Shown piece by piece: positions 1 through 64,000 of a stretch of 64,000 bases of DNA (position 1 is the stretch's first letter; the number at the start of each line of letters is the position of its first letter). Source of the stretch: Calditrichota bacterium (GTDB lineage Bacteria; CLD3); the NCBI GenBank assembly GCA_008501735.1, contig QQUF01000035.1, positions 148,468 to 212,467 on the forward strand, in the 5' to 3' direction. The notes beneath the pieces were generated by a model, which did not search any database, was not told the origin of the DNA, and worked only from the letters and a program-made list of their open reading frames with translations. The translations under genes were made by a program, and so were the position numbers.

Positions 1-123
1 TGCGTCAATGGTTACTTTTGTATCCAAGCTTTGAGCTTGAAGGTCTGCATTAGGTAAAACCACAGCAAGTGACAAGGCAAAAGCACTGCCAATCACAAGA
101 CTTTTTGGTAAATCAAATTTCAA
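1..123 (-). CDS. Exported protein, N-terminal fragment; probable PilQ-type secretin
   Basis: Only the first 41 codons are in the window; the gene runs off the left edge. The start is a TTG at 123-121, preceded by a perfect AGGAGG (about 132-137) at good spacing; no ATG is available. The translation begins with a Lys-containing segment and a hydrophobic stretch of about 20 residues ending near LQAQS, a normal signal peptide. It lies 31 bases after the pilP-like gene in the same direction. In pilMNOPQ operons the next gene is the outer-membrane secretin PilQ, so that is the likely identity. This is inference from position plus the signal peptide; too little sequence is present to see secretin domains. 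Confidence 0.5.
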   Translation of the reverse strand, partial: MKFDLPKSLVIGSAFALSLAVVLPNADLQAQSLDTKVTIDA

Positions 124-154
124 GATTTATTCCTCCTGCGAAATACTTTATTTA

Positions 155-709
155 TTAATAATTTCTAATTTTTGCTAATTTTAGTTCTTCTTCACTTGCT
201 CCCTCGACATAACGAGTAATTCTGCCTTCCGGAGTTTGAACAACAACATGGTCGTCTTTTAAAGAAACTAATTTACAATCTCTACTGATTTTATCTCCAG
301 GATTAGAGACTGCCCAGTTTTTTGCATCAAATTTAATAAGTGCTTTTCTTGAACCGTCATCAGTTGCAATGATTGCACTAAGTCTTAGGAAATCGAATCT
401 ATTGCCCAATTCCTCAGTATTAGCTGATTTTTTAATTCTGAGACTTTCAACAACATTTTTGTGAATAGTTAATGGGTCTCCATTAACATTTTTGTTAAAG
501 TCATTACGAGCATTAAGGCTTTTTTCAATGCCTTGAATAACACCTTGTAATTCTTTATTCTCAACTTCACCTTGGTCAATTCTTTTAGCCAAAATTTTAG
601 AAGTTGTGTTGTTAATATCAAAGAATGCAAAATACATAGTAACAATAAAAATCAACACAGCTATTGCCAAAATACTACTTTGGAATACTTCAAGTTTTCT
701 TAAATCCAT
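155..709 (-). CDS. pilP: PilP/GspC-like pilus alignment protein
   Basis: Probable bridge between the inner-membrane PilN/PilO complex and the PilQ secretin of a type IV pilus machine. The 184 residues show one membrane segment (about 11-30), a charged and probably helical linker to about 105, and a small beta-rich C-terminal domain (about 110-172) with pieces such as RKALIKFDAKNW and VVVQTPEGRIT that resemble the PilP/GspC HR domain. Proteobacterial PilP is normally a lipoprotein; here there is no lipobox Cys, so the protein seems anchored by a transmembrane helix as in GspC. It follows pilO after 5 bases, which supports the call more than sequence similarity alone does. Confidence 0.7.
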   Translation of the reverse strand: MDLRKLEVFQSSILAIAVLIFIVTMYFAFFDINNTTSKILAKRIDQGEVENKELQGVIQGIEKSLNARNDFNKNVNGDPLTIHKNVVESLRIKKSANTEELGNRFDFLRLSAIIATDDGSRKALIKFDAKNWAVSNPGDKISRDCKLVSLKDDHVVVQTPEGRITRYVEGASEEELKLAKIRNY

Positions 710-714
710 CTTGA

Positions 715-1263
715 TTATCCTTTCACCAAAGTTAGAGTGTTGATTGAGATATTTGCAGTGTATTTACCTAAGTCTTCTTCTTTTTCCATACTTAAGTATT
801 GTCTAAGGTCATTTTTAACCTCAAAACCATTTACATAAATTAACCTTGGGGATTTTTCCATTTTCTCAAGAAGTTTTGTAATTTGGTCGTAAGTTCCTTC
901 GATTTTTATGTCGTAAGGAGTACGAACAAAGTTTCCAATTTTTCTTTGAGTTTTTGGTTCAATACTCAAAAGAGAAAGTCCCATTCGGTTAACTTCGTCT
1001 GTCATCTCGTCTATAAAAGGAACAGAGCCTTGTTTTGCAAGACTGTCCTGAGCTGACAAAGCCACATTTTTCTTTAAAAGGTCAGCAACCTTATTAAGTT
1101 TTTGGTCTAAAATTTGAGCACTTAAGAGGTCTTCTCTTTTCTTTTCAATATTTCGCTCAACATTTTTGATTTTTCTTGGAAGAGGTTGATATTCTCCATA
1201 AAGCCAGTAAAATCCACCAACGTAACCGATAAGTAAAATTGCTGCAACTATTAGCCATTTCAT
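715..1263 (-). CDS. pilO: Type IV pilus inner-membrane protein PilO
   Basis: PilO forms a heterodimer with PilN in the inner membrane and helps align the pilus motor with the secretin. The 182-residue protein has the expected build: a short cytoplasmic start, one membrane helix (about 3-22), a coiled-coil stretch (about 30-65), and a ferredoxin-like C-terminal domain (about 80-180) containing YDIKIEGTYDQITKLLEKME, typical of PilO. It is 26 bases downstream of pilN and 5 upstream of pilP, so it is co-transcribed. The start is the first ATG after the pilN stop. Confidence 0.85.
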   Translation of the reverse strand: MKWLIVAAILLIGYVGGFYWLYGEYQPLPRKIKNVERNIEKKREDLLSAQILDQKLNKVADLLKKNVALSAQDSLAKQGSVPFIDEMTDEVNRMGLSLLSIEPKTQRKIGNFVRTPYDIKIEGTYDQITKLLEKMEKSPRLIYVNGFEVKNDLRQYLSMEKEEDLGKYTANISINTLTLVKG

Positions 1264-1289
1264 AGTTAATTAACCTATCCTATTTTAAT

Positions 1290-2003
1290 TTATCTTCTTT
1301 TTCTTTTGCGTTTGGTGCTGACTTTAACTTCACCCTTATTATTTGCATTACAAACCAACGAAAATGCAATCAAATCTTGAGTTGCTTTTTTGGTTCTACC
1401 ATCTAACTCGTCAAGTTCTCGCTTGAGTTGTTCAGGAGATTTATATCTATCTTTCGGGTCAACGATTTCACCTTTGATAGTAGTCAACTCTGCAAGTTCA
1501 AACTTAATATCGTCTAAACTTTTATAGAATGATGCATCACTTTCAAGGTTATTGATAAGTTTAATAACAATATCAATATTTTTTTCATCAGCTTCTTTTT
1601 TGACCTTAACTCTTGCAATTCCGTCTAAACTTAAACGACCATTATTAAAAGTTACAGCAGTAAAAGCCATACCCGATGGAATCAAATCAGGAAGTTGGGT
1701 AAATTTTTCAGTCCAGAAAATTCTACTTTCCTCAACTTGAGCTAAGTCTCTTATGTCTTGCTCAGAAATACTTTTACCCTCTGTTTTGATTCTTGTAATT
1801 TCGTCTTCAATTTGTTGAAGTTGCTTTTGAAGCTCTGAATGTCGAGCTCCTAATTGCTCAGTTCTTACATATGCAAAAGCAAAAACAGCCATAAAAACAA
1901 TCGCCCCTAAAACCGTTCCCAAAACGGTAGTTCTATTTAAAGCGAGTAAATCCTTATTTTCTTTTGCTTCTTTATTAAGATTTATATTATAACTAAAAGC
2001 CAT
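1290..2003 (-). CDS. pilN: Type IV pilus inner-membrane protein PilN
   Basis: PilN joins cytoplasmic PilM to periplasmic PilO. The protein (237 residues) starts with a short cytoplasmic tail containing INLNKEA, close to the conserved INLLP-type PilM-binding peptide of PilN. One membrane helix (about 28-46) and a coiled coil (about 50-90) follow, then the PilN fold (about 95-180). The last 40 or so residues are highly charged and end in a Lys/Arg-rich tail (KRKRKRR), longer than in classical PilN. It starts 3 bases after the pilM stop. Confidence 0.85.
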   Translation of the reverse strand: MAFSYNINLNKEAKENKDLLALNRTTVLGTVLGAIVFMAVFAFAYVRTEQLGARHSELQKQLQQIEDEITRIKTEGKSISEQDIRDLAQVEESRIFWTEKFTQLPDLIPSGMAFTAVTFNNGRLSLDGIARVKVKKEADEKNIDIVIKLINNLESDASFYKSLDDIKFELAELTTIKGEIVDPKDRYKSPEQLKRELDELDGRTKKATQDLIAFSLVCNANNKGEVKVSTKRKRKRR

Positions 2004-2006
2004 ATC

Positions 2007-3041
2007 CTATTCTCTCCTCAAAGCTAAACCAACTGCTTGCGTATACTGAGTATCCGCAACGCCACCACTTACAAGTGCCATTGGGTTGTAAGCAGAAGTT
2101 GTAAGATTTAGGTTTTTGTTAATAAATTCAACAAATCCTGGAATTTTAGCTCCACCACCACAAATTAGCACTTCTTTAAAAGCAGAGTTGCTATTTTCTT
2201 TTGCGTAGTATCTGAGAGAACGTTTCAACTCTTCTAATAATTGTTCGTAAGAATTCTTCTGAACCATTTGAAGCGAAAGACCATCTCCTTCAGTCTTAGT
2301 TTCAAAAATATTATTTGATTTTTTGAAATTCTCAGCATCTAAATAAGTCATTTTTTTAGTTTCCGCTAAGTCTTCAGTGATTTTATGACCACCAACTTGA
2401 ATACTTCTACTAAAAAATGGAGAATCTTTGCCAATAACTAAAATATTAGAACTTCTTGCACCAATCTCCAAGATGATTGTTAAACCATCATTATCCACCT
2501 TCTTTTGCATCAAGAAAGCATTTGCAAGAGCCAAAACATCTACATCAATAATTGCTTCATCAACCTGAAATCCCGTGTCTTTTAGGATTTCTCTGTGCTT
2601 ATCAAAAGCTTTTCTTGATGTAGCAACTAACATTACATCCATATCGGTGGAGTTTGCATCGCCTCTAAGAATCTGAAAATCAAGAAGCGGTTGCTCTTCA
2701 TCAAGAGGCAAATGCTTTCGAGCTTCAAATATCAAAGAAGAGTTTAACTCCTCCGCAGAAAGAGGTACAGATTTGATCTGCTTAACATGAGTTGATTGTC
2801 CGCCAATCGAAGTAACCAAAGCTTTGACTTTCTTCGGGTTGACTTTTGCCTCTGTTAAACATGCGTTCAGGGTTTCAAGAATCTGGTCAGCGGTTGGTCC
2901 CTCAGGATTGTATTCCTTTCCACTGAAAATCTCCTTAGAAGCACAACCAATTAGTTTGCTTCCTGTATCGGAATTTTCCAATTGGACAACCTTTACGCTG
3001 TGAGATCCTAAATCTACCCCAACAACATTCATTGTTTTCAT
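2007..3041 (-). CDS. pilM: Type IV pilus assembly ATPase-fold protein PilM
   Basis: PilM is a cytoplasmic actin-like protein that binds the N-terminal peptide of PilN. Visible are the phosphate-1 motif GVDLGSHSVKVVQLE (about 8-22), the phosphate-2 region EIGARSSNILVIG (about 196-208) and the adenosine motif LICGGGAKIPGF (about 293-304). At 344 residues it has the usual length. It is the first gene of the pilMNOP(Q) operon: a terminator lies just upstream (3108-3128), so its promoter must be in the roughly 65 bases at 3042-3107. An AAGGAG ribosome site precedes the ATG. Confidence 0.93.
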   Translation of the reverse strand: MKTMNVVGVDLGSHSVKVVQLENSDTGSKLIGCASKEIFSGKEYNPEGPTADQILETLNACLTEAKVNPKKVKALVTSIGGQSTHVKQIKSVPLSAEELNSSLIFEARKHLPLDEEQPLLDFQILRGDANSTDMDVMLVATSRKAFDKHREILKDTGFQVDEAIIDVDVLALANAFLMQKKVDNDGLTIILEIGARSSNILVIGKDSPFFSRSIQVGGHKITEDLAETKKMTYLDAENFKKSNNIFETKTEGDGLSLQMVQKNSYEQLLEELKRSLRYYAKENSNSAFKEVLICGGGAKIPGFVEFINKNLNLTTSAYNPMALVSGGVADTQYTQAVGLALRRE

Positions 3042-3107
3042 TGCGTTAAATTCTCCTTAGCACTTATTTAAAAAGCTAATTAACTTAAAGTCCCATTTGT
3101 ATAAAAT

Positions 3108-3128
3108 AACAGGGGTTAAACCCCTGTT
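3108..3128 (-). terminator. Rho-independent terminator between the prepilin block and pilM
   Basis: Arms AACAGGGG (3108-3115) and CCCCTGTT (3121-3128) are perfect complements around a 5-base loop. On the minus strand the hairpin is followed by an ATTTTAT tract. It starts just past the stop codon of the 536-residue gene and separates that transcript from pilM. Confidence 0.75.
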
Positions 3129-3129
3129 T

Positions 3130-4740
3130 TTATCTAACTACCAAACTTAGATCACTCTGCCCAACCGAGAAAAAGTATCTTGGAGGTGAAGTAGTGAATC
3201 GTGTATCGTAAATTCCTATTCTTTGAGGTCCCGTTGCTCCAGTTCCGAGTAGAGTTCCACCATAACCGCCTCTTGTTCCTTGATTAATAATCCCTCTTCT
3301 TTTTTGAGCGATTGAACCAAGATGATTTATTGTTCCGTGGTTTCCGAGCAAAGGATAAGTTGGATTACTTGTACCACCATAAGGATCTCCTGGATATCTT
3401 TCAAAATTCGGGAAGTCAGCTGAAAAAGTCATAAATGACTCGCCCAGTGCAACCATTCCAGCATTAATAATCACACCTTCTTGGTGGCTATTATGAGCAT
3501 AACTTGAATCAAAATTAGCCCAAGAAAAACCTTTATTTGTCGCAATATGACGAGTATCCATTAAGATATTCTTCACAGCAATTAGGCCTAATTTGTCATC
3601 GCACTCAACACCAGTAAAATTCAAACCTGTACTATCCGTACAAGCATATTTTAAATCGTTATCAATAATTATATTCCCACAAGAACCAACTGTTAAATCA
3701 CTATTAACTAAGCCACTTATATAAACATCTCCAGTAACAAAAACAGCTCCATTTTCAGGATAAGCAACTTGTTGATCTCCCCCCCAAACACCTGGACCAA
3801 ATAATTGAAGCAATGCTTTATTTGATTCTTGAATAACCATACCTGTTGAAGTAAACCTAATTCTTTTAGCAGAAGTTGGATCAGGTACAGTAACATAAAC
3901 TCCGCCTGCAAGAGCAGCATTAAGAACTAAATCAGGAGTTTGTGAAAAGTCAATTGGAGCATCTCTTACAACCATCCCAGAAGCATTACATTCATCAAGA
4001 AAAGTAACACCTGCAAGTGGTGGAGGCGGAAACATTAAAGTTCCTGCTGGAATTGGAGGAACTGCTGCATAAAGCCCACTCGCTGTAACACATTTTTGCA
4101 TTGTTACGTTCGGTGGTCCACCAAAAAAGAAAAAATCATTTGTATGCACTAATCCATCAAATCTATCTGGACCTCTCAACAAAAGAAACTGTTGAGAATC
4201 GCTACAAAGTTCAACTGCACTTGGGCAATTCGTACAATCTGGTGGAACAAATTCTTGTCTCTGTCTTTCACAATCAGTCAACCAATAATATTTCCCAAAA
4301 GTGCTATTATTTGAGAAAGTAGTTGCTTGCTTGCTAGTAACAGCATTGTCATTCAAATCAATACCTGTTTCAAGAACAAAATTATTTTCATCTCCTGGCA
4401 CTGGACTTAATTCAATAGTTTGAATTCCGTCATAAGTAGCACCATTTGGAATAAAAGAACTTGGCTGATAATTAATTGAAAAATTCGCTAAAGTCTGAGC
4501 TTTAAACCAATCTATCGAATTACTCGAAACTGCAATTAGAGAATTAAACCCTTTAAGGATGTAACCATTTTGCACAGCTTCAACCCTTGAATAACTTGGA
4601 CCAGATTGACTCGTTGCAAAATATGCCCAAGAAGTTGCCATCAAAACAGTGGCAAGATTAAATGCCAAAGCGGCAATTATTGAGATTCCTGCTTCGGAAT
4701 CTTTAAAAAACTTAAATTTCTTATTTAATTTACTAAACAT
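3130..4740 (-). CDS. Large pilus-locus protein with PilX-like N-terminus (unknown passenger)
   Basis: I do not recognise the full protein (536 residues). Its N-terminus has a Lys-rich cytoplasmic tail, then EAGISIIAALAFNLATVLM (about 16-34), a hydrophobic segment laid out like the PilX/minor-pilin class but lacking the canonical GFTLIE. The remainder is a large extracytoplasmic passenger. It holds a Cys-rich patch near 150-185 (including DCTNCPSAVELCSDS), further Cys near 215 and 355-380, and Gly/Asn-rich beta-like stretches (the GTINHLGSIAQKRRGIINQG region, about 465-485) that look like short solenoid repeats. It lies 14 bases after a prepilin gene and before the terminator. A minor pilin, tip adhesin or pilus-assembly factor is likely; the Cys pairs suggest disulfides or a metal site. 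Confidence 0.6.
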   Translation of the reverse strand: MFSKLNKKFKFFKDSEAGISIIAALAFNLATVLMATSWAYFATSQSGPSYSRVEAVQNGYILKGFNSLIAVSSNSIDWFKAQTLANFSINYQPSSFIPNGATYDGIQTIELSPVPGDENNFVLETGIDLNDNAVTSKQATTFSNNSTFGKYYWLTDCERQRQEFVPPDCTNCPSAVELCSDSQQFLLLRGPDRFDGLVHTNDFFFFGGPPNVTMQKCVTASGLYAAVPPIPAGTLMFPPPPLAGVTFLDECNASGMVVRDAPIDFSQTPDLVLNAALAGGVYVTVPDPTSAKRIRFTSTGMVIQESNKALLQLFGPGVWGGDQQVAYPENGAVFVTGDVYISGLVNSDLTVGSCGNIIIDNDLKYACTDSTGLNFTGVECDDKLGLIAVKNILMDTRHIATNKGFSWANFDSSYAHNSHQEGVIINAGMVALGESFMTFSADFPNFERYPGDPYGGTSNPTYPLLGNHGTINHLGSIAQKRRGIINQGTRGGYGGTLLGTGATGPQRIGIYDTRFTTSPPRYFFSVGQSDLSLVVR

Positions 4741-4754
4741 AAAAATCCCCTTTC

Positions 4755-5735
4755 TTAGTTACACCCACTTGGACAAGCAGATTGAAAACTTGTTGACAAA
4801 GAATTTTTGGAACTTGGAACTCCGTTAGGAATTTGTGCTCCAGCTAAACTAAAGTATTCAATTGAAAACCCGTCAACGTCATTTGATGTAGCTTCAAGTC
4901 GCGAACCTCTAAAATAATCAAGAGGGCTATTTCCGAAACCGCCTCTTCCTTCTCTATCAAGATTTGCTGTAACTTGAAACCAATACTTTATCAAACCTGA
5001 AAAAGCATATCGCCAATCTTCAGGATTGTAACTAACAATAGGATTTGATTTCACAACACTTTCAGGAGATTGGCCTCCTGACTCAGTTATGTATCGAGAA
5101 AACTTAAGCCCTTCAACATCTAAAAGATATTGCTCTCCGCTCCTATTCCTATCCAAGATATTTTTGAAATAAACCGCTTGGTTAAATTCGGGATTGTAAA
5201 GATAATAAATTTTACGTCCACCAACAGCTCCAGGTCCTGAAGTTTCGAGGTTTAGTAAAATTTGTTCTTTGTTGTAAAGTTGCTCAAGTGCTGTTCTATC
5301 ATCTTGGCTTCTTCCTCTAAAAATAACTTCTTCACCCGAAATTTTAATTTCACCAATAATTGGCCTTCCTTCGCCTTTTACTTGATCACTTACTGAATAA
5401 TTCACAGCAGTATTTTCACTTGGCTCAGGATAATCATAAATTGCGAGTTCGAGTTCATTTCCATTATTAGCTGGATAAGGATAAAGAATTGAAATATTGA
5501 AAGGGTCTTGATAAGCTGTCGAACGATTTATTATGTCTCTAATATCCAAAATCATTTGACCACCAGCTGCATTAAGCTTACTAATTATAAAATCTTGTTC
5601 GAAATAGTAAGAATAGTGCGATACCAATGCGGCAGAACTTGTAATCACAGTAGCTGTTACAACCGAAGAGACCAAAACCTCAATCAGTGTAAAACCTTTT
5701 TGTGATTTTAATGCTTTACAGATTTTTTTTAACAT
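4755..5735 (-). CDS. Minor prepilin, PilW-like
   Basis: The short positively charged leader ending in QKG is followed by FTLIEVLVSSVVTATVITSS, the prepilin peptidase recognition site (cleavage after G) and N-terminal assembly helix. The mature part (about 300 residues) has the length and composition of PilW-type minor pilins, with two Cys near the C-terminus (ACPSGC). The longest open frame begins 39 bases earlier and would overlap the previous gene; I chose the ATG at 5735 because AGGGGAT sits at good distance upstream and it leaves a 10-base gap. It is part of a minor-pilin run with the genes on both sides and is probably processed by the peptidase encoded at 8172-8951. Confidence 0.8.
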   Translation of the reverse strand: MLKKICKALKSQKGFTLIEVLVSSVVTATVITSSAALVSHYSYYFEQDFIISKLNAAGGQMILDIRDIINRSTAYQDPFNISILYPYPANNGNELELAIYDYPEPSENTAVNYSVSDQVKGEGRPIIGEIKISGEEVIFRGRSQDDRTALEQLYNKEQILLNLETSGPGAVGGRKIYYLYNPEFNQAVYFKNILDRNRSGEQYLLDVEGLKFSRYITESGGQSPESVVKSNPIVSYNPEDWRYAFSGLIKYWFQVTANLDREGRGGFGNSPLDYFRGSRLEATSNDVDGFSIEYFSLAGAQIPNGVPSSKNSLSTSFQSACPSGCN

Positions 5736-5745
5736 TTCTATCCCC

Positions 5746-6333
5746 TTACTTCCTTTGTGTAAAATAATCTGCATACAAAGCTACATCTCTGCCTTCTGTC
5801 TCAACAAGCATATAAAGAGGTTTAGCCTCACTACCGCCTGTTACTTCGAGATTAGTTTGAACATGAACCTCAACAGGGAAACGACTCGTCAAAACATTGC
5901 TACTAGCACCTCTGGCAATTCTTGAAGACAAATTAATTCTATCAGGCTCTCCTGTTAAAGGAATCCTTCTTAGAAAAACTTCGTATTCAATTTCTTCGCC
6001 ATTAACTTCAGCAGTTTTAGTTCTCGAACCACCATTAAAAATGAATTGAACTTCTTGATTTTCCGTAAGTTCAATTTTTCCCTGTGTCGCTTCCGAAGCT
6101 TCTACGACGTATTTTACAAATTCCATCGTATCAATTGCAAAACCAAGAGCAACATTACTTCGGACATCTAAATAAATTGAAGCATTTGCCAAGCCCATCA
6201 ATGTAGTAAAACCTGTAATTCCAATTCCTGAAATTACTGTTGCCGCCAAAGCCTCTATCAAAGTAAAGCCTTTTTCGGTTTTCACCGATTTTACAAATTT
6301 GCTTAGCATTTTCTCGAAAAAATCGAGTTTCAT
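5746..6333 (-). CDS. Minor prepilin, PilV-like
   Basis: This protein has a type IV prepilin leader: basic segment, then EKG followed by FTLIEALAATVISGIGITG. The mature protein is about 170 residues, a size typical of PilV/PilI-type minor pilins that prime pilus assembly. The start at 6333 is preferred over an in-frame codon 15 bases upstream because GGAGG lies 8 bases before it. It sits about 60 bases downstream of pilT and overlaps nothing once both starts are corrected. Confidence 0.8.
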   Translation of the reverse strand: MKLDFFEKMLSKFVKSVKTEKGFTLIEALAATVISGIGITGFTTLMGLANASIYLDVRSNVALGFAIDTMEFVKYVVEASEATQGKIELTENQEVQFIFNGGSRTKTAEVNGEEIEYEVFLRRIPLTGEPDRINLSSRIARGASSNVLTSRFPVEVHVQTNLEVTGGSEAKPLYMLVETEGRDVALYADYFTQRK

Positions 6334-6392
6334 TGAAAAAACCTCCATAAGAGTTTTGAGTTCTATTTAGATGTCAAGCCAAAATATTTACT

Positions 6393-7448
6393 CTAGAAAA
6401 TTGCTTCACTTTCGAAAAGTTTAGCGTTGTCTGCACGTTTCGCAGCTTCCGCTCTATCAACTCTACCTTCCATAACAAGACGTTGTAAATCTTGGTCAAC
6501 CGTTTGCATCCCAGCTTTACTACTTGCTTGGATAACAGAAGGGATTTGATAGATTTTATCTTCTCTAACAAGGTTACGAATCGCTGTTGTCGCCAACATA
6601 ATCTCCATTGCTGCAACACGACCTTTACCGTCTTTTGTAGGAAGAAGTTTTTGAGCGATTACCGCTTCTAAAGACTCAGAAAGCATTGAACGAACCTGAC
6701 CTTGTTGCCCAGTTGGGAAAATATCAATAATTCTATCAATTGTTTTCGAAGCACTATTTGTATGAAGAGTTGCTAAAACCAAGTGACCTGTTTCAGAAGC
6801 CGTAAGAGCTAAAGAAACTGTTTCAAGGTCTCGCATCTCACCAACAAGAATAACGTCTGGATCTTCACGAAGTGCAACACGCAACGCATTTGAGAAAGAG
6901 TGAGTACTTGCACCAATCTCTCTTTGGTTAACAAGGCTATTTTTAGTTTTATGAACAAACTCCACAGGGTCTTCGATGGTGATAATGTGACAATGTTTGT
7001 TTTCATTAATGTAATCAATCATTGTTGCCAAAGTTGTTGACTTACCACTTCCTGTTGGACCTGTAAGAAGTATCAAACCTTTTTCTTTAAGAGCCAAAGA
7101 CTTCATTACGTTAGGAAGCCCTAGATCTTCAAAAGTTTTGATTTCTGTAGGAATTGTTCTAAAAACAGCCGCAATACCATTAATCTGCTGAAAGACATTA
7201 ATTCTAAAACGAGTGTCTTCATCTAACTTTCTTGAGAAGTCAATCTCATGGTTTTTTGAAAAAATCATTCTTTGCTCATTGGTCATAATCCCGAAAATCA
7301 ATTCTTCAAACTGATCTTTTGAAAAATCAGGCATATTGATTTTCTGCATTTTACCATTAATTCTGAGCATTGGGCTCGATCCGACACTCAAATGGAGGTC
7401 GGAAGCACCGTTGTCTTTCGTAAACCTTAATAATTCTTCTATTGTCAT
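6393..7448 (-). CDS. pilT: Pilus retraction ATPase PilT
   Basis: Hexameric AAA-type ATPase that powers type IV pilus retraction at the inner-membrane base. The 351 residues contain an N-terminal PAS-like domain (to about 100), Walker A GPTGSGKST (130-138), the Asp box ITIEDPVEF (about 156-164), Walker B DVILVGEMRD (198-207) and the His box TGHLVLATLHT (220-230). The family's AIRNLVRE motif is present near the C-terminus. Length is standard. PilB and PilC are not in the window. It is 54 bases downstream of the pilin gene, so it may share its transcript with reduced expression. Confidence 0.95.
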   Translation of the reverse strand: MTIEELLRFTKDNGASDLHLSVGSSPMLRINGKMQKINMPDFSKDQFEELIFGIMTNEQRMIFSKNHEIDFSRKLDEDTRFRINVFQQINGIAAVFRTIPTEIKTFEDLGLPNVMKSLALKEKGLILLTGPTGSGKSTTLATMIDYINENKHCHIITIEDPVEFVHKTKNSLVNQREIGASTHSFSNALRVALREDPDVILVGEMRDLETVSLALTASETGHLVLATLHTNSASKTIDRIIDIFPTGQQGQVRSMLSESLEAVIAQKLLPTKDGKGRVAAMEIMLATTAIRNLVREDKIYQIPSVIQASSKAGMQTVDQDLQRLVMEGRVDRAEAAKRADNAKLFESEAIF

Positions 7449-7502
7449 TTTTCTTGGTTCTTTACTTAGTAAGAAGTATTGATTATTAGGTTATCCTAAT
7501 TA

Positions 7503-7910
7503 TTATTGGTCGTCGTCGCTACTGATATAGCCAGTGTTTGTACTGTAAGCTACTTCAATACCTTCGTTACTACCATCTGGAGCAATTCCAACTGCACGAA
7601 CAGTAACATTATTACCATCAGGAATAATTTCAAATTCCCATTCTTCGCGGAGTACTTGCTCAACTTCAATTCCTAAGTCTTCTTTTTCAATACTTGTTGG
7701 CCAAGTACCTTTTTCGTTGTATCGAATTTTAGCCGAGTTAACAATCGACTGAACAACTGCTTCTGCCTCTGATTTTTTAGCTTTTTCGACATAACCAAAG
7801 TAAATCGGAGCTGCAACAGCTGCCAAGATTGCGATAATGATAACCACAACAAGGATTTCGATAAGTGTAAACCCTTTTTCTTCCTTACGGAAATTGCTGA
7901 AAAGTTTCAT
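7503..7910 (-). CDS. Type IV major pilin candidate (PilA/GspG-like)
   Basis: Prepilin with a short leader ending KG and the classic FTLIEILVVVIIIAILAAVA helix carrying Glu5. The mature protein is about 120 residues, small like GspG or short PilA; no C-terminal Cys pair is present, and it ends in an acidic DDDQ tail. Acidic residues and NTGYISSDDDQ could bind calcium as in pseudopilins (inference). The gene stands alone behind about 260 bases of upstream non-coding DNA, as expected for a strongly expressed pilin. A 6-bp ATTAGG/CCTAAT inverted repeat (7485-7500) immediately follows its stop and may weakly separate it from pilT. Confidence 0.85.
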   Translation of the reverse strand: MKLFSNFRKEEKGFTLIEILVVVIIIAILAAVAAPIYFGYVEKAKKSEAEAVVQSIVNSAKIRYNEKGTWPTSIEKEDLGIEVEQVLREEWEFEIIPDGNNVTVRAVGIAPDGSNEGIEVAYSTNTGYISSDDDQ

Positions 7911-7965
7911 TTTGAAATTCTCCTTCCAAAAATGAAGTTAAGTTAAAAGTTGATTGCTTAATCTT

Positions 7966-7980
7966 ACCCTAAATTAGGGT
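7966..7980. repeat. Palindrome in the pilin leader region
   Basis: ACCCTAA-A-TTAGGGT is a perfect 7-bp inverted repeat lying 56 bases upstream of the pilin ATG. No T-run follows in either direction, so it is not an obvious terminator. It could be a protein binding site or a leader hairpin in the pilin mRNA. Confidence 0.4.
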
Positions 7981-8065
7981 GGGAAAAAGTAATCTGTTGC
8001 AAATAAAGAACCAAGAAAAAATTATATTTTTGGCTTGACGCACAATTGATTTTTCTATTGCAAAA

Positions 8066-8071
8066 ATTATA
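8066..8071 (-). promoter_or_regulatory. Putative -10 box of the pilin promoter
   Basis: On the minus strand TATAAT occurs here, about 155 bases upstream of the pilin start, in the AT-rich gap after the prepilin peptidase gene. The -35 region is weak (TGTTTT-like at about 17 bases), so the assignment is tentative. It would give an mRNA leader of about 150 nt containing the palindrome at 7966-7980. Confidence 0.3.
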
Positions 8072-8171
8072 CCAACTACTTATCAGACAAAACACTTGAA
8101 TATTTAGTGTTAAAAGAACCTAAGAACACTATAAAAAGAAAATTAAAGGGAAACTCTGTGTTCAAAATTCG

Positions 8172-8951
8172 TCAAAATTTTAAAAAATTGACAATTTCTG
8201 AACTCTCAATGAAAATAAAGATGTAAGCAGAAAGACAAAGTGCAGGACCAAAAGCAAATTGATTTACTTTTTCTTTTTCGATTGATTTAAAAATTAAGAA
8301 AAGAATTACACCCAAAAATGAAGCTAAGAAAAATAAGATTATTGCTTTAAAAGCACCAAGGAAAGCTCCTAACAGAAACATCAACTTAAAATCTCCCATT
8401 CCAAAACCTGATTTTCTTGTAACAATCCAGAAAAGGAGAAAATGAAAAGTGATAATTCCAATTCCTATTCCACCACCAATTACAAAACTCAAAATTTCAT
8501 CTAAAACATTTCCGTTCACAACTCCCAACGAAACTCTACTAACAAAAACCAAAACAACTCCAACCAACAAAACTACATTTGGAATTATTTTATGTCTAAA
8601 ATCAATCACACTTACAACTACTAATATAGATGTAAAGACAAGTGCTTCAGGAAGTCTCAAGACCAAACCGTATTTTTGGTAAACAACTAAAAATAGAATT
8701 CCTGTTAAAAGTTCGCCAAAAGGGTAAATTTTCGAAATTGGGTTTTTGCAGTTTCTACACTTCCCTCCAAGGAATAACCAACTAAAAACCGGAATGTTAT
8801 CGTAAAATTTAATTTCATAACCACATTTTGGGCAACCTGAACGACCTTCAATTTTCTTTTCCTCAGGAATTCTCAAAATGCAAACATTCAAAAAGCTGCC
8901 GATTGCAAGCCCTAAAACAAAAATAAAAATGTCAGGTAAGTAAAAAATCAT
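8172..8951 (-). CDS. pilD: Prepilin peptidase / N-methyltransferase PilD
   Basis: Inner-membrane aspartic protease that cleaves prepilins after Gly and methylates the new N-terminus; it serves the pilins encoded just downstream. With start at 8951 it has 259 residues. The N-terminal methyltransferase part shows GSFLNVCILRIPE and a zinc site of two Cys pairs (Cys40/43 in CPKC, Cys65/68 in CRNC). The catalytic Asp pair lies in VIDFRHKIIPN (about 124) and GFGMGDFKLM (about 190). Several membrane helices follow. A TTG 18 bases upstream extends the frame, but AGGTG precedes the ATG at 8951. Confidence 0.93.
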   Translation of the reverse strand: MIFYLPDIFIFVLGLAIGSFLNVCILRIPEEKKIEGRSGCPKCGYEIKFYDNIPVFSWLFLGGKCRNCKNPISKIYPFGELLTGILFLVVYQKYGLVLRLPEALVFTSILVVVSVIDFRHKIIPNVVLLVGVVLVFVSRVSLGVVNGNVLDEILSFVIGGGIGIGIITFHFLLFWIVTRKSGFGMGDFKLMFLLGAFLGAFKAIILFFLASFLGVILFLIFKSIEKEKVNQFAFGPALCLSAYIFIFIESSEIVNFLKF

Positions 8952-9037
8952 AAAAAAACACCTAATCAAAAATTCTAATTTTCTAATTCTTTAAACACTG
9001 TTGTCTAAATTTTTAATTTTAATTAACTTCCGCAACT

Positions 9038-10066
9038 ATGAAAAATAAACAAAACCTCAAAGGCTTAACTCTTCCTCAATTAGAAGAGTTCTTCCTAAAA
9101 ATCGGCGAAAAAAGATTTCGTGCTGAACAAGTATTTCTTTGGATTTACAACAAAAAGGCAAAATCTTTTGACGAAATGACAAACCTCTCAAAAGCAACTC
9201 GCGAGAAACTCAAAGAACTTGCTTACATCGAAAATCTAGAAATTGCTCAAGTCCAAGTTGACTCTGAATCTAACACACACAAATTTCTTTTCCAACTGAT
9301 TGACGGCAAAAAAATAGAAAGCGTTTTACTTTTTGGCAACAAAAGAAAAACTGTCTGCATTTCTTCACAAGTCGGTTGTGCTGTTGATTGCGGTTTTTGT
9401 GCAACAGCACAAATGGGACTCTTCAGAAACTTAACTGTCAGTGAAATCATTGACCAACTTTTGACAATCGAAAGAGACTTTGAAGTCAAAGTTACAAACA
9501 TTGTTTTTATGGGAATGGGAGAACCTTTCCACAACTACGAAAATGTAATCGAATCTGCAAAGTTAATGTCTGACGAGAAAGTAACTGGAATTTCACAAAG
9601 AAAAATCACAATCTCGACAAGTGGTGTTTTACCCAAAATCAGAAGGTTCACAGATGAAAACCACAATTTTAAACTCGCAATTTCGCTCAATGCTACTGAC
9701 AACGAAACTCGAACTAAACTAATGCCTTTGAACGCAAAATGGCCAATCGAAGCACTCTTGGAAGAATCGAAATTCTACTCAGAAAAAAACAGAAACAAAA
9801 TTACGCTTGAGTACGTCCTCCTTGAAGGAATAAACGATTCAATCGAAGACGCGAAAAGATTCTCAAAATGGTGTGCCGAATACAACTGCAAAGCAAATGT
9901 AATTCCTTACAACCCAACAAACTCAGACTACAAACGACCTTCTAAAGAAAAAATTGAAAGATTTATGGCAGCACTTGGAGACAAATATGCTTCTGTTACT
10001 CTCAGAGACACTGGTGGAAAAGGAATCAAAGCTGCTTGCGGACAACTTGCAGTCGAACAAGATTAG
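9038..10066 (+). CDS. rlmN: 23S rRNA/tRNA adenine C2-methyltransferase RlmN
   Basis: Radical-SAM enzyme that methylates C2 of A2503 in 23S rRNA and A37 in some tRNAs. Evidence: the radical-SAM cluster CAVDCGFC (Cys114, 118, 121), FMGMGEPFHNYENV after it, and the C-terminal catalytic Cys in AACGQL (about 334), with the other catalytic Cys expected in the region. At 342 residues it is full length. It is transcribed away from the pilus locus and is followed after 8 bases by the SIR2-like gene. Confidence 0.95.
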   Translation: MKNKQNLKGLTLPQLEEFFLKIGEKRFRAEQVFLWIYNKKAKSFDEMTNLSKATREKLKELAYIENLEIAQVQVDSESNTHKFLFQLIDGKKIESVLLFGNKRKTVCISSQVGCAVDCGFCATAQMGLFRNLTVSEIIDQLLTIERDFEVKVTNIVFMGMGEPFHNYENVIESAKLMSDEKVTGISQRKITISTSGVLPKIRRFTDENHNFKLAISLNATDNETRTKLMPLNAKWPIEALLEESKFYSEKNRNKITLEYVLLEGINDSIEDAKRFSKWCAEYNCKANVIPYNPTNSDYKRPSKEKIERFMAALGDKYASVTLRDTGGKGIKAACGQLAVEQD

Positions 10067-10074
10067 GTACAAAA

Positions 10075-11229
10075 ATGTCTAGAGTTTTTATAGTTGGTGC
10101 AGGTTTTTCAAAAGCACTTGCAAATGCTCCTTTAACTTATGAGATAGTTGAAAAAATTTATAAAATAGCAAAGTCTAAATTAGAAATAGACAGAAATGCT
10201 AACTCCTTTATTAAACTCATTGATATTTTAAGAACTCCAATAAGTAATGCTTTTAAATCTCCTCTTTTTTCTGAAGAAGATTCTAAAAATTTAAAAAATA
10301 GAGATCAAGAACAAATTCCTCTTTCAATTGATATTGAATTTTTATTTACAATAATAGACTTAAATCTTTTAAGACCGTTTATTCCTAATGGCAAAGGAGT
10401 GGATTACAGTAGTGTTCCCATTCCTTACTTAGATGGTTTAAACTCTCTGGAACTTGAAAAGGCTAAAGTATTTCTAAAAAATGAGTTCGTAAAGTTACTA
10501 CTTCCAGACTCTTTATCACCTAAAAAGAATGAATTAAATAAGTTTACCAAGTTCTTAAACGAACAAGATAAAATCATAACATTTAACTATGACTTACTTT
10601 TAGAACAAAACCTGTGGAATGAAAAACTATGGAATCCATTAGATGGTTATTTCATAGGTAAAGTTGAAGAAGAAAATTACCTAAGTATCAAAAAACCAGA
10701 AACATTAATACCAATAATTAAACTTCATGGCTCAATAAATTGGCAAGAACGTAGAGATTTAAGTGATTATATTAAAATTAGCTTAGAATCACCAATAAGT
10801 TCAAAATCTTATTTTTCAGGAATAGAGCTAAGAAATGAACCTAATCCTATTCCTGAACATCCATTAACCTCTTTTATGACACTTCCTTCTTTTATTAAAT
10901 CTTTTAGCAAAATTTGGGAGCATAAACTAATTAAAATTGCTCTAGAGTATTTAAGTAATGCAAATGAAATCATAACTTTAGGTTACAGTTTTCCTAACTC
11001 TGATTCTATGACAAACTTTTTAATGTCTCAATTAACGCAAGATGTAAAAATAAAAATTGTAGATAAACAAGCAAATGATATTAAAGAAAGGTTAGAAGAA
11101 GAATATCAATTCAAAAATATAGAACCTGAACAAATTGGTATCGAAGAGTGGATTAAAAATGAATTTCAGTATAAAGAATTTGAAAAATATACTAAAAACC
11201 AAAGATTTATAAGATCTATTCTATCTTAA
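10075..11229 (+). CDS. SIR2-like NAD-binding domain protein
   Basis: Stand-alone SIR2-family protein of 384 residues. The ATG at 10075, 8 bases after the rlmN stop, is chosen over an upstream frame extension into rlmN. Motifs: nucleotide-binding GAGFSKAL (8-15), FNYD (170-173), KLHGSINW with the presumed catalytic His (216-223), and EIITLGYSFPNSD (298-310), the order seen in SIR2-like domains of bacterial NAD-depleting effectors. No zinc-finger Cys of protein deacetylases is present. Codon use looks richer in AAT, TTA and ATA than flanking rlmN and the glycosyltransferase, as if the gene were inserted between them. NADase and phage-defence roles are family-based inference; no partner gene is adjacent. 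Confidence 0.8.
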   Translation: MSRVFIVGAGFSKALANAPLTYEIVEKIYKIAKSKLEIDRNANSFIKLIDILRTPISNAFKSPLFSEEDSKNLKNRDQEQIPLSIDIEFLFTIIDLNLLRPFIPNGKGVDYSSVPIPYLDGLNSLELEKAKVFLKNEFVKLLLPDSLSPKKNELNKFTKFLNEQDKIITFNYDLLLEQNLWNEKLWNPLDGYFIGKVEEENYLSIKKPETLIPIIKLHGSINWQERRDLSDYIKISLESPISSKSYFSGIELRNEPNPIPEHPLTSFMTLPSFIKSFSKIWEHKLIKIALEYLSNANEIITLGYSFPNSDSMTNFLMSQLTQDVKIKIVDKQANDIKERLEEEYQFKNIEPEQIGIEEWIKNEFQYKEFEKYTKNQRFIRSILS

Positions 11230-11237
11230 AAAGATTA

Positions 11238-12368
11238 ATGAAAGTCCTTCACATAATTTCAAGCCTAAATCGAGGCGGAGCGGAAGTTCTGCTTTTGGAT
11301 TTAATCAAAAACTCCTCAGAAAGTTTTGAACACACAGTCTTTTTTTACGAAACTCACCAAAGACAAGAACTCCTCAAAGATTTCCAAAACGAAGGGATTT
11401 CAATTTTAAGTGAAAATATTTTCAACGACTGGAAAAACTTCGACGACTTTCCAAGATTCCGAAAAACTCTAAAAAGAATCAGACCTGACGTTGTTCACTT
11501 GCACAATTCCTTGGGCTGGAGATTCTGTTTTGCTATTTCGGCTTGGCTCTCAGGCTTCACAAAAATCGTCGCTTCGATTCACGGAACTCCAAAAGAACTT
11601 TCTAATTTTGACCTTAAGGTTTACAGAATCACCGAAGGAATTTTAAACTTCGTTGTTTCAAGGTACGTTTCAATTTCCGAACAAGTAACAGTTTACCAAA
11701 CAAAATTTTACGGAACGAACACGAATAAAATCGAACTAATTCACAACGGGATTGACACCGAAAGGCTTGTTCCTCAAAGGACAAAAACTCAAGTAAGAAC
11801 CGAACTCGGTATTTCAGAAAATGAATTGGTTGTCGGAACAGTCGGAAATTTACGTTTTATCAAAGGTCAGGATTTGCTCGTTGAATCAGTGAATTCACTT
11901 TTGCCTGAATTTCCAAATCTAAAACTTGTGCTTGTCGGTAATTTTTCAGAAAAAGATTTTGTAGAAAAGATTCAAAGTTTAATCGAAAACTCTCCCAAGC
12001 CTGAAAATTTTGTTTTGACAGGCGGAAGAAAAGACGTTGCCGATTTGGTAAATATTTTTGATGTTTACGTCCAACCTTCAAGACGTGAAGCTTTCGGCAT
12101 TGCCTTAGCAGAAGCAATGTTTCTTGGAAAACCTGCGATTGCTTTTGCCGTCGGTGGAATTCCTGAAATTTTGATTTCGGAAGAAGTCGGGTTTCTGGCA
12201 GAACCTGAAAACTCAAAAGACCTTGCAGGTAAAATTCGCGAGATGATTCTTTCAAAAAAGCGAAGAGAAATCCGAACAAACGGGCAAAATTTCGTAAAAG
12301 AAAACTTTACTATCCAAAAGATTGTAAAAAAATATGAAAATCTTTACATTCGGATAATTAACTCTTAA
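11238..12368 (+). CDS. Glycosyltransferase family 4
   Basis: Retaining GT-B glycosyltransferase (376 residues), probably transferring a sugar from a nucleotide donor to a lipid-linked or surface glycan. The acceptor domain starts with LHIISSLNRGGAEVLLLDLI; the donor domain has HNGIDTERL (about 168-176), VGTVGNLRFIKGQDLL (about 198-213), and the E-x7-E nucleotide-sugar motif in REAFGIALAEAM (about 282-293), followed by FAVGGIPEI. The substrate cannot be told. It begins 8 bases after the SIR2-like gene and 27 bases before recR, so it is probably in one transcript with them. Confidence 0.88.
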   Translation: MKVLHIISSLNRGGAEVLLLDLIKNSSESFEHTVFFYETHQRQELLKDFQNEGISILSENIFNDWKNFDDFPRFRKTLKRIRPDVVHLHNSLGWRFCFAISAWLSGFTKIVASIHGTPKELSNFDLKVYRITEGILNFVVSRYVSISEQVTVYQTKFYGTNTNKIELIHNGIDTERLVPQRTKTQVRTELGISENELVVGTVGNLRFIKGQDLLVESVNSLLPEFPNLKLVLVGNFSEKDFVEKIQSLIENSPKPENFVLTGGRKDVADLVNIFDVYVQPSRREAFGIALAEAMFLGKPAIAFAVGGIPEILISEEVGFLAEPENSKDLAGKIREMILSKKRREIRTNGQNFVKENFTIQKIVKKYENLYIRIINS

Positions 12369-12395
12369 GCCCACGAAAAAGGTGAAAAGTAAAAA

Positions 12396-12986
12396 ATGTC
12401 TTACCAAATTAATTCTCTAAATCAACTAATTGAAAATCTCGCCAAACTTCCTGGAATCGGCAAAAAAACCGCACAACGTTTGGCATTTTTCATTCTCAAA
12501 ACAGAACGAAGCGAAGTAATGGAACTTGCGAAGGCTCTTGTCTCAGTCAAAGACAACGTAAAATCTTGTTCGGTTTGTTTTAATATTACCGAAACAGACC
12601 CTTGTGAAGTTTGCACAAATCCACGAAGAGACAAGTCGATAATTTGTGTTGTAGAAGAGCCAAGTAACATTCTTACAATCGAAAGAACAAACGAATTTCG
12701 TGGACTTTACCACGTTCTTGGAGGAGCTTTGTCTCCTTTAACAGGAGTTTCGCCTGATACTTTAAAAATTCGTGAATTAATTTCGAGATTAGAAGGCGAC
12801 GTGAATGAAATTATTTTGGCGACAAACCCGACTGTTGAAGGAGAAGCAACGGCAATTTACCTTTCAAAGACACTTGGGAATCTTGGAGTAAAAGTTACAA
12901 GAATTGCACGAGGACTTCCGATGGGCGGCGACATTGAGTATGCTGACGAAGTTACTTTAGCGAAGGCTTTTGCGAATCGAAGTTAA
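12396..12986 (+). CDS. recR: Recombination mediator RecR
   Basis: RecR works with RecF and RecO to load RecA at single-strand gaps. All hallmarks are present in 196 residues: helix-hairpin-helix LAKLPGIGKKTAQRLAFF (about 15-32), the zinc site Cys58/61/70/73, and the Toprim domain starting ICVVEEPSNI (about 84-93) with the conserved NPTVEGEATA and RGLPMGGDIEYAD segments. Its stop codon is directly abutted by the stop of the convergent gene, with no spacer. recF is also in this window, about 30 kb away. Confidence 0.96.
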   Translation: MSYQINSLNQLIENLAKLPGIGKKTAQRLAFFILKTERSEVMELAKALVSVKDNVKSCSVCFNITETDPCEVCTNPRRDKSIICVVEEPSNILTIERTNEFRGLYHVLGGALSPLTGVSPDTLKIRELISRLEGDVNEIILATNPTVEGEATAIYLSKTLGNLGVKVTRIARGLPMGGDIEYADEVTLAKAFANRS

Positions 12987-13538
12987 TTACCTTGCAGACT
13001 CGTAAGCTTCTTTAAGCCAAGAAACAACTTCAGCAGAAACTTCTTCTTTACTTTCAAGTTTCACTCTGTGTGAACACATCGCATTAAAACTGCCCGAATT
13101 TTCAAGTTTTCCTGAAGGTTCTTTGCCTTTTAAATTCAAACCTAAATCCAATCTCTTTTTTGTAGAAGGCTGAATAATTGCGAATTGTTTTTTGCTTCTG
13201 ACACTCACGTAGGCTTTTTTCGGTGCGAATTCAACGTCGTTACCAAAAGCTTCAATTTCACTTTTGAGAACCTCGTAAATTTCTTTTAGATTTTCTTTTC
13301 CTTCATATTGTTTTGCAACAAGATCTTCTTTTGGAGTTTCAGAATCTTCTTTAGATAAATGAACAATTGTATTCGCAAAACCGTGAGTTACACCGAACTC
13401 CGTTTTCAAATATTTTACAGCTTCCATATGTTTCGCAAATGCTTTTGTTTTGAGAATCGTCTTCCATTCCTCCAAAGTTTTACCCGTTTTTTCAGGAATG
13501 TTGTTGAGCATTTTTTGTAGCATTTGATCTTTGTCCAT
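12987..13538 (-). CDS. DUF4287/DUF5655-type small protein
   Basis: The 183-residue soluble protein has two parts: an N-terminal helical domain (about 1-75) with TGKTLEEWKTILK and THGFANTIVH, characteristic of DUF4287, and a C-terminal domain (about 85-183) with VEFAPKKAYVSVRSKKQFA and LDLGLNLKG, typical of DUF5655. Such proteins often occur alone in bacterial genomes and their function is unknown; the C-terminal half is suspected to bind DNA or protein. It is convergent with recR (stop codons touch) and has no operon partner. There is no signal peptide or membrane segment. Confidence 0.75.
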   Translation of the reverse strand: MDKDQMLQKMLNNIPEKTGKTLEEWKTILKTKAFAKHMEAVKYLKTEFGVTHGFANTIVHLSKEDSETPKEDLVAKQYEGKENLKEIYEVLKSEIEAFGNDVEFAPKKAYVSVRSKKQFAIIQPSTKKRLDLGLNLKGKEPSGKLENSGSFNAMCSHRVKLESKEEVSAEVVSWLKEAYESAR

Positions 13539-13568
13539 TTTTATACCTTTATTTTTTAAAAATACTTT

Positions 13569-14540
13569 TTAAGCCACAACTCCTAAAACCATAAATGAGT
13601 AAAGAATGTAGCAGAGGACTAAGGCAACAGCTTCCCAGAAGGCAAATTTTCCATTTTCAAAAAACTTAATCATCAAAACCAAAGCAACAAATTGCATCGG
13701 TAAAGTAAACATCAAATTTTCATTCGACATTTGGTAAGTTTCACCTGTTAGAACTGTATTAGCAATTCCAGGAATCCCGATTACTAAAGTACTGTTGAAA
13801 AGTGTTGAACCTGTAAGAGTTGCAAGTCCAGCTTCTTTGTCCTTAAACCAAAAAATTCCAATTAAAGCTGTTATTAATTCAGGCATACTTGTGGCGATTG
13901 CTGAAAAGACTTCCGCAACTGCTCCGCTTCCTATTCCCATAGAATCGGAAATACTTTGAACTCCGCTTACTACAAAATCTCCTGCAAAATAAAAACCTGC
14001 AATACTTATTAAAATGAGCAAAATTGCTACTGGCAAAGCAATGTTTGGAACTTCTTCTTCCTCATCTTCTACTTCTGAAAGCTGGTTGCTTTTGTAAACT
14101 GTAAAGATATAGAAACAAATCAAAAGAATATTCAACCAAACTGGTATAAAACCTTTCGTCAAAGCCACAATTACAAAGAAAACTGAGAAGAAAACAAGCA
14201 AATCCATTGCTTCTTTAATCGACTGTTTTGGTGCAATTTCAACGTAGGTCTGTTTAGTAAAAACCATTGTAGCAAGTGCAATTAACCCAAGAATCAAAGT
14301 TACATTACAAACATTTGAACCAAGTCCATTTCCAACTGCTATTGAAAGGTCAGGAATCGGAGAGTAAAAAACCCCGTAAAGTCCAGACATCAACTCAGGC
14401 AAACTTGTTCCCGCAGCTCCAATCACAAAAAATACCATTCTTTGTGAAAGACCGATTTTTACACCGACAACTTTTCCGCCTTCTATCAAAGCAATACTTG
14501 CAAGGACACAAATTGTCATTCCAATTACAAAATCTAACAT
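13569..14540 (-). CDS. CaCA-family sodium/calcium exchanger
   Basis: Inner-membrane antiporter (323 residues, about 10 helices) that probably exports calcium in exchange for sodium or protons. The two inverted alpha repeats are clear: GAAGTSLPELMSGLYGVF (about 41-58) with GNGLGSNVCNV, and ATSMPELITALIGIFWF (about 214-230) with GSTLFNSTLVIGI. An acidic loop (EVEDEEEEVP, about 155-164) between the repeats could be regulatory. It is transcribed away from the FAD oxidoreductase; about 140 bases of shared promoter DNA lie between them. Confidence 0.88.
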   Translation of the reverse strand: MLDFVIGMTICVLASIALIEGGKVVGVKIGLSQRMVFFVIGAAGTSLPELMSGLYGVFYSPIPDLSIAVGNGLGSNVCNVTLILGLIALATMVFTKQTYVEIAPKQSIKEAMDLLVFFSVFFVIVALTKGFIPVWLNILLICFYIFTVYKSNQLSEVEDEEEEVPNIALPVAILLILISIAGFYFAGDFVVSGVQSISDSMGIGSGAVAEVFSAIATSMPELITALIGIFWFKDKEAGLATLTGSTLFNSTLVIGIPGIANTVLTGETYQMSNENLMFTLPMQFVALVLMIKFFENGKFAFWEAVALVLCYILYSFMVLGVVA

Positions 14541-14679
14541 CGTTTTCCGTCTTCGTTCTTGGTTAAAATTGGCAAGAAAGGTAACTAAAAGACTAAAAAA
14601 ACTATCAAGATTTTTAGGGAAAAACTAAAATTATGTTGTTAAATTCGAGCACTTTAGAAATAACAGGTAAACTTTTTTT

Positions 14680-15792
14680 ATGGATTTTCAAGTTACAATT
14701 ATTGGAGCAGGAGCAGTTGGTTGTGCCGTTGCTTACGAGCTTTCTCAAGATTACGAAACAATCGCAGTTATCGAAAAGGAAGAAGGTGTTTGTCGTGGAG
14801 TTTCAAGCCGAAACAGCGAAGTAATTCACGCAGGAATTTACTATCCTAAAGACTCTCTAAAAGCAAAAGTCTGCGTCGAAGGAAACAGACTTCTTTACGA
14901 TTTTTGTCAAACAAACGACGTTCCGCACAAAAAATACACAAAACTAATCGTTGCAAACGGAAGTGAAGAAGAAAGTTTGCTTGAAGGAATTTACCAAAGA
15001 GGGACTGAGAATGGAGCAGAATTACAAATTTTTACACAAAGCGAAGTCCGAAAACTTGAGCCAAATATCAACGCAACTGCTGCAATCTTCTCACCAAACA
15101 CAGGAATAATTGATTCTCACTCACTTACTGACGCTTACTTACACAAGTCAAATGCAGAACTTTTCGCACACACAAAAGTTATTGGAGTTGAAAAAATTGA
15201 AGGTGGCTACGAAGTTATTGTTAGAGAACACACAGGCGAAGAATTTAGTTTTACGACTGAAATTCTTGTGAACTCAGCAGGACTTTACTGCGACGAAGTT
15301 GCCAAGCTCTGCGGAATTGATTCTGAAAAAGAAAAATATACTTTGGTCTTTTGTAAAGGAGATTACTTTAGTGTTCAAAATGGAAAAAACAAACTCGTAA
15401 GCCGCTTAATTTATCCAGTTGTAAAGAAGAACTTTAAAGGTCTAGGAGTTCATGTAACTCTTTCACTCGGCGGAGAAATGAGACTTGGACCTGACGTTGA
15501 GTTTATTTCAAAAGAGGAAAATTACTACGTCAATCCTTCAAAATCTGCTGAATTTTACGAAGCTGTAAAATCATTTTTGCCATTCGTTGAACCTCAAGAT
15601 TTAGCCCCTGAAATGTCTGGAATAAGACCAAAACTTGCAAGCCACATTGAAGCTCCACCTGATTTTATTGTTTCAGAAGAAAGTGAAAAAGGCTTTAAAA
15701 ACCTTGTAAATTTAATCGGAATCGAATCTCCTGGACTTACTTCAAGTTTAGCGATTGCAAAGTTAGTTCGAGAGAAAATTGGGAAACAGTAG
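14680..15792 (+). CDS. FAD-dependent oxidoreductase, L-2-hydroxyglutarate oxidase-like
   Basis: DAO-superfamily flavoprotein of 370 residues. The N-terminal Rossmann motif GAGAVGCAVAYEL (about 9-21), the FAD contact VIEKEEGVCRGVSSRNSEVIH, HAGIYYP (about 50-56), an internal VNSAGLYCDEVAKL and the C-terminal GIESPGLTSSLAIA match the LhgO group. LhgO oxidises L-2-hydroxyglutarate to 2-oxoglutarate and passes electrons to quinone; this would feed the 2-oxoacid oxidoreductase at 22480-25297 (inference). The stop codon lies inside the left arm of the palindrome at 15789-15815. Confidence 0.82.
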   Translation: MDFQVTIIGAGAVGCAVAYELSQDYETIAVIEKEEGVCRGVSSRNSEVIHAGIYYPKDSLKAKVCVEGNRLLYDFCQTNDVPHKKYTKLIVANGSEEESLLEGIYQRGTENGAELQIFTQSEVRKLEPNINATAAIFSPNTGIIDSHSLTDAYLHKSNAELFAHTKVIGVEKIEGGYEVIVREHTGEEFSFTTEILVNSAGLYCDEVAKLCGIDSEKEKYTLVFCKGDYFSVQNGKNKLVSRLIYPVVKKNFKGLGVHVTLSLGGEMRLGPDVEFISKEENYYVNPSKSAEFYEAVKSFLPFVEPQDLAPEMSGIRPKLASHIEAPPDFIVSEESEKGFKNLVNLIGIESPGLTSSLAIAKLVREKIGKQ

Positions 15793-15815
15793 AGACGCAA
15801 TGCTTGCGTCTCTAC
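15789..15815 (+). repeat. Perfect 12-bp palindrome overlapping a stop codon
   Basis: Arms GTAGAGACGCAA (15789-15800) and TTGCGTCTCTAC (15804-15815) flank a 3-base loop. No T-run follows, so terminator function is uncertain. This motif type is found as a dispersed interspersed palindrome in several bacterial groups, as far as I recall. It includes the TAG of the preceding gene and lies just before holB. Confidence 0.7.
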
Positions 15816-15837
15816 AACAAATAAATTGGAAAATAGA

Positions 15838-16944
15838 ATGTTTCAAAATGTAGTCGGACAAAACAGAGTAAAAGATTTCTTCACTCGTGTAATTCGTGAA
15901 GATAGACTTTCTCACGCTTACATTTTTTCAGGAATGTTGGGTGTTGGCAAAAGTGCTGTTGCTTTTGAACTTGCAAAAATTCTGAATTGCCCGAACAACA
16001 ATTGTGGTGTTTGTCCTGACTGCATTCAAGTTTCAAAATTACAACACCAAAATTTGCACCTTGTTTACCCACTTCCTTCTGTTTCTTCAAAAAATCGAGA
16101 CGACCACCCTTTGAAAGGCTTGAGCGAAAGGGACATTGAACAAATCAAAGAAGAGATTTCCGCAAAAGCGAAAAACCCTTACCACAGAATCGTGATTACA
16201 AAAGCTCGTGAAATTCTGACTCAAAGTATTCGGCATCTTTCGAGTGAAGTTTCTTTCAGTATTTCAAAACACAATTACAATTTTGTGATAATTTTTCAAG
16301 CAGACACAATGAACGAACACTCCGCAAATGCTTTTTTAAAATTGCTTGAAGAGCCACCACAGAAGACTATCTTTATTCTACTTACAGATTTACCGAAAAA
16401 CCTTTTGACGACAATTCTTTCTCGTTGCCAATTAATTCGTTTCGACTTGCTTAGCGAAGCAGAAATTGTTGAATCTCTTGTTTCACAAGGTTACACAAAA
16501 GAAGAAAGCGAAAAAGTAGCTTTGATTTCAAACGGAAGTCTAAAGAATGCTTTAGAAAATTTGAATATAAATTTGACAGAAAAGTTTGATTTAGCTCTAA
16601 ATTTTTTAAGAGTAGTTGCTATTTGCGACCCACAAAAAGTAATTTCTTTAGCAAAAACTCTAAGCAAATCTGAACGGAGTGAATTGATAAATTTGCTTAG
16701 ATTGATGATGAGTTGGTTTACCGATTGCTTGATTTTGAAAGGTGAGTTAACGGAGCGTAAATTGGTTTTTGAGCCTTACAAAGAAAATCTTGAAAAATTC
16801 ATAGAAAGGTACAAGTTCGCAAACTTGCAAAAAGCCGTCGAACTCCTTGAGAAAGCAATTGATTCGATTAATCGTAATGTTTATATTAATTTGCTTTTAA
16901 CTGATTTAATGATTCAGTTGAACAAGACAATTATTGCTCGATAA
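15838..16944 (+). CDS. holB: DNA polymerase III delta' subunit
   Basis: Clamp-loader subunit. The protein (368 residues from the ATG at 15838; a TTG four codons earlier is less likely) has the RuvB-like AAA+ fold: VVGQNRVKDFF, P-loop SGMLGVGKSAVAF (about 31-43), a zinc site Cys51/56/59/62 (CPNNNCGVCPDC), FIIFQADTMNEHSANAFLKLLEEPP-type delta' box (about 155-180) and LSRCQLIRFD as the SRC sensor motif. It is followed by a clear terminator at 16970-16992. Confidence 0.92.
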   Translation: MFQNVVGQNRVKDFFTRVIREDRLSHAYIFSGMLGVGKSAVAFELAKILNCPNNNCGVCPDCIQVSKLQHQNLHLVYPLPSVSSKNRDDHPLKGLSERDIEQIKEEISAKAKNPYHRIVITKAREILTQSIRHLSSEVSFSISKHNYNFVIIFQADTMNEHSANAFLKLLEEPPQKTIFILLTDLPKNLLTTILSRCQLIRFDLLSEAEIVESLVSQGYTKEESEKVALISNGSLKNALENLNINLTEKFDLALNFLRVVAICDPQKVISLAKTLSKSERSELINLLRLMMSWFTDCLILKGELTERKLVFEPYKENLEKFIERYKFANLQKAVELLEKAIDSINRNVYINLLLTDLMIQLNKTIIAR

Positions 16945-16969
16945 GAAAGCAAAATTTTACTTTGAAGTT

Positions 16970-16992
16970 ACCGACTTTTAGTCGGTTTTTTG
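16970..16992 (+). terminator. Rho-independent terminator after holB
   Basis: ACCGACT (16970-16976) pairs with AGTCGGT (16980-16986) around a TTT loop, followed by TTTTTG. It ends 50 bases before the start I assign to the next gene, which shows that the longer open frame upstream of 17044 is not translated. Confidence 0.9.
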
Positions 16993-17043
16993 CTTTTAAC
17001 AATTTTACAGTTTTTATGGAAAACTGAACGAAAGGAAAATGAT

Positions 17044-18567
17044 TTGATTTTTTTAGAAGTAAAGTTCAAAGGCGGAAGAAAAATATTTTACAGAAACCCT
17101 CAGGAATTTCCGCTAAGAGCAGGTGATAGAGTTATCGTTCAAGCCGACAGAGGCTACGATTTAGGAAAAGTTGCTGTTCCACAAGTTGACGACTCTATCG
17201 CTCACAAGGAGTTTTTTGAAGTAATCAGAAAACCAAACAAAACCGACTTAGATAAACTGGTTGAGAATAAAAAATTAGAAAAAATAATTTTTCGCGAAGT
17301 AAAAAAAACTATGCGAGAATTTAATCCAATGATGAAACTTGCAGACGTTGAATATCAATTTGACCGAAGTAAAATTTCTTTCTTTTTTACTTCCGATAGA
17401 CGAATTGACTTTAGAGATTTAGTCAAAGAATTAGCTTCTCGTTACAAAGCAAGAATCGAATTACGCCAAATCGGAGTTCGAGACGAAGCCAAAAGAATCG
17501 GCGGTTGTGGAGTCTGTGGTCTTGAACTTTGTTGCACAACTTTCCTCAAAGGCTTCGAGCCAATCTCAAGTCAGTACGCAAAAGAACAAAGCCTTACTTT
17601 GAATGCCTCAAAACTTTCAGGTTCCTGTGGAAGGCTCAAATGTTGCTTAGTTTACGAAAGAGATTTTTACGTCGAAGAACTCAAAAAATATCCTGAAATT
17701 GATTCAATTCATAAAATTGAAGGGGTTCCTGTTTTAATTGACAAAATTGACGTTTTTAAAAACATAATTTACGTCAAAAATTTACTTGATAACTATTGGG
17801 ATAATTTTACTCCTGAGCAGTGGGAAGAACTCAAACCTGAATTTATGCTTCCGCCAGAGGAAATTGAAACAATCACGCGACCAAACTACGCAAAATTAGA
17901 TGCAAAATTTCAACCAACTCGTGATGAAGTTGCCGTCCTACGAAAAGTCTATTCTGAAAGACTTGGAGAAGTAAAAAATCAAGAAAATGATTCAACAAAT
18001 TCTTCGAGTGGGAACGGTAAAACGAACCAAAAGGTTGTTTCAAAATTCAAAGCTGTTGAAGAAGAAAATCAATTTGAAAAAGATGCGATTGTTGGAACAG
18101 AACCTCAGAAGAAAAATGAAAACCGCTCAGCAAAAAAACGCTCTCAGAAATCGAGACAACAAAACAATCAGCAAAAACCTAAGTCAAAAAATCAGAACAA
18201 ACCTCAAAAACAACAAAATAACAATACTAATGCGTCTAAAACCCCAGCTAATCCAATTAAAAATGATTCTCAGAAGAAACCAAACGAACAAAAAACAAAA
18301 GTAACTTCTTCAGGAATTCCAATTCCTGAAATTAGAAATACTTCTCAGAAACCACAAAATTCTGAAAAAGCAAAAGTAACTTCTTCAGGAATTCCAATTC
18401 CACCAGTTAAAAATGTTTCTCAAAAAACAAAAAATGACGCAAAGCCTAAAGTAACTTCTTCAGGAATTCCAATTCCACCAATCGCTAAATTTGTAAGAGA
18501 GAAACAGAAAAAAACCGCTGAAAAAACAAACTCGCAACCAAACGAAAACCCTGAAAATAAAAGTTAA
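17044..18567 (+). CDS. ricT: PSP1/RicT-family protein with long disordered tail
   Basis: RicT (YaaT) belongs to the Y-complex that, in Bacillus, helps RNase Y process mRNA. The PSP1 domain is at about 1-75 and a Cys-rich Fe-S/metal region at about 155-205 (GGCGVCGLELCC and CGRLKCC), both diagnostic. The start is a TTG at 17044 with AAAGGA in front; no in-frame ATG is available after the terminator. Residues from about 305 are a low-complexity Lys/Asn/Gln/Pro tail absent from most family members. It ends with three 25-residue tandem repeats each beginning KVTSSGIPIP (about 419, 444, 469). It lies 11 bases before metG; ricT next to holB is a common arrangement. Confidence 0.88.
   Translation: MIFLEVKFKGGRKIFYRNPQEFPLRAGDRVIVQADRGYDLGKVAVPQVDDSIAHKEFFEVIRKPNKTDLDKLVENKKLEKIIFREVKKTMREFNPMMKLADVEYQFDRSKISFFFTSDRRIDFRDLVKELASRYKARIELRQIGVRDEAKRIGGCGVCGLELCCTTFLKGFEPISSQYAKEQSLTLNASKLSGSCGRLKCCLVYERDFYVEELKKYPEIDSIHKIEGVPVLIDKIDVFKNIIYVKNLLDNYWDNFTPEQWEELKPEFMLPPEEIETITRPNYAKLDAKFQPTRDEVAVLRKVYSERLGEVKNQENDSTNSSSGNGKTNQKVVSKFKAVEEENQFEKDAIVGTEPQKKNENRSAKKRSQKSRQQNNQQKPKSKNQNKPQKQQNNNTNASKTPANPIKNDSQKKPNEQKTKVTSSGIPIPEIRNTSQKPQNSEKAKVTSSGIPIPPVKNVSQKTKNDAKPKVTSSGIPIPPIAKFVREKQKKTAEKTNSQPNENPENKS
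18298..18522 (+). repeat. Three tandem 75-bp coding repeats in ricT
   Basis: The segment starting AAAGTAACTTCTTCAGGAAT recurs at 18298, 18373 and 18448, an exact 75-base period that keeps the frame. The first 29 or so bases of each unit are identical, while the rest of each unit diverges. The encoded unit begins KVTSSGIPIP and is rich in Lys, Asn, Gln and Ser. Confidence 0.9.
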
Positions 18568-18578
18568 CGGAGCAAACT

Positions 18579-20261
18579 TTGTTCAAAGATAAATTATTAG
18601 TTACAAGTGCAATTATTTATGCAAACGGACCAGCTCACCTTGGGCATTTTGCAGGAGTTTACTTTCCTGCTGATGTTTTTGTCCGTTACTCAAAACTAAG
18701 AAACAGAAACGTAATTCACATTTCAGGCTCTGATGAACACGGTGTTCCAATAACTTTTGCAGCAATTAAAGAAGGAATAACTCCAAAAGAAATCACCGAC
18801 AAATATTACGAATTGAACAAAAAAGCTTTTGCAGATTGCGGAATTCATTTTGATTCTTTTACCAGAACTTCAAGCCCGACAAATCACAAACTTTCACAGG
18901 AATTTTTCCTTGAACTTTTGAAAATCGGAGCATTGGAAGAACGTTCCGGTAAACAACTTTATTGTGAAAACGACGAAATGTTTTTGAGCGACCGTTACGT
19001 TGAAGGAATTTGTCATCACTGCGATTCAGAAGGTGCAAGAGGCGACCAATGCGATTCTTGCGGAAAATTAGTTGACGCACTTTCACTAAAAGAACCAAAG
19101 TGTCAACTTTGCGGAAACACCCCGAAAATAAAAACTGCAACTCACTACTACCTTTTGTTAGAAAAATTCCAAAACGAAGTTGAAGAGTGGTTTGAAACTC
19201 GTTCTGAATTTAAAAGTAATGTTAAATCTTTTTGCAAAGCACTTTTGAAAAAAGGTCTTCAAGACCGTGCAATCACAAGAGATTTGGATTGGGGAATTCC
19301 TGTTCCGCTTGAAAGTGCAAAAGGGAAAGTTCTTTACGTTTGGTTCGACGCTCCAATCGGCTACATTTCTGGAACTCACGAATGGGCTGAAAAATTAGGA
19401 AAACCAGAACTTGCCAAAGAATTTTGGGAAAACTCCGACAAAGACACAACTCTCATAAATTTTCTTGGAAAAGACAACATCATTTTCCACGCAATTCTTT
19501 TCCCTTTTATGCTTTTAAAGCAAAGTAAAGATTACATTTTACCAACTTACATTCCTGCAAGTGAGTTCTTAAACATTGGCGGAGAAAAGTTTTCTAAAAG
19601 CAAAAATAGAGCAATTTACATAAAAGATTTAATAGCTACTTTTGAAGCTGACACCTTGCGTTGGGCGATTGCAAGAAACTTACCTGACACAAAAGACTCG
19701 GATTTTACTTTGGAAGATTTTCAGAGTAGAGTGAACGGTGAACTTGTTGGAGTAATCGGGAATTTCGTAAACAGAGCTTTGACTTTTGCTCACAAATATT
19801 TCGATGGAAAACTTCCTGCTTTAAAACCCGAACTTGGCGACCTTGACAAAGAAATGTTAGAGAAAATTCTAAGCATCGGAAAAGATGTTGGCGAATCTTA
19901 CGATAACTTCGCAGTCCGTGAAGCAGCAAACAAAATTTTCCTTTTTGCAAAAGACTGCAACCAATACTTTGATTTTAAAGCTCCTTGGAAATCAAGAAAA
20001 GATGACCTCGAAGATTGCGGAACAGCAATTAGCCTTTGCTTACAAGCTGCAAAAACAATGGCAGTAATTTTTAATCCGATAATGCCTTTTAGTGCTGAAA
20101 AAGTGTTTGAACTTCTAAATTCACCAAGCAAAGATTTTGCTGATTCGGAAAAATTGAGTCTTAAAGTCGGACAACCCCTAAACAACCCTCAAATACTTTT
20201 CGGAAAAATCGAAGACTCGCAATTAGAAGAGTTCACTGATTCGATTGGTTTGAAAAAGTGA
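18579..20261 (+). CDS. metG: Methionyl-tRNA synthetase
   Basis: Class I aminoacyl-tRNA synthetase that charges tRNA-Met. It shows the HIGH-type site ANGPAHLGH (about 15-23), a zinc knuckle domain with CHHC and CDSC-type Cys pairs (about 146-173), and the KMSKS equivalent KFSKSKNRAIY (about 341-351). At 560 residues it lacks the C-terminal tRNA-binding EMAP domain found in longer forms. The start is TTG at 18579 with ACGGAG at good spacing, 11 bases after ricT. Its last 29 bases overlap the 3' end of the convergent HEPN-like gene; it ends in TGA. Confidence 0.94.
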   Translation: MFKDKLLVTSAIIYANGPAHLGHFAGVYFPADVFVRYSKLRNRNVIHISGSDEHGVPITFAAIKEGITPKEITDKYYELNKKAFADCGIHFDSFTRTSSPTNHKLSQEFFLELLKIGALEERSGKQLYCENDEMFLSDRYVEGICHHCDSEGARGDQCDSCGKLVDALSLKEPKCQLCGNTPKIKTATHYYLLLEKFQNEVEEWFETRSEFKSNVKSFCKALLKKGLQDRAITRDLDWGIPVPLESAKGKVLYVWFDAPIGYISGTHEWAEKLGKPELAKEFWENSDKDTTLINFLGKDNIIFHAILFPFMLLKQSKDYILPTYIPASEFLNIGGEKFSKSKNRAIYIKDLIATFEADTLRWAIARNLPDTKDSDFTLEDFQSRVNGELVGVIGNFVNRALTFAHKYFDGKLPALKPELGDLDKEMLEKILSIGKDVGESYDNFAVREAANKIFLFAKDCNQYFDFKAPWKSRKDDLEDCGTAISLCLQAAKTMAVIFNPIMPFSAEKVFELLNSPSKDFADSEKLSLKVGQPLNNPQILFGKIEDSQLEEFTDSIGLKK

Positions 20262-21222
20262 GAATTTTGTATTCTTCTTCTGTAATCTCCCAAGATGAAT
20301 CTTGCTCAACTAACCTTTTATAAGATCTAACTGCGTATAGATTTTCTTTCTCTTCAACAACAAGTTTTTCTAAATCCATTTTATAAGAATTTAGTTTTTC
20401 TAAGTTTGCTTTTTTAGATGTCTTGTATAATCTTACTTTTTGATTTTTTGAATTAAAACCACTAATCTCACTTTCTGAGCAATTATAATCTTTTAATACC
20501 AAGAAAATTGAACTAGGAAAAGTCTTTTTAGATAACATTTCATAAGTGTTTTGAAGGACAGGATTACAACTTAGAAAAAGTGTATTTTCCACAAGTTCAA
20601 AATTTATAAAATTATAAATTAAAGGTCCTTTTACTAAACCTATTTCTAAAATTAATAACTCTTTACCAAAAACTAATAAAAACTCTTCCAACTTTTTCTT
20701 TTCTTTATAACGTGCTAAATGCCAATCATCATTTTGAAAAAGATGATTTAAAACAACAACAAATAATCGAATGTTTCTTCCTGAACCGCCAACAGCACCC
20801 ATATAAGAATTACTTTCAGGGTGAACTTGAGAATTCCTAATCTTTCGACTTCGATTAAGTTGATACTTTAACTCTTCTAAATGTTCTTTATTACAAATTT
20901 CATTTATCAATCTCACTAAAGTTTTAGGTCGTTTCTTGTTTCTTTTGTCGTTAAATCTCAAGTCAATCTTTAACAATTTAGCTTTTAACTTAATTGCCAT
21001 TTCTAAAGTTAGCAAAGCTTTTCTGAATGCTTCATCGTACATCTGCCAAAGGTAATAAGAATGAGCTAAAAGATATTCAACAGTTATAAATGCTTCTACA
21101 ACATCTTTGGGTACATCTTCGTGAAAATGCCCTTTAATCAAATAATTTTGCAAATATTCCTCTCGTGATTTTATACCAAAAAAAGCTTTCCATCTTTCAT
21201 CAGGTTCAAAATATTCTTCCAT
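20233..21222 (-). CDS. HEPN-like protein of unknown function
   Basis: I do not recognise the full protein (329 residues). The helical N-terminal half (about 35-180) carries RKIRNSQVHPES, where R129 and H134 form an Rx4H motif with Asn after Arg, the signature of HEPN RNases found in toxins and abortive-infection proteins. The C-terminal half (about 185-300) alternates beta and helix (LLILEIGLVKGPLIYNFINF) and may be a sensor. AGGAG lies 8 bases before the ATG. The gene is AT-rich compared with metG, overlaps metG's end by 29 bases convergently, and has an unusual operator-like promoter region. RNase activity and a defence or stress role are inference; a non-catalytic HEPN fold is the main alternative. 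Confidence 0.6.
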   Translation of the reverse strand: MEEYFEPDERWKAFFGIKSREEYLQNYLIKGHFHEDVPKDVVEAFITVEYLLAHSYYLWQMYDEAFRKALLTLEMAIKLKAKLLKIDLRFNDKRNKKRPKTLVRLINEICNKEHLEELKYQLNRSRKIRNSQVHPESNSYMGAVGGSGRNIRLFVVVLNHLFQNDDWHLARYKEKKKLEEFLLVFGKELLILEIGLVKGPLIYNFINFELVENTLFLSCNPVLQNTYEMLSKKTFPSSIFLVLKDYNCSESEISGFNSKNQKVRLYKTSKKANLEKLNSYKMDLEKLVVEEKENLYAVRSYKRLVEQDSSWEITEEEYKILTFSNQSNQ

Positions 21223-21275
21223 AAACTTGTCTCCTAGTTAAGTATAATTTTCAATTTTATATTAAAATCTAGCAG

Positions 21276-21336
21276 AACGTGTTAGAAATATTAATAACGT
21301 GTTAAATCCAATAGTGTTTTTAACACGTTATTAATA
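21276..21336. promoter_or_regulatory. Operator-like cluster: two direct and one inverted AACGTGTTA sites
   Basis: AACGTGTTA occurs at 21276-21284 and again exactly 20 bases on at 21296-21304; its inverse TAACACGTT is at 21321-21329. The second and third are the cores of a perfect 18-bp inverted repeat (21289-21306 and 21319-21336, 12-base spacer). It sits 54 bases upstream of the HEPN-like ATG and just after the LEA lipoprotein stop. Candidate -10 boxes for the HEPN-like gene on the minus strand are TATACT (21246-21241) and TATAAA (21261-21256). It could also end the lipoprotein transcript, but no strong T-run follows. Confidence 0.65.
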
Positions 21337-21341
21337 ATCTC

Positions 21342-22211
21342 TTACTTCAAAACGTCTAACAAGCCTTTGCTGTCAAAAGGAAAATCAACACTTTTCAAAT
21401 AAGGAAGTGAAGTCCCTAAATCGAAATCGCTTTTGAAATTGTAGTCGATTTTGTCGTTTCCTGTGAGCATTCCGTAAACTGTCATTCCAACTTGTGAGAA
21501 GTCGAGTTTCACAGGAATTGTGATTTCGCTCTTACCTTTTGAGGTCGCTTTTGACATACTTGTCAACGCACCTTTTGCCCAACTTTTTCCGCTTACTTCA
21601 AAGTCGTAGTCGAATTTGTTCAAATTAATGTCGAATGAATTTGGGTTTTCGAACTCAAGTTGAAGTTCCATTTCTGCACCTGTAAAACCCATTTTGTCAA
21701 GTTTGAGCCCTTTTACGGAAACAGAAGGTAATTTTATCGTTGGCAAAACCCCTGATTTACTGACAGGAACTCTTGTTTCACCCAAAATTGGAACATCAAA
21801 AGCAAATCCACAAGCCATATCAAAAGTTGATTCATCAGAATTTTTGACTGATTTTACTGTGTTGTAAAGTTCGTTGAAGTTTAATGAAACAGGAATTTCG
21901 ATTGTGCTTGAACCATTTTTTGCCAAAGTCATTTTTTTATCTTGAAGTCCTTTTACAAAAGAATTTCCGTTGACTTTAAAATCAAAATCAAAACTGCTCA
22001 ATGAAACTGCAATCGGATTTGGGTTCTCCAATTTTACGTCAAAAGCAAGGTCAATTCCAGTGAACGAAGCATTTTTAAACTGAACGTTTGTGATGCTTGC
22101 AGTTGGCTTTTTGGTTTTTGCCATATTTTTGACTTGTTTGAGTTGTGAGCAACTTCCCAAAACAAAAGTCGCAATAGTTAAAAGTCCTAAAGTTTTAAGA
22201 GAATTTTTCAT
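21342..22211 (-). CDS. LEA14/WHy-type lipoprotein with two repeats
   Basis: Lipoprotein (289 residues): signal peptide with lipobox LGSC (Cys20 approx.), then two Water-stress/Hypersensitive-response (LEA type 2) domains. Each begins with a similar line: DLAFDVKLENPNPIAVSLSS (about 54-73) and MELQLEFENPNSFDINLNK (about 180-198). The FxFxNPN pattern is typical of LEA14-like folds. In bacteria such proteins sit in the periplasm or outer membrane and are thought to protect against desiccation or to bind partners; the precise role is unknown. It is a single gene, read opposite to the oxidoreductase operon. Confidence 0.8.
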   Translation of the reverse strand: MKNSLKTLGLLTIATFVLGSCSQLKQVKNMAKTKKPTASITNVQFKNASFTGIDLAFDVKLENPNPIAVSLSSFDFDFKVNGNSFVKGLQDKKMTLAKNGSSTIEIPVSLNFNELYNTVKSVKNSDESTFDMACGFAFDVPILGETRVPVSKSGVLPTIKLPSVSVKGLKLDKMGFTGAEMELQLEFENPNSFDINLNKFDYDFEVSGKSWAKGALTSMSKATSKGKSEITIPVKLDFSQVGMTVYGMLTGNDKIDYNFKSDFDLGTSLPYLKSVDFPFDSKGLLDVLK

Positions 22212-22479
22212 TTTACGCTACTTCCTAAAAATTAAAATTATTGTGTCTAAAAATCAGCCTTGAAGATAAAATGAAAATTTCCAAAAATCAGAATCTTTTA
22301 CTTTTGCTTCTCAAAAATAAGAGACCAAAAAAGTTTAAATGCTTCCCTTTAGCCTTTAAAAGAGAATTTATTTTAAGGCATTGAGTTTGCCTAATCAAAA
22401 TAGTTGGATTGAAAATTTGGAATCTTGAAGAAGGGTTACAAATTTTCAATCTTAACTAAACTCTCTTAAGGAGAATAAA
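22212..22479. other. Divergent intergenic region, no gene seen
   Basis: This 268-base stretch separates the LEA lipoprotein from the 2-oxoacid oxidoreductase. I see no open frame of note, no RNA fold and no clear promoter hexamers. The only firm signal is AAGGAG, 8-9 bases before the plus-strand ATG at 22480. Confidence 0.5.
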
Positions 22480-23868
22480 ATGGCAACTCTAAAAAACAGA
22501 CCTCAACCGTTTGTTTTCCCTGAATATTGTAAGGGCTGTGAACGTTGCATTGACGCTTGTCCTAAAGAATGTATTCACATTGGAACAGAAATAAATCCAC
22601 AAACAGGTTTAATACCAATCACTTTAGATTTAGCTGAATGTAACGGTTGCGGGCTTTGCGTTACTGCTTGCCCTGAGCCTTACGGATTACAACTTCCTGA
22701 TGAAGAATTTGAACTCGAAGACCCTCACAAAATCATCGGACCAAAACACACAACTTCACCTAAACCAATTACAATTCCTAATAAAATTATCGCACTTCCT
22801 GAAACAGAGCCTTTGGTAATCAAAGGAACTTACGCTTCTTCAATCGGAGCACTTTTGGCAGGTTGCAGACATTTCTTCGGTTATCCAATTACTCCTTCAA
22901 CTGAAGGTGCGGAATTAATGGCGAAACTTTTGCCAAATCTCGACGGAGTTTTTGTTCAAGCAGTCAGCGAAGTTGCAACTGTAAATATGATGTACGGTTG
23001 TGGTGGAGCAGGTTTACCTTGTATGACTTTCACTTCTTCACCGGGTTTCAGCTTGATGCTCGAAGGAATTTCGTATATGATTGGTGCGGAAGTTCCCGGA
23101 GTTTTCGTAAATGTAATGCGTGGTGGTCCTGGACTTGGAAATATTGGACCTGAACAAGCGGATTTGAAACTCGTTTGTCGCGGACTTGGACACGGAAACA
23201 CTCACGCAATCGTTCTCGCTCCTTCGACTCCACAAGAAATGCTTGACCTTACAATTTTGGCTTACGAACTAACATTCAAGTACAGAAATCCTGTTGTGAT
23301 TGTTGGAGACGGTTACTTGGGTCAAATGACCGGAAAAGTCAATTTGCCGCAAACAATGACAAAACCCGGATTGCCTGATTGGGCGGTTTTTGGTGATGAA
23401 ATGCACAGAGGAAATTTGATTTGTTCAATCGAACTTAGCGAACCTGACCTCGAAAGACACAACATTCATTTGAATGAAAAATACGCTCAAATGATTGAAA
23501 ATGAACAACGAGCAGACACTTTTTACTGCGATGACGCAGAAGTTTTGCTTATTGGTTGTAATACTCCTTCAAGAATGGCAAAAGGTGCTGTCGAAATGCT
23601 TCGTGAAAAAGGTGTTAAAGCAGGACTTTTCAGACCTGTTACAGTTTGGCCATTTCCAATTGAAGCACTAAAACCAATTCTTCCAAAAGTTAAGAAAATC
23701 GTTGTTGTCGAAGCAAGTAACGGACAACTCGAAGACGAACTCAGATTGGCTCTTAGCCACGCAGAAATTAGGGATTTTCCTGAAATTCACAATATTCGTC
23801 ATTTCGGCGGTGTTCTTCCACAGCAAAAGGAAATTGTTAACAAAGTTCTTGAATTAGGGGGTGAATAA
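22480..23868 (+). CDS. 2-oxoacid:ferredoxin oxidoreductase, fused ferredoxin (delta) and alpha subunits
   Basis: Half of an enzyme that decarboxylates a 2-oxoacid to acyl-CoA and reduces ferredoxin, or runs in reverse to fix CO2. An N-terminal ferredoxin domain holds two [4Fe-4S] motifs: CKGCERCIDACP (Cys17, 20, 23, 27) and CNGCGLCVTACP (about 55-66). The alpha domain follows from about 100, with GYPITPSTEGAELMAKLLP and the pyrimidine-binding region, then domain II with VVVEASNGQLEDEL near the C-terminus. Overall similarity is to KorA/VorB-type enzymes; 2-oxoglutarate, pyruvate and branched-chain acids cannot be told apart by eye. It overlaps nothing but is translationally close to the beta gene. 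Confidence 0.85.
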   Translation: MATLKNRPQPFVFPEYCKGCERCIDACPKECIHIGTEINPQTGLIPITLDLAECNGCGLCVTACPEPYGLQLPDEEFELEDPHKIIGPKHTTSPKPITIPNKIIALPETEPLVIKGTYASSIGALLAGCRHFFGYPITPSTEGAELMAKLLPNLDGVFVQAVSEVATVNMMYGCGGAGLPCMTFTSSPGFSLMLEGISYMIGAEVPGVFVNVMRGGPGLGNIGPEQADLKLVCRGLGHGNTHAIVLAPSTPQEMLDLTILAYELTFKYRNPVVIVGDGYLGQMTGKVNLPQTMTKPGLPDWAVFGDEMHRGNLICSIELSEPDLERHNIHLNEKYAQMIENEQRADTFYCDDAEVLLIGCNTPSRMAKGAVEMLREKGVKAGLFRPVTVWPFPIEALKPILPKVKKIVVVEASNGQLEDELRLALSHAEIRDFPEIHNIRHFGGVLPQQKEIVNKVLELGGE

Positions 23869-23869
23869 A

Positions 23870-25297
23870 ATGTCAACACCAGTTTTTTATAAAAAATTTG
23901 AAAGACACGCTCACGGCGAAGGCTTGAAAGGACAATCAACTCATTACTGTCCAGGTTGCGGTCACGGTTTGGCTCACAAATATCTTGGCGAAGCAATTGA
24001 AAAACTTGGAATCCAAGACAGAGTAGTTGCGGTTTCGCCTGTTGGTTGCAGTGTTTTTCTTTACTACTACTTTGATGTAGGAAACACTCAAGCTGCTCAC
24101 GGAAGAGCTCCTGTTGTGGCTCTTGGACACAAAGTCGCAAATCCCGAATCAATTGTAATCAGTTACCAAGGTGACGGAGATTTGGCTTCAATCGGTTTGG
24201 CAGAAATCATTTCGGTTGCACAAATGGGAATTCCGATTTCGGTAATTTTCATCAACAACGCAATTTATGGAATGACAGGTGGACAAATGGCTCCAACAAC
24301 TTTGATTGGACAAACAACTTCCACAACGCCTTACGGAAGACCTCAAATGTTTGGGCAGCCGATGAAAGTTGCTGAAACAATCGCTCAGCTTGACGGACCA
24401 ATTTACGTTGAAAGAGTTGCTCTTTTCAACAACAAGCAAAGAAAACGTGCCGAAAAAGCAATTCACAAAAGCCTAAAAATGCAAGTTGAGAACAGAGGAT
24501 TTTCTTTCGTGGAAGTTTTGGCAGAATGCCCAACTCACTTGAAATCAACTCCTGAACAAGCAGAAAAATGGGTTGAAGAAAGTCTCGTTCCAATGTTTCC
24601 ACTTGGTGTCAAAAAAGACCTCGAAGTTGAGCCATTTTTTGATTTCGGCAAACCAAAATTTGAACCTGAAAAATTAGTAGAAACCGTTGGTGCAAGCTCT
24701 GAAAAAATCGAAAGGTTTTGTAAAGAATTCCCTAAGCACATTGCACCAAAAGATATTTCGATGAAACTTGCAGGAGCAGGAGGAGACGGAGCACAAACTG
24801 CTGCAATGCTCATCACAAGAGCAGGAATTCACGAAGGATTCGACGCAACTCACATTCCAAGTTACGGACCTGAATCTCGTGGAGGAACTTCTTACGCAGA
24901 CGTTCACGTTGCAGAAGACGAAGTTCTTTCGCCTGCATCACCACATCCGCATATTTTAATTGCTTTTAACTCACCAAGTTTGACAAAATTTGGACCTGAA
25001 GTTCGGGAAGGTGGAGCAATTATTTACGATAATTCAGTAATTCACGATTTACCCGAACTTGGAAAAGATGTCAAAGTTTACGGAGTTCCTTTTACACAAA
25101 TTGCGATGGACCTTGGCAAAGTAATGGTTAAAAATGTTGTTGCACTCGGAGCTTTACAAGCCGCAACAAATATTTTCCCCGAAGAAACACTACTCACTTC
25201 GATTCGTGAAGCACTGCAAAGTAAATGTGCAATGATTCCACTGAACGAAGAAGCCTTTGCTTGGGGCGTAAAATCAGTAAAAGAACTCGTCAACTAA
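23870..25297 (+). CDS. 2-oxoacid:ferredoxin oxidoreductase, fused beta and gamma subunits
   Basis: Partner of the preceding gene. Residues 1-290 are the beta subunit: CPGCGHG (Cys27/30, Fe-S ligands), VGCSVFLYYYF, and the thiamine-diphosphate motif GDGDLASIG ... NNAIYGMTGGQMAPT (about 104-145). Residues from about 298 form the gamma domain, beginning KLAGAGGDGAQTAAML and containing SYGPESRGGTSYADV, which usually is a separate subunit. The ATG at 23870 follows the alpha stop by one base, with GGGGGTG upstream in the alpha-gene tail; an in-frame GTG at 23861 is less likely. A 13-bp-arm hairpin at 25335-25371 ends the transcript. Confidence 0.88.
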   Translation: MSTPVFYKKFERHAHGEGLKGQSTHYCPGCGHGLAHKYLGEAIEKLGIQDRVVAVSPVGCSVFLYYYFDVGNTQAAHGRAPVVALGHKVANPESIVISYQGDGDLASIGLAEIISVAQMGIPISVIFINNAIYGMTGGQMAPTTLIGQTTSTTPYGRPQMFGQPMKVAETIAQLDGPIYVERVALFNNKQRKRAEKAIHKSLKMQVENRGFSFVEVLAECPTHLKSTPEQAEKWVEESLVPMFPLGVKKDLEVEPFFDFGKPKFEPEKLVETVGASSEKIERFCKEFPKHIAPKDISMKLAGAGGDGAQTAAMLITRAGIHEGFDATHIPSYGPESRGGTSYADVHVAEDEVLSPASPHPHILIAFNSPSLTKFGPEVREGGAIIYDNSVIHDLPELGKDVKVYGVPFTQIAMDLGKVMVKNVVALGALQAATNIFPEETLLTSIREALQSKCAMIPLNEEAFAWGVKSVKELVN

Positions 25298-25334
25298 GTT
25301 CCTTTCCCTTTTTTTCTCTTTCTTTAGTTAGACA

Positions 25335-25371
25335 AAGAACCCTTCAAGATTTTAAATTTTGAAGGGTTCTT
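25335..25371 (+). terminator. Hairpin terminator after the oxidoreductase operon
   Basis: AAGAACCCTTCAA (25335-25347) and TTGAAGGGTTCTT (25359-25371) are perfect complements with an 11-base AT loop. The trailing T-tract is poor (GCTTTCC), so termination may be partial. Confidence 0.75.
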
Positions 25372-25475
25372 GCTTTCCTCTAAAAAATTTTAAAATAAAA
25401 TCGCAAGTTTTGAAATTTCGTGTCGTCTAAGGTTTTAAACAGGCAACAAAAAATTTAAATTAAGGATTTAAAAAA

Positions 25476-25967
25476 ATGAAGACTTCAAAACTTAAACTCA
25501 CAGCAACACTCTTAGTGTTATTCTTAGTAGGATTTGTAAGCTACTCAATGAAAGCTTATGCACAACCCGGCTTTGGTAAAGGATTTAAAGGAGAAAAAAG
25601 AGTTGAGCATAGACACGGAATTGAACACAAAATTCCAGACCTTACAGAGAGTCAAAAAGACCAAATCGAAAAATTACGAACAGAGCATATGAAAAAAACT
25701 CTTCCAATGAAAAATGAAGTTGGTGAGAAAGAAGCTCGATTGAGAACTCTTACAACTGCTGAAAATGTAAATATGAGTAAAGTCAACAGTGTAATCGAAG
25801 ATATTGGCGAACTCAAAACCAAAATGGCAAAAGAAAGAGAAGCTCACAGACAAGAAATTCGTAAACTTCTAAATGATAAACAAAGAGTAATGTTTGATAG
25901 CTTTCCTCCAAGAAAACCTCACGGACCAAAGAATAAGTCTTTTGGTCGTCGTGGCGGAAGAAGATAA
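25476..25967 (+). CDS. Spy/CpxP-like periplasmic protein
   Basis: Small exported helical protein (163 residues) with a signal peptide (about 1-30, ending AYAQ). It has the two LTxxQ-type motifs of the Spy/CpxP family, here LTESQKDQI (about 56-64) and LNDKQRVMFD (about 130-139), joined by long charged helices. Spy proteins are ATP-independent chaperones or metal-stress sensors in the periplasm. The tail is Arg/Gly-rich (GRRGGRR), a feature shared with the next lipoprotein. His and Met residues (HRHGIEH) might bind metal. A strong terminator follows, so it is probably transcribed on its own. Confidence 0.75.
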   Translation: MKTSKLKLTATLLVLFLVGFVSYSMKAYAQPGFGKGFKGEKRVEHRHGIEHKIPDLTESQKDQIEKLRTEHMKKTLPMKNEVGEKEARLRTLTTAENVNMSKVNSVIEDIGELKTKMAKEREAHRQEIRKLLNDKQRVMFDSFPPRKPHGPKNKSFGRRGGRR

Positions 25968-25984
25968 CCGTAAACAACGCAATT

Positions 25985-26020
25985 AAACTGCTCAGAGTTT
26001 AAACTCCGAGCAGTTTTTTT
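25985..26020 (+). terminator. Rho-independent terminator after the Spy-like gene
   Basis: AACTGCTC and GAGCAGTT outer arms plus inner GAGT/ACTC pair across a small loop, with one A/C mismatch, followed by a seven-T run. This is one of the clearest terminators in the window. Confidence 0.9.
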
Positions 26021-26064
26021 ATTCTAAAAACCTCTCACTTAAATATTTTTTAGTGATTTAAAAA

Positions 26065-26811
26065 TTGAAAAATTTACTTTTGCTTTTTTCCCTTGTACTA
26101 CTCATCGGTTGCGGTGAAAAAAAAATTGAAAGCCAATGGTCAGATAGAAATTTCATTGTTGACGGTAGCAGTAAAGATTGGGAAAATTTTCCACTCGTTT
26201 ATGACGAAGATTTGAGACTCCTTTACGGAATTGCTAACAATGACACTTGCCTCTATTTAATGGTAAGATTTAGTGACAGAAGAATTTTTCACCAACTCTC
26301 AAGGCTTGGTTTTACGGTTTGGTTTAACGAAAATAATGAAAAACAAGAGACCTTAGGAATTCACTACATTAATGAATTTGAAAATAATTTTTCAAATGAA
26401 ACTGTTAGAAATTTACCTCAAGAAATTACACACTCAGGAACTTTTACTTTATCAGAAAGAGATTCTATAACAGGTGGAATTAACATCAAAAATGTTCGTG
26501 GGCTGCAAGCAGCAGCAAGTTACGAAGACGGTTCACATTGCTTTGAACTAAGTATTTCACTAAACGAAACAGAGAAAATGATTCAATCTTTGTCTATTTC
26601 GAGTGATGGCAAAATTAAACTTTGCTTGGAGATAGGTAATCTTGGTGAAACAGAAATGGTACAAAGAAGTCAAGATAGAAAATCAGGAGTAAGAAGAGGC
26701 GGAAGAGGTGGAGGAAACGGAAGAAGACAAGGCAAACCTCTTGAAAATTTTACTAAAAACTTAGAAAATAAAAAAATTTGGTTAACATTGAAACTTAACT
26801 CCAAAAGTTAA
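26065..26811 (+). CDS. Lipoprotein with CBM9/DOMON-like domain and Arg/Gly-rich tail
   Basis: Exported lipoprotein (248 residues) starting at TTG; there is no in-frame ATG nearby. The signal has lipobox LIGC (Cys16 approx.). The body begins with IVDGSSKDWENFPLVYDED and continues with DTCLYLMVRFSD, a pattern of carbohydrate-binding-module-9-like domains. Near residues 209-222 is an Arg/Gly tract (RRGGRGGGNGRRQG). Function is unknown; sugar, heme or surface-protein binding are possible for this fold. It lies between the Spy-like gene and the first CotH gene and resembles the former in its RGG-like composition. Confidence 0.65.
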   Translation: MKNLLLLFSLVLLIGCGEKKIESQWSDRNFIVDGSSKDWENFPLVYDEDLRLLYGIANNDTCLYLMVRFSDRRIFHQLSRLGFTVWFNENNEKQETLGIHYINEFENNFSNETVRNLPQEITHSGTFTLSERDSITGGINIKNVRGLQAAASYEDGSHCFELSISLNETEKMIQSLSISSDGKIKLCLEIGNLGETEMVQRSQDRKSGVRRGGRGGGNGRRQGKPLENFTKNLENKKIWLTLKLNSKS

Positions 26812-26826
26812 TTATAAATTATAATG

Positions 26827-26844
26827 TTGTACCATAAAGTACAA
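26827..26844. promoter_or_regulatory. GTAC-N6-GTAC palindrome upstream of the first cotH-type gene
   Basis: TTGTAC (26827-26832), a six-base spacer CATAAA and GTACAA (26839-26844), ending 125 bases before the ATG at 26970. A longer palindrome with the same GTAC-N6-GTAC core lies at nearly the same distance upstream of the paralogue. Confidence 0.5.
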
Positions 26845-26914
26845 TTCCAACACTCAAAATTCTTCAGAAAACAACAAAGTGCTTTTCTAAGAGCTTAAAA
26901 GGGTTAGTTTGAAT

Positions 26915-26932
26915 TTTTGGTATGAATCTTGA
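26915..26932 (+). promoter_or_regulatory. Conserved promoter-like element of cotH-type gene 1
   Basis: TTTTGGTATGAATCTTGA lies 37 bases before the ATG. The same element with two changes precedes the second CotH gene at 40 bases. The GG and GA steps are 10 bases apart, like a degenerate sigma-54 promoter; TATGAAT could instead be an extended -10 box. Confidence 0.4.
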
Positions 26933-26969
26933 ATTAAGAAATAGAAATTAAAAATAAGGAACCTAAAAA

Positions 26970-29270
26970 ATGAAAAAAATTACTCTACTACTCACAAGTT
27001 CAATTTTGTTGCTTGTTACGCTAAACCTTTTCAGTCAAGGTTTGTATGATATTAACACAATCAACACGATTGACATTACTTTCACAGAATCAAATTGGGA
27101 CCAAATTTTAGACAATTATTACGCTGCTGAAAACGATGAAAGACTCATAGGAACTGCTGTTATCAACGGAGTTCAGTACGACAGCGTTGGAGTTAAGTAC
27201 AAAGGCAATTCAACTTACAGTGCAAACAACGTTAAGAACCCTCTTAATATCAAGCTAAATTACATTTTAGACCAAGACTATGACGGTTATAAAACTCTAA
27301 AATTATCAAATGGGGCAAATGACCCTGCTTTCATTCGTGAGGTTCTTTCATACGAAGTCGCAAGAAAATATATGGATGCTTCGTTAGCAAATTTCACGAA
27401 AGTTTACATTAATGGAAATTACCACGGACTTTACACAAGTGTCGAATCGGTCAACGGAGATTTTCAAGAAAATTTCTTAAATGCAGATGATGACAACACA
27501 AGAATTAAATGTAATCCTGTCAGTGTCCAGAATGGTGGCTCTTCTTTAAGTTACTTGGGAACTGACTCAACTTCTTACTATAACTACTACGAAATGGCTT
27601 CTGATTATGGTTGGCAAGATTTGATTGATTTGACTTACACAATCAACAACGACCCAACAAACATCGAAAACATTCTTGATATTGACAGAACTTTATGGAA
27701 ATTAGCTTACAATAATGTTTTTGTAAATTTAGACAGTTACACAGGTGTTTTTCGCCAAAATTATTATTTAATCAAAAATGACAACGGAATCATCTCTCCT
27801 GTAATTTGGGATTTAAATATGTCTTTCGGGGGATTTGGAATGTTAAACCAAGGACCTGGCGGAAGTGGCTCAACTACTTTAATAACTATGGATCCTCTTT
27901 TAAGACAAAACGAATCAGGTTGGCCACTCCTCAACTTGCTTCTTGGAAATCCGACTTACAAAAAAATGTATATGGCCCACTGCCGAACAATGTTGGAAGA
28001 AAATGTTATCAATGGTTGGTACTCAGCAAAAGCAGATTCTTTGCAAGACTTAATTGCTGTTGATTACCAAGCAGACCAAAACAAGTTTTATACTTATTCA
28101 CAAATGCTTACAAATTTAAATTCTTCAGTTTCAGGTGGTGGAGGCGGACCTGGCGGTTCAACAGTTGGAATTACTCAACTTATGGAAGCACGAAGAACTT
28201 ACTTGGAAACTCACGCTGAATATACTTACACTCCTCCAACAATCAGTAACATTCAAGTAAGCAATACAAGTTCTTTGGCAACTTTTAACGTAACAATTAC
28301 AAACGGAACCACTGCTTTCCTCGGTTATAAACTCAGTAAAAAAGATGAGTTCACAAAAGTAGAAATGTTTGACGACGGAAACCACAACGACGGTGCTGCA
28401 GGCGATGGAGTTTTTGGAATTGAAGTTCCTGTTCAAGTTGGAAAAGTTAAATACTATTTTTACTCTGAAAATACAAACGCAGGAATGTTTTCACCTGAAA
28501 GAGCTCAGCACGAATTTTATGAATTGCCTGTAAACAGCGATGTTGTGATTAACGAATTTATGGCTTCAAACGATACAACTGTTGCTGACCAAGATGGTGA
28601 ATTTGATGATTGGATTGAACTTTACAATACTTCAAACAGCCCAATTTCTCTAAATGGATTCTTCTTAACTGACGACAACAACGACTTAACTCAATGGGCT
28701 TTCCCTGACACAACAATCGGAGCGAATGATTTTCTAATCGTTTGGGCTGATAACGATTCTGGACAAGTTGGTTTACACGCAAATTTCAAACTTTCTGCTG
28801 GAGGCGAAGATATTTTCCTTGTTGATGCTGACACAAACATTGTTGACGAAGTTGATTTTGGAAATCAAAATAATGATGAATCTTATGGAAGATTTCCAGA
28901 TGGAACAGGAGATTTTGGAATAATGACAAATCCTACTTTTGCTGCTCCAAATTCGAACCTCACAAGTATTTTTGAAGGTGAAGAAATTACTCCAAGAAGT
29001 TTTAGCCTTGAGCAAAACTTCCCTAATCCTTTCAACCCAACAACTACGATTAATTACGAATTAGAAATTACGAATTACGAATTTGCGAGACTCTCAATTT
29101 TTAATGTTCTTGGACAAAAGGTAAAAGAATTTGAACTTACAGAACCAAAAGGTTCGGTTGTTTGGAACGGAACTGATTCTTTTGGAAAACAAGTTTCAAG
29201 CGGAGTTTATTTTTACCGATTAGAATCTGCAAACCAAGTCCAAACTCGTAGAATGATTTTACTAAAATAA
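26970..29270 (+). CDS. CotH-family protein with lamin-tail domain and T9SS sorting signal (copy 1)
   Basis: Exported protein (766 residues). After the signal peptide (1-24) comes a CotH domain (about 25-410): VGVKYKGNSTYS, KTLKLSNG, FIREVLSYEVARKYMD, YTSVESVNGDF and WDLNMSFGG are the family's kinase-like landmarks (CotH proteins are atypical kinases or spore-coat assembly factors). Then a Gly-rich linker, a beta-sandwich region (about 415-515), a lamin-tail domain (about 520-650, VINEFMASNDT to ADNDSGQ) and a C-terminal T9SS type A sorting domain (about 680-766, FPNPFNPTTTINYEL). The protein should reach the outside of the cell through type IX secretion. From 28014 its DNA is identical to the next gene. 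Substrate unknown. Confidence 0.85.
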   Translation: MKKITLLLTSSILLLVTLNLFSQGLYDINTINTIDITFTESNWDQILDNYYAAENDERLIGTAVINGVQYDSVGVKYKGNSTYSANNVKNPLNIKLNYILDQDYDGYKTLKLSNGANDPAFIREVLSYEVARKYMDASLANFTKVYINGNYHGLYTSVESVNGDFQENFLNADDDNTRIKCNPVSVQNGGSSLSYLGTDSTSYYNYYEMASDYGWQDLIDLTYTINNDPTNIENILDIDRTLWKLAYNNVFVNLDSYTGVFRQNYYLIKNDNGIISPVIWDLNMSFGGFGMLNQGPGGSGSTTLITMDPLLRQNESGWPLLNLLLGNPTYKKMYMAHCRTMLEENVINGWYSAKADSLQDLIAVDYQADQNKFYTYSQMLTNLNSSVSGGGGGPGGSTVGITQLMEARRTYLETHAEYTYTPPTISNIQVSNTSSLATFNVTITNGTTAFLGYKLSKKDEFTKVEMFDDGNHNDGAAGDGVFGIEVPVQVGKVKYYFYSENTNAGMFSPERAQHEFYELPVNSDVVINEFMASNDTTVADQDGEFDDWIELYNTSNSPISLNGFFLTDDNNDLTQWAFPDTTIGANDFLIVWADNDSGQVGLHANFKLSAGGEDIFLVDADTNIVDEVDFGNQNNDESYGRFPDGTGDFGIMTNPTFAAPNSNLTSIFEGEEITPRSFSLEQNFPNPFNPTTTINYELEITNYEFARLSIFNVLGQKVKEFELTEPKGSVVWNGTDSFGKQVSSGVYFYRLESANQVQTRRMILLK

Positions 29271-29333
29271 TTTTACTTTCTTTTCATAATGGGTTCCTAA
29301 ATAGCGTCTCGATTTATTTCAAGACGCTATTCC
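28014..29333 (+). repeat. 1,320-bp perfect repeat, copy 1
   Basis: Every base I compared from 28014 to 29333 is identical to 30564-31883, an offset of exactly 2,550. It covers the 3' half of the CotH gene (linker, lamin-tail and sorting domain), the stop codon and the downstream hairpin, and ends at the base after TATTCC. Upstream of it the two genes differ at many third positions. Confidence 0.95.
29300..29331 (+). terminator. Hairpin terminator after cotH-type gene 1
   Basis: AATAGCGTCT (29300-29309) pairs with AGACGCTATT (29322-29331) around a 12-base AT-rich loop, followed by CCCTTTTTGG. The T-tract is short. An identical hairpin follows copy 2. Confidence 0.65.
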
Positions 29334-29374
29334 CTTTTTGGGACTTTTAATTCTAAAATTATTTTTTCATTTAA

Positions 29375-29406
29375 ATTAGAAGTGTACAGATAAGTACACT
29401 TCTAAT
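29375..29406. promoter_or_regulatory. 13-bp palindrome with GTAC-N6-GTAC core upstream of cotH-type gene 2
   Basis: ATTAGAAGTGTAC (29375-29387) and GTACACTTCTAAT (29394-29406) are perfect complements around AGATAA. It ends 119 bases before the ATG at 29526 and resembles the shorter palindrome before copy 1, so it is a likely binding site for a shared regulator. Confidence 0.65.
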
Positions 29407-29467
29407 ACCCCAAACTTAGCTTTAACAATCAAAATCCCCCTATCAAAGTTTTAAATCCATTTTTTAA

Positions 29468-29485
29468 TTTTGGTACGAATATTGA
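29468..29485 (+). promoter_or_regulatory. Conserved promoter-like element of cotH-type gene 2
   Basis: TTTTGGTACGAATATTGA, 16 of 18 bases identical to the element before copy 1, 40 bases before the ATG. The flanking sequence is not conserved, so the motif itself seems to be under selection. Confidence 0.4.
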
Positions 29486-29525
29486 CTGAGTAGTAAATAA
29501 AAAATTAAACTTAGGAACTAATAAA

Positions 29526-31820
29526 ATGAAAAAAATTACTTTACTTACAAGCTCAATTTTACTACTTGTCTCACTAAACCTTTTCGGTCAAGGTTTTTAC
29601 GACACTAACACAATTAACACAATCGAAATTACTTTCGCCGAATCTAATTGGGACCAAATTTTAGACAATTATTATTCGGCTGGAAATGACGACAGACTTA
29701 TTGGAACTGCTTTAGTAAATGGAGTTCAGTACGATAGTGTTGGAGTTAAGTACAAAGGTAATTCAACCTATAGTGCAAACAATGCCAAAAACCCTCTTAA
29801 CATAAAATTAAATCATATTTTAGACCAAGACTACGATGGTTACCAAACTCTAAAACTTTCAAGCGGAGCAAAAGACCCTTCATTTGTGCGTGAGGTTTTA
29901 TCTTACGAAATTTCAAGGAAATATATGGATGCTTCACAAGCAAATTTCATAAAAGTTTACATCAACGGAAATTATCACGGACTTTACACAAGTGTCGAAT
30001 CTGTGAACGGAGATTTCCAAGATGGATATTTAAATGCGGACAAAGACAACACAAGAATCAAATGTAATCCTGTCAGTGTTTTTAATGGAGGTTCTTCACT
30101 TGAATATTTGGGAACCGATTCAACATCTTACTATGACTACTACGAAATGGCTTCTGAGTATGGTTGGCAAGATTTGATTGATTTGACTTACACAATCAAC
30201 AACGACCCAACAAACATTGAGAACTTTCTCGATATTGACAGAACTATTTGGAAACTCGCTTTCAACAATGTTTTTGTAAATTTGGACAGCTATACTGGAC
30301 CTTTTAAACAAAACTATTATTTAATAAAAAATGACAACGGAATTTTAGTTCCTGTAATTTGGGACTTTAATGAAAGTTTTGGTGGTTTTTCAATGATTGG
30401 TGGCACTGGAGGAGGAGGACAAACTGCCTTAATGCAACTCGACCCTCTTTTAAGACAAAACGAATCTGATTGGCCACTTTTAAATCTACTTCTTGGAGAC
30501 CCAACTTACAAAAATATGTACATTGCACATTGCCGAACAATGCTTCAAGAAAATGTTTCAAGCGGTTGGTACTCAGCAAAAGCAGATTCTTTGCAAGACT
30601 TAATTGCTGTTGATTACCAAGCAGACCAAAACAAGTTTTATACTTATTCACAAATGCTTACAAATTTAAATTCTTCAGTTTCAGGTGGTGGAGGCGGACC
30701 TGGCGGTTCAACAGTTGGAATTACTCAACTTATGGAAGCACGAAGAACTTACTTGGAAACTCACGCTGAATATACTTACACTCCTCCAACAATCAGTAAC
30801 ATTCAAGTAAGCAATACAAGTTCTTTGGCAACTTTTAACGTAACAATTACAAACGGAACCACTGCTTTCCTCGGTTATAAACTCAGTAAAAAAGATGAGT
30901 TCACAAAAGTAGAAATGTTTGACGACGGAAACCACAACGACGGTGCTGCAGGCGATGGAGTTTTTGGAATTGAAGTTCCTGTTCAAGTTGGAAAAGTTAA
31001 ATACTATTTTTACTCTGAAAATACAAACGCAGGAATGTTTTCACCTGAAAGAGCTCAGCACGAATTTTATGAATTGCCTGTAAACAGCGATGTTGTGATT
31101 AACGAATTTATGGCTTCAAACGATACAACTGTTGCTGACCAAGATGGTGAATTTGATGATTGGATTGAACTTTACAATACTTCAAACAGCCCAATTTCTC
31201 TAAATGGATTCTTCTTAACTGACGACAACAACGACTTAACTCAATGGGCTTTCCCTGACACAACAATCGGAGCGAATGATTTTCTAATCGTTTGGGCTGA
31301 TAACGATTCTGGACAAGTTGGTTTACACGCAAATTTCAAACTTTCTGCTGGAGGCGAAGATATTTTCCTTGTTGATGCTGACACAAACATTGTTGACGAA
31401 GTTGATTTTGGAAATCAAAATAATGATGAATCTTATGGAAGATTTCCAGATGGAACAGGAGATTTTGGAATAATGACAAATCCTACTTTTGCTGCTCCAA
31501 ATTCGAACCTCACAAGTATTTTTGAAGGTGAAGAAATTACTCCAAGAAGTTTTAGCCTTGAGCAAAACTTCCCTAATCCTTTCAACCCAACAACTACGAT
31601 TAATTACGAATTAGAAATTACGAATTACGAATTTGCGAGACTCTCAATTTTTAATGTTCTTGGACAAAAGGTAAAAGAATTTGAACTTACAGAACCAAAA
31701 GGTTCGGTTGTTTGGAACGGAACTGATTCTTTTGGAAAACAAGTTTCAAGCGGAGTTTATTTTTACCGATTAGAATCTGCAAACCAAGTCCAAACTCGTA
31801 GAATGATTTTACTAAAATAA
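29526..31820 (+). CDS. CotH-family protein with lamin-tail domain and T9SS sorting signal (copy 2)
   Basis: Tandem paralogue of the preceding gene (764 residues) with the same order: signal peptide (1-22), CotH domain, Gly-rich linker, beta-sandwich, lamin-tail domain and T9SS sorting domain. The CotH half has clearly diverged: for example VREVLSYEISRKYMD versus IREVLSYEVARKYMD, and GGTGGGGQTALMQL in place of the PGGSGS loop. The C-terminal 417 or so residues are identical to copy 1. Exported surface or secreted product is expected; separate CotH domains could act on different substrates while sharing the secretion module. Confidence 0.85.
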   Translation: MKKITLLTSSILLLVSLNLFGQGFYDTNTINTIEITFAESNWDQILDNYYSAGNDDRLIGTALVNGVQYDSVGVKYKGNSTYSANNAKNPLNIKLNHILDQDYDGYQTLKLSSGAKDPSFVREVLSYEISRKYMDASQANFIKVYINGNYHGLYTSVESVNGDFQDGYLNADKDNTRIKCNPVSVFNGGSSLEYLGTDSTSYYDYYEMASEYGWQDLIDLTYTINNDPTNIENFLDIDRTIWKLAFNNVFVNLDSYTGPFKQNYYLIKNDNGILVPVIWDFNESFGGFSMIGGTGGGGQTALMQLDPLLRQNESDWPLLNLLLGDPTYKNMYIAHCRTMLQENVSSGWYSAKADSLQDLIAVDYQADQNKFYTYSQMLTNLNSSVSGGGGGPGGSTVGITQLMEARRTYLETHAEYTYTPPTISNIQVSNTSSLATFNVTITNGTTAFLGYKLSKKDEFTKVEMFDDGNHNDGAAGDGVFGIEVPVQVGKVKYYFYSENTNAGMFSPERAQHEFYELPVNSDVVINEFMASNDTTVADQDGEFDDWIELYNTSNSPISLNGFFLTDDNNDLTQWAFPDTTIGANDFLIVWADNDSGQVGLHANFKLSAGGEDIFLVDADTNIVDEVDFGNQNNDESYGRFPDGTGDFGIMTNPTFAAPNSNLTSIFEGEEITPRSFSLEQNFPNPFNPTTTINYELEITNYEFARLSIFNVLGQKVKEFELTEPKGSVVWNGTDSFGKQVSSGVYFYRLESANQVQTRRMILLK

Positions 31821-31883
31821 TTTTACTTTCTTTTCATAATGGGTTCCTAAATAGCGTCTCGATTTATTTCAAGACGCTATTCC
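30564..31883 (+). repeat. 1,320-bp perfect repeat, copy 2
   Basis: Second copy of the repeat described at 28014-29333. It includes the 3' half of the second CotH gene and its terminator hairpin. The two downstream flanks are unrelated (copy 2 continues ATTTTAGAG). Confidence 0.95.
31850..31881 (+). terminator. Hairpin terminator after cotH-type gene 2
   Basis: Same hairpin as at 29300-29331: AATAGCGTCT and AGACGCTATT arms with an AT-rich loop, followed here by CCATTTTAG. It lies 81 bases before the FG-GAP gene start. Confidence 0.65.
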
Positions 31884-31962
31884 ATTTTAGAGCAAAATTT
31901 AGTAACTGCAACCAAATTCAAATTTCCTTAGTATTGCTTTCCAATAAAAAAGAGGTTTGAAA

Positions 31963-33444
31963 ATGCTAAGACAGTTTTTCCTAATTTTAACTTTACCGTT
32001 AACCCTTTCAGCACAAGAAACAAAAATCCAACCAAACGACACTTCAAGTGGTGACTTCTTCGGTCAATCAGTTGACTGTTGGCAAAATTTCGCCGTTGCT
32101 AGTTCTCCGAAAAATTTGAATCTTGGGGCAGTTTATATTTTTGAAAAATTAGGAATGAACTGGAATGAAACTACAAAACTTACCGCTTCTGACGGAAGTT
32201 TAGGAGATGATTTTGGTACTTCTGTTTCAATCGAAAGTAACTTAGTTGTAGTTGGTTCACAAAATGACAGCACAGGTTCAGTTTATATTTTTGAAAAGCA
32301 AAATTCCACGTGGAACGAAGCTGCAAAGCTGATTCCGAATGACGGACAAGAGTTTGACAAGTTTGGAAGTTCAGTTTCAATTTCAGGTAGTTTTATTGCA
32401 ATCGGTTCAAAAGATAACGATACAAACGGTAACAACTCGGGAGCTGTTTACATTTTTGAGAAAGTCGGAAACAGCTGGGTTCAAAATTCGAAAATCACTG
32501 CAAGCGACGGAAGTGCAAACGATAGATTCGGAAACTCCGTTAAAATTGAAAATGATTTTTTAGTAGTAGGAGCAAGTGGGAACAGCGATTTCGGAGGGAA
32601 TTCTGGCTCGGCTTATATTTTTAGAAAAATTGGTTCAAGTTGGATTGAAGAGGCAAAACTTTTACCAAATGACGGTCAATTAGGTGCATTTTTTGGAAAC
32701 TCAGTTTCGATTTCTGATAGCACTGTTTTAGTTGGTGCTTTTCGAGATTTCAAAAATGGAATTCCCGAAGGCTCAGCTTATATTTTTCAAAAAAGTGGAA
32801 ACATTTGGTCACAAGAAGCAAAGCTCGAAGGAGCAGACATAACCGATAATGACTTTTTTGGAAGTTCTGTTGAAATTAAAAACGATTTAGCTTTTGTTGG
32901 AACTTATTGGGGCAAAGCAAACGGAATTCACTCTGGAACTGTTTACATTTTTGAAAAGTCAGGAAATCTTTGGAATTTTGAATCAAAATTAAGTGCAAGC
33001 GATGGAGCTTCACTTGACCATTTTGGAGGTTCAGTAGCTTTTGATAACGGGAATCTTTTAGTTGGAGCAGCTTACGACGACGACAATGGAATGAATTCAG
33101 GCTCGGCTTACATTTACGATTTAAATTCAGTTGTTTCTGTCAACGAGGGACAAAATCTTTTCACTCCGAAAGGTTTCACCCTTGAACAAAATTTTCCAAA
33201 CCCTTTTAATCCAACAACAACAATAAATTACGAATTGGAAACGACATTTTTTAAAAATGCAAAAATCCAAATCTTTAACGTTCTCGGAAGAAAAATCAGG
33301 GAGTTTAAACTAATAAACCCAAAAGGTTCGGTCGTTTGGAATGGAGAAGATATTTCGGGAAACAGAGTAGCGAGTGGAATTTATTTTTACAGATTAAAAT
33401 TTGGGAAAAAAAGCAAAATCAGAAAAATGATTTTGCTTAAATAA
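31963..33444 (+). CDS. FG-GAP beta-propeller protein with T9SS sorting signal
   Basis: Exported protein (493 residues from the ATG at 31963, with AGAGG upstream; a TTG two codons earlier is less likely). A signal peptide (about 1-18) is followed by seven tandem repeats of 45-55 residues (about 20-390). Each has a D-x-FG-x-SV core, a V/A-x-VG strand and SG-x-x-YIFEK near its end, enough for a seven-bladed FG-GAP propeller. The C-terminal 85 residues are a T9SS type A sorting domain (FPNPFNPTTTINYEL) ending in a basic tail (KIRKMILLK). Likely surface or secreted; ligand unknown. It converges with the next gene, leaving 2 bases. Confidence 0.85.
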   Translation: MLRQFFLILTLPLTLSAQETKIQPNDTSSGDFFGQSVDCWQNFAVASSPKNLNLGAVYIFEKLGMNWNETTKLTASDGSLGDDFGTSVSIESNLVVVGSQNDSTGSVYIFEKQNSTWNEAAKLIPNDGQEFDKFGSSVSISGSFIAIGSKDNDTNGNNSGAVYIFEKVGNSWVQNSKITASDGSANDRFGNSVKIENDFLVVGASGNSDFGGNSGSAYIFRKIGSSWIEEAKLLPNDGQLGAFFGNSVSISDSTVLVGAFRDFKNGIPEGSAYIFQKSGNIWSQEAKLEGADITDNDFFGSSVEIKNDLAFVGTYWGKANGIHSGTVYIFEKSGNLWNFESKLSASDGASLDHFGGSVAFDNGNLLVGAAYDDDNGMNSGSAYIYDLNSVVSVNEGQNLFTPKGFTLEQNFPNPFNPTTTINYELETTFFKNAKIQIFNVLGRKIREFKLINPKGSVVWNGEDISGNRVASGIYFYRLKFGKKSKIRKMILLK

Positions 33445-33446
33445 GT

Positions 33447-34019
33447 TTAGAACCAATCCAATTTACCCAATTCAGGAACTTTATCTTTAATTTCATCTTT
33501 CATATCTTTGAGATGGTCACCGACTTTTTCTAAGGCTTTAGCTTTCTTTTCCAAGATTTCACCTTTTACTTCAAGTTCATTGGCTTTTTTTTCAAGGTCA
33601 GCTTCAACGTCTTCAAGTTCAGAATCTGAAAACATTGCTTCGAAAGCACCTGAAACAGCTTCAAGACCTAACTCTACTCCGTCTTTTCCTAATTCAACTC
33701 CTTCAAGTCCAATATCTTTTACCTTTTCAAGTAACTCCAAAAAGGTTTCGTTAAACTCTCCAACAAGTCTCTTTTGTTTTGAGTTTAACTTTATTTTTTC
33801 ACCATCAATAAAAATTTCGTTATCAGAAGTAAATTTGACTTCTGAGCCATCATTTTTAAAAGTAACATTTCTGTCGTCGTCAAAATCCAAATCGCAATCA
33901 AGATTCAGAAATTCCATATCCTGAACTTTATCGTAAGAAGAGCCTTTTTTTCCACCAATTGCAAAACTTTGTGAAAAAATTGACACAACAATAAAAAGTG
34001 AAATTAATAACTTTTGCAT
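33447..34019 (-). CDS. DUF2884 (YggN)-like exported protein
   Basis: Exported protein (190 residues) with signal peptide (about 1-20, ending SFAIGG). The core has the YggN/DUF2884 pattern: a Cys in the mature N-terminus (LDCDLDF), then DNEIFIDGEKIKLNSKQKRL (about 66-85) and a helical region with EGVELGKDGVELGLEAVSGA (about 105-124). The rest is a coiled coil of Glu/Lys heptads (about 130-185). Function of the family is unknown. It is the last gene of a minus-strand run of exported proteins. Confidence 0.7.
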   Translation of the reverse strand: MQKLLISLFIVVSIFSQSFAIGGKKGSSYDKVQDMEFLNLDCDLDFDDDRNVTFKNDGSEVKFTSDNEIFIDGEKIKLNSKQKRLVGEFNETFLELLEKVKDIGLEGVELGKDGVELGLEAVSGAFEAMFSDSELEDVEADLEKKANELEVKGEILEKKAKALEKVGDHLKDMKDEIKDKVPELGKLDWF

Positions 34020-34084
34020 TTTTTATGAATCCTTAGAAATTTAATTTTAAGAACTTACGCACTAAAATTTGGTTGGTTACAAAA

Positions 34085-35617
34085 TTACTTAATCAAAGTA
34101 ATCTTTAAATTCTGAGTTTTGTTTCCCGCCTTGATTCGCAGAAAATAATTTCCTAAGGCAAGTCTTTCCTCACCATTTTCCCAAAAACTAAATTCTTGAA
34201 TCGGAGACGAAAATCTTCCATTAAATTTCTTCACTTCTTGTCCAAGAACGTTGAAAATCTTTGCTTCAAAATTTGCAAAAAAAACTTCCAATGGAATTTG
34301 AACCTTGAATTTTCCACTTGTAGGGTTTGGAAAAACTAACCAAGAATCAAAGTCTTCGGGACTTGCTTCTAAAAAATTAAAAAGTCTTTCAAAGTCTGCG
34401 ATTCCATAGCCGTAAGTATTGTTTGGCAAGTTTCCACCAAAATCTGTGTTTGCAGTAAAACGAAGCCCGTCAGCGACTCTTTTTGGTGTCAAAGTTTTAT
34501 CTAATTCTAAAAGTAAAGCAATTCCACCGGCAACCAAAGGTGCAGAAAAAGATGTTCCAGATGAAAAAGTAAAAGTTGAATCCGAAAAATTGCTAACTGT
34601 CAAAACTCTCGCTCCCATTGCACAAATGTCAGGTTTAATTCTTCCGTCAGAAGTTGGTCCGTTTGAACTGAAAGAAGTAATTTCACCAAATTCATTAACT
34701 GCACCAACGGAAATAACTTCTTCAACGTCAGCAGGAGTTAAGATTGTTGTTGGAGAATTTCTCCCTTCGTTTCCCGCTCCGACAACGACAACCATTCCTC
34801 TTTCAACGGCAATTTTTGCCGCTTGTGCAACGACAGAAGTTTTGCCGTCAAGTTCATCTTTTCCGTAACCTGTTCCGTCTTCAAAAATGTTGTAACCAAG
34901 AGAACTTGTTACCAAATCTGCTCCAAGACTGTCAGCCCATTCCAAAGCTGCAACCCAATTGTCTTCCTCAATGCGGATTTCTTGGTCGTCAATTTCTGTT
35001 TTTGCCAAAACAAAAGAAGCTTTTGGAGTAACTCCGATTAAGTTTCCAACTGAATTTCCTGCCAAAACAGAAAGCACTCTTGTTCCGTGAGAATCTTGTG
35101 TTGGAGAATCTCCTACTTCATTTTTTGTAATCGAATCATTGTTAATAAAATCTCTTTCAGCGATAACTTTTATTCCTGCAAATGCTTCGTGTTCGAGGTT
35201 AAAACCTGTGTCAATTACTCCAATCAAAATTCCTTCTCCAAAAAACCCTTTCTCGTGGAGTTTGTCAATTGTAATTGTTGTGAGTTGTTTCTCTGAGAGA
35301 CCGTAGTTTGTCGAGTCTGAAACTTGGTTTTTGTGAACTACTTTTTGAGGTGTGATTTTCTTTCTTACAAAAGTTTGGACTTTTTGGATTTTATTGACGA
35401 AAGGTAATTTTTCAATTTTTGGAATTTCGTCTTGGTTTGCTAAAATGCTAAAAGCACTCAAGAATCTGCTTTGAAAGAGAACTTCTAAGTCAAGTTTTTC
35501 AAGTTCAGAGTAATGTGAAATTTCTTGGTAATCTTTTTTTACGAAAATCCAAAACTTTGATTTCTGAGCAAAACCAAGTTGAGTAAGGATAAACAAAAAA
35601 AACAAAACTCTAATCAC
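34085..35617 (-). CDS. Subtilisin-like serine protease with T9SS sorting domain
   Basis: Exported S8 peptidase (510 residues). Signal peptide 1-17, propeptide-like region to about 90, catalytic domain about 115-420. The catalytic triad is visible: Asp136 in GVIDTGFN, His177 in DSHGTRV and Ser356 in SGTSFSAP, with oxyanion Asn283 in GAGNEG. The C-terminal 80 residues are a T9SS sorting domain (VFPNPTSGKFKVQI, then NYFLRIKAGNKTQN). It probably degrades external protein or matures other secreted proteins. It is 65 bases upstream of the DUF2884 gene in the same direction. Confidence 0.93.
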   Translation of the reverse strand: MIRVLFFLFILTQLGFAQKSKFWIFVKKDYQEISHYSELEKLDLEVLFQSRFLSAFSILANQDEIPKIEKLPFVNKIQKVQTFVRKKITPQKVVHKNQVSDSTNYGLSEKQLTTITIDKLHEKGFFGEGILIGVIDTGFNLEHEAFAGIKVIAERDFINNDSITKNEVGDSPTQDSHGTRVLSVLAGNSVGNLIGVTPKASFVLAKTEIDDQEIRIEEDNWVAALEWADSLGADLVTSSLGYNIFEDGTGYGKDELDGKTSVVAQAAKIAVERGMVVVVGAGNEGRNSPTTILTPADVEEVISVGAVNEFGEITSFSSNGPTSDGRIKPDICAMGARVLTVSNFSDSTFTFSSGTSFSAPLVAGGIALLLELDKTLTPKRVADGLRFTANTDFGGNLPNNTYGYGIADFERLFNFLEASPEDFDSWLVFPNPTSGKFKVQIPLEVFFANFEAKIFNVLGQEVKKFNGRFSSPIQEFSFWENGEERLALGNYFLRIKAGNKTQNLKITLIK

Positions 35618-35650
35618 AATTTTTCCTAATTAAATGACTTCTTTCTTGTA

Positions 35651-35676
35651 GTGAACAAAAATACTTGTTCATTACA
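35651..35676. repeat. Imperfect hairpin between exported-protein genes
   Basis: TGAACAA (35654-35660) pairs with TTGTTCA (35667-35673) around a six-base loop, and the flanking TAG/TTA bases partly extend the stem. No clear T-run follows in either direction. It could be a weak terminator after the TPR-like gene or a binding site upstream of the protease. Confidence 0.35.
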
Positions 35677-35697
35677 AATTTCCCTGTGAATTATTCT

Positions 35698-36372
35698 CTA
35701 CGGGCTTTTTAAGTGATTTTCAAGGTTTGGAAGTTTGACTTCTTCATAAATGACTTTGTTTGTGGAATCAACTTTGAGAGCTTTAATTTCACTCTTTAAT
35801 CGTTGAATTTCTTCCTCTGTCATTTTGTTTTCACGTTCCCGTTGAGTTAAAGTTTCTTTCAATTCTTTTGGTGAGTACCAACTTCCCTCAAAGTTTATGT
35901 AGCCTTTTGATTTGTAAACTTCATCTTCGGTTTGCCACTTCCCATTCTCAAATCTGTAGCCGAGTTTTAATCTTGATTTTTTGTGTTGAGGATTGAGTTT
36001 TATTGCTTTACGGAAAGCATTTTTAGATTCAACAGAAAATGAAGAAGAAAACTTTTCACACCAAATTCCGAAGTTGTACCAGGATTCTGAGGAGCCTTTG
36101 TCAACTTGTGAAAGTTTATTTTCATAAGTTTGTAAAAGCGAGTCGTTTGCAGTTGCTAGAGTATAAACAATTTTTTTTATCGAAGATTTAGGCAAAGACA
36201 TTTTGCCTTTTCGCGTTCCGTTTGCAAACTCAAAAGAAACGTTCTTTTCCGTCTTTTTAAGAATTTTGACATCAAGTTCGTTACCATTATGCAAAATTAT
36301 TTTGTCTGCAAAAACTTGCTGAAAGACTAATGAGTTTATGATTAGTAAAAAAAGAAAAAAAGATTTTCTCAT
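35698..36372 (-). CDS. Exported protein of unknown function with TPR-like segment
   Basis: I do not recognise a named family. The 224 residues show a signal peptide (about 1-22), a small beta domain starting IILHNGNELDVKILKKTE (about 25-42), then a helical TPR-like segment (about 92-140: SWYNFGIWCEKF, AFRKAIKLNPQHKKSRLKLGY), then RFENGKWQTEDEVYKSKGY and a charged C-terminal coil (about 172-205). This layout is common in exported proteins of planctomycete and FCB genomes. It lies between the outer-membrane protein gene and the protease gene, in the same direction. Confidence 0.65.
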   Translation of the reverse strand: MRKSFFLFLLIINSLVFQQVFADKIILHNGNELDVKILKKTEKNVSFEFANGTRKGKMSLPKSSIKKIVYTLATANDSLLQTYENKLSQVDKGSSESWYNFGIWCEKFSSSFSVESKNAFRKAIKLNPQHKKSRLKLGYRFENGKWQTEDEVYKSKGYINFEGSWYSPKELKETLTQRERENKMTEEEIQRLKSEIKALKVDSTNKVIYEEVKLPNLENHLKSP

Positions 36373-36394
36373 CTAAGACAATCTGAGTCCAATT

Positions 36395-37015
36395 TTATTT
36401 TATGAGTTTTCCAAAATTCACCATCAAGGCAAAATTTGAGTATTCATCGTCAGTTCCAAAAAGCGGTTCTGCAAACTTCACAAAATTGTAACGAATGTTA
36501 AAACCAAAGTATGAAAAATTTGAAGAAAAATAATCAACTCCCAAATTCACAAAACCCGTTGGAGCCATTGCAAAGTTGTTTTTTACTCCATCTTCTGCAT
36601 CGTCACGTGGAAAACTCCAACCTAAAATCCCACCAACTCCAACTCCAAAATGAGGGCGTAAACTTGGATCAAGTGCGTCAAAATGTGGATAGTAACGAGT
36701 TTCTAAAATAACAGGAACCATTAAAATTGTACTTTCATTATTTATTGTTTCACCTGTTACAGTATTTCTTGGAATATCTCCGTCTTCTTGAATTAAGTCC
36801 AAACGACTTGAAAGATTAAACCAAACATTATCAAAAGCTCTCTTGCCCCAAGTTCCTCCGAACCCAAGTCCGATTGTTGAGACTTGAAAGTTGAATCCTC
36901 GATTTTCATTTAAAGAAGAAAGTGGAGTAGTGTAAATCGGAGAATGTTGTGCTTTAAGCGAACCAAAACTTAAAAAAGCTAAGACGATTGCAGAAAAAAT
37001 TGTAAGTAATCGCAT
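36395..37015 (-). CDS. Small outer-membrane beta-barrel protein
   Basis: Exported protein (206 residues), signal peptide about 1-22. The mature part is a series of short amphipathic strands rich in Gly, Phe, Tyr and Asn (FQVSTIGLGFGGTWG, TRYYPHFDALDPSLRPHFGV, FSYFGFNIRYNFV) ending in LMVNFGKLIK, the pattern of an eight-stranded outer-membrane barrel. Function unknown. It is the first gene of the minus-strand run 33447-37015, divergent from the carbonic anhydrase gene. Confidence 0.7.
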   Translation of the reverse strand: MRLLTIFSAIVLAFLSFGSLKAQHSPIYTTPLSSLNENRGFNFQVSTIGLGFGGTWGKRAFDNVWFNLSSRLDLIQEDGDIPRNTVTGETINNESTILMVPVILETRYYPHFDALDPSLRPHFGVGVGGILGWSFPRDDAEDGVKNNFAMAPTGFVNLGVDYFSSNFSYFGFNIRYNFVKFAEPLFGTDDEYSNFALMVNFGKLIK

Positions 37016-37221
37016 TGATTTATCCTTGAAAATTAAGTTCTAAGTTAGAAATTAAAACTAACGTTTCTAAAAAGAAATTCCAATAGTGAATTTATGGCTA
37101 AATAGAGTAGAGTAATCGAAAACCGAATTCATTTGCAAGTTAGTATTTTTCTAAATAAATTCTTTTTCCATTGGTGAAATTCTATTTTAATTAAAATAAA
37201 CAGGTAGGAAATTGAGTCCAA

Positions 37222-37249
37222 TTGTTTTTCGTGAAAAAGACTTTATACT
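37222..37249 (+). promoter_or_regulatory. Putative promoter of the carbonic anhydrase gene
   Basis: TTGTTT (37222-37227), a 16-base spacer, and TATACT (37244-37249), about 48 bases before the ATG at 37297. The hexamers match sigma-70-type consensus well in the -10 position and moderately in the -35. Confidence 0.4.
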
Positions 37250-37296
37250 TCCTTTAGAACTCTAGTAAAAATTAAACAAAAAAGCAAAGTTAAGAA

Positions 37297-37926
37297 ATGC
37301 GAAAATTAAAACATCTTTTTGAACGAAACAAAAACTGGTCTGAAAAAATCAAAGAATCTGACCCTGAATTTTTCTTTAATCTTTCCAAACAGCAATCACC
37401 TAAATACTTATGGATTGGTTGTGCAGATAGCCGAGTTCCTGCAAATCAAATTGTTGACCTTATGCCTGGCGAAGTTTTTGTTCACCGAAATATTGCAAAC
37501 CTTGTTGTTCACACAGACTTGAATTCTCTCTCAGTAATTCAGTACGCTGTTGAAGTTCTAAAAGTAAAACACATAATTGTTTGTGGACATTACGGTTGCG
37601 GTGGAGTTCAAGCTGCAATGCAAAATAATGCTTTGGGATTGATTGACAATTGGTTAAGGCACATTAGAGATACTTACAGAAATTACCAAGGTGAAATTGA
37701 TAGAGTCGAAGATGAAAAAGGAAAATTGAATTTACTTTGTGAAAAAAATGTCATTGAGCAAGTTGCAAATTTAAGTCACTCAACAACTGTCCAAAATGCT
37801 TGGAAAAATGGACAAGAACTCGCAATTCACGGCTGGATTTACAGCATTCAAAATGGAATTCTCAAAGACCTAAATGTTTGTACAACAGGTTTAGACGAAA
37901 TTTCACAGACTTATCGGGTTAAGTAA
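37297..37926 (+). CDS. can: Beta-class carbonic anhydrase
   Basis: Zinc enzyme that interconverts CO2 and bicarbonate. The zinc and catalytic dyad residues are visible: Cys42, Asp44 and Arg46 in GCADSRVP, then His98 and Cys101 in VCGHYGCGG. PGEVFVHRNIANLV lies between. At 209 residues it is full length for clade B beta enzymes of the E. coli Can type. It may supply bicarbonate to carboxylation or to the 2-oxoacid oxidoreductase running in reverse (inference). No operon partner is certain; the DUF3124 gene follows after 46 bases. Confidence 0.95.
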   Translation: MRKLKHLFERNKNWSEKIKESDPEFFFNLSKQQSPKYLWIGCADSRVPANQIVDLMPGEVFVHRNIANLVVHTDLNSLSVIQYAVEVLKVKHIIVCGHYGCGGVQAAMQNNALGLIDNWLRHIRDTYRNYQGEIDRVEDEKGKLNLLCEKNVIEQVANLSHSTTVQNAWKNGQELAIHGWIYSIQNGILKDLNVCTTGLDEISQTYRVK

Positions 37927-37972
37927 GCCTGATTTTATTTAAATTTATTCCAACTTTTACAAAGGGGTAGAA

Positions 37973-38476
37973 ATGAAATTTTTATTGATTTTTTTGACAA
38001 CTACAATATTTTTTTCGTGTAGCAACGAAACACGTACAAGCACTTTAACTCCTATCAATTGGAAAAAAAGAAGCATTGAGTTAAATAATTTAGAAAACCT
38101 ATTTTTAGGAAGTTCCTATTTATCCGTTTATTCCGAAATTTATAGCCAATCAGACCAAAGAGTTCACGGTTTGACTGTAACAGTAAGTATGAAAAATATA
38201 AGCTCTGTAGATTCCACCTTCATTTTGAAAGCTGATTATTTTAACACTGAAGGACATTTGATAAGAACATATTTTGATAAACCTATTTTCCTTAAACCAT
38301 TAGAAACCATTGAAATTGTGATTAGTGAAAAAGATAAAGAAGGTGGTACTGGCGGAAATTTTATTTTTGAGTGGGCAAGTAAAAATGTAAAATCTGAACC
38401 TCTTTTTGAGGGAGTTATGATTTCAACTTCTGGACAACAAGGTTTGTCATTCACGACTCAAGGAATCAAAAGGTAA
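37973..38476 (+). CDS. DUF3124 lipoprotein
   Basis: Small lipoprotein (167 residues): signal peptide with lipobox FFSC (Cys16 approx.), then a single beta-rich domain with the DUF3124 pattern: SSYLSVYSEIYS (about 48-59), LTVTVSMKNISSVDSTF (about 67-83), LKPLETIEIVISEKDKEGGT, and FEGVMISTSGQQGLSFTTQG at the end. Function is unknown. A ribosome site (AGGGG) precedes the ATG. It probably sits in the outer membrane or periplasm. Confidence 0.8.
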   Translation: MKFLLIFLTTTIFFSCSNETRTSTLTPINWKKRSIELNNLENLFLGSSYLSVYSEIYSQSDQRVHGLTVTVSMKNISSVDSTFILKADYFNTEGHLIRTYFDKPIFLKPLETIEIVISEKDKEGGTGGNFIFEWASKNVKSEPLFEGVMISTSGQQGLSFTTQGIKR

Positions 38477-38644
38477 AAAAGTAAATTCATTATTGCCTGT
38501 TTTTAGCGGAACGATTTTGGGATTCGTGTTGAATTTGGTGTGAAACTGAAATTGTCTCTTGGTGAACATTTTCCATTTTCGTGCCATTCTACTCGTACTT
38601 AGATTTCTAAATAATGTAACAACTGTTAAATTTTAAAACTTCAC

Positions 38645-39544
38645 TCACTTAAGCAAAAACCTTAGTGGAATATTTACACGTTTTCGCCAAGCTCTTTCGG
38701 AGTGTTCGTGTCCTTCGAACTTCTTTGTAATCCAATTTTTATCTCTTTCAAAACCTGCACTTTCCATTAATTCGTCGGCTTTGAGTTGGTAAGGTTCGTA
38801 CTTTGCGTCAAGAGTTTCTGTTCCGTAGTCAAAATAAATTTTGTGCGTTTGTGGGTTTGGAAGGTGATTTTTTGCGTAATCCAAAACTAATCCGTCCCAA
38901 ACAACCCAATGAGTCGAAATACAAGCAGCTCCTCCAAAAACTTCTGGGAATTCACAAACTGCGTAAAGTGAGATTAATCCGCCCATACTCGAACCAATTA
39001 CAAAAGTATTTTCTCGGTTAGACAAAGTCTTAAAGTTTGAGTCAACAAAAGGCTTGAGTTCTTCAACGATGAATTTCAAGTAAGAATCTGCAATCCATTC
39101 AGAACCGTATTTTTTCATAAATTCTTCTTTTTTAGATTGGTTCAATTCTTCAATCGGTTTTTGTGGCATATATTCAGGATAGCGTTTGGGACTGTTCCAA
39201 ATTCCAACAATGATTGCTTCAAGATTTTCTTTTTCGCTTAGCTCAGTCATTGTTTCGTCAATTCCCCAATCAACTCCAATGTAAGATTTTTCAGGGTCAA
39301 AAAGGTTCTGTCCGTCGTGCATAAAAATTACTGGAAATCTTTTGTAAGAATCTTCAGAGTAACTCTGTGGAAGCCAAATGTCAACGTGGCGACTTTCCAC
39401 AAATTTTGATTCAAAATTCAAAAACCGCTTTACAGTTCCCGTTACATTTATATTTTCGGTTTCAGGTGATTTTCTATTCATAAAATTGTATGAAAGAATT
39501 ACGAGTAAAACTAATGTTAGAGTGATTAAAAGTTTTGAGTTCAT
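38645..39544 (-). CDS. Exported alpha/beta-hydrolase, putative esterase (esterase D-like)
   Basis: Membrane-anchored or exported hydrolase (299 residues from the ATG at 39544; a TTG ten codons earlier is unsupported). An N-terminal hydrophobic helix (about 4-20) is followed by a putative esterase domain: VIFMHDGQNLFDPEKSYIG (about 70-88), the nucleophile elbow GSSMGGLIS (about 184-192), and a late Asp/His part with FDYGTE and FEGHEHSERAW (about 280-290), which supplies the catalytic His. The domain is related to enterochelin esterase and siderophore or feruloyl esterases; the substrate is unknown. Confidence 0.8.
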   Translation of the reverse strand: MNSKLLITLTLVLLVILSYNFMNRKSPETENINVTGTVKRFLNFESKFVESRHVDIWLPQSYSEDSYKRFPVIFMHDGQNLFDPEKSYIGVDWGIDETMTELSEKENLEAIIVGIWNSPKRYPEYMPQKPIEELNQSKKEEFMKKYGSEWIADSYLKFIVEELKPFVDSNFKTLSNRENTFVIGSSMGGLISLYAVCEFPEVFGGAACISTHWVVWDGLVLDYAKNHLPNPQTHKIYFDYGTETLDAKYEPYQLKADELMESAGFERDKNWITKKFEGHEHSERAWRKRVNIPLRFLLK

Positions 39545-39671
39545 TTTTTTAGGACTTAAATAACGTCGCCCCAAAAAGGGAAAATTCTTGAGGCGACAAA
39601 ATGAGGGTAAAAATTACAAGTCCAATTTACGGACAAAAGTTTTATCTGTTTCGCTTTTCAGAATTCTGTAC

Positions 39672-39706
39672 AAAAAAACACTCCAGTAGAAATTAATCTA
39701 CTGGAG
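39672..39706 (-). terminator. Rho-independent terminator of the dnaN-recF-dciA-gyrB operon
   Basis: CTCCAGTAGA (39681-39690) and TCTACTGGAG (39697-39706) pair perfectly with a six-base loop. Read on the minus strand the hairpin is followed by GTGTTTTTTTG, with its T-run at 39672-39678. It lies about 170 bases past the gyrB stop. Confidence 0.9.
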
Positions 39707-39772
39707 CATTATAAAAGGAGTGACTTTGGCAAAATTAATCACCAAAGTCTTATGAGAAAGAATTTAAAAGTC

Positions 39773-39798
39773 CAAGTGGACATTACAAGTGGACATTA
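39773..39798. repeat. Perfect 13-bp tandem duplication
   Basis: CAAGTGGACATTA occurs twice head to tail. It lies in the gap between gyrB and its terminator. No function is evident. Confidence 0.85.
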
Positions 39799-39877
39799 TT
39801 TTCACTTTTTGTAAGGCGAGAATGTAAGTAATTTACTTTCAGTACCACAACAAAAAAATACAAAAAATTAATGTTTT

Positions 39878-41860
<1,983 letters not shown>

Positions 41861-42169
41861 TTAACAGAAAACTATTTTATTAATGATTTTTTTATTTGCT
41901 CTTTTATTCACTTTTTCTACGATTTCGTCAGAAAGATAGAAAAGTTGATTTCGCCAAACCGAGTGAGGAACTTTTAGGTAAAGAACATTTTGCCTAACTT
42001 CAATTGGTTTTGAATGGTCTGCAATTTCTTTACCAACAACTTCTTCCCAATCACTCAGAACTTGGAATTCAAAAATTCTATCTGTAGTTCCAAGAGATTT
42101 AAACAAAGCTTTTAAGCCATCTTCAAGGTTTGTTACTTTATTGATTCTTTTTTTATAATTTTTTTTCAA
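41861..42169 (-). CDS. DciA/DUF721-type helicase-loading protein
   Basis: Small protein (102 residues) of the DUF721 family; in several bacteria DciA recruits replicative helicase DnaB. Characteristic are ALFKSLGTTDRIFEFQVLSDWEEVVG (about 19-44; DW in the middle), ADHSKPIEVRQNVLYLKVPHSVW and QLFYL. The start is a TTG at 42169-42167; there is no in-frame ATG. The basic N-terminus (KKNYKKRINK) might bind DNA. It lies 12 bases from gyrB and 58 from recF, as in many replication-origin clusters. Confidence 0.85.
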   Translation of the reverse strand: MKKNYKKRINKVTNLEDGLKALFKSLGTTDRIFEFQVLSDWEEVVGKEIADHSKPIEVRQNVLYLKVPHSVWRNQLFYLSDEIVEKVNKRANKKIINKIVFC

Positions 42170-42227
42170 TTTTTACTTCGTTCTTAAGGTTATGAACTAA
42201 AGTTCAAAATCCTAATCATTGTTTAAT

Positions 42228-43292
42228 TTAAATTCTGAAAATTCTTTTTTCAGTTTCCAAGTTCTCAAATTCGTGAGTCGTTGTTACAAAAATCTGTGTT
42301 TTATCACCAACAAGTTTGAAAAACTCTCCGATTCTACTTGAGTCAAGTTCAGAAAAAACATCATCAAAAATTGCAATCGGTGATTCAAGCATTTCATTTT
42401 TTAAAAAATTAATTTCAGAAAGTTTAAGTGCCAAAATCAAAGTTTTGTGCTGACCTTGTGAGGCAAAACCTCTTGCAGCGTAACCACTCAACTTAAAACT
42501 TACGTCATCTCGGTGAATCCCGAAAACTGACGACTTTCGTGCTTTTTCAATTCTTCTTTTTCTTACAAGTTCATTGTAAATATCTTGCTGAGTTTCTGTA
42601 AATTCCAACGAGCTTTCGTAAGAAACGGTAATTTCTTCTTTACCTCCTGAAAGTTTGTTGTAAAAATCAGAAAGTTCAGTAGAAATTTTTTTCAAAAAAT
42701 CTTTTCTTCGTCTAATAATTTCAAAACAATAAGACGATAATTCTTCATCCCAAGGGTCTAAGAAATCATCAATTTTTTTCGGCTCAAATTCTGAAAGAAG
42801 TTTATTTTTCTGCTTAATTATTTTGTTGTAACGAATCAAACTGTCAAGGTAAATCTTACTCGTCTGAGAAATTACAACGTCAATAAATTTTCTTCTGCCA
42901 GAAGGAGAACCATTTGAAATCTGAATATCATCAGGCGTTAAGCACACGCAAGGATGACTGCCAATAAACTCTGAAAACCTATTTACAACCTTGTGGTTTT
43001 GCGAAATCTTTTTGCCTTCACCTTTTTTGTAAATCAAAATTACTTCGCTGTTTCCACCTTCTTCAAAACCAAAATTTCCAGTAACATTAAAATGGTTTTT
43101 GTCTTTTTGAAGAACAAATTCTTCACTTGAAGTTCGGAAACTTTTCAAAAAACAAAGGTAGTAAATCGCTTCCGCAAGGTTTGTTTTGCCGATTCCATTT
43201 TGTCCAACAAAAATGTTTACACTTGGCGAAAACTCAAATCCAACGTCGCTTTGGTTTCTAAAGTTCGTAAGTCTGATTGACTTCAAAAACAT
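42228..43292 (-). CDS. recF: DNA recombination and repair protein RecF
   Basis: SMC/ABC-type ATPase (354 residues) that acts with RecO and RecR at gaps and stalled forks. Landmarks: Walker A GQNGIGKTN (about 30-38), the ABC signature FASQGQHKTLILALKLSE (about 279-296) and Walker B PIAIFDDVFSELD (about 305-317). It starts 2 bases after the dnaN stop, so the two are translationally coupled. Confidence 0.95.
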   Translation of the reverse strand: MFLKSIRLTNFRNQSDVGFEFSPSVNIFVGQNGIGKTNLAEAIYYLCFLKSFRTSSEEFVLQKDKNHFNVTGNFGFEEGGNSEVILIYKKGEGKKISQNHKVVNRFSEFIGSHPCVCLTPDDIQISNGSPSGRRKFIDVVISQTSKIYLDSLIRYNKIIKQKNKLLSEFEPKKIDDFLDPWDEELSSYCFEIIRRRKDFLKKISTELSDFYNKLSGGKEEITVSYESSLEFTETQQDIYNELVRKRRIEKARKSSVFGIHRDDVSFKLSGYAARGFASQGQHKTLILALKLSEINFLKNEMLESPIAIFDDVFSELDSSRIGEFFKLVGDKTQIFVTTTHEFENLETEKRIFRI

Positions 43293-43294
43293 TG

Positions 43295-44410
43295 TTAATC
43301 AGAACTAATTCTGATTGGCATTGCAATCATCAAAAATTTATCTTTTGCTTCGTCGTTATTTTCTGGCTCCAAAAGGACTGCTCCTGTTGGGTGTTTCAAA
43401 TTTAAAGTAACGTTCAAAGTGTCGATTCTTTTCAAAGTATCGAGGAGTAGAGTGGCGTTAAAGCCGATTTCCATTTCTTCATTTGTGTAATTACAATCAA
43501 TTGTTTCTTGTCCGTAACTTCCCATTTGTGCATCTTCTGTAATAACTTGAAGAGTATTTTCAGTCAAATCCATTCGGACTTGGTGAGTCTCAGAATTTGA
43601 AAGAATCAAAATTCTTCTTAAACTTGAAGCTAATTCGGTAACATTTACTGTGAGTTTTTTATCATTATCATTCGGAATTACTCGCTTGTAATCTGGATAC
43701 TGTTCTTCGATAATTCTCGAATAAAGTTCACTGTTTTCCGATTTCCAAATCAAGTGATGTTTTGCGATGTAAAACTCTGAACTTTCTGAAATTTCCATTG
43801 TTCTAAGAATTGCCGTTAAAGCTTTCAAAGGAAGAATTACAGATTTTTCACCTGCGAACTTTGCATCTTTTGCGAGATATTTTGAAAGCTTTGTTCCGTC
43901 AGTTGCAACAAAATTTACACCTTCTGGAGAAACTTCTACGAAAACACCTCTAAGAGCGTGTCTCAAAGTATCAGTTGAAACAGCAAACGAAACTTTGTCA
44001 ACTGCTTTCTTGAAAGTTTCAGGCTCAATTTCTAATCTAACTTCATTTTCAACTTCAGGATTCAAAGGAAAGTTTTCTGCACCTTCGCCTGAAATTTGGA
44101 ATTTTCCGTGCTTGGTCTCAAGTGAGATTCTGACACCTGTTGCATTAAAGGTGATAACTTCGTCGTTAATTTCTCTTAAGAAGCTACTCAAAATTTTTGC
44201 TGGAACAGTCATCGCACCACTTTCAACACCATCAACTTCTAAATTGAAAGTTTGAAAGATTTCAGTGTCAGTTGCTGTTAACTTGAGCATATTTCCTTCA
44301 AGAACAAAAAGAATGTTATTCAAAATTTCGAGTGTTGTCTTAGAAGGGACAACGCTACTAAGTGATTGAACAACCTTTACCAACTCGGAAGTTCTGACAA
44401 TAAAACGCAT
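43295..44410 (-). CDS. dnaN: DNA polymerase III beta sliding clamp
   Basis: Ring-shaped processivity factor (371 residues, normal length). The N-terminal MRFIVRTSELVKVVQSLSSV, the three-domain clamp pattern with LRHALRGVFVEVS (about 148-160) and FVATDGTKLSKY (about 164-175), and the C-terminal FLMIAMPIRI (about 359-368) are typical. It is the first gene of the replication group; dnaA is not adjacent. A terminator lies 22 bases before its ATG, so the promoter must overlap that small gap or readthrough must occur. Confidence 0.97.
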   Translation of the reverse strand: MRFIVRTSELVKVVQSLSSVVPSKTTLEILNNILFVLEGNMLKLTATDTEIFQTFNLEVDGVESGAMTVPAKILSSFLREINDEVITFNATGVRISLETKHGKFQISGEGAENFPLNPEVENEVRLEIEPETFKKAVDKVSFAVSTDTLRHALRGVFVEVSPEGVNFVATDGTKLSKYLAKDAKFAGEKSVILPLKALTAILRTMEISESSEFYIAKHHLIWKSENSELYSRIIEEQYPDYKRVIPNDNDKKLTVNVTELASSLRRILILSNSETHQVRMDLTENTLQVITEDAQMGSYGQETIDCNYTNEEMEIGFNATLLLDTLKRIDTLNVTLNLKHPTGAVLLEPENNDEAKDKFLMIAMPIRISSD

Positions 44411-44432
44411 TAAACTTTACTCCTAAAAATTA

Positions 44433-44458
44433 AAGAGACGCTACTTTGAGCGTCTCCG
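44433..44458 (-). terminator. Rho-independent terminator after the cytochrome gene
   Basis: GAGACGCT (44435-44442) and AGCGTCTC (44449-44456) pair with a six-base loop. On the minus strand it is followed by TTTAATTTTTAGG. It lies about 32 bases past the stop of the cytochrome gene and 22 bases before the dnaN start. Confidence 0.8.
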
Positions 44459-44489
44459 ATTTACACTAAATTTTTGACTTTTCTGTTTT

Positions 44490-46007
44490 TTACTTTCCTG
44501 TCGGACAAGCAACCATTTCGAGAAAGACTGGAAAATTAAATCCGTCGGTTTGCTCGTCTGTATGACATTTCAAACAACCTTGTTCATTTGGAATTCTACG
44601 AATTGTTTTCTTTCGATTTTCCAATGCGGATTCAATATGGAACTTTCCTGGTCCGTGACAAGATTCGCATTGAATATTTTTAAGATTTCCAACTTCTTTT
44701 GGCTGATAAAAGCCGCCTTCTTCTTCCCAACCTGTAACGTGACAACCAACACAGTCAACACTGAATTGCTTGTTTTCTCGTTCCAAAATTGCGTAAGCGT
44801 GAGCGTGTCCCGTTTCTAGCCAAAAACTATGTTGCTTAGTATGACATTCTTTACAACTTTTTTCACCAACAAAAATACGATTTGGATCAGAACCAGCATT
44901 TTTCAAAGCCCTTTTGTTTTTAGCGATTGATGCAACCTTTTCTGTAACAGCATCAATTTCTGTACGAATATCCTCTCGGTCAACAATGCTTCTATTCATA
45001 TCAATTAGTTCAAAAGCGTAATAGTTATTTTGAGTCTCTTCATCGAGCTTTTTCTTAGTGCTTTCAAGACCTTTTTGGATATTCGTCTTGAGATTTTCAT
45101 CTGCTTTTTCAAGTCTTTTTAAAGTTTGTTCGTAGGCTCTTTTTGTTGTAGTAATGTTTGTAAAAATAGGCTTTGTGTTATTAGTTCCCATTCCAACGTC
45201 AAGTGTTCCGATAGCTCTTCCTCTGTCTCGTGTTCTGAGGATTGTTGTTTGCCCAACAACTTCAGGGTTCACTCTGTATTGGTCGTGTCCTAAAACAGCA
45301 AAATCTACTTCCTGCATACTTGTAATCATTTTTTCAAATGGTTGTTTTGAAACGTCAGCCAAAATGATGATAATTTCACAACCTTTTTCCTTGAGTTCTT
45401 TCGCTGTTTCTTTTGCAGAAGTAGCAAAATCAAGAACATCCCAATCAACGCCTCTTGGTTTTGGAGTAATTCCTTGTGTAATTCCAAAGATCCCAACCTT
45501 GATTCCTGAAACATTTTGAATAATGTATTTTTCAAAACCGAGTTCTTTTGAGTCGACTCCGACAACATTACTTGAAATGTAAGGAACTTTATATTCTTTG
45601 GATTTATCTTGTAAAAACTTTAAACCGTTAGTTAAATCTTTTATACCTACATTGATTGCATCTAAGCCCAACTTCTTTTGGGATTTCATCAATAGTTCAG
45701 CTTTTAGAATCCATTCTTCTTCTTGAACGCTTGTCATATTTTGGCTTTTAAAAAGCATACTTCCTGCGTCAACAACAAGCAAATCTTGGATTTGTTTTAA
45801 GCTATCTAAAATTGTTGCTTTCTTGGCAAGACCGCCAAGTGGATTCTTCTTTCAACCACAGGGTTCGAGTTCGCCATTCACATCGTGTGAATAAACTAAC
45901 TTGAAGATTTTGTCGTTTTGCGAGACATCTCCATTATTGTTAGTTTCAAGGCAACCTGTAAGCGTCAAAAAGAAAGTTAAGATGAAAAGTGAAAGTAACT
46001 TTTGCAT
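44490..46007 (-). CDS. Lipoprotein with 5'-nucleotidase/SoxB-like and four-heme cytochrome domains; in-frame TGA, candidate selenoprotein
   Basis: The frame runs from ATG 46007 to TAA 44490, 505 codons, with one internal TGA at codon 52 (45854-45852). The N-terminus is a lipoprotein signal (lipobox LTGC, Cys19). Around the TGA the peptide reads YSHDVNGELEPCG-TGA-KKNPLGGLAKK, and this family has Cys at that place (EPCGC). The nucleotidase-like domain continues to about 270 (LLVVDAGSML, INVGIKDLTNG, AVLGHDQY). The C-terminal part has four CxxCH heme sites: Cys385-His389, 419-423, 447-451 and 478-482. An 18-nt spacer and a CTTGGC-GGTCTT-GCCAAG hairpin follow the TGA, like a bacterial SECIS. TGA is the stop of other genes here. 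Alternatives: nonsense mutation or base error. Confidence 0.75.
45822..45839 (-). promoter_or_regulatory. Candidate SECIS hairpin
   Basis: On the minus strand CTTGGC, loop GGTCTT, GCCAAG. The loop starts 18 nt after the TGA of the cytochrome gene. A GGTC-containing apical loop at about that distance is what E. coli fdhF uses, as I recall. The stem is only 6 bp and also codes for the conserved LGGLAK residues, so it may be partly fortuitous. Confidence 0.5.
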
Positions 46008-46059
46008 TCTTTTCTTTTTAAGACTCCTTGTTTAAGTGTTAGACTAAATACTGTTAAAA

Positions 46060-46088
46060 ATTAGCTTTTTAATTTAATGTTTTGTCAA
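46060..46088 (-). promoter_or_regulatory. Putative promoter of the cytochrome gene
   Basis: Minus strand: -35 TTGACA (46088-46083), 17-base spacer, weak -10 GCTAAT (46065-46060). It would give a leader of about 45 nt before the ATG at 46007. The -35 lies within one arm of the palindrome 46079-46120. Confidence 0.4.
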
Positions 46089-46120
46089 AGATTTTACAAC
46101 TCAAAAATCCTTGACAAAAC
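46079..46120. repeat. 17-bp inverted repeat between divergent genes
   Basis: GTTTTGTCAA-A-GATTTT (46079-46095) and AAAATC-C-TTGACAAAAC (46104-46120) are complementary except one base, with an 8-base spacer. Each arm carries a TTGACA -35 hexamer pointing outward. It is the likely operator of both the cytochrome and kinase genes. Confidence 0.75.
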
Positions 46121-46139
46121 TAATCAAGAGGCTTAAATT
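46111..46139 (+). promoter_or_regulatory. Putative promoter of the pfkB-type gene
   Basis: TTGACA (46111-46116), 17-base spacer, TAAATT (46134-46139). The ATG is at 46186, with GGAGAA before it. The -35 box lies in the right arm of the shared palindrome. Confidence 0.55.
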
Positions 46140-46185
46140 TGCCGTCGCTTTAAAGCATTAATTTTTAATTTTTTGGAGAAATTTA

Positions 46186-47100
46186 ATGAGCATTTTAGTA
46201 GTTGGTTCTGTAGCTTTGGACAGTGTAGAAACTCCTTTTGGAAAAGCCGATGACGCTCTTGGCGGTTCTGCAACTTTTTTCAGTGCTTCCGCAAGTTACT
46301 TTAGCCCAATAAATGTTGTTGGAGTTGTTGGAAGCGACTTTCCACACAACGAATTAGAATTTTTGAAAACAAGAAATGTAAGCCTTGACGGAATCAAAAC
46401 TGAAGAAGGTAAAACTTTTCGCTGGGGTGGAAAATATCACGTTGATATGAACCAAAGGGATACTTTATTTACAGCTTTAAATGTTTTTGAACACTTCAAA
46501 CCTGTAATTCCTGGACAATATAAAAACAGCGAGTATGTTTTCCTTGGAAACATTGCCCCAACTCTTCAACTTGACGTATTAGCTCAAATTGACAACCCAA
46601 AACTTGTTGCTCTTGACACAATGAATTTCTGGATTTCTGGAATGAAAGAATCTTTAGTTGAAGTAATCAAAAAAGTTGATATAATTTTGATTAACGACCA
46701 AGAGGCAAAAGAACTTACTGATAAGACTAACCTTGTTCAAGCTGCAAATGCAATTTTTGAACTTGGACCTCAAGTTGTTGTAATCAAAAAAGGTGAACAC
46801 GGAGCATTGCTCTTCACAAAGCAAGGAATCTTCTCTGCACCTGCTTTACCAATGGAAACTGTTTGCGACCCAACAGGAGCTGGAGATTCTTTCGCTGGTG
46901 GATTTATTGGTTACTTAGCTCACAACGACGTTTTGAAAAATGGTGTCCTTGATGAAAGTGTTTTGAGAAAAGCAATGATTTACGGTTCAGTAATGGCTTC
47001 TTTTTCTATTGAAGATTTTAGTTTGGAAAAACTTAAAGATTTATCATCGGAAGAAATTTCGAATCGTTACATTCAATTTGTTGAATTAGCTTCTTTCTAA
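46186..47100 (+). CDS. PfkB-family carbohydrate or nucleoside kinase
   Basis: Ribokinase-like enzyme (304 residues) that phosphorylates a sugar or nucleoside with ATP. N-terminal MSILVVGSVALDSVETPFG and ALGGSATFFSASASYF (about 28-43) form the first conserved region; the anion-hole signature DPTGAGDSFAGGF (about 227-239) with the catalytic Asp is near the C-terminus, and INDQEAKELT (about 164-173) is the substrate-lid region. The substrate cannot be told. The gene heads the plus-strand string 46186-56939 and shares its upstream region with the cytochrome gene. Confidence 0.88.
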   Translation: MSILVVGSVALDSVETPFGKADDALGGSATFFSASASYFSPINVVGVVGSDFPHNELEFLKTRNVSLDGIKTEEGKTFRWGGKYHVDMNQRDTLFTALNVFEHFKPVIPGQYKNSEYVFLGNIAPTLQLDVLAQIDNPKLVALDTMNFWISGMKESLVEVIKKVDIILINDQEAKELTDKTNLVQAANAIFELGPQVVVIKKGEHGALLFTKQGIFSAPALPMETVCDPTGAGDSFAGGFIGYLAHNDVLKNGVLDESVLRKAMIYGSVMASFSIEDFSLEKLKDLSSEEISNRYIQFVELASF

Positions 47101-47165
47101 TTTTTACACCTTCAATTTTTTGAAGGCTTTCTAATTTACCTAAACTCTTTTCACAGGCTAAAATA

Positions 47166-47648
47166 ATGAGAATCGGTCAAGGTTACGACGTTCATAAATT
47201 AGTTGAAGGCAGAAAACTAATTCTCGGTGGAATCGAAATTCCTTCAAAAAAAGGTTTACTCGGACACTCGGACGCTGATGTTTTGATTCACGCAATTATG
47301 GACGCAATGCTTGGAGCTTTGGCTCTTGGCGACATTGGAAAACACTTTCCTGACACTGACCCAAAATTCAAAGGAATTTCTTCCATTACTTTATTAAAGC
47401 ACGTGAATGAATTAATCCTTTCTTACGGTTGGAAAATTTCTAATTTAGATTCAACCGTTGTCTTACAAGCTCCGAAAATCGCCCCCTATATCGAAAAAGT
47501 CCAAACAAATTTAGCAGAGAACTTAAAACTCAAAAATGATTGTGTTTCAGTCAAAGCAACGACTAATGAGAAATTAGGTTTTTCTGGTCGCGAAGAAGGT
47601 GCTCAGGCATTTGCTGTGGTTTTATTAAAACAGACCAAGGTTAATTAA
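47166..47648 (+). CDS. ispF: 2-C-methyl-D-erythritol 2,4-cyclodiphosphate synthase
   Basis: Non-mevalonate isoprenoid pathway enzyme. The zinc ligands are visible: Asp8 and His10 in GYDVHKL and His42 in [25 protein letters not shown] (about 57-71) and [18 protein letters not shown] (about 128-145) complete the family pattern. At 160 residues it is full length and a separate gene, not an IspDF fusion. Its TAA overlaps the next ATG (TAATG). Confidence 0.96.
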
Positions 47649-48277
47649 TGGCTGAAGTTATTGAACTCATTAAGGATTTAATCGACACTGTTCCTGTTTT
47701 TTGGGTTTACTTAATACTTTTTGTAAGCTCTGTAATGGAGAATTTAGCTCCTCCACTTCCCGGAGATACGATTACAGTTTTCGGCGCTTATTTAGTTGGT
47801 GTAGGGAAATTGGATTTTTTGGCAACCTATTTAACGACTACAGCTGGAAGCACTGCTGGTTTTATGATAATTTATTTTATTGCTTTAAAACTAGGTAGCG
47901 AATATTTTCGTGAGAAAAATTTTCGTTTTCTTCCAACTACTTCCTTAGACAAATGCCAAATCTGGTTTGACAAATACGGTTTAATTTTGATTGGTGTTAA
48001 TCGTTTTGTAACTGGTGCAAGAACTGCGATTACTATTTTTGCTGGAATCACTAAAGTTAGTTGGATTAACGCTTTAATTTTTTCTACAATTTCTGCTTTA
48101 ATTTGGAATGGTTTGCTAATTTACATTGGGTTTTCTCTTGGCGAAAATTGGCAAATTGTTGAAACTTATCTGGCAAAGTACAGTACTTTCGTTTTAGTTG
48201 TTCTAATTTCAATTGTTATTATTTATTTTGTGAGAAAATTTTTAAAAAACAGGCAAAATGAAATTTCAAATTCTTAA
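47648..48277 (+). CDS. DedA-family membrane protein
   Basis: Integral membrane protein (209 residues, about 5 helices) of the DedA/SNARE-associated family, thought to flip lipids such as undecaprenyl phosphate in the inner membrane. VMENLAPPLPGDTI (about 29-42) and the VNRFVTGARTAITIFAGITK segment (about 117-136) are the two conserved motifs; the Arg residues in the second are typical. Its ATG overlaps the ispF stop by one base, and its own end overlaps the next gene by 20 bases, so the three form one translationally linked unit. Confidence 0.85.
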   Translation: MAEVIELIKDLIDTVPVFWVYLILFVSSVMENLAPPLPGDTITVFGAYLVGVGKLDFLATYLTTTAGSTAGFMIIYFIALKLGSEYFREKNFRFLPTTSLDKCQIWFDKYGLILIGVNRFVTGARTAITIFAGITKVSWINALIFSTISALIWNGLLIYIGFSLGENWQIVETYLAKYSTFVLVVLISIVIIYFVRKFLKNRQNEISNS

Positions 48278-49505
48278 TTTATTTTTTCTTTCCTCTCTTC
48301 TTTATTCTTGTGCTTCTGATTCAGTTCCTGGCTGGGACAAACCTGAAGAAAAAACGACTTCGACTTCCGAAGAGTTCATTCCAAAACCAATCAACACAAT
48401 CGACAACGGTTACATTGGTTTTCGGTTAAACAGCTTTGGTTCTTCGCATTTAAACTCTGACCCTAAAGCAATTACTTTTGAATTATTTTCTGACGACCCA
48501 GAAGGACTTTTTGGCTTAGCTTCTGATTTTGGAGTTTGGTTTTCCACTCGTGTGAATGGGGAATTGAAAACGTCAGTTACTTCTTTTTACGGCTCAGAAT
48601 TTCTTCCCGGAAGAGATTTGAGTTACACTGGTTCTGACAGTTTAGTTTTCAAAATTGATTCAAAATCTGACATTAACGACAGAAGTTTTGCAGAATGGCC
48701 TAAAGAATTAGGAGCTCCTTTTAATTCTGTAACTGGTTCGCCAATTCTTTTCGGTGATGAAATGGCTTGGACAATTTACAACGATTTAGATTCAACAGCT
48801 CACAACAAGTTCGGTGATAAAACTTCACTTAATTTGGCTGTTAGGCAAACTGCTTGGGTTGATGATTTTAACGAAAACAACCCTGCTTTAAATCGAATCG
48901 TTTTTCACAGATTCCAAGTCGAAAATTTATCTTCAACAAATTACGACACTTTGAGAATGGGCTTTTGGATTGACCCAGATTTGGGAAATTCCTCAAACGA
49001 TAAAATTGCTTTTGACACTCAAACTGACCTTGCTTTTGCTTACGATTCTTTAAGTACTAATGTGAATGAAGTTCAAGGGCTTTACCACTTTTTAGCTTTT
49101 GCTTTGCTTAGCGACACAGAAAGTGATACAAATCTTTTTGCATTTCCTCACGCCGACATTGAAGAGCTCGGAAATTCCCCGAACGCTCAAAATGTTGAAA
49201 ATCTTTTAAAAGGTTTAACTAAAGACGGTGAAGAAATTATTCACGCTAAACAAGGAAATGCGACGAAATTTATTTTTGATGGAAACGTTCTGACTTACAG
49301 TGGTTGGGTTGACGACGAAACTGATAAAATCGCAAGAATGCTTTGTGTTGTAAAACCATTTTCTTTAGGTCCGGGAGAAATGAAAGAAGTCGTTGCAATG
49401 ACGACAATTTCTGTTTCAACGGATTACGGAGTTGCTTTCAATTTTATTAACACTTCTTTAAAAGAAGCCCGCAAAAAAGGGCAATTTTGGAAAAATTATC
49501 AATAA
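48258..49505 (+). CDS. Exported lipoprotein of unknown function
   Basis: The protein (415 residues) has a lipoprotein signal (lipobox LYSC, Cys18 approx.) and a long extracytoplasmic part. No named domain is recognised. It contains stretches seen in many secreted proteins of Ignavibacteria-type genomes, such as GDEMAWTIYNDLDSTAHN (about 172-189), RQTAWVDDF, and LRMGFWIDPDLGNSSNDKIAFDT. The rest is beta-rich and acidic. Start ATG at 48258 overlaps dedA by 20 bases; gltX follows after 24 bases. Confidence 0.65.
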   Translation: MKFQILNLFFLSSLLYSCASDSVPGWDKPEEKTTSTSEEFIPKPINTIDNGYIGFRLNSFGSSHLNSDPKAITFELFSDDPEGLFGLASDFGVWFSTRVNGELKTSVTSFYGSEFLPGRDLSYTGSDSLVFKIDSKSDINDRSFAEWPKELGAPFNSVTGSPILFGDEMAWTIYNDLDSTAHNKFGDKTSLNLAVRQTAWVDDFNENNPALNRIVFHRFQVENLSSTNYDTLRMGFWIDPDLGNSSNDKIAFDTQTDLAFAYDSLSTNVNEVQGLYHFLAFALLSDTESDTNLFAFPHADIEELGNSPNAQNVENLLKGLTKDGEEIIHAKQGNATKFIFDGNVLTYSGWVDDETDKIARMLCVVKPFSLGPGEMKEVVAMTTISVSTDYGVAFNFINTSLKEARKKGQFWKNYQ

Positions 49506-49529
49506 TTTAAATTCGCTAAAATATTAAAA

Positions 49530-50975
49530 ATGAATAAGAATGTTAGAGTCCGTTTTGCTCCAAGTCCAACTGGTCACTTGCACGTTGGAAATGTTAGAAC
49601 GGCAATTTTAAACTATCTTTTTGCAAGAAAAAACAAAGGAACTTTTGTTCTAAGAATCGAAGACACTGATGCAGCTCGTTCTACAAAAGAATCTCTTGAA
49701 ACAATAATTGACGACTTCAATTGGTTAGGTTTGGATTGGGACGAAGGTCCAATGAAAGATGGAAAATTCGGTCCTTACTTTCAAACCGAACGCTACGGAA
49801 CCTACAAAGATTTTGCTAAAAAATTATTGGACGAGGGTAAAGTTTACAAGTGTTTTTGTTCTCAGACTGAACTCGACGCAGAACGAGAAATTGCAGACCA
49901 AAAAGGAATTCCTTACCAATATTCTAAAAAATGCCGCAACCTTTCAAACGAGAAATTGAACAAAAGTCTTGAAAAAAACCTTCCTTTTGTTTTGCGTTTC
50001 AAAGTCGAAAATCAGGAAATAAATTTTTCAGATTTAATTATGGGCGACATTTCAATTCAGTCTGAAACCTTAGGTGATTTTGTAATTGCAAGAACTGACG
50101 GAAGTCCGATTTACAATTTTTGTTGTGTAATTGACGACCACTTGATGGAAATTTCTCACGTAATTCGTGGAGACGGTCATTTGCCAAACACACCAAAACA
50201 AGTTTTAATTTATAAAGCATTCGGTTGGGAAATTCCAATTTTCGCTCACGCTCCAATGATTCTTGACGAAAACAGAAAGAAACTTTCAAAGCGAAAAGGC
50301 GGAACTTCTGTTGATGAATTCAAAAATGGCGGTTACTTGCCACAGACTTTAATTAATTTTTTAAGCCTTCTTTCTTGGTCAAGTCCTTCTGGTGAAGAAA
50401 TACTTTCTTTACAAAGATTGATTGACGAATTTGATTTTTCAAGAATGGGAAAGAGTGGGGCGGTTTTTGATTCAGTCAAATTGAATTGGATGAATTCTGT
50501 TTACATCAAAGATTTAGAAAATGAAAAATACCTTGAACTTGCTTTACCGCTTTTAAAAGAATTTTCCAATTTGTCAGAGGAGCAGAAAGTTAAAATTTGT
50601 GAGATTTTTAAAGGCTCACTTCAATCGATTAATGACATTTCAAACGAAGCTAATCTTTTTGTAAATGACTTTTCTAATTTTGATGATTCTAATTTGGAAA
50701 TGCTAAACCTTGAAACGAGTACCGATTTATTTTCAAGTTTTATTGAAAATGCTTCTAACTTAAATGAATGGAATTCAACTGATATTTTCCAAGCAATCAA
50801 AGCATCTGGCAAATCAAGTAAAGCAAAAGGCAAAAGTCTCTTTATGCCAATGCGAATTGCTTTAACAAACCAACAGCACGGACCTGAATTACCTAAAATT
50901 TGTGAAATTTTCGGCAAAGAAAAAACAATAAACCGAATTCAAAATGCTCTTCAATTTTTAACGAGAAACAAATGA
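49530..50975 (+). CDS. gltX: Glutamyl-tRNA synthetase
   Basis: Class I synthetase (481 residues). HIGH-type motif RFAPSPTGHLHVGN (about 8-21), RIEDTDAAR (about 43-51) and KMSKS-type KKLSKRKGG (about 250-258) are clear. It is a bacterial discriminating or non-discriminating GluRS of normal length. The TGA stop shares ATGA with the purF start, so the two are translationally coupled. An unusual feature is the location before purF. Confidence 0.96.
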   Translation: MNKNVRVRFAPSPTGHLHVGNVRTAILNYLFARKNKGTFVLRIEDTDAARSTKESLETIIDDFNWLGLDWDEGPMKDGKFGPYFQTERYGTYKDFAKKLLDEGKVYKCFCSQTELDAEREIADQKGIPYQYSKKCRNLSNEKLNKSLEKNLPFVLRFKVENQEINFSDLIMGDISIQSETLGDFVIARTDGSPIYNFCCVIDDHLMEISHVIRGDGHLPNTPKQVLIYKAFGWEIPIFAHAPMILDENRKKLSKRKGGTSVDEFKNGGYLPQTLINFLSLLSWSSPSGEEILSLQRLIDEFDFSRMGKSGAVFDSVKLNWMNSVYIKDLENEKYLELALPLLKEFSNLSEEQKVKICEIFKGSLQSINDISNEANLFVNDFSNFDDSNLEMLNLETSTDLFSSFIENASNLNEWNSTDIFQAIKASGKSSKAKGKSLFMPMRIALTNQQHGPELPKICEIFGKEKTINRIQNALQFLTRNK

Positions 50976-52387
50976 GTTTAGAAAACATTAAAGACTTTTG
51001 CGGAATTTTTGGAGTCTTCGGAGCTCCAAACGACTTAGCTTCAAAATACACTTATTACGGACTTTATGCCCAGCAGCACAGAGGTCAAGAAAGTGCAGGA
51101 ATTGTATCTTCTGACGGAGAAAAAGTTCACAGTTATATGAAAATGGGTCTTGTAAATGACGTTTTCAAAAAAGCTGAAAGTTTTGAAAAACTTAAAGGAC
51201 ATATGGCAATCGGTCACGTTCGTTACTCAACGACTGGTGAATCAAGCGAATTTAATATCCAACCTCTTTTGGTAAAAACAGGTTTCGGGCATCTTGCAAT
51301 TGCTCATAATGGAAATTTAATTAATGCTCATACTTTAAGAAAAGACCTCGAAAGCCAAGGTTCGATTTTTCGAACAACAACTGACAGTGAAATTTTAATT
51401 CACTTAATTGCTAAGTCAAAATTTGAAAATCTTGAAGACAAAATAATTGATGCAGTTTCCCAAATCAAAGGTGCTTTTTCTGTTGCAATTATGTCGGAAA
51501 CTCAACTTTTTATAGTTAGAGACCCAAATGGATTTCGACCTTTGAGTTATGCAAAAAAAGATTCCACTCACATTTTCGCATCAGAGACTTGTGCTTTTGA
51601 CCTTTTAGATGCAGAGTTTATCAAAGAGATTAAACCTGGCGAAATGATTATCGTTGATTCTGATGGAGTAAGAGAAAAAGAAATCCCCGTCCCCAAAAAT
51701 CCATCTTTCTGTATTTTTGAACTTGTTTATTTCTCTCGTCCAGATAGTAAACTCAATGGAGAGTGTGTTGATAAAGTTAGACGAAAATTCGGAAAAAAAC
51801 TTGCTGAAGAAGCCCTAAAAACTGTTGACGCTGACATTGTAATTTCTGTTCCAGACTCAAGCAATACTGCTGCTTTAGGTTTTGCTTCTGCATCAAATAT
51901 TAAATTTGAAATTGGGTTAATTCGTAATCATTACATCGGTAGAACTTTTATAAATCCCGAACAAAATATGAGAGACCTTTCTGTAAAATTAAAATTCAAC
52001 ACTGTTGGTGGAGTTTTAAAGGGCAGAAAAGTTGTTGTTGTTGATGACTCAATTGTTCGAGGAACTACACTTAAAAAACTTGTTAAACTTTTGAAAAAAG
52101 CTGAGCCAAAAGAAATTCACATTTGTATTAGCTCACCTCCTGTAAAACATCCTTGTTACTATGGTATGAACTTTCCTACTTCTGAAGAATTAATCGCAAA
52201 CCATATGTCTCCAGCAGAATTAAAAGACTGGTTAAAAGTTGATTCTCTTACTTACTTGTCTGTTGAATCTATGGTTGAAGCCGCTGAAGTTTCCTTAGAT
52301 AAATCTGGATTTTGTACTGCATGTTTCACGGGGAACTATCCAGAAAATGTTTTACCGACTCCCAATTCTAAACAATCTTGCCAATAA
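50972..52387 (+). CDS. purF: Amidophosphoribosyltransferase
   Basis: First committed enzyme of purine synthesis: glutamine plus PRPP to phosphoribosylamine. The N-terminal nucleophile Cys10 (FCGIFG) follows a nine-residue propeptide that must be removed, as in the Bacillus-type enzyme. Glutamine amidotransferase motifs QQHRGQESAG and HNGNLIN are present. The PRPP loop is VVVVDDSIVRGTT (about 349-361). Four Cys, including CTACF near the C-terminus, could hold the [4Fe-4S] cluster of this subtype. Confidence 0.95.
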   Translation: MSLENIKDFCGIFGVFGAPNDLASKYTYYGLYAQQHRGQESAGIVSSDGEKVHSYMKMGLVNDVFKKAESFEKLKGHMAIGHVRYSTTGESSEFNIQPLLVKTGFGHLAIAHNGNLINAHTLRKDLESQGSIFRTTTDSEILIHLIAKSKFENLEDKIIDAVSQIKGAFSVAIMSETQLFIVRDPNGFRPLSYAKKDSTHIFASETCAFDLLDAEFIKEIKPGEMIIVDSDGVREKEIPVPKNPSFCIFELVYFSRPDSKLNGECVDKVRRKFGKKLAEEALKTVDADIVISVPDSSNTAALGFASASNIKFEIGLIRNHYIGRTFINPEQNMRDLSVKLKFNTVGGVLKGRKVVVVDDSIVRGTTLKKLVKLLKKAEPKEIHICISSPPVKHPCYYGMNFPTSEELIANHMSPAELKDWLKVDSLTYLSVESMVEAAEVSLDKSGFCTACFTGNYPENVLPTPNSKQSCQ

Positions 52388-52390
52388 AAA

Positions 52391-54328
52391 ATGTGTGGAA
52401 TCGTTGGTGTATTTTGGAAGTCTAAAAATAACTATTCTTTAGACGAAAAGAACGTAATCATCGAAAAAATGAATTCGTCAATTTACCACAGAGGTCCTGA
52501 CGATTTTGGTATTTTTAGTAACCACAACATCCAACTCGCAATGCGAAGACTTAGCATTATTGATGTAAAGTCTGGTCATCAACCTATCACTTCTTCCGAC
52601 AATCGTTACACAATAATTTTTAACGGTGAGATTTACAACTATCTAGAAATTAGAAAACAATTAGAGTCTAAATATTCTTTCAAAACAAACTCTGATACTG
52701 AAACCTTGCTTTACTCTTACATAGAATTTGGTGAGAAGTGTGTTGAGCATTTAAACGGAATGTTTGCTTTTGCAATTTGGGATAACGTGAATAAAAATTT
52801 ATTCGTCGCAAGAGATAGGCTTGGAATTAAACCTTTGTATTTTGTAAACAATTCTGATTTTTTTATTTTTGGCTCCGAGATAAAAAGCCTTTTAAATTTT
52901 CCTTTACTAAACAAAGAATTAGATTTTAATTCGATTTCTCATTATTTATCTCAGTATGTTTTTAGTAAACCAATTCTTAAAAATATTCAATCTCTTTTAC
53001 CTGGTTCTTATTTAAAAATAAATAAAGAAGGAGTCGAAAATAAAAGATTTTGGAAAGTCGAATTCCCTAAAGATTACTCAACTAAAAACGAGAACGAGTT
53101 AATTGATGAATTAGATTTCCTACTTAAAGATTCTATTAATAAAAGATTAATCTCAGAAGTCCCTTTAGGTGCTTTTCTTAGTGGCGGAATTGATTCTTCG
53201 TTAATTGTCTCATTAGTTCAAAAACTTAAGAAGTCTAATTTTGTAAATACATTTACTGTCGGATTTGAATCTTCATTTCAAGAATTTAACGAAATTGAAT
53301 TTGCTAAAGAAACAGCTGAAATTCTAAAAACTAAACACCACGAAATCATTATAACTGAAGATGATGTTTTAGAAAACTTAGTAGATTTCATTTGGTTTTG
53401 CGACCAACCAACTGCGTCAGGTTTACAAACATTTTTTGTTTCTAAGTTCACGAAAAATGAAGGAATTACAGTTGCTCTTTCTGGACTTGGTGGAGATGAA
53501 CTTTCAGCTGGTTACAATTATTATCCAAAATATTATTTCGATGAGCATAAAATTGATTACTTAAAACAGTCCCAATTTGGGGATTTGACTAATTCGGTTT
53601 TAGAAAAAATCCCCACTTCAAAAACCAAAGATTTTTCTTCAAAGTATAAAACTCCATTTGGAAATAGGTATAAAAATCACCGTTCTTTATACAAAAAAGA
53701 ACAAGCAAAACTTAGACTTTTTTCTAAAAATACTGTTACAAAATTAACCTCAACTACGGAAGATTTAGTTGAAAATACTCTTGAAAATTTTGCCGATGAG
53801 TCCTTCATTAACAAGTTACAGTTTTATGATTTAACTCACTACTTACCTTTTGACCCTTTGAAAGACAGCGATATTTTTGGAATGGCAAGTTCAATTGAAA
53901 TTCGTGTTCCATTTTTAGACCACAGAATTGTTGAGTTTTTTCTTCAACTTCCTACTAATAAAAAGTTCCAAAAAGACAACACAAAATACCTTCTAAAGAA
54001 AGTTGCCGAAAGGTATGTTTCACGTGAAATATTAGACAGAAAGAAACAAGGTTTTGAATTTCCACTAAAATATTGGGTTGATGGGAAACTAAGATTTGTC
54101 GTAGAAAAAACTCTTTCAAAAGAATCTGTCGAGAGTAGAGGAATATTTAATTACTCAGAAATTCAATTGATTCAAAAAGAATTTAATAAAACCAAAGATA
54201 GAATTAATGCTTTAAAATTATGGTCTTTAACTATTTTGGAATTGTGGTTTAGAATACATTTGGATAGAAAAGAAGCAAAAAGACCTGATTTTACTTTAGT
54301 AGAACTTTTAGATTTTAATTTAAAATGA
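52391..54328 (+). CDS. asnB: Asparagine synthase (glutamine-hydrolysing)
   Basis: Two-domain enzyme (645 residues). Cys2 (MCGIVGVFW) is the amidotransferase nucleophile; YHRGPDDFG (about 34-42), IFNGEIYNY and RDRLGIKPLY complete the first domain. The synthetase domain begins near 225 and holds the ATP pyrophosphatase motif LSGGIDSSLIV (about 263-273), TVGFESS, and LSGLGGDELSAGY (about 358-370). Long members of this family often act in O-antigen or capsule loci, which fits the next two genes. It starts 3 bases after purF and shares ATGA with the glycosyltransferase. Confidence 0.93.
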   Translation: MCGIVGVFWKSKNNYSLDEKNVIIEKMNSSIYHRGPDDFGIFSNHNIQLAMRRLSIIDVKSGHQPITSSDNRYTIIFNGEIYNYLEIRKQLESKYSFKTNSDTETLLYSYIEFGEKCVEHLNGMFAFAIWDNVNKNLFVARDRLGIKPLYFVNNSDFFIFGSEIKSLLNFPLLNKELDFNSISHYLSQYVFSKPILKNIQSLLPGSYLKINKEGVENKRFWKVEFPKDYSTKNENELIDELDFLLKDSINKRLISEVPLGAFLSGGIDSSLIVSLVQKLKKSNFVNTFTVGFESSFQEFNEIEFAKETAEILKTKHHEIIITEDDVLENLVDFIWFCDQPTASGLQTFFVSKFTKNEGITVALSGLGGDELSAGYNYYPKYYFDEHKIDYLKQSQFGDLTNSVLEKIPTSKTKDFSSKYKTPFGNRYKNHRSLYKKEQAKLRLFSKNTVTKLTSTTEDLVENTLENFADESFINKLQFYDLTHYLPFDPLKDSDIFGMASSIEIRVPFLDHRIVEFFLQLPTNKKFQKDNTKYLLKKVAERYVSREILDRKKQGFEFPLKYWVDGKLRFVVEKTLSKESVESRGIFNYSEIQLIQKEFNKTKDRINALKLWSLTILELWFRIHLDRKEAKRPDFTLVELLDFNLK

Positions 54329-55503
54329 AAATACTTTGTATCTTTCCAGATTACTTCCCCAAAGTGGGTGGAATTGAAACCTTTAATTTAAAAATTTTTG
54401 AGACTCTAAAAACTAAAGGGCATAAATTAAAATTAATAACTTCGAAAACTGAAAATAAAATTAGTGAACCAAAAGAAATAATTCGTGTTATTAAAAAATA
54501 TAACTTCATTCAAAATTTAAAATTAATCATTAAAGAGATTAACAATTTTAAACCCGATGTAATTTTTTTAACGAATGCTGGATTCTCTATTTTATCAAAA
54601 CTAACAGAAATACCTATTGTTTGTAGAACAGCAGGAAATGATTTTAAGAAAAGTTGGTATGGTCCGAAAATTCCACTTTGGGAGCAATTTTACTACCATC
54701 CAGATTTGCAAATTTATCCTCTTAATAAAATTTATACCGATAAAAACAAAGTTTCATACAGAAGTTATTTTGCAAAAAAAGGCTTAAAGACTTGTATAAA
54801 AATTATCTCAAATAGTAACTTTGTAAAAAATGATTTATTAAAAATTGGTATCGAAACTAATAAAATTGAAGCTGTAATCGGTGGAATTGATACTGAACAA
54901 TTCTCTAAAAGTAAAAATTATTCAGAAAAAACTTTTGAAAATTATCAACTTCCTAAAGATAAAAAAATCCTTTTAACAGTAGGGCATCTTAAGAGTGAAA
55001 AGAATCATTCTCAGATTTTAGAAGCGATAAAAAGATTAGAAAAATTAGGTGATATTTTTTATCTAATTGTAGGTTCAGGGAACTTAAAAGGAAAAATAGA
55101 GAATGAAATTAAAGCTCTTAAATTAGAAAATTATGTAAAACTTATCGAAGGTATTAAGCCAGAGAACATTCATAAATTTTACCAAATCGCCGATATTTAC
55201 ATTCAATATTCAAAAATTGAAACGATGGGAAGAGCAATTTGTGAAGCAATGTCTTGCAGACTTCCAGTAATAGGCTCAAATATTGGCGGAATTCCTGACG
55301 TAATTCAAGATGGAAAAACAGGCTTAATTGCAGAAATTAATAATGTCGAAGATTTGACTGAGAAGATTTCGAGAGTACTAACTGACTCAGAATTTCGTGA
55401 AAAAATTGCACAAAATGCAGAAATTTATGCAAAAGAAAATTACTCTTGGGAAGTAGTCTCAAATAAAATTGAAACAATCTTAATAGAAGCTACCAAAAAA
55501 TGA
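54325..55503 (+). CDS. Glycosyltransferase family 4, glycan assembly
   Basis: GT-B enzyme (392 residues), probably adding a sugar to an undecaprenyl-linked glycan. Starts with LCIFPDYFPKVGGIETFNLK; the donor-binding half has GGIDTEQFSK (about 188-197), LLTVGHLKSEKNHSQIL (about 216-232) and the E-x7-E region IETMGRAICEAMSCRLPVIG (about 298-317), then GSNIGGIPDV. A and T content is higher than in the upstream housekeeping genes. It overlaps asnB by ATGA and the flippase gene by ATGA. Confidence 0.88.
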   Translation: MKILCIFPDYFPKVGGIETFNLKIFETLKTKGHKLKLITSKTENKISEPKEIIRVIKKYNFIQNLKLIIKEINNFKPDVIFLTNAGFSILSKLTEIPIVCRTAGNDFKKSWYGPKIPLWEQFYYHPDLQIYPLNKIYTDKNKVSYRSYFAKKGLKTCIKIISNSNFVKNDLLKIGIETNKIEAVIGGIDTEQFSKSKNYSEKTFENYQLPKDKKILLTVGHLKSEKNHSQILEAIKRLEKLGDIFYLIVGSGNLKGKIENEIKALKLENYVKLIEGIKPENIHKFYQIADIYIQYSKIETMGRAICEAMSCRLPVIGSNIGGIPDVIQDGKTGLIAEINNVEDLTEKISRVLTDSEFREKIAQNAEIYAKENYSWEVVSNKIETILIEATKK

Positions 55504-56939
55504 ACTTAATTAGCAAAGCAAAAAATAGTGCTATTTGGGTAACTGGAGGGCAAATCTTTTTTAAGATTTTCTCTTTAGCTTCTTTAATAATTTTAAACAG
55601 GTTGCTTACTCCTGAAGAGTTTGGAGTTGTTGCAATTGCAAATGTTGCCTTGGCGATAATTAGGTTAATTGGAAACTTAGGAATTACAGCTGGAATTATT
55701 CAGAGAACCGAAAAATTAGATAATTATTTAAATTCGGCATTTTGGATTAATTTTGCTTTGGGTCTGACTCTTACCATTTTAACATTAATTTTTTCACCCT
55801 TAATTTCTTATGTGTACGAGATTGAGGAGTTAAAATTGATTTTGATTTATTTAGCTTTTGGTTTTTTACTAAAATCATTTGAGACTGTTCCAGTATCTAT
55901 TTTATCTAAAGAACTTGACTTTAAAAGTATAACAATTATCGACATTTCTTCCGAAATAATTTCTACAATTATCGTCGTTATTCTCGCATTTATGGGTTTT
56001 GGAGTTTGGAGTTTAATCATTCCAATGGTTGCGATTAGTCCAGTGAAGAGCTTATTTTTATGGTTAAAATGTAAATGGAGACCTAATTTTAAAATTGATT
56101 TTGGGCTATGTAAGGAAGTTTATAACTTTGGAAAACATTCATTCATAAGTGAATTTGTTGGGTATTTACTTTCAAATATTGACTACTTAATCATTGGTAA
56201 ATTCTTAGGTCAAGGAGCTGTTGGAATCTACCAATTCGCATACAATTGGGCGAATTGGCCAACAACAAATGTCGTTTGGTTACTTGGTCGAGTCGCATTT
56301 CCTACATTCTCAAAACTACAAAATGACTTAGATGAAATGCGGCGAGTTTACAATAAAATGACAAAATTTGTGAGTGTTTTTTCTGTTATTTTTTATGTAA
56401 TAATTTTGATTGAAACAGAAACTTTCGTAAGAATAATTGGTGGAGACCAATGGTTAGAAGCAATAATTCCACTCAAAATAATCTCGATTTACGGCTTAGT
56501 CAGGTCATTGGGAAGTCACGGTGGAAAAGTCTTTTTAGCGATTGGGAAACCAGAAATTCTTTCGAGGTATGGACTAATAACTTTCCCAATCATTGTAGCA
56601 GGTTTGTTCGTTGGAGTTCAGTTTGGAATCGTTGGAGTTTCAATCGCTACCGCAATAAATTCTGGAATCAGTGGCTTAGTTTTTATCTGGTTAGTTTATA
56701 AAAAGATGAATTCAAACTTCTTAGAATTCCTAAAAATCATCTCACCAGCATTCACTTCTGGGCTTATCGCAGCTTCTATTTTACTGCTAACTAATCACTT
56801 TTTAGCAGAGTTTGAATTGAATTTTATTCTTAAGTTTGGATTCACTTCAATGATTGGATTAATAGTCTTCGTAGCTTCTTTTAAGCTTCTTTTCACAACT
56901 TCTTTTAAAGAAATAAAAGAAGTTGTAATCCGTAAATAA
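55500..56939 (+). CDS. Polysaccharide flippase, MOP superfamily
   Basis: Integral membrane protein (479 residues, about 12-14 helices) of the Wzx/TuaB-like lipopolysaccharide-biosynthesis group, expected to move lipid-linked oligosaccharide across the inner membrane. It starts with an N-terminal amphipathic ISKAKNSAIWVTGGQIFF, has ILNRLLTPEEFGVVAIANVA (about 31-50) and IIGKFLGQGAVGIYQFAYNW (about 232-251), typical of this family. It overlaps the preceding glycosyltransferase by ATGA and ends one base before the tRNA gene. Confidence 0.9.
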   Translation: MNLISKAKNSAIWVTGGQIFFKIFSLASLIILNRLLTPEEFGVVAIANVALAIIRLIGNLGITAGIIQRTEKLDNYLNSAFWINFALGLTLTILTLIFSPLISYVYEIEELKLILIYLAFGFLLKSFETVPVSILSKELDFKSITIIDISSEIISTIIVVILAFMGFGVWSLIIPMVAISPVKSLFLWLKCKWRPNFKIDFGLCKEVYNFGKHSFISEFVGYLLSNIDYLIIGKFLGQGAVGIYQFAYNWANWPTTNVVWLLGRVAFPTFSKLQNDLDEMRRVYNKMTKFVSVFSVIFYVIILIETETFVRIIGGDQWLEAIIPLKIISIYGLVRSLGSHGGKVFLAIGKPEILSRYGLITFPIIVAGLFVGVQFGIVGVSIATAINSGISGLVFIWLVYKKMNSNFLEFLKIISPAFTSGLIAASILLLTNHFLAEFELNFILKFGFTSMIGLIVFVASFKLLFTTSFKEIKEVVIRK

Positions 56940-56940
56940 A

Positions 56941-57015
56941 TACCCTTGAGAGGACTTGAACCTCCGACACAAAGTTTAGGAAACTTCTGCTCTATCCGAA
57001 CTGAGCTACAAGGGC
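56941..57015 (-). tRNA. tRNA-Arg, anticodon CCU
   Basis: On the minus strand a complete cloverleaf is present: acceptor arm GCCCTTG with CAAGGGT, D arm GCTC/GAGC, anticodon arm GAAGT/ACTTT with loop TTCCTAA (anticodon CCT), 5-base variable loop, and T arm GGAGG/CCTCT with loop TTCAAGT. One G-U closes the acceptor and one the T arm. The discriminator is A, and CCA is not encoded. It reads AGG codons. It is convergent with the flippase gene, one base away. Confidence 0.9.
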
Positions 57016-57021
57016 GAAAGT

Positions 57022-57444
57022 TTATTTTTTCTCTGAATTAGGTGTATTTTTAGCCATTGCATTTAAGACAGAAGTTACCTCGTAGTATTGACAAATCTCT
57101 TTAATCTTATCTCCTTTAAAAGAAAAAATCATTACATCTTCACCAGTCCTGGTCTTTTTGGTCTCTTTAAAAGTCGAGGTTTGCTTAATTGTTAACACAA
57201 TTGAGTCTTCACCGATAATCCATTTTTGGGGTTCAATTGACCAGTTAATCCACGTTTTATAACTTTGTTTTTCACCTGAAATATATTCTTCGAGAGAACT
57301 TACGTGTGCTAACTTACCGTTTCCGTTAACGGAATAAGTCTTAAAAACAAAGTCCTCAGATAAAATATTTTTCATTCTATCTGCATCATGTTTATTACAA
57401 CAGTCTAGATACTCTACAACTGTTTCTTTAAATTTCGTATTCAT
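57022..57444 (-). CDS. NTF2/SnoaL-like protein
   Basis: Small soluble protein (140 residues) with an NTF2-like alpha-plus-beta barrel pattern: helix with VVEYLDCCNKHDADRMKNIL (about 9-28), FVFKTYSVNGNGK, then VLTIKQTSTFKETKK (about 89-103) and MIFSFKGDKIKEICQYY (about 111-127). Typical SnoaL-like domains bind a small hydrophobic ligand or act as cyclases; the pocket residues cannot be read by eye. GAGG is 8 bases before the ATG. It lies directly beside the candidate origin and reads towards the tRNA. Confidence 0.75.
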   Translation of the reverse strand: MNTKFKETVVEYLDCCNKHDADRMKNILSEDFVFKTYSVNGNGKLAHVSSLEEYISGEKQSYKTWINWSIEPQKWIIGEDSIVLTIKQTSTFKETKKTRTGEDVMIFSFKGDKIKEICQYYEVTSVLNAMAKNTPNSEKK

Positions 57445-58088
57445 TTTTTATACCTCAGGTTAAATTATTGTCCAAAAATAAGATAAAATCAATTTAAATC
57501 ATAAATAAAATTTTAGATGCTCTTTCTCCTAAAGAAAGTAAAACAATCCACAAAAAGAAAACAAAAAATGCAATTACCTGTCCACAATGAAAATTCTCTT
57601 TTTACTATTGTATTTAAATAAATATATATAAATACAATAGTAATAGTAGAGACAGTGGAAATGTTAATAAGTGAAGAAAAATGTGATTAATCTTAAAAAT
57701 AAAGTCTTTAAATAAAGATTTTACTCTGTGGATAATTGTGAATAAAATGTTAATAAGTAAAAGTGTTGTTTATAAGTTGTTGAAAAAGATTTTTGTTTAA
57801 CTAAAAAAGTTAATAACCTGATAAACCTGTTGATGAATTGTGGATAAAAATATAAAGATTGTGGATAAAAAATTTGAATTGTGAATAAGTTGTTGATAAA
57901 ATAAAGAATAAGTTTTCAACATTTTATCAACACAAATGTGAATAAGTTTATATTTAAATTGTTGTAAATAAATAATTTAAATAGTGGATATTTTAGTCAA
58001 TGTGAATAGTTGATAATTTGTTGAAAACTTTTGGAAAATAAAATATTGTAGAAAATAAAGTAAAGAATTTGATATTTGAGGCAAAATT
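57445..58088. other. Candidate chromosome replication origin (oriC)
   Basis: A 644-base very AT-rich gap without genes. DnaA boxes of form TGTGNATAA: 57727-57735, 57737-57745, 57839-57847, 57860-57868, 57880-57888 and 57937-57945. TGTTGATAA at 57891-57899 and its complement TTATCAACA at 57924-57932 are one-mismatch boxes. Boxes 57860, 57880 and 57891 are spaced about one or two helix turns. A 15-bp-arm AT palindrome is at 57602-57643. dnaA is not adjacent, but dnaN, recF, dciA and gyrB lie 13-18 kb to the left. Confidence 0.75.
57602..57643. repeat. 15-bp inverted repeat with AT-only loop beside oriC
   Basis: Arms TTACTATTGTATTTA (57602-57616) and TAAATACAATAGTAA (57629-57643) with a 12-base AT loop. 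It is followed by a run of DnaA boxes. A DNA-unwinding element or a protein binding palindrome is likely. Confidence 0.7.
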
Positions 58089-58799
58089 CTAAGTAATTGG
58101 CTTTGCTAAACTCAAAACTTGAACCTCAATTTCTGAAAAGCTGCTACTTAAAGCTTTTGCACATTCTGAAGTTGTGCTGCCTGTTGTGATTACGTCATCA
58201 ACTAAAAGGACTTTGGTTGAATTCAAAATTTTGGAATTTACTTCAAAAACATTTTCGACGTTTTTAGAGCGTTCAGATTTTTGAAGTTTGGTTTGAGTCT
58301 TGGTGTATTTTTTTCGAATCAAAATTTTATCCTCAAAATTGACTTCCAAAAATTTTGAGATTTCTTCACCAATCACATCACTTTGGTTGTAACCTCTTTC
58401 ACGAAATTTTACGGGATGCAAAGGAACAGGAATTATCAAATCAAAATTTTCAGCTCTAAGTTTTTCACCCAAATGAAAAAGTAAAACTCTTGTCAAAAAT
58501 TTTCCGACCAAAATTCCATTCGAATATTTTAACTCGTGAATCAATTTTTCAATTAGGAAATCAAATTCGTAGCAAGTCCAGATTTTTTTGATAAACTCAG
58601 ATTCACTCGAAAAATTATTTTGCTCTGAAATCGGAAGTTCCAAAAAGCAATTTTTGCAAATTGGAATTTTAACTTCGACTTTAGTTTTGCAACCCAAGCA
58701 AAAATTTGGAAAAAGAAAATCTGTTAAGGGCAAAATTTTTTTAGGAATTCCTGAATAAAAAAAATCTTCGTATATTTTTGAAAGAGATTGAATTTTCAT
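58089..58799 (-). CDS. ComF-family phosphoribosyltransferase-like protein
   Basis: DNA-uptake-related protein (236 residues) with start ATG at 58799; the longer frame upstream overlaps the divergent gene and is rejected. The N-terminal zinc finger is Cys34/37 (CLGC) and Cys48/51 (CKNC); the C-terminal phosphoribosyltransferase fold has VLLVDDVITTGST (about 203-215), the PRPP-binding signature. ComF/GntX proteins act in competence or repair of imported DNA. It reads towards the candidate origin. Confidence 0.88.
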   Translation of the reverse strand: MKIQSLSKIYEDFFYSGIPKKILPLTDFLFPNFCLGCKTKVEVKIPICKNCFLELPISEQNNFSSESEFIKKIWTCYEFDFLIEKLIHELKYSNGILVGKFLTRVLLFHLGEKLRAENFDLIIPVPLHPVKFRERGYNQSDVIGEEISKFLEVNFEDKILIRKKYTKTQTKLQKSERSKNVENVFEVNSKILNSTKVLLVDDVITTGSTTSECAKALSSSFSEIEVQVLSLAKPIT

Positions 58800-58809
58800 A
58801 AAATTAAAA

Positions 58810-61410
58810 ATGGTTGAGAAAATGAAAAAAAGTTTAATTCCTATTTTGCTAATTTTAGCAAATTTTTCAAAAGCAAACTCACAAATTTTATTAACAGAGA
58901 TTTTTCCGAATCCAACAGGAAGTGACAACCAAAAAGAATTCGTCGAAATTTATAATTTTTCAAGTCAGTCGATTGATCTCGCTCAGTGGAAAATTTCTGA
59001 CAACACTTCAACGGACACTTTTGTCGAGACAGGAAATGGTTTCATTCTTCCGCCAAATCAGTTTTGCATAATTTTGGAAAACGACTACAACTTGGCGACT
59101 GGAATTTATAACGGAATTATTCCCGACTCGACTTTGATTTTAAAAGTTGACGACGCAACAATCGGAAATGGTTTGCTCAACACTTCCGAAACAGTTTCGA
59201 TTTTGGACGACCAAAACAACGCTGTTAATAATTTCACTTACAATAACGTTCCTGAAAATTTTACAATTGAAAAAGTAGAGTTCGCAAATCCAAATTCAAC
59301 AGAATGGAAAATTTCAAAAATTGAGCAAGGAACTCCGGGATTTAAAAATTCAATTTCTCCGAAAAGTTTTGACCTTGAGTTAACGGAATTTGCACTTGTC
59401 GAAAATTTGACAAGCCATTTTGAAGTAAATTTGAAAATCAAAAATTTAGGAACGAGCTCTGCAGATTCTTTTGAAGTCTCATTTTTTGTTGAAGGAGTTT
59501 TTGACCAAAAGAAAATTTTCGCCCAACTCTCAGATTCGCTTACAATTAATTTTGAAAAAAATTCTCAACTCAATTTTGGTGCAACAGTCTTGGTAAAAAT
59601 TGATTGGGCTAAAGACGAAGACCAAACGAACAATGAAAAATTTCTGCAAATCCCTTTTGAAAGGGGAGTTGTTCTTTTCAACGAAATTCTTTCTTCGCCT
59701 GAAAGTGGGAAACCCGAATGGATTGAACTTGTCAACGCAACGAATCAGAAAATTGATTTGGCTGGTTGGCAAATTCAAGATGCATCTGGAACAGTCATTC
59801 CACTTTCAAATAATTTTTTGGAAAACGAGTTTTTAGTTTTTGCGGAAGGGCAAACGGATTTTCCAAATCAAAGTTGTTTTGAGTTGCCAATAAATTGGAC
59901 GGCTTTGAACAACAGTTCCGAAACACTTTTACTTTTGGATTTGAGTGGTCAAGTAATTGACTCAATTTCTTACGACTCTGAAACTTGGGACATTCAGTCA
60001 GGAAAATCTCTTGAAAGAATAAATTTGGAGCAAGAGACAAACGAGCCGACAAACTGGAAATCTTCACTCGCTGACTTAGGCGGAACACCTTGTGAGGAAA
60101 ACTCTTTTGCAGGATTACAGCCGAATCAGAAAGGAAGCGTTCTTTTTAGCGAGTTTCTTCCTGCTCCCAACCTAAACGAAGCAGAATGGTTCGAACTCTT
60201 TAATAACACGCAAAACGAAGTGAATTTAAAAGGTTGGTTTGTAGAGAGTTCTTCAGGCAATAAAATGTTTTTAAAAAGTAACCTTAGTACTACTGAATTT
60301 TTAGCATTTTCAGACACTTCAAATTTATTCACAAATTATCCACAAAACGTGTGCACAACTATTTTAGGCGATTTTTTCACACTTCCAAACACAAATGGAA
60401 CACTTATCTTGAAGGACTATTTTGGGGTTACTATTGATTCTTTTACTTACACTTCTAACTGGGAAATTGAAACAGGAATTTCTTTAGAAAGGATAAATTA
60501 TGCGATTGAAGCCACTGATTCAACGATTTGGAAACAAAGTTTGGCAGTCGTTGGTGGAACTCCTTGTGAATCAAACTCTTACCAAACTGTCAAGTTGGAT
60601 TACGAGTCTAACGACCTAAAAATCAACGAAGTTATGTTTTCACCTTTTAGCGGAATTGCAGACTATTTTGAAGTTTTCAACACTTTACCCACAGAAATTC
60701 AATTGAACGGTTGGAAAGTTGCAAAAACCAATGGAGACAAGGGATTAAGATTATTTCCTAAAGTAATTTTACCGAATGATTTTGTAATCATTACTAAAGA
60801 TTCAAGTATTTTTAAAATTTTTCCCGAAGCCGAAGAGAAGACTTTAATTCTACCGAATTTATTTTCACTAACAAGTTCAGACACAATCCAAATTCTGACA
60901 CCTTTGGAAAAGCAAATTGATTTCTTGGCTTACGACGAAAATTTTGGAGGCGGAACAGGAATTTCAATCGAAAAAATAAATCCCTCTTTGGAGAATACTT
61001 CTGAAAATTGGAGTTCGTCAGTTCGTTTTGAAGGAGGAACTCCAGGATTCCAAAACAGCATTTTTCAAGAAGTGAGTCAAAGTGAAGTTAATTTTGACGT
61101 TTCAATTTCACCAAATCCATTTTCGCCCGACAGTGATGGTTTTGAAGACCAAGCTGTAATTTCTTGGCAAACAAACGAAACTTCACTGACTTTGGACATC
61201 GAAATTTTTGACGTTAAGGGAAGAAAAATCAGGCAACTTGCAAACGCAGAAATTGTCGGAGGAAAAAGTTCTAAACTTTGGGACGGAAAAAATGACGACG
61301 GAAAAGTCGCAAGAATTGGTCGTTACATAATTTTGTTTAAAGCAAAGAACTCGCAAGGAACAAAAATTTTACAAAAGAAAAAAACTATCGTTTTAGCAAA
61401 AAAACTTTAG
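58810..61410 (+). CDS. Exported multi-lamin-tail-domain protein
   Basis: Large exported protein (866 residues; a second ATG at 58822 is an equally possible start). Signal peptide about 1-25. Four lamin-tail-type (LTD) units follow, near 26-175, 275-420, 445-600 and 605-755, each ending in W-x(2)-S-x(5)-GGTPG/C-x(2)-NS-like text, e.g. LADLGGTPCEENSF and LAVVGGTPCESNSY. Between units 1 and 2 lies a CARDB-like beta domain. The C-terminus has a FlgD-Ig-like region (SISPNPFSPDSDGFEDQAVI, then LDIEIFDVKGRKIRQL) and a basic tail (KKKTIVLAKKL), possibly a T9SS-type signal. The start lies only 10-22 bases from the ComF start, so promoters overlap coding DNA. Confidence 0.8.
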   Translation: MVEKMKKSLIPILLILANFSKANSQILLTEIFPNPTGSDNQKEFVEIYNFSSQSIDLAQWKISDNTSTDTFVETGNGFILPPNQFCIILENDYNLATGIYNGIIPDSTLILKVDDATIGNGLLNTSETVSILDDQNNAVNNFTYNNVPENFTIEKVEFANPNSTEWKISKIEQGTPGFKNSISPKSFDLELTEFALVENLTSHFEVNLKIKNLGTSSADSFEVSFFVEGVFDQKKIFAQLSDSLTINFEKNSQLNFGATVLVKIDWAKDEDQTNNEKFLQIPFERGVVLFNEILSSPESGKPEWIELVNATNQKIDLAGWQIQDASGTVIPLSNNFLENEFLVFAEGQTDFPNQSCFELPINWTALNNSSETLLLLDLSGQVIDSISYDSETWDIQSGKSLERINLEQETNEPTNWKSSLADLGGTPCEENSFAGLQPNQKGSVLFSEFLPAPNLNEAEWFELFNNTQNEVNLKGWFVESSSGNKMFLKSNLSTTEFLAFSDTSNLFTNYPQNVCTTILGDFFTLPNTNGTLILKDYFGVTIDSFTYTSNWEIETGISLERINYAIEATDSTIWKQSLAVVGGTPCESNSYQTVKLDYESNDLKINEVMFSPFSGIADYFEVFNTLPTEIQLNGWKVAKTNGDKGLRLFPKVILPNDFVIITKDSSIFKIFPEAEEKTLILPNLFSLTSSDTIQILTPLEKQIDFLAYDENFGGGTGISIEKINPSLENTSENWSSSVRFEGGTPGFQNSIFQEVSQSEVNFDVSISPNPFSPDSDGFEDQAVISWQTNETSLTLDIEIFDVKGRKIRQLANAEIVGGKSSKLWDGKNDDGKVARIGRYIILFKAKNSQGTKILQKKKTIVLAKKL

Positions 61411-61415
61411 CAAAA

Positions 61416-62873
61416 TTACTTTTCCTTTTTCAACTCTACCATATTGACTTTTCCGATGTAACTAATGTAATCTGGTTTTTTTATCTCACCTAAAGAACGA
61501 AGAATTTCGGAACATCTGAAAACATTTTTAGAAATTTTGTCTAAATGTATTTTTGTTTCTTGATCAAGTTTTTGATATGTCTTGTGTTTGATTAATTCCA
61601 AGTTTCCTTGAATCACTGAGAGAGGTTGATTGAGTTGGTGGTTTGCAGTTGTTACCATTGCTAAGAACATTTTATTTTTTTCGGCTTCAACGAGTTGCTC
61701 TTGAGCTTCTTTTAATTCTTGAAGGGTTTTGCTTAGCTTGTCATTTAATTTGACTAATTCGACGTTCTTGAGCTTGTAAATCTCGGCTTCTCTTTCTTTC
61801 TTTTCTGTTTCGTACCTTGTTTGCATTTCAGCAGTCTGAGCTTTTAGTTCTTCATTAAAAACTTTGTCTTTAGTTTGCGAGAATTTTTTAAAGTAAGCTA
61901 AAGACCTTTCGTAATTCCCTTTCAGTTCATAGGCTTGAGAAATGCTAACACTAATTTGGGAAGCTAAATTTTTAGAATCTAACTCTTCTGCTAAATCCAA
62001 AGCCTCCAAAAATGTTTCGATGCTTTCGTCAAGTTTATCCAAGTAAATTTGACAATTTCCGATATTTAAAAGACAAATTGCAAGCTGGTACTTACTGTTC
62101 TTTTTTCGATAGTAAGAAAGTGGTTTTCTTAGAAACTTTAAAGCTAATTTAAAGTTCTCTAAACTTAAGTAGGCAATTCCAATATTTGCAGATTGAGAAA
62201 TTACTCCATCTTCTTCTCCTTCTTCCTCAAAAATTTCTAAAGCCTTTTGATAAAATTCTAAGCATTTTTCTTCTTCCTTTCCGTAGTAAGAAATTCCAAT
62301 GTAAGAAAGTGCCTTCGCGTAAGCGATTCGGTCTTCCGAATTTTCAAGAAATTTTAATGCATCAAATAAGTATTCTAAGGAAGTATCAAACTCTCTCAAA
62401 AACTGATTTACTAAACCAATGTTTGTAAGTTGAATAGCAACTTCATTTTGGTCTTCTAATTTTTCAAAAATTTCTAAAGATTTTAAATGATTTTTGAGAG
62501 CAAGGGAGTAGTTACCAATCGAAACTTCAACAGTGCCGATTTCGCTCAATGTTTTGGCGAATCCAATTTGGTCTTTTAATTTCTCATAAATTTCAAGAGC
62601 TTCATTGTAATGTTTTAGAGCTTCTTTAAAATTATCTTTTTTATGATAAAAGTTTCCAAGGCTAAATGAGATTTTCGCAGTCATTTCGTAAAAAGAAATT
62701 TTGCGAGATTCTTCAAGAGCTTGTTCATAAGTTTTTAAAAACTCTTTTTCTTTTTTAGATTCCAAATAAAGTTTTCCAAGTTCGCACAAGGTTTCAACTT
62801 TAGTTTTTTCTGAACTCTTACTTAATTTTTGTTTCAGAACTTTTATATTTTTATGCAACAATTTCTTCTCCAC
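61416..62873 (-). CDS. TPR protein with histidine-kinase dimerization helix but no kinase domain
   Basis: Cytosolic protein (485 residues). Residues about 30-340 are TPR repeats of the tetratricopeptide type (for example KDNFKEALKHYNEALEIYEK). A coiled coil (about 345-405) and a HisKA-like helix pair follow, with the phosphoacceptor-type box NHQLNQPLSVIQGNLEL (about 409-425). The protein stops about 60 residues later, without the N, G1 and G2 boxes of an HATPase domain. It may be a phosphotransfer or dimerization adaptor, a receptor that lost its catalytic part, or a pseudokinase. It is convergent with the LTD gene (5 bases between). Confidence 0.75.
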   Translation of the reverse strand: MEKKLLHKNIKVLKQKLSKSSEKTKVETLCELGKLYLESKKEKEFLKTYEQALEESRKISFYEMTAKISFSLGNFYHKKDNFKEALKHYNEALEIYEKLKDQIGFAKTLSEIGTVEVSIGNYSLALKNHLKSLEIFEKLEDQNEVAIQLTNIGLVNQFLREFDTSLEYLFDALKFLENSEDRIAYAKALSYIGISYYGKEEEKCLEFYQKALEIFEEEGEEDGVISQSANIGIAYLSLENFKLALKFLRKPLSYYRKKNSKYQLAICLLNIGNCQIYLDKLDESIETFLEALDLAEELDSKNLASQISVSISQAYELKGNYERSLAYFKKFSQTKDKVFNEELKAQTAEMQTRYETEKKEREAEIYKLKNVELVKLNDKLSKTLQELKEAQEQLVEAEKNKMFLAMVTTANHQLNQPLSVIQGNLELIKHKTYQKLDQETKIHLDKISKNVFRCSEILRSLGEIKKPDYISYIGKVNMVELKKEK

Positions 62874-62917
62874 TAAGCTTCACTTCAATTTAATGAAAAA
62901 ATGTGCTAAAAAATTTC

Positions 62918-62953
62918 AATAAAAAAAGGGTTGCCAATTTTGACAACCCTTTT
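62918..62953 (-). terminator. Rho-independent terminator of the right-end gene
   Basis: AAAAGGGTTG (62924-62933) pairs with CAACCCTTTT (62944-62953) around a ten-base loop. On the minus strand the last arm runs into a TTTTTTT tract. It lies 22 bases past the stop of the gene that begins at 62976. Confidence 0.85.
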
Positions 62954-62975
62954 AGAGTTAGTTTTTTCTAAAAAA

Positions 62976-64000
62976 TTACTTTAAGAGTAACATTTTCTTA
63001 GTCTGTTTGTAGCCGCTTTCTGTTTGCAATTTGTAGAAATAAATTCCACTCGCAACAGAATTTCCTTTTGAATTTGTTCCATTCCAAACAACTTTGTTTT
63101 GTCCGAATTTTGCAACACCATCAAAGAGCGTATTTACAAGTTGCCCTTTCACATTAAAAATTGAAACAGTAACATTTTCCTCTTGCGGTAAAACAAAAGC
63201 AATTTGTGTACTTGGGTTAAAAGGATTAGGGAAGTTTTGTTTTAAGCTGTAAGAAATTGGAGAAGTAAAATTAAATTCATCTTCCAAACCAACTGTTGGG
63301 TCCCACCAAGCATCAATTTTCAAAAGCAAAGTACTAAGAGGAGTAAGCAATCCAGGATTTGCTGTTATTGTGATTCCACCTACTTCAAACCCTGAAAGAA
63401 CTGTTTTAAAGTTTGGTTCATCTCTTACAACAATCGCAGGAGCAAGGTTTCCAATTGTTCCGAATTGAGCGACAATAATTCCGCTTGAAACTGTCAAGCC
63501 ATCTCTTTGATTTTGAGTTGGTGTACTAATACTATAAATTTTTCCGTCTCCAACAGGATGTGAAGAATTTCCTTTTAAGAAACTTGCAGTTGTTCCGCTA
63601 ATGTCAGCAACTCCACCTAAGTAATTGTCTGCAAAAGAAGTTCCTTGAACTGCATTTGCAACATCAACTCCAGTTAAGAAAAGATTTCCACCTTGAAGCA
63701 AAAATGCTTCGAGTTCAGTTAAGTTTGCAGAAGTTAAAGCAGTGTTATCTTCCCAACCTGTAAACCAAATTATGTTTCTGCTAAGCAGAGAGTTAAACTC
63801 AGTTTGAGTTGGCTCTCCGTCAGTTTCGACATTCCAGTAACGGTAACTTAAACCGCCTTCGTCCATTGCTGCAAAATATTCTTCTTCGATTGTGTCTCCA
63901 CCATCGTCATCAACAAGGAAAAAGTCAATTCTTGGAACCGAGTAAGTAACCGAAACAGGATTTCAACCTGAGTTTAAAGAAGTGTCTGGAAAAACAGTTG
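62976..64000 (-). CDS. T9SS-cargo protein, partial; open frame contains one in-frame TGA
   Basis: The gene runs off the right edge. Its last 85 or so residues form a T9SS sorting domain (FPNPFNPSTQIAFVLPQE, ending KQTKKMLLLK). Before it is a domain with IDFFLVDDDGGDTIEEEYFA and IIWFTGWEDNTA, which looks like a family of exported repeats with an active-site-like Asp cluster. Going upstream, codon 63965-63963 is TGA in the same frame; the ten or so codons beyond it (FPDTSLNSG) still look coding. No SECIS is seen after it. It may be a frameshifted or nonsense-disrupted gene, a base error, or recoding. The visible part from 63866 is the safest frame. Confidence 0.6.

Follow-up and report, generated by a model that had tools for sequence, protein, structure and literature searches.

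Selenoprotein gene and its product

The internal TGA of a gene at positions 44490-46007 of the window (the whole 64,000-nucleotide stretch of Calditrichota bacterium DNA analysed here) is almost certainly read as selenocysteine, a reading drawn from sequence that extends to the UshA_like_PCGU family as a whole. The assignment of UGA to selenocysteine in the preliminary description was supported by a match to NCBIfam model NF041198, by the selenocysteine machinery of the genome, by alternation of TGA and Cys among homologues, by tandem TGA copies in a related genome and by tests of the SECIS hairpin. The gene is a new member of a catalogued, functionally uncharacterised selenoprotein family, fused here to a four-heme cytochrome, and is not a new family.

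The gene was located on the minus strand, as were the parts of it and the downstream genes for which window positions are given below. Its frame of 505 codons opens with ATG, closes with TAA and contains a single internal stop, the TGA of codon 52 (45852-45854). Translated with TGA as Sec, the product reads MQKLLSLFILTFFLTLTGC (lipobox LTGC), followed by SHDVNGELEPCGU(52)KKNPLGGLAKK and then by four CXXCH motifs. A lipoprotein signal peptide with the lipobox was assigned from sequence to residues 1-19 (45951-46007), and a UshA / 5'-nucleotidase-like domain was assigned to residues about 32-364 (44916-45914) from an AlphaFold2 model and its structural matches. The EPCGU motif occupies residues 48-52 of the 505-residue lipoprotein, with Cys50 (45858-45860) opening the Cys-x-Sec motif. 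The four heme motifs, identified from sequence, are CKECH (44841-44855), CVGCH (44739-44753), CESCH (44655-44669) and CLKCH (44562-44576), and the C-terminal segment that carries them matched the cytochrome c554 family PF13435 with an E value of 1e-13. The signal, the TGA at codon 52 and the conserved protein downstream had all been described beforehand, and their coordinates, strand and TGA position were confirmed. Judging from these motifs, the product would be exported and lipid-anchored with heme attached at the four CXXCH sites, and it is very probably a lipid-anchored tetraheme protein.

Plain ORF calling cuts this selenoprotein short: its mechanical ORF begins only at 45782 and lacks both the signal peptide and the active motif. 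An AAGGAG sequence at 46024-46029 lies 16 nt 5' of the ATG, which is rather far for a ribosome-binding site; the actual start or signal could be slightly different.

Family assignment

Against the equivalog model NF041198 (UshA_like_PCGU, "UshA-like (seleno)protein"; cut-off 275 bits) the window protein scored 351.8 bits, over profile positions 8-518 of 519. The family is marked by PCGU or PCGC with Sec or Cys as the last residue, and the window protein carries EPCGU. Membership of NF049981, a second UshA-like selenoprotein family, was rejected, the similarity being weak and below the NF049981 cut-off. A scan of genome contigs with the window protein returned only cytochrome-half matches, in Geomonas.

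A 2008 ocean metagenome survey lists a 'COG0737, UshA-like, CxU' selenoprotein family (PMC2398784), the UshA-like selenoprotein family appears again in a 2022 review (PMC9312934), and NF041198 is named as a selenoprotein family in a 2026 review (PMC13188914). As the family was already present in selenoproteome reviews, the candidate selenoprotein of the preliminary description becomes a new member of a known family, although its Sec reading stands. No function for the UshA-like PCGU family was found in the accessible text of the open-licence literature, and no discussion was found there of the eroded nucleotidase site or of its pairing with a tetraheme domain.

Alternation of TGA and cysteine

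TGA and Cys sequences were collected with identical, gapless spacing to the GG[LVIMF] motif. Across all lineages the site was TGA in 47 distinct sequences, including that of the window, and Cys in 26, which is the alternation to be expected of a Sec site in this motif. The two motif positions were Cys, then Cys/Sec, in 39/39 full-length four-heme proteins, and every aligned full-length homologue had TGA or Cys at position 52. A single further genome in the set belongs to the same family. In it the gene is tandemly duplicated (L070:4529-7765), and both copies, at 49-51% identity, have TGA at this codon. One of the two has EACGU for EPCGU, with Ala for the Pro that precedes CGU. The same genome also carries a third paralogue with Cys, as EPCSC (L071). 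A diverged relative, L061, has the variant motif PSGUGC, in which Sec stands without the usual preceding Cys-Gly context; the sequence suggests that Sec is able to change its place in the motif.

The earlier caution of a nonsense mutation or a base error was taken as a reading in which the intact gene has Cys and the present one is a pseudogene or artefact. The Cys codons TGT and TGC are one substitution from TGA and Cys homologues exist, but the same codon is TGA in two tandem same-family orthologues and in dozens of genomes of many lineages, the 505-codon frame is otherwise open, the NF041198 model is defined on the TGA site and the Sec machinery is complete. Since the syntenic same-family genome has TGA in both tandem copies, a base error at this site is ruled out, and mutation or error as an explanation is excluded in practice, with a probability that we regard as negligible.

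Across the window, only the TGA at 45852-45854 divides open upstream codons (59) from more than 400 conserved coding codons downstream. Two further read-through candidates were rejected: that at 29487 lies in untranslated DNA ahead of a start codon, and that at 59567 looks non-coding.

Selenocysteine machinery

The genome, an assembly of 59 contigs totalling 4.1 Mb with an estimated completeness of 100%, was searched for selA, selB, selC and selD, and all four were present above cut-offs. SelA scored 492 bits (cut-off 268), SelB 371 bits (cut-off 242) and SelD 367 bits (cut-off 125), and selC scored 61 bits, above the Rfam cut-off, with ARAGORN in agreement (tRNA-SeC, anticodon TCA). Two other genes of the genome contain an in-frame TGA at classic Sec sites. 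One is selD, within VKCAGU (G000:C46, TGA at about 1531 of L018), and the other is a formate-dehydrogenase-like gene about 26 kb outside the window, within QCAATUHAPTVAGL (G000:C41, L160:1921). In the latter, GGTCT likewise begins 18 nt past the TGA. Among the genomes with homologues, selA was found in 24/25 with TGA copies, the exception being 81% complete, and in 17/24 of those whose copies all have Cys (Fisher p 0.023).

TGA terminates 7/44 window ORFs of at least 200 aa and so is still an ordinary stop in this genome. This count bears on a reading in which UGA is decoded as another residue (Trp or Cys through a near-cognate or suppressor tRNA, or through a reassigned code). Beyond the open frame, nothing was found in favour of it; the stop usage, the tRNA-Sec with its TCA anticodon, the alternation with Cys and a SECIS-like hairpin selected beyond codon needs all stand against it, and it is scarcely credible.

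SECIS hairpin

A bacterial SECIS (bSECIS) hairpin was assigned to 45822-45839 from covariation, synonymous recoding and the published bSECIS model. It consists of a 6-bp stem, CTTGGC/GCCAAG, and the apical loop GGUCUU (45828-45833), which starts 18 nt after the UGA; the GGTC-loop hairpin first noticed in the letters is thus present as CTTGGC-GGTCTT-GCCAAG, read from 45839 to 45822. PMC13188914 gives a bSECIS model with a loop of 3-9 nt, an upper stem of 4-16 bp, a G in the first two loop positions and a distance of 16-37 nt from the UGA, and the window hairpin lies within these limits with its 6-bp stem, 6-nt loop and 18-nt distance. The folding energy of the hairpin was not significant against dinucleotide shuffles (z = -0.37). 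As the minimum-free-energy z was uninformative, the hairpin was judged by covariation and by synonymous recoding. Rfam, at gathering and at relaxed thresholds, gave no hit at the TGA site, either to SECIS or to any further RNA family.

In 43 TGA rows, 26 cells were changed on both sides of the stem against 8.6 in shuffles, and 0/500 shuffles were as high, counts which overstate independence because the homologues are related. The helix covariation score for the same rows was 0.306 against 0.123 when shuffled, and slid versions of the helix scored no more than 0.125. After synonymous recoding with each gene's own codon usage, the pairing excess reached a Z of 8.4 in the TGA rows and a weaker 2.4 in the Cys rows, and the energy of the window hairpin was better than that of 299/300 recodings (1/300). 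The three core pairs were found in 44/47 TGA rows but in only 5/26 Cys rows. When the comparison is confined to rows whose +28 codon encodes Ala, the counts were 35/38 for TGA and 4/6 for Cys, so that these groups barely differ. Where Pro replaces Ala (G28 to C), 8/8 TGA rows, all from one phylum, have G for C at the synonymous third base of the Gly codon, which restores the pair; neither of the two Pro-bearing Cys rows has a compensating G at that base. The covariation, the recoding and this compensation in the Pro rows argue against the caution that conserved codons alone explain the stem.

We strongly infer that SelB, loaded with Sec-tRNA(Sec), binds to the GGUC-loop hairpin that closely follows the UGA; through this binding the ribosome would insert Sec at residue 52 and would not stop.

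Nucleotidase fold and hydrolase site

The AlphaFold2 model had a mean pLDDT of 87.8 and a pTM of 0.85. Its residues 1-364 matched 5'-nucleotidases with Z values of 29-31 over about 280 residues, which places them in the metallophosphatase fold, and matched the thiosulfohydrolase SoxB with a Z of about 29. The score against the SoxB model TIGR04486 was 52.8 bits, below its cut-off of 550.

The nucleotidase motifs were mapped onto the family by profile alignment. The His of DxH is replaced by Lys, Arg, Gly or Asn, the Asp of GD is Asp, Asn or Ser, and the Asn-His of GNH is Glu or Asp followed by a variable residue. No hydrolase ligand was invariant in the 39 homologues, whereas Cys50, the Cys/Sec of position 52 and every residue of the heme motifs were. 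At the motif positions the window protein has D42, N44, S83, I122 and K123, and the dimetal ligands and GNH catalytic motif of UshA and CD73 were not found in it. With the metal ligands and the catalytic His lost, this UshA-like protein is most likely not a nucleotidase. Of the cytochrome-nucleotidase originally described, the four-heme cytochrome stands, and 'nucleotidase' applies to the fold only, as the hydrolase metal site is not conserved.

A Sec protein whose nucleotidase-like domain has kept metal-dependent hydrolysis in the manner of UshA or SoxB, with Cys and Sec as new metal ligands, would fit the shared fold (Z 29-31, with SoxB also close at 29) and the retention of Asp42 and of the final GH in part of the family. 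It is nevertheless unlikely, given that the family has no invariant hydrolase ligand and that the window protein has D42, N44, S83, I122 and K123 at these positions. The decay of the hydrolase site makes hydrolysis unlikely and the Cys-x-Sec pair the probable active centre.

Proposed redox role

The invariant Cys50-x-Sec52 lies on the loop before GGLA(R/K) and would form a redox centre or a soft-metal/chalcogen site. Loss of the nucleotidase metal site with retention of Cys-x-Sec and the hemes points to electron transfer over hydrolysis, and this can be tested. Among the TGA sequences, 38 have four hemes and 5 are closed ORFs with no hemes in cis, a distribution which favours electron transfer between Cys-x-Sec and heme; the 5 heme-less homologues also mean that the cytochrome is not obligatory. 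Exchange of electrons between a periplasmic Cys-x-Sec site and the attached tetraheme cytochrome is a proposal for and against which we give about equal weight. We hold as evenly balanced the broader proposal that a dead 5'-nucleotidase fold may have been turned into a new class of Sec redox enzyme, in which Cys-x-Sec at the old cleft would trade electrons with the fused tetraheme cytochrome outside the cytoplasm, in a respiratory or a sulfur/metal redox pathway.

The PCGU site might instead serve to detoxify or reduce a soft metal or metalloid (e.g. Hg, Cu, As, Te) that it binds in place of a small-molecule redox substrate. Such binding is consistent with the chelating geometry of Cys-x-Sec and with a surface lipoprotein whose attached cytochrome could reduce the bound ion, and other Sec families in the catalogue of PMC13188914 are mercury-related. 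Neither the window nor the same-family genome has recognisable metal-resistance genes beside the Sec gene, and soft-metal binding is tentatively considered a minority possibility.

Genomic neighbourhood

Directly downstream of the Sec gene, on the same strand, lie dnaN, recF, a DUF721-like gene and gyrB (39878-44410). The dnaN-like sliding clamp gene (43295-44410) served as the synteny anchor and is conserved in the same-family genome, in which the Sec gene stands at the same place, between a PfkB-type kinase/ispF/gltX side and dnaN-recF-gyrB. The Sec gene, directly upstream of dnaN-recF-gyrB, thus occupies a place before dnaN that is often taken by dnaA. In the neighbourhoods of 24 loci from many lineages, no convincing partner gene common across lineages was found. 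Only the G142 locus (L095:2620-6927) was suggestive, with DUF1573, rhodanese and MauE/DoxX genes on one side of the Sec gene and a gene for a 4Fe-4S membrane protein on the other; these neighbours are no more than a hint of sulfur or thiol redox chemistry.

Comparison with known systems

The window protein shares with the NF041198 family a whole-length match and Sec in the PCGU motif; it is only about 22-32% identical to homologues outside its own taxonomic family, and its hydrolase site is more eroded (S83, I122, K123). One more member is thereby secured for the catalogued family, and the tandem pair and the natural Cys forms provide matched material on the benefit of Sec over Cys. The window hairpin resembles the E. 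coli fdhF SECIS in its GGUCU loop and its 18-nt distance from the UGA, but its stem sequence and the downstream protein are unrelated. With E. coli UshA and CD73-type 5'-nucleotidases the window protein shares the N-terminal metallophosphatase fold; in contrast to them it lacks the metal ligands and catalytic His, has an added Cys-x-Sec and has a tetraheme cytochrome in place of the nucleotide-binding C-terminal domain. SoxB, which is periplasmic, has the same fold, but its dimetal site is not kept in the window protein, and sulfur chemistry would apply by analogy only. The C-terminal segment with four CXXCH is held in common with the cytochrome c554 family, and in the window protein it is fused to a UshA-like Sec domain and is not free-standing.
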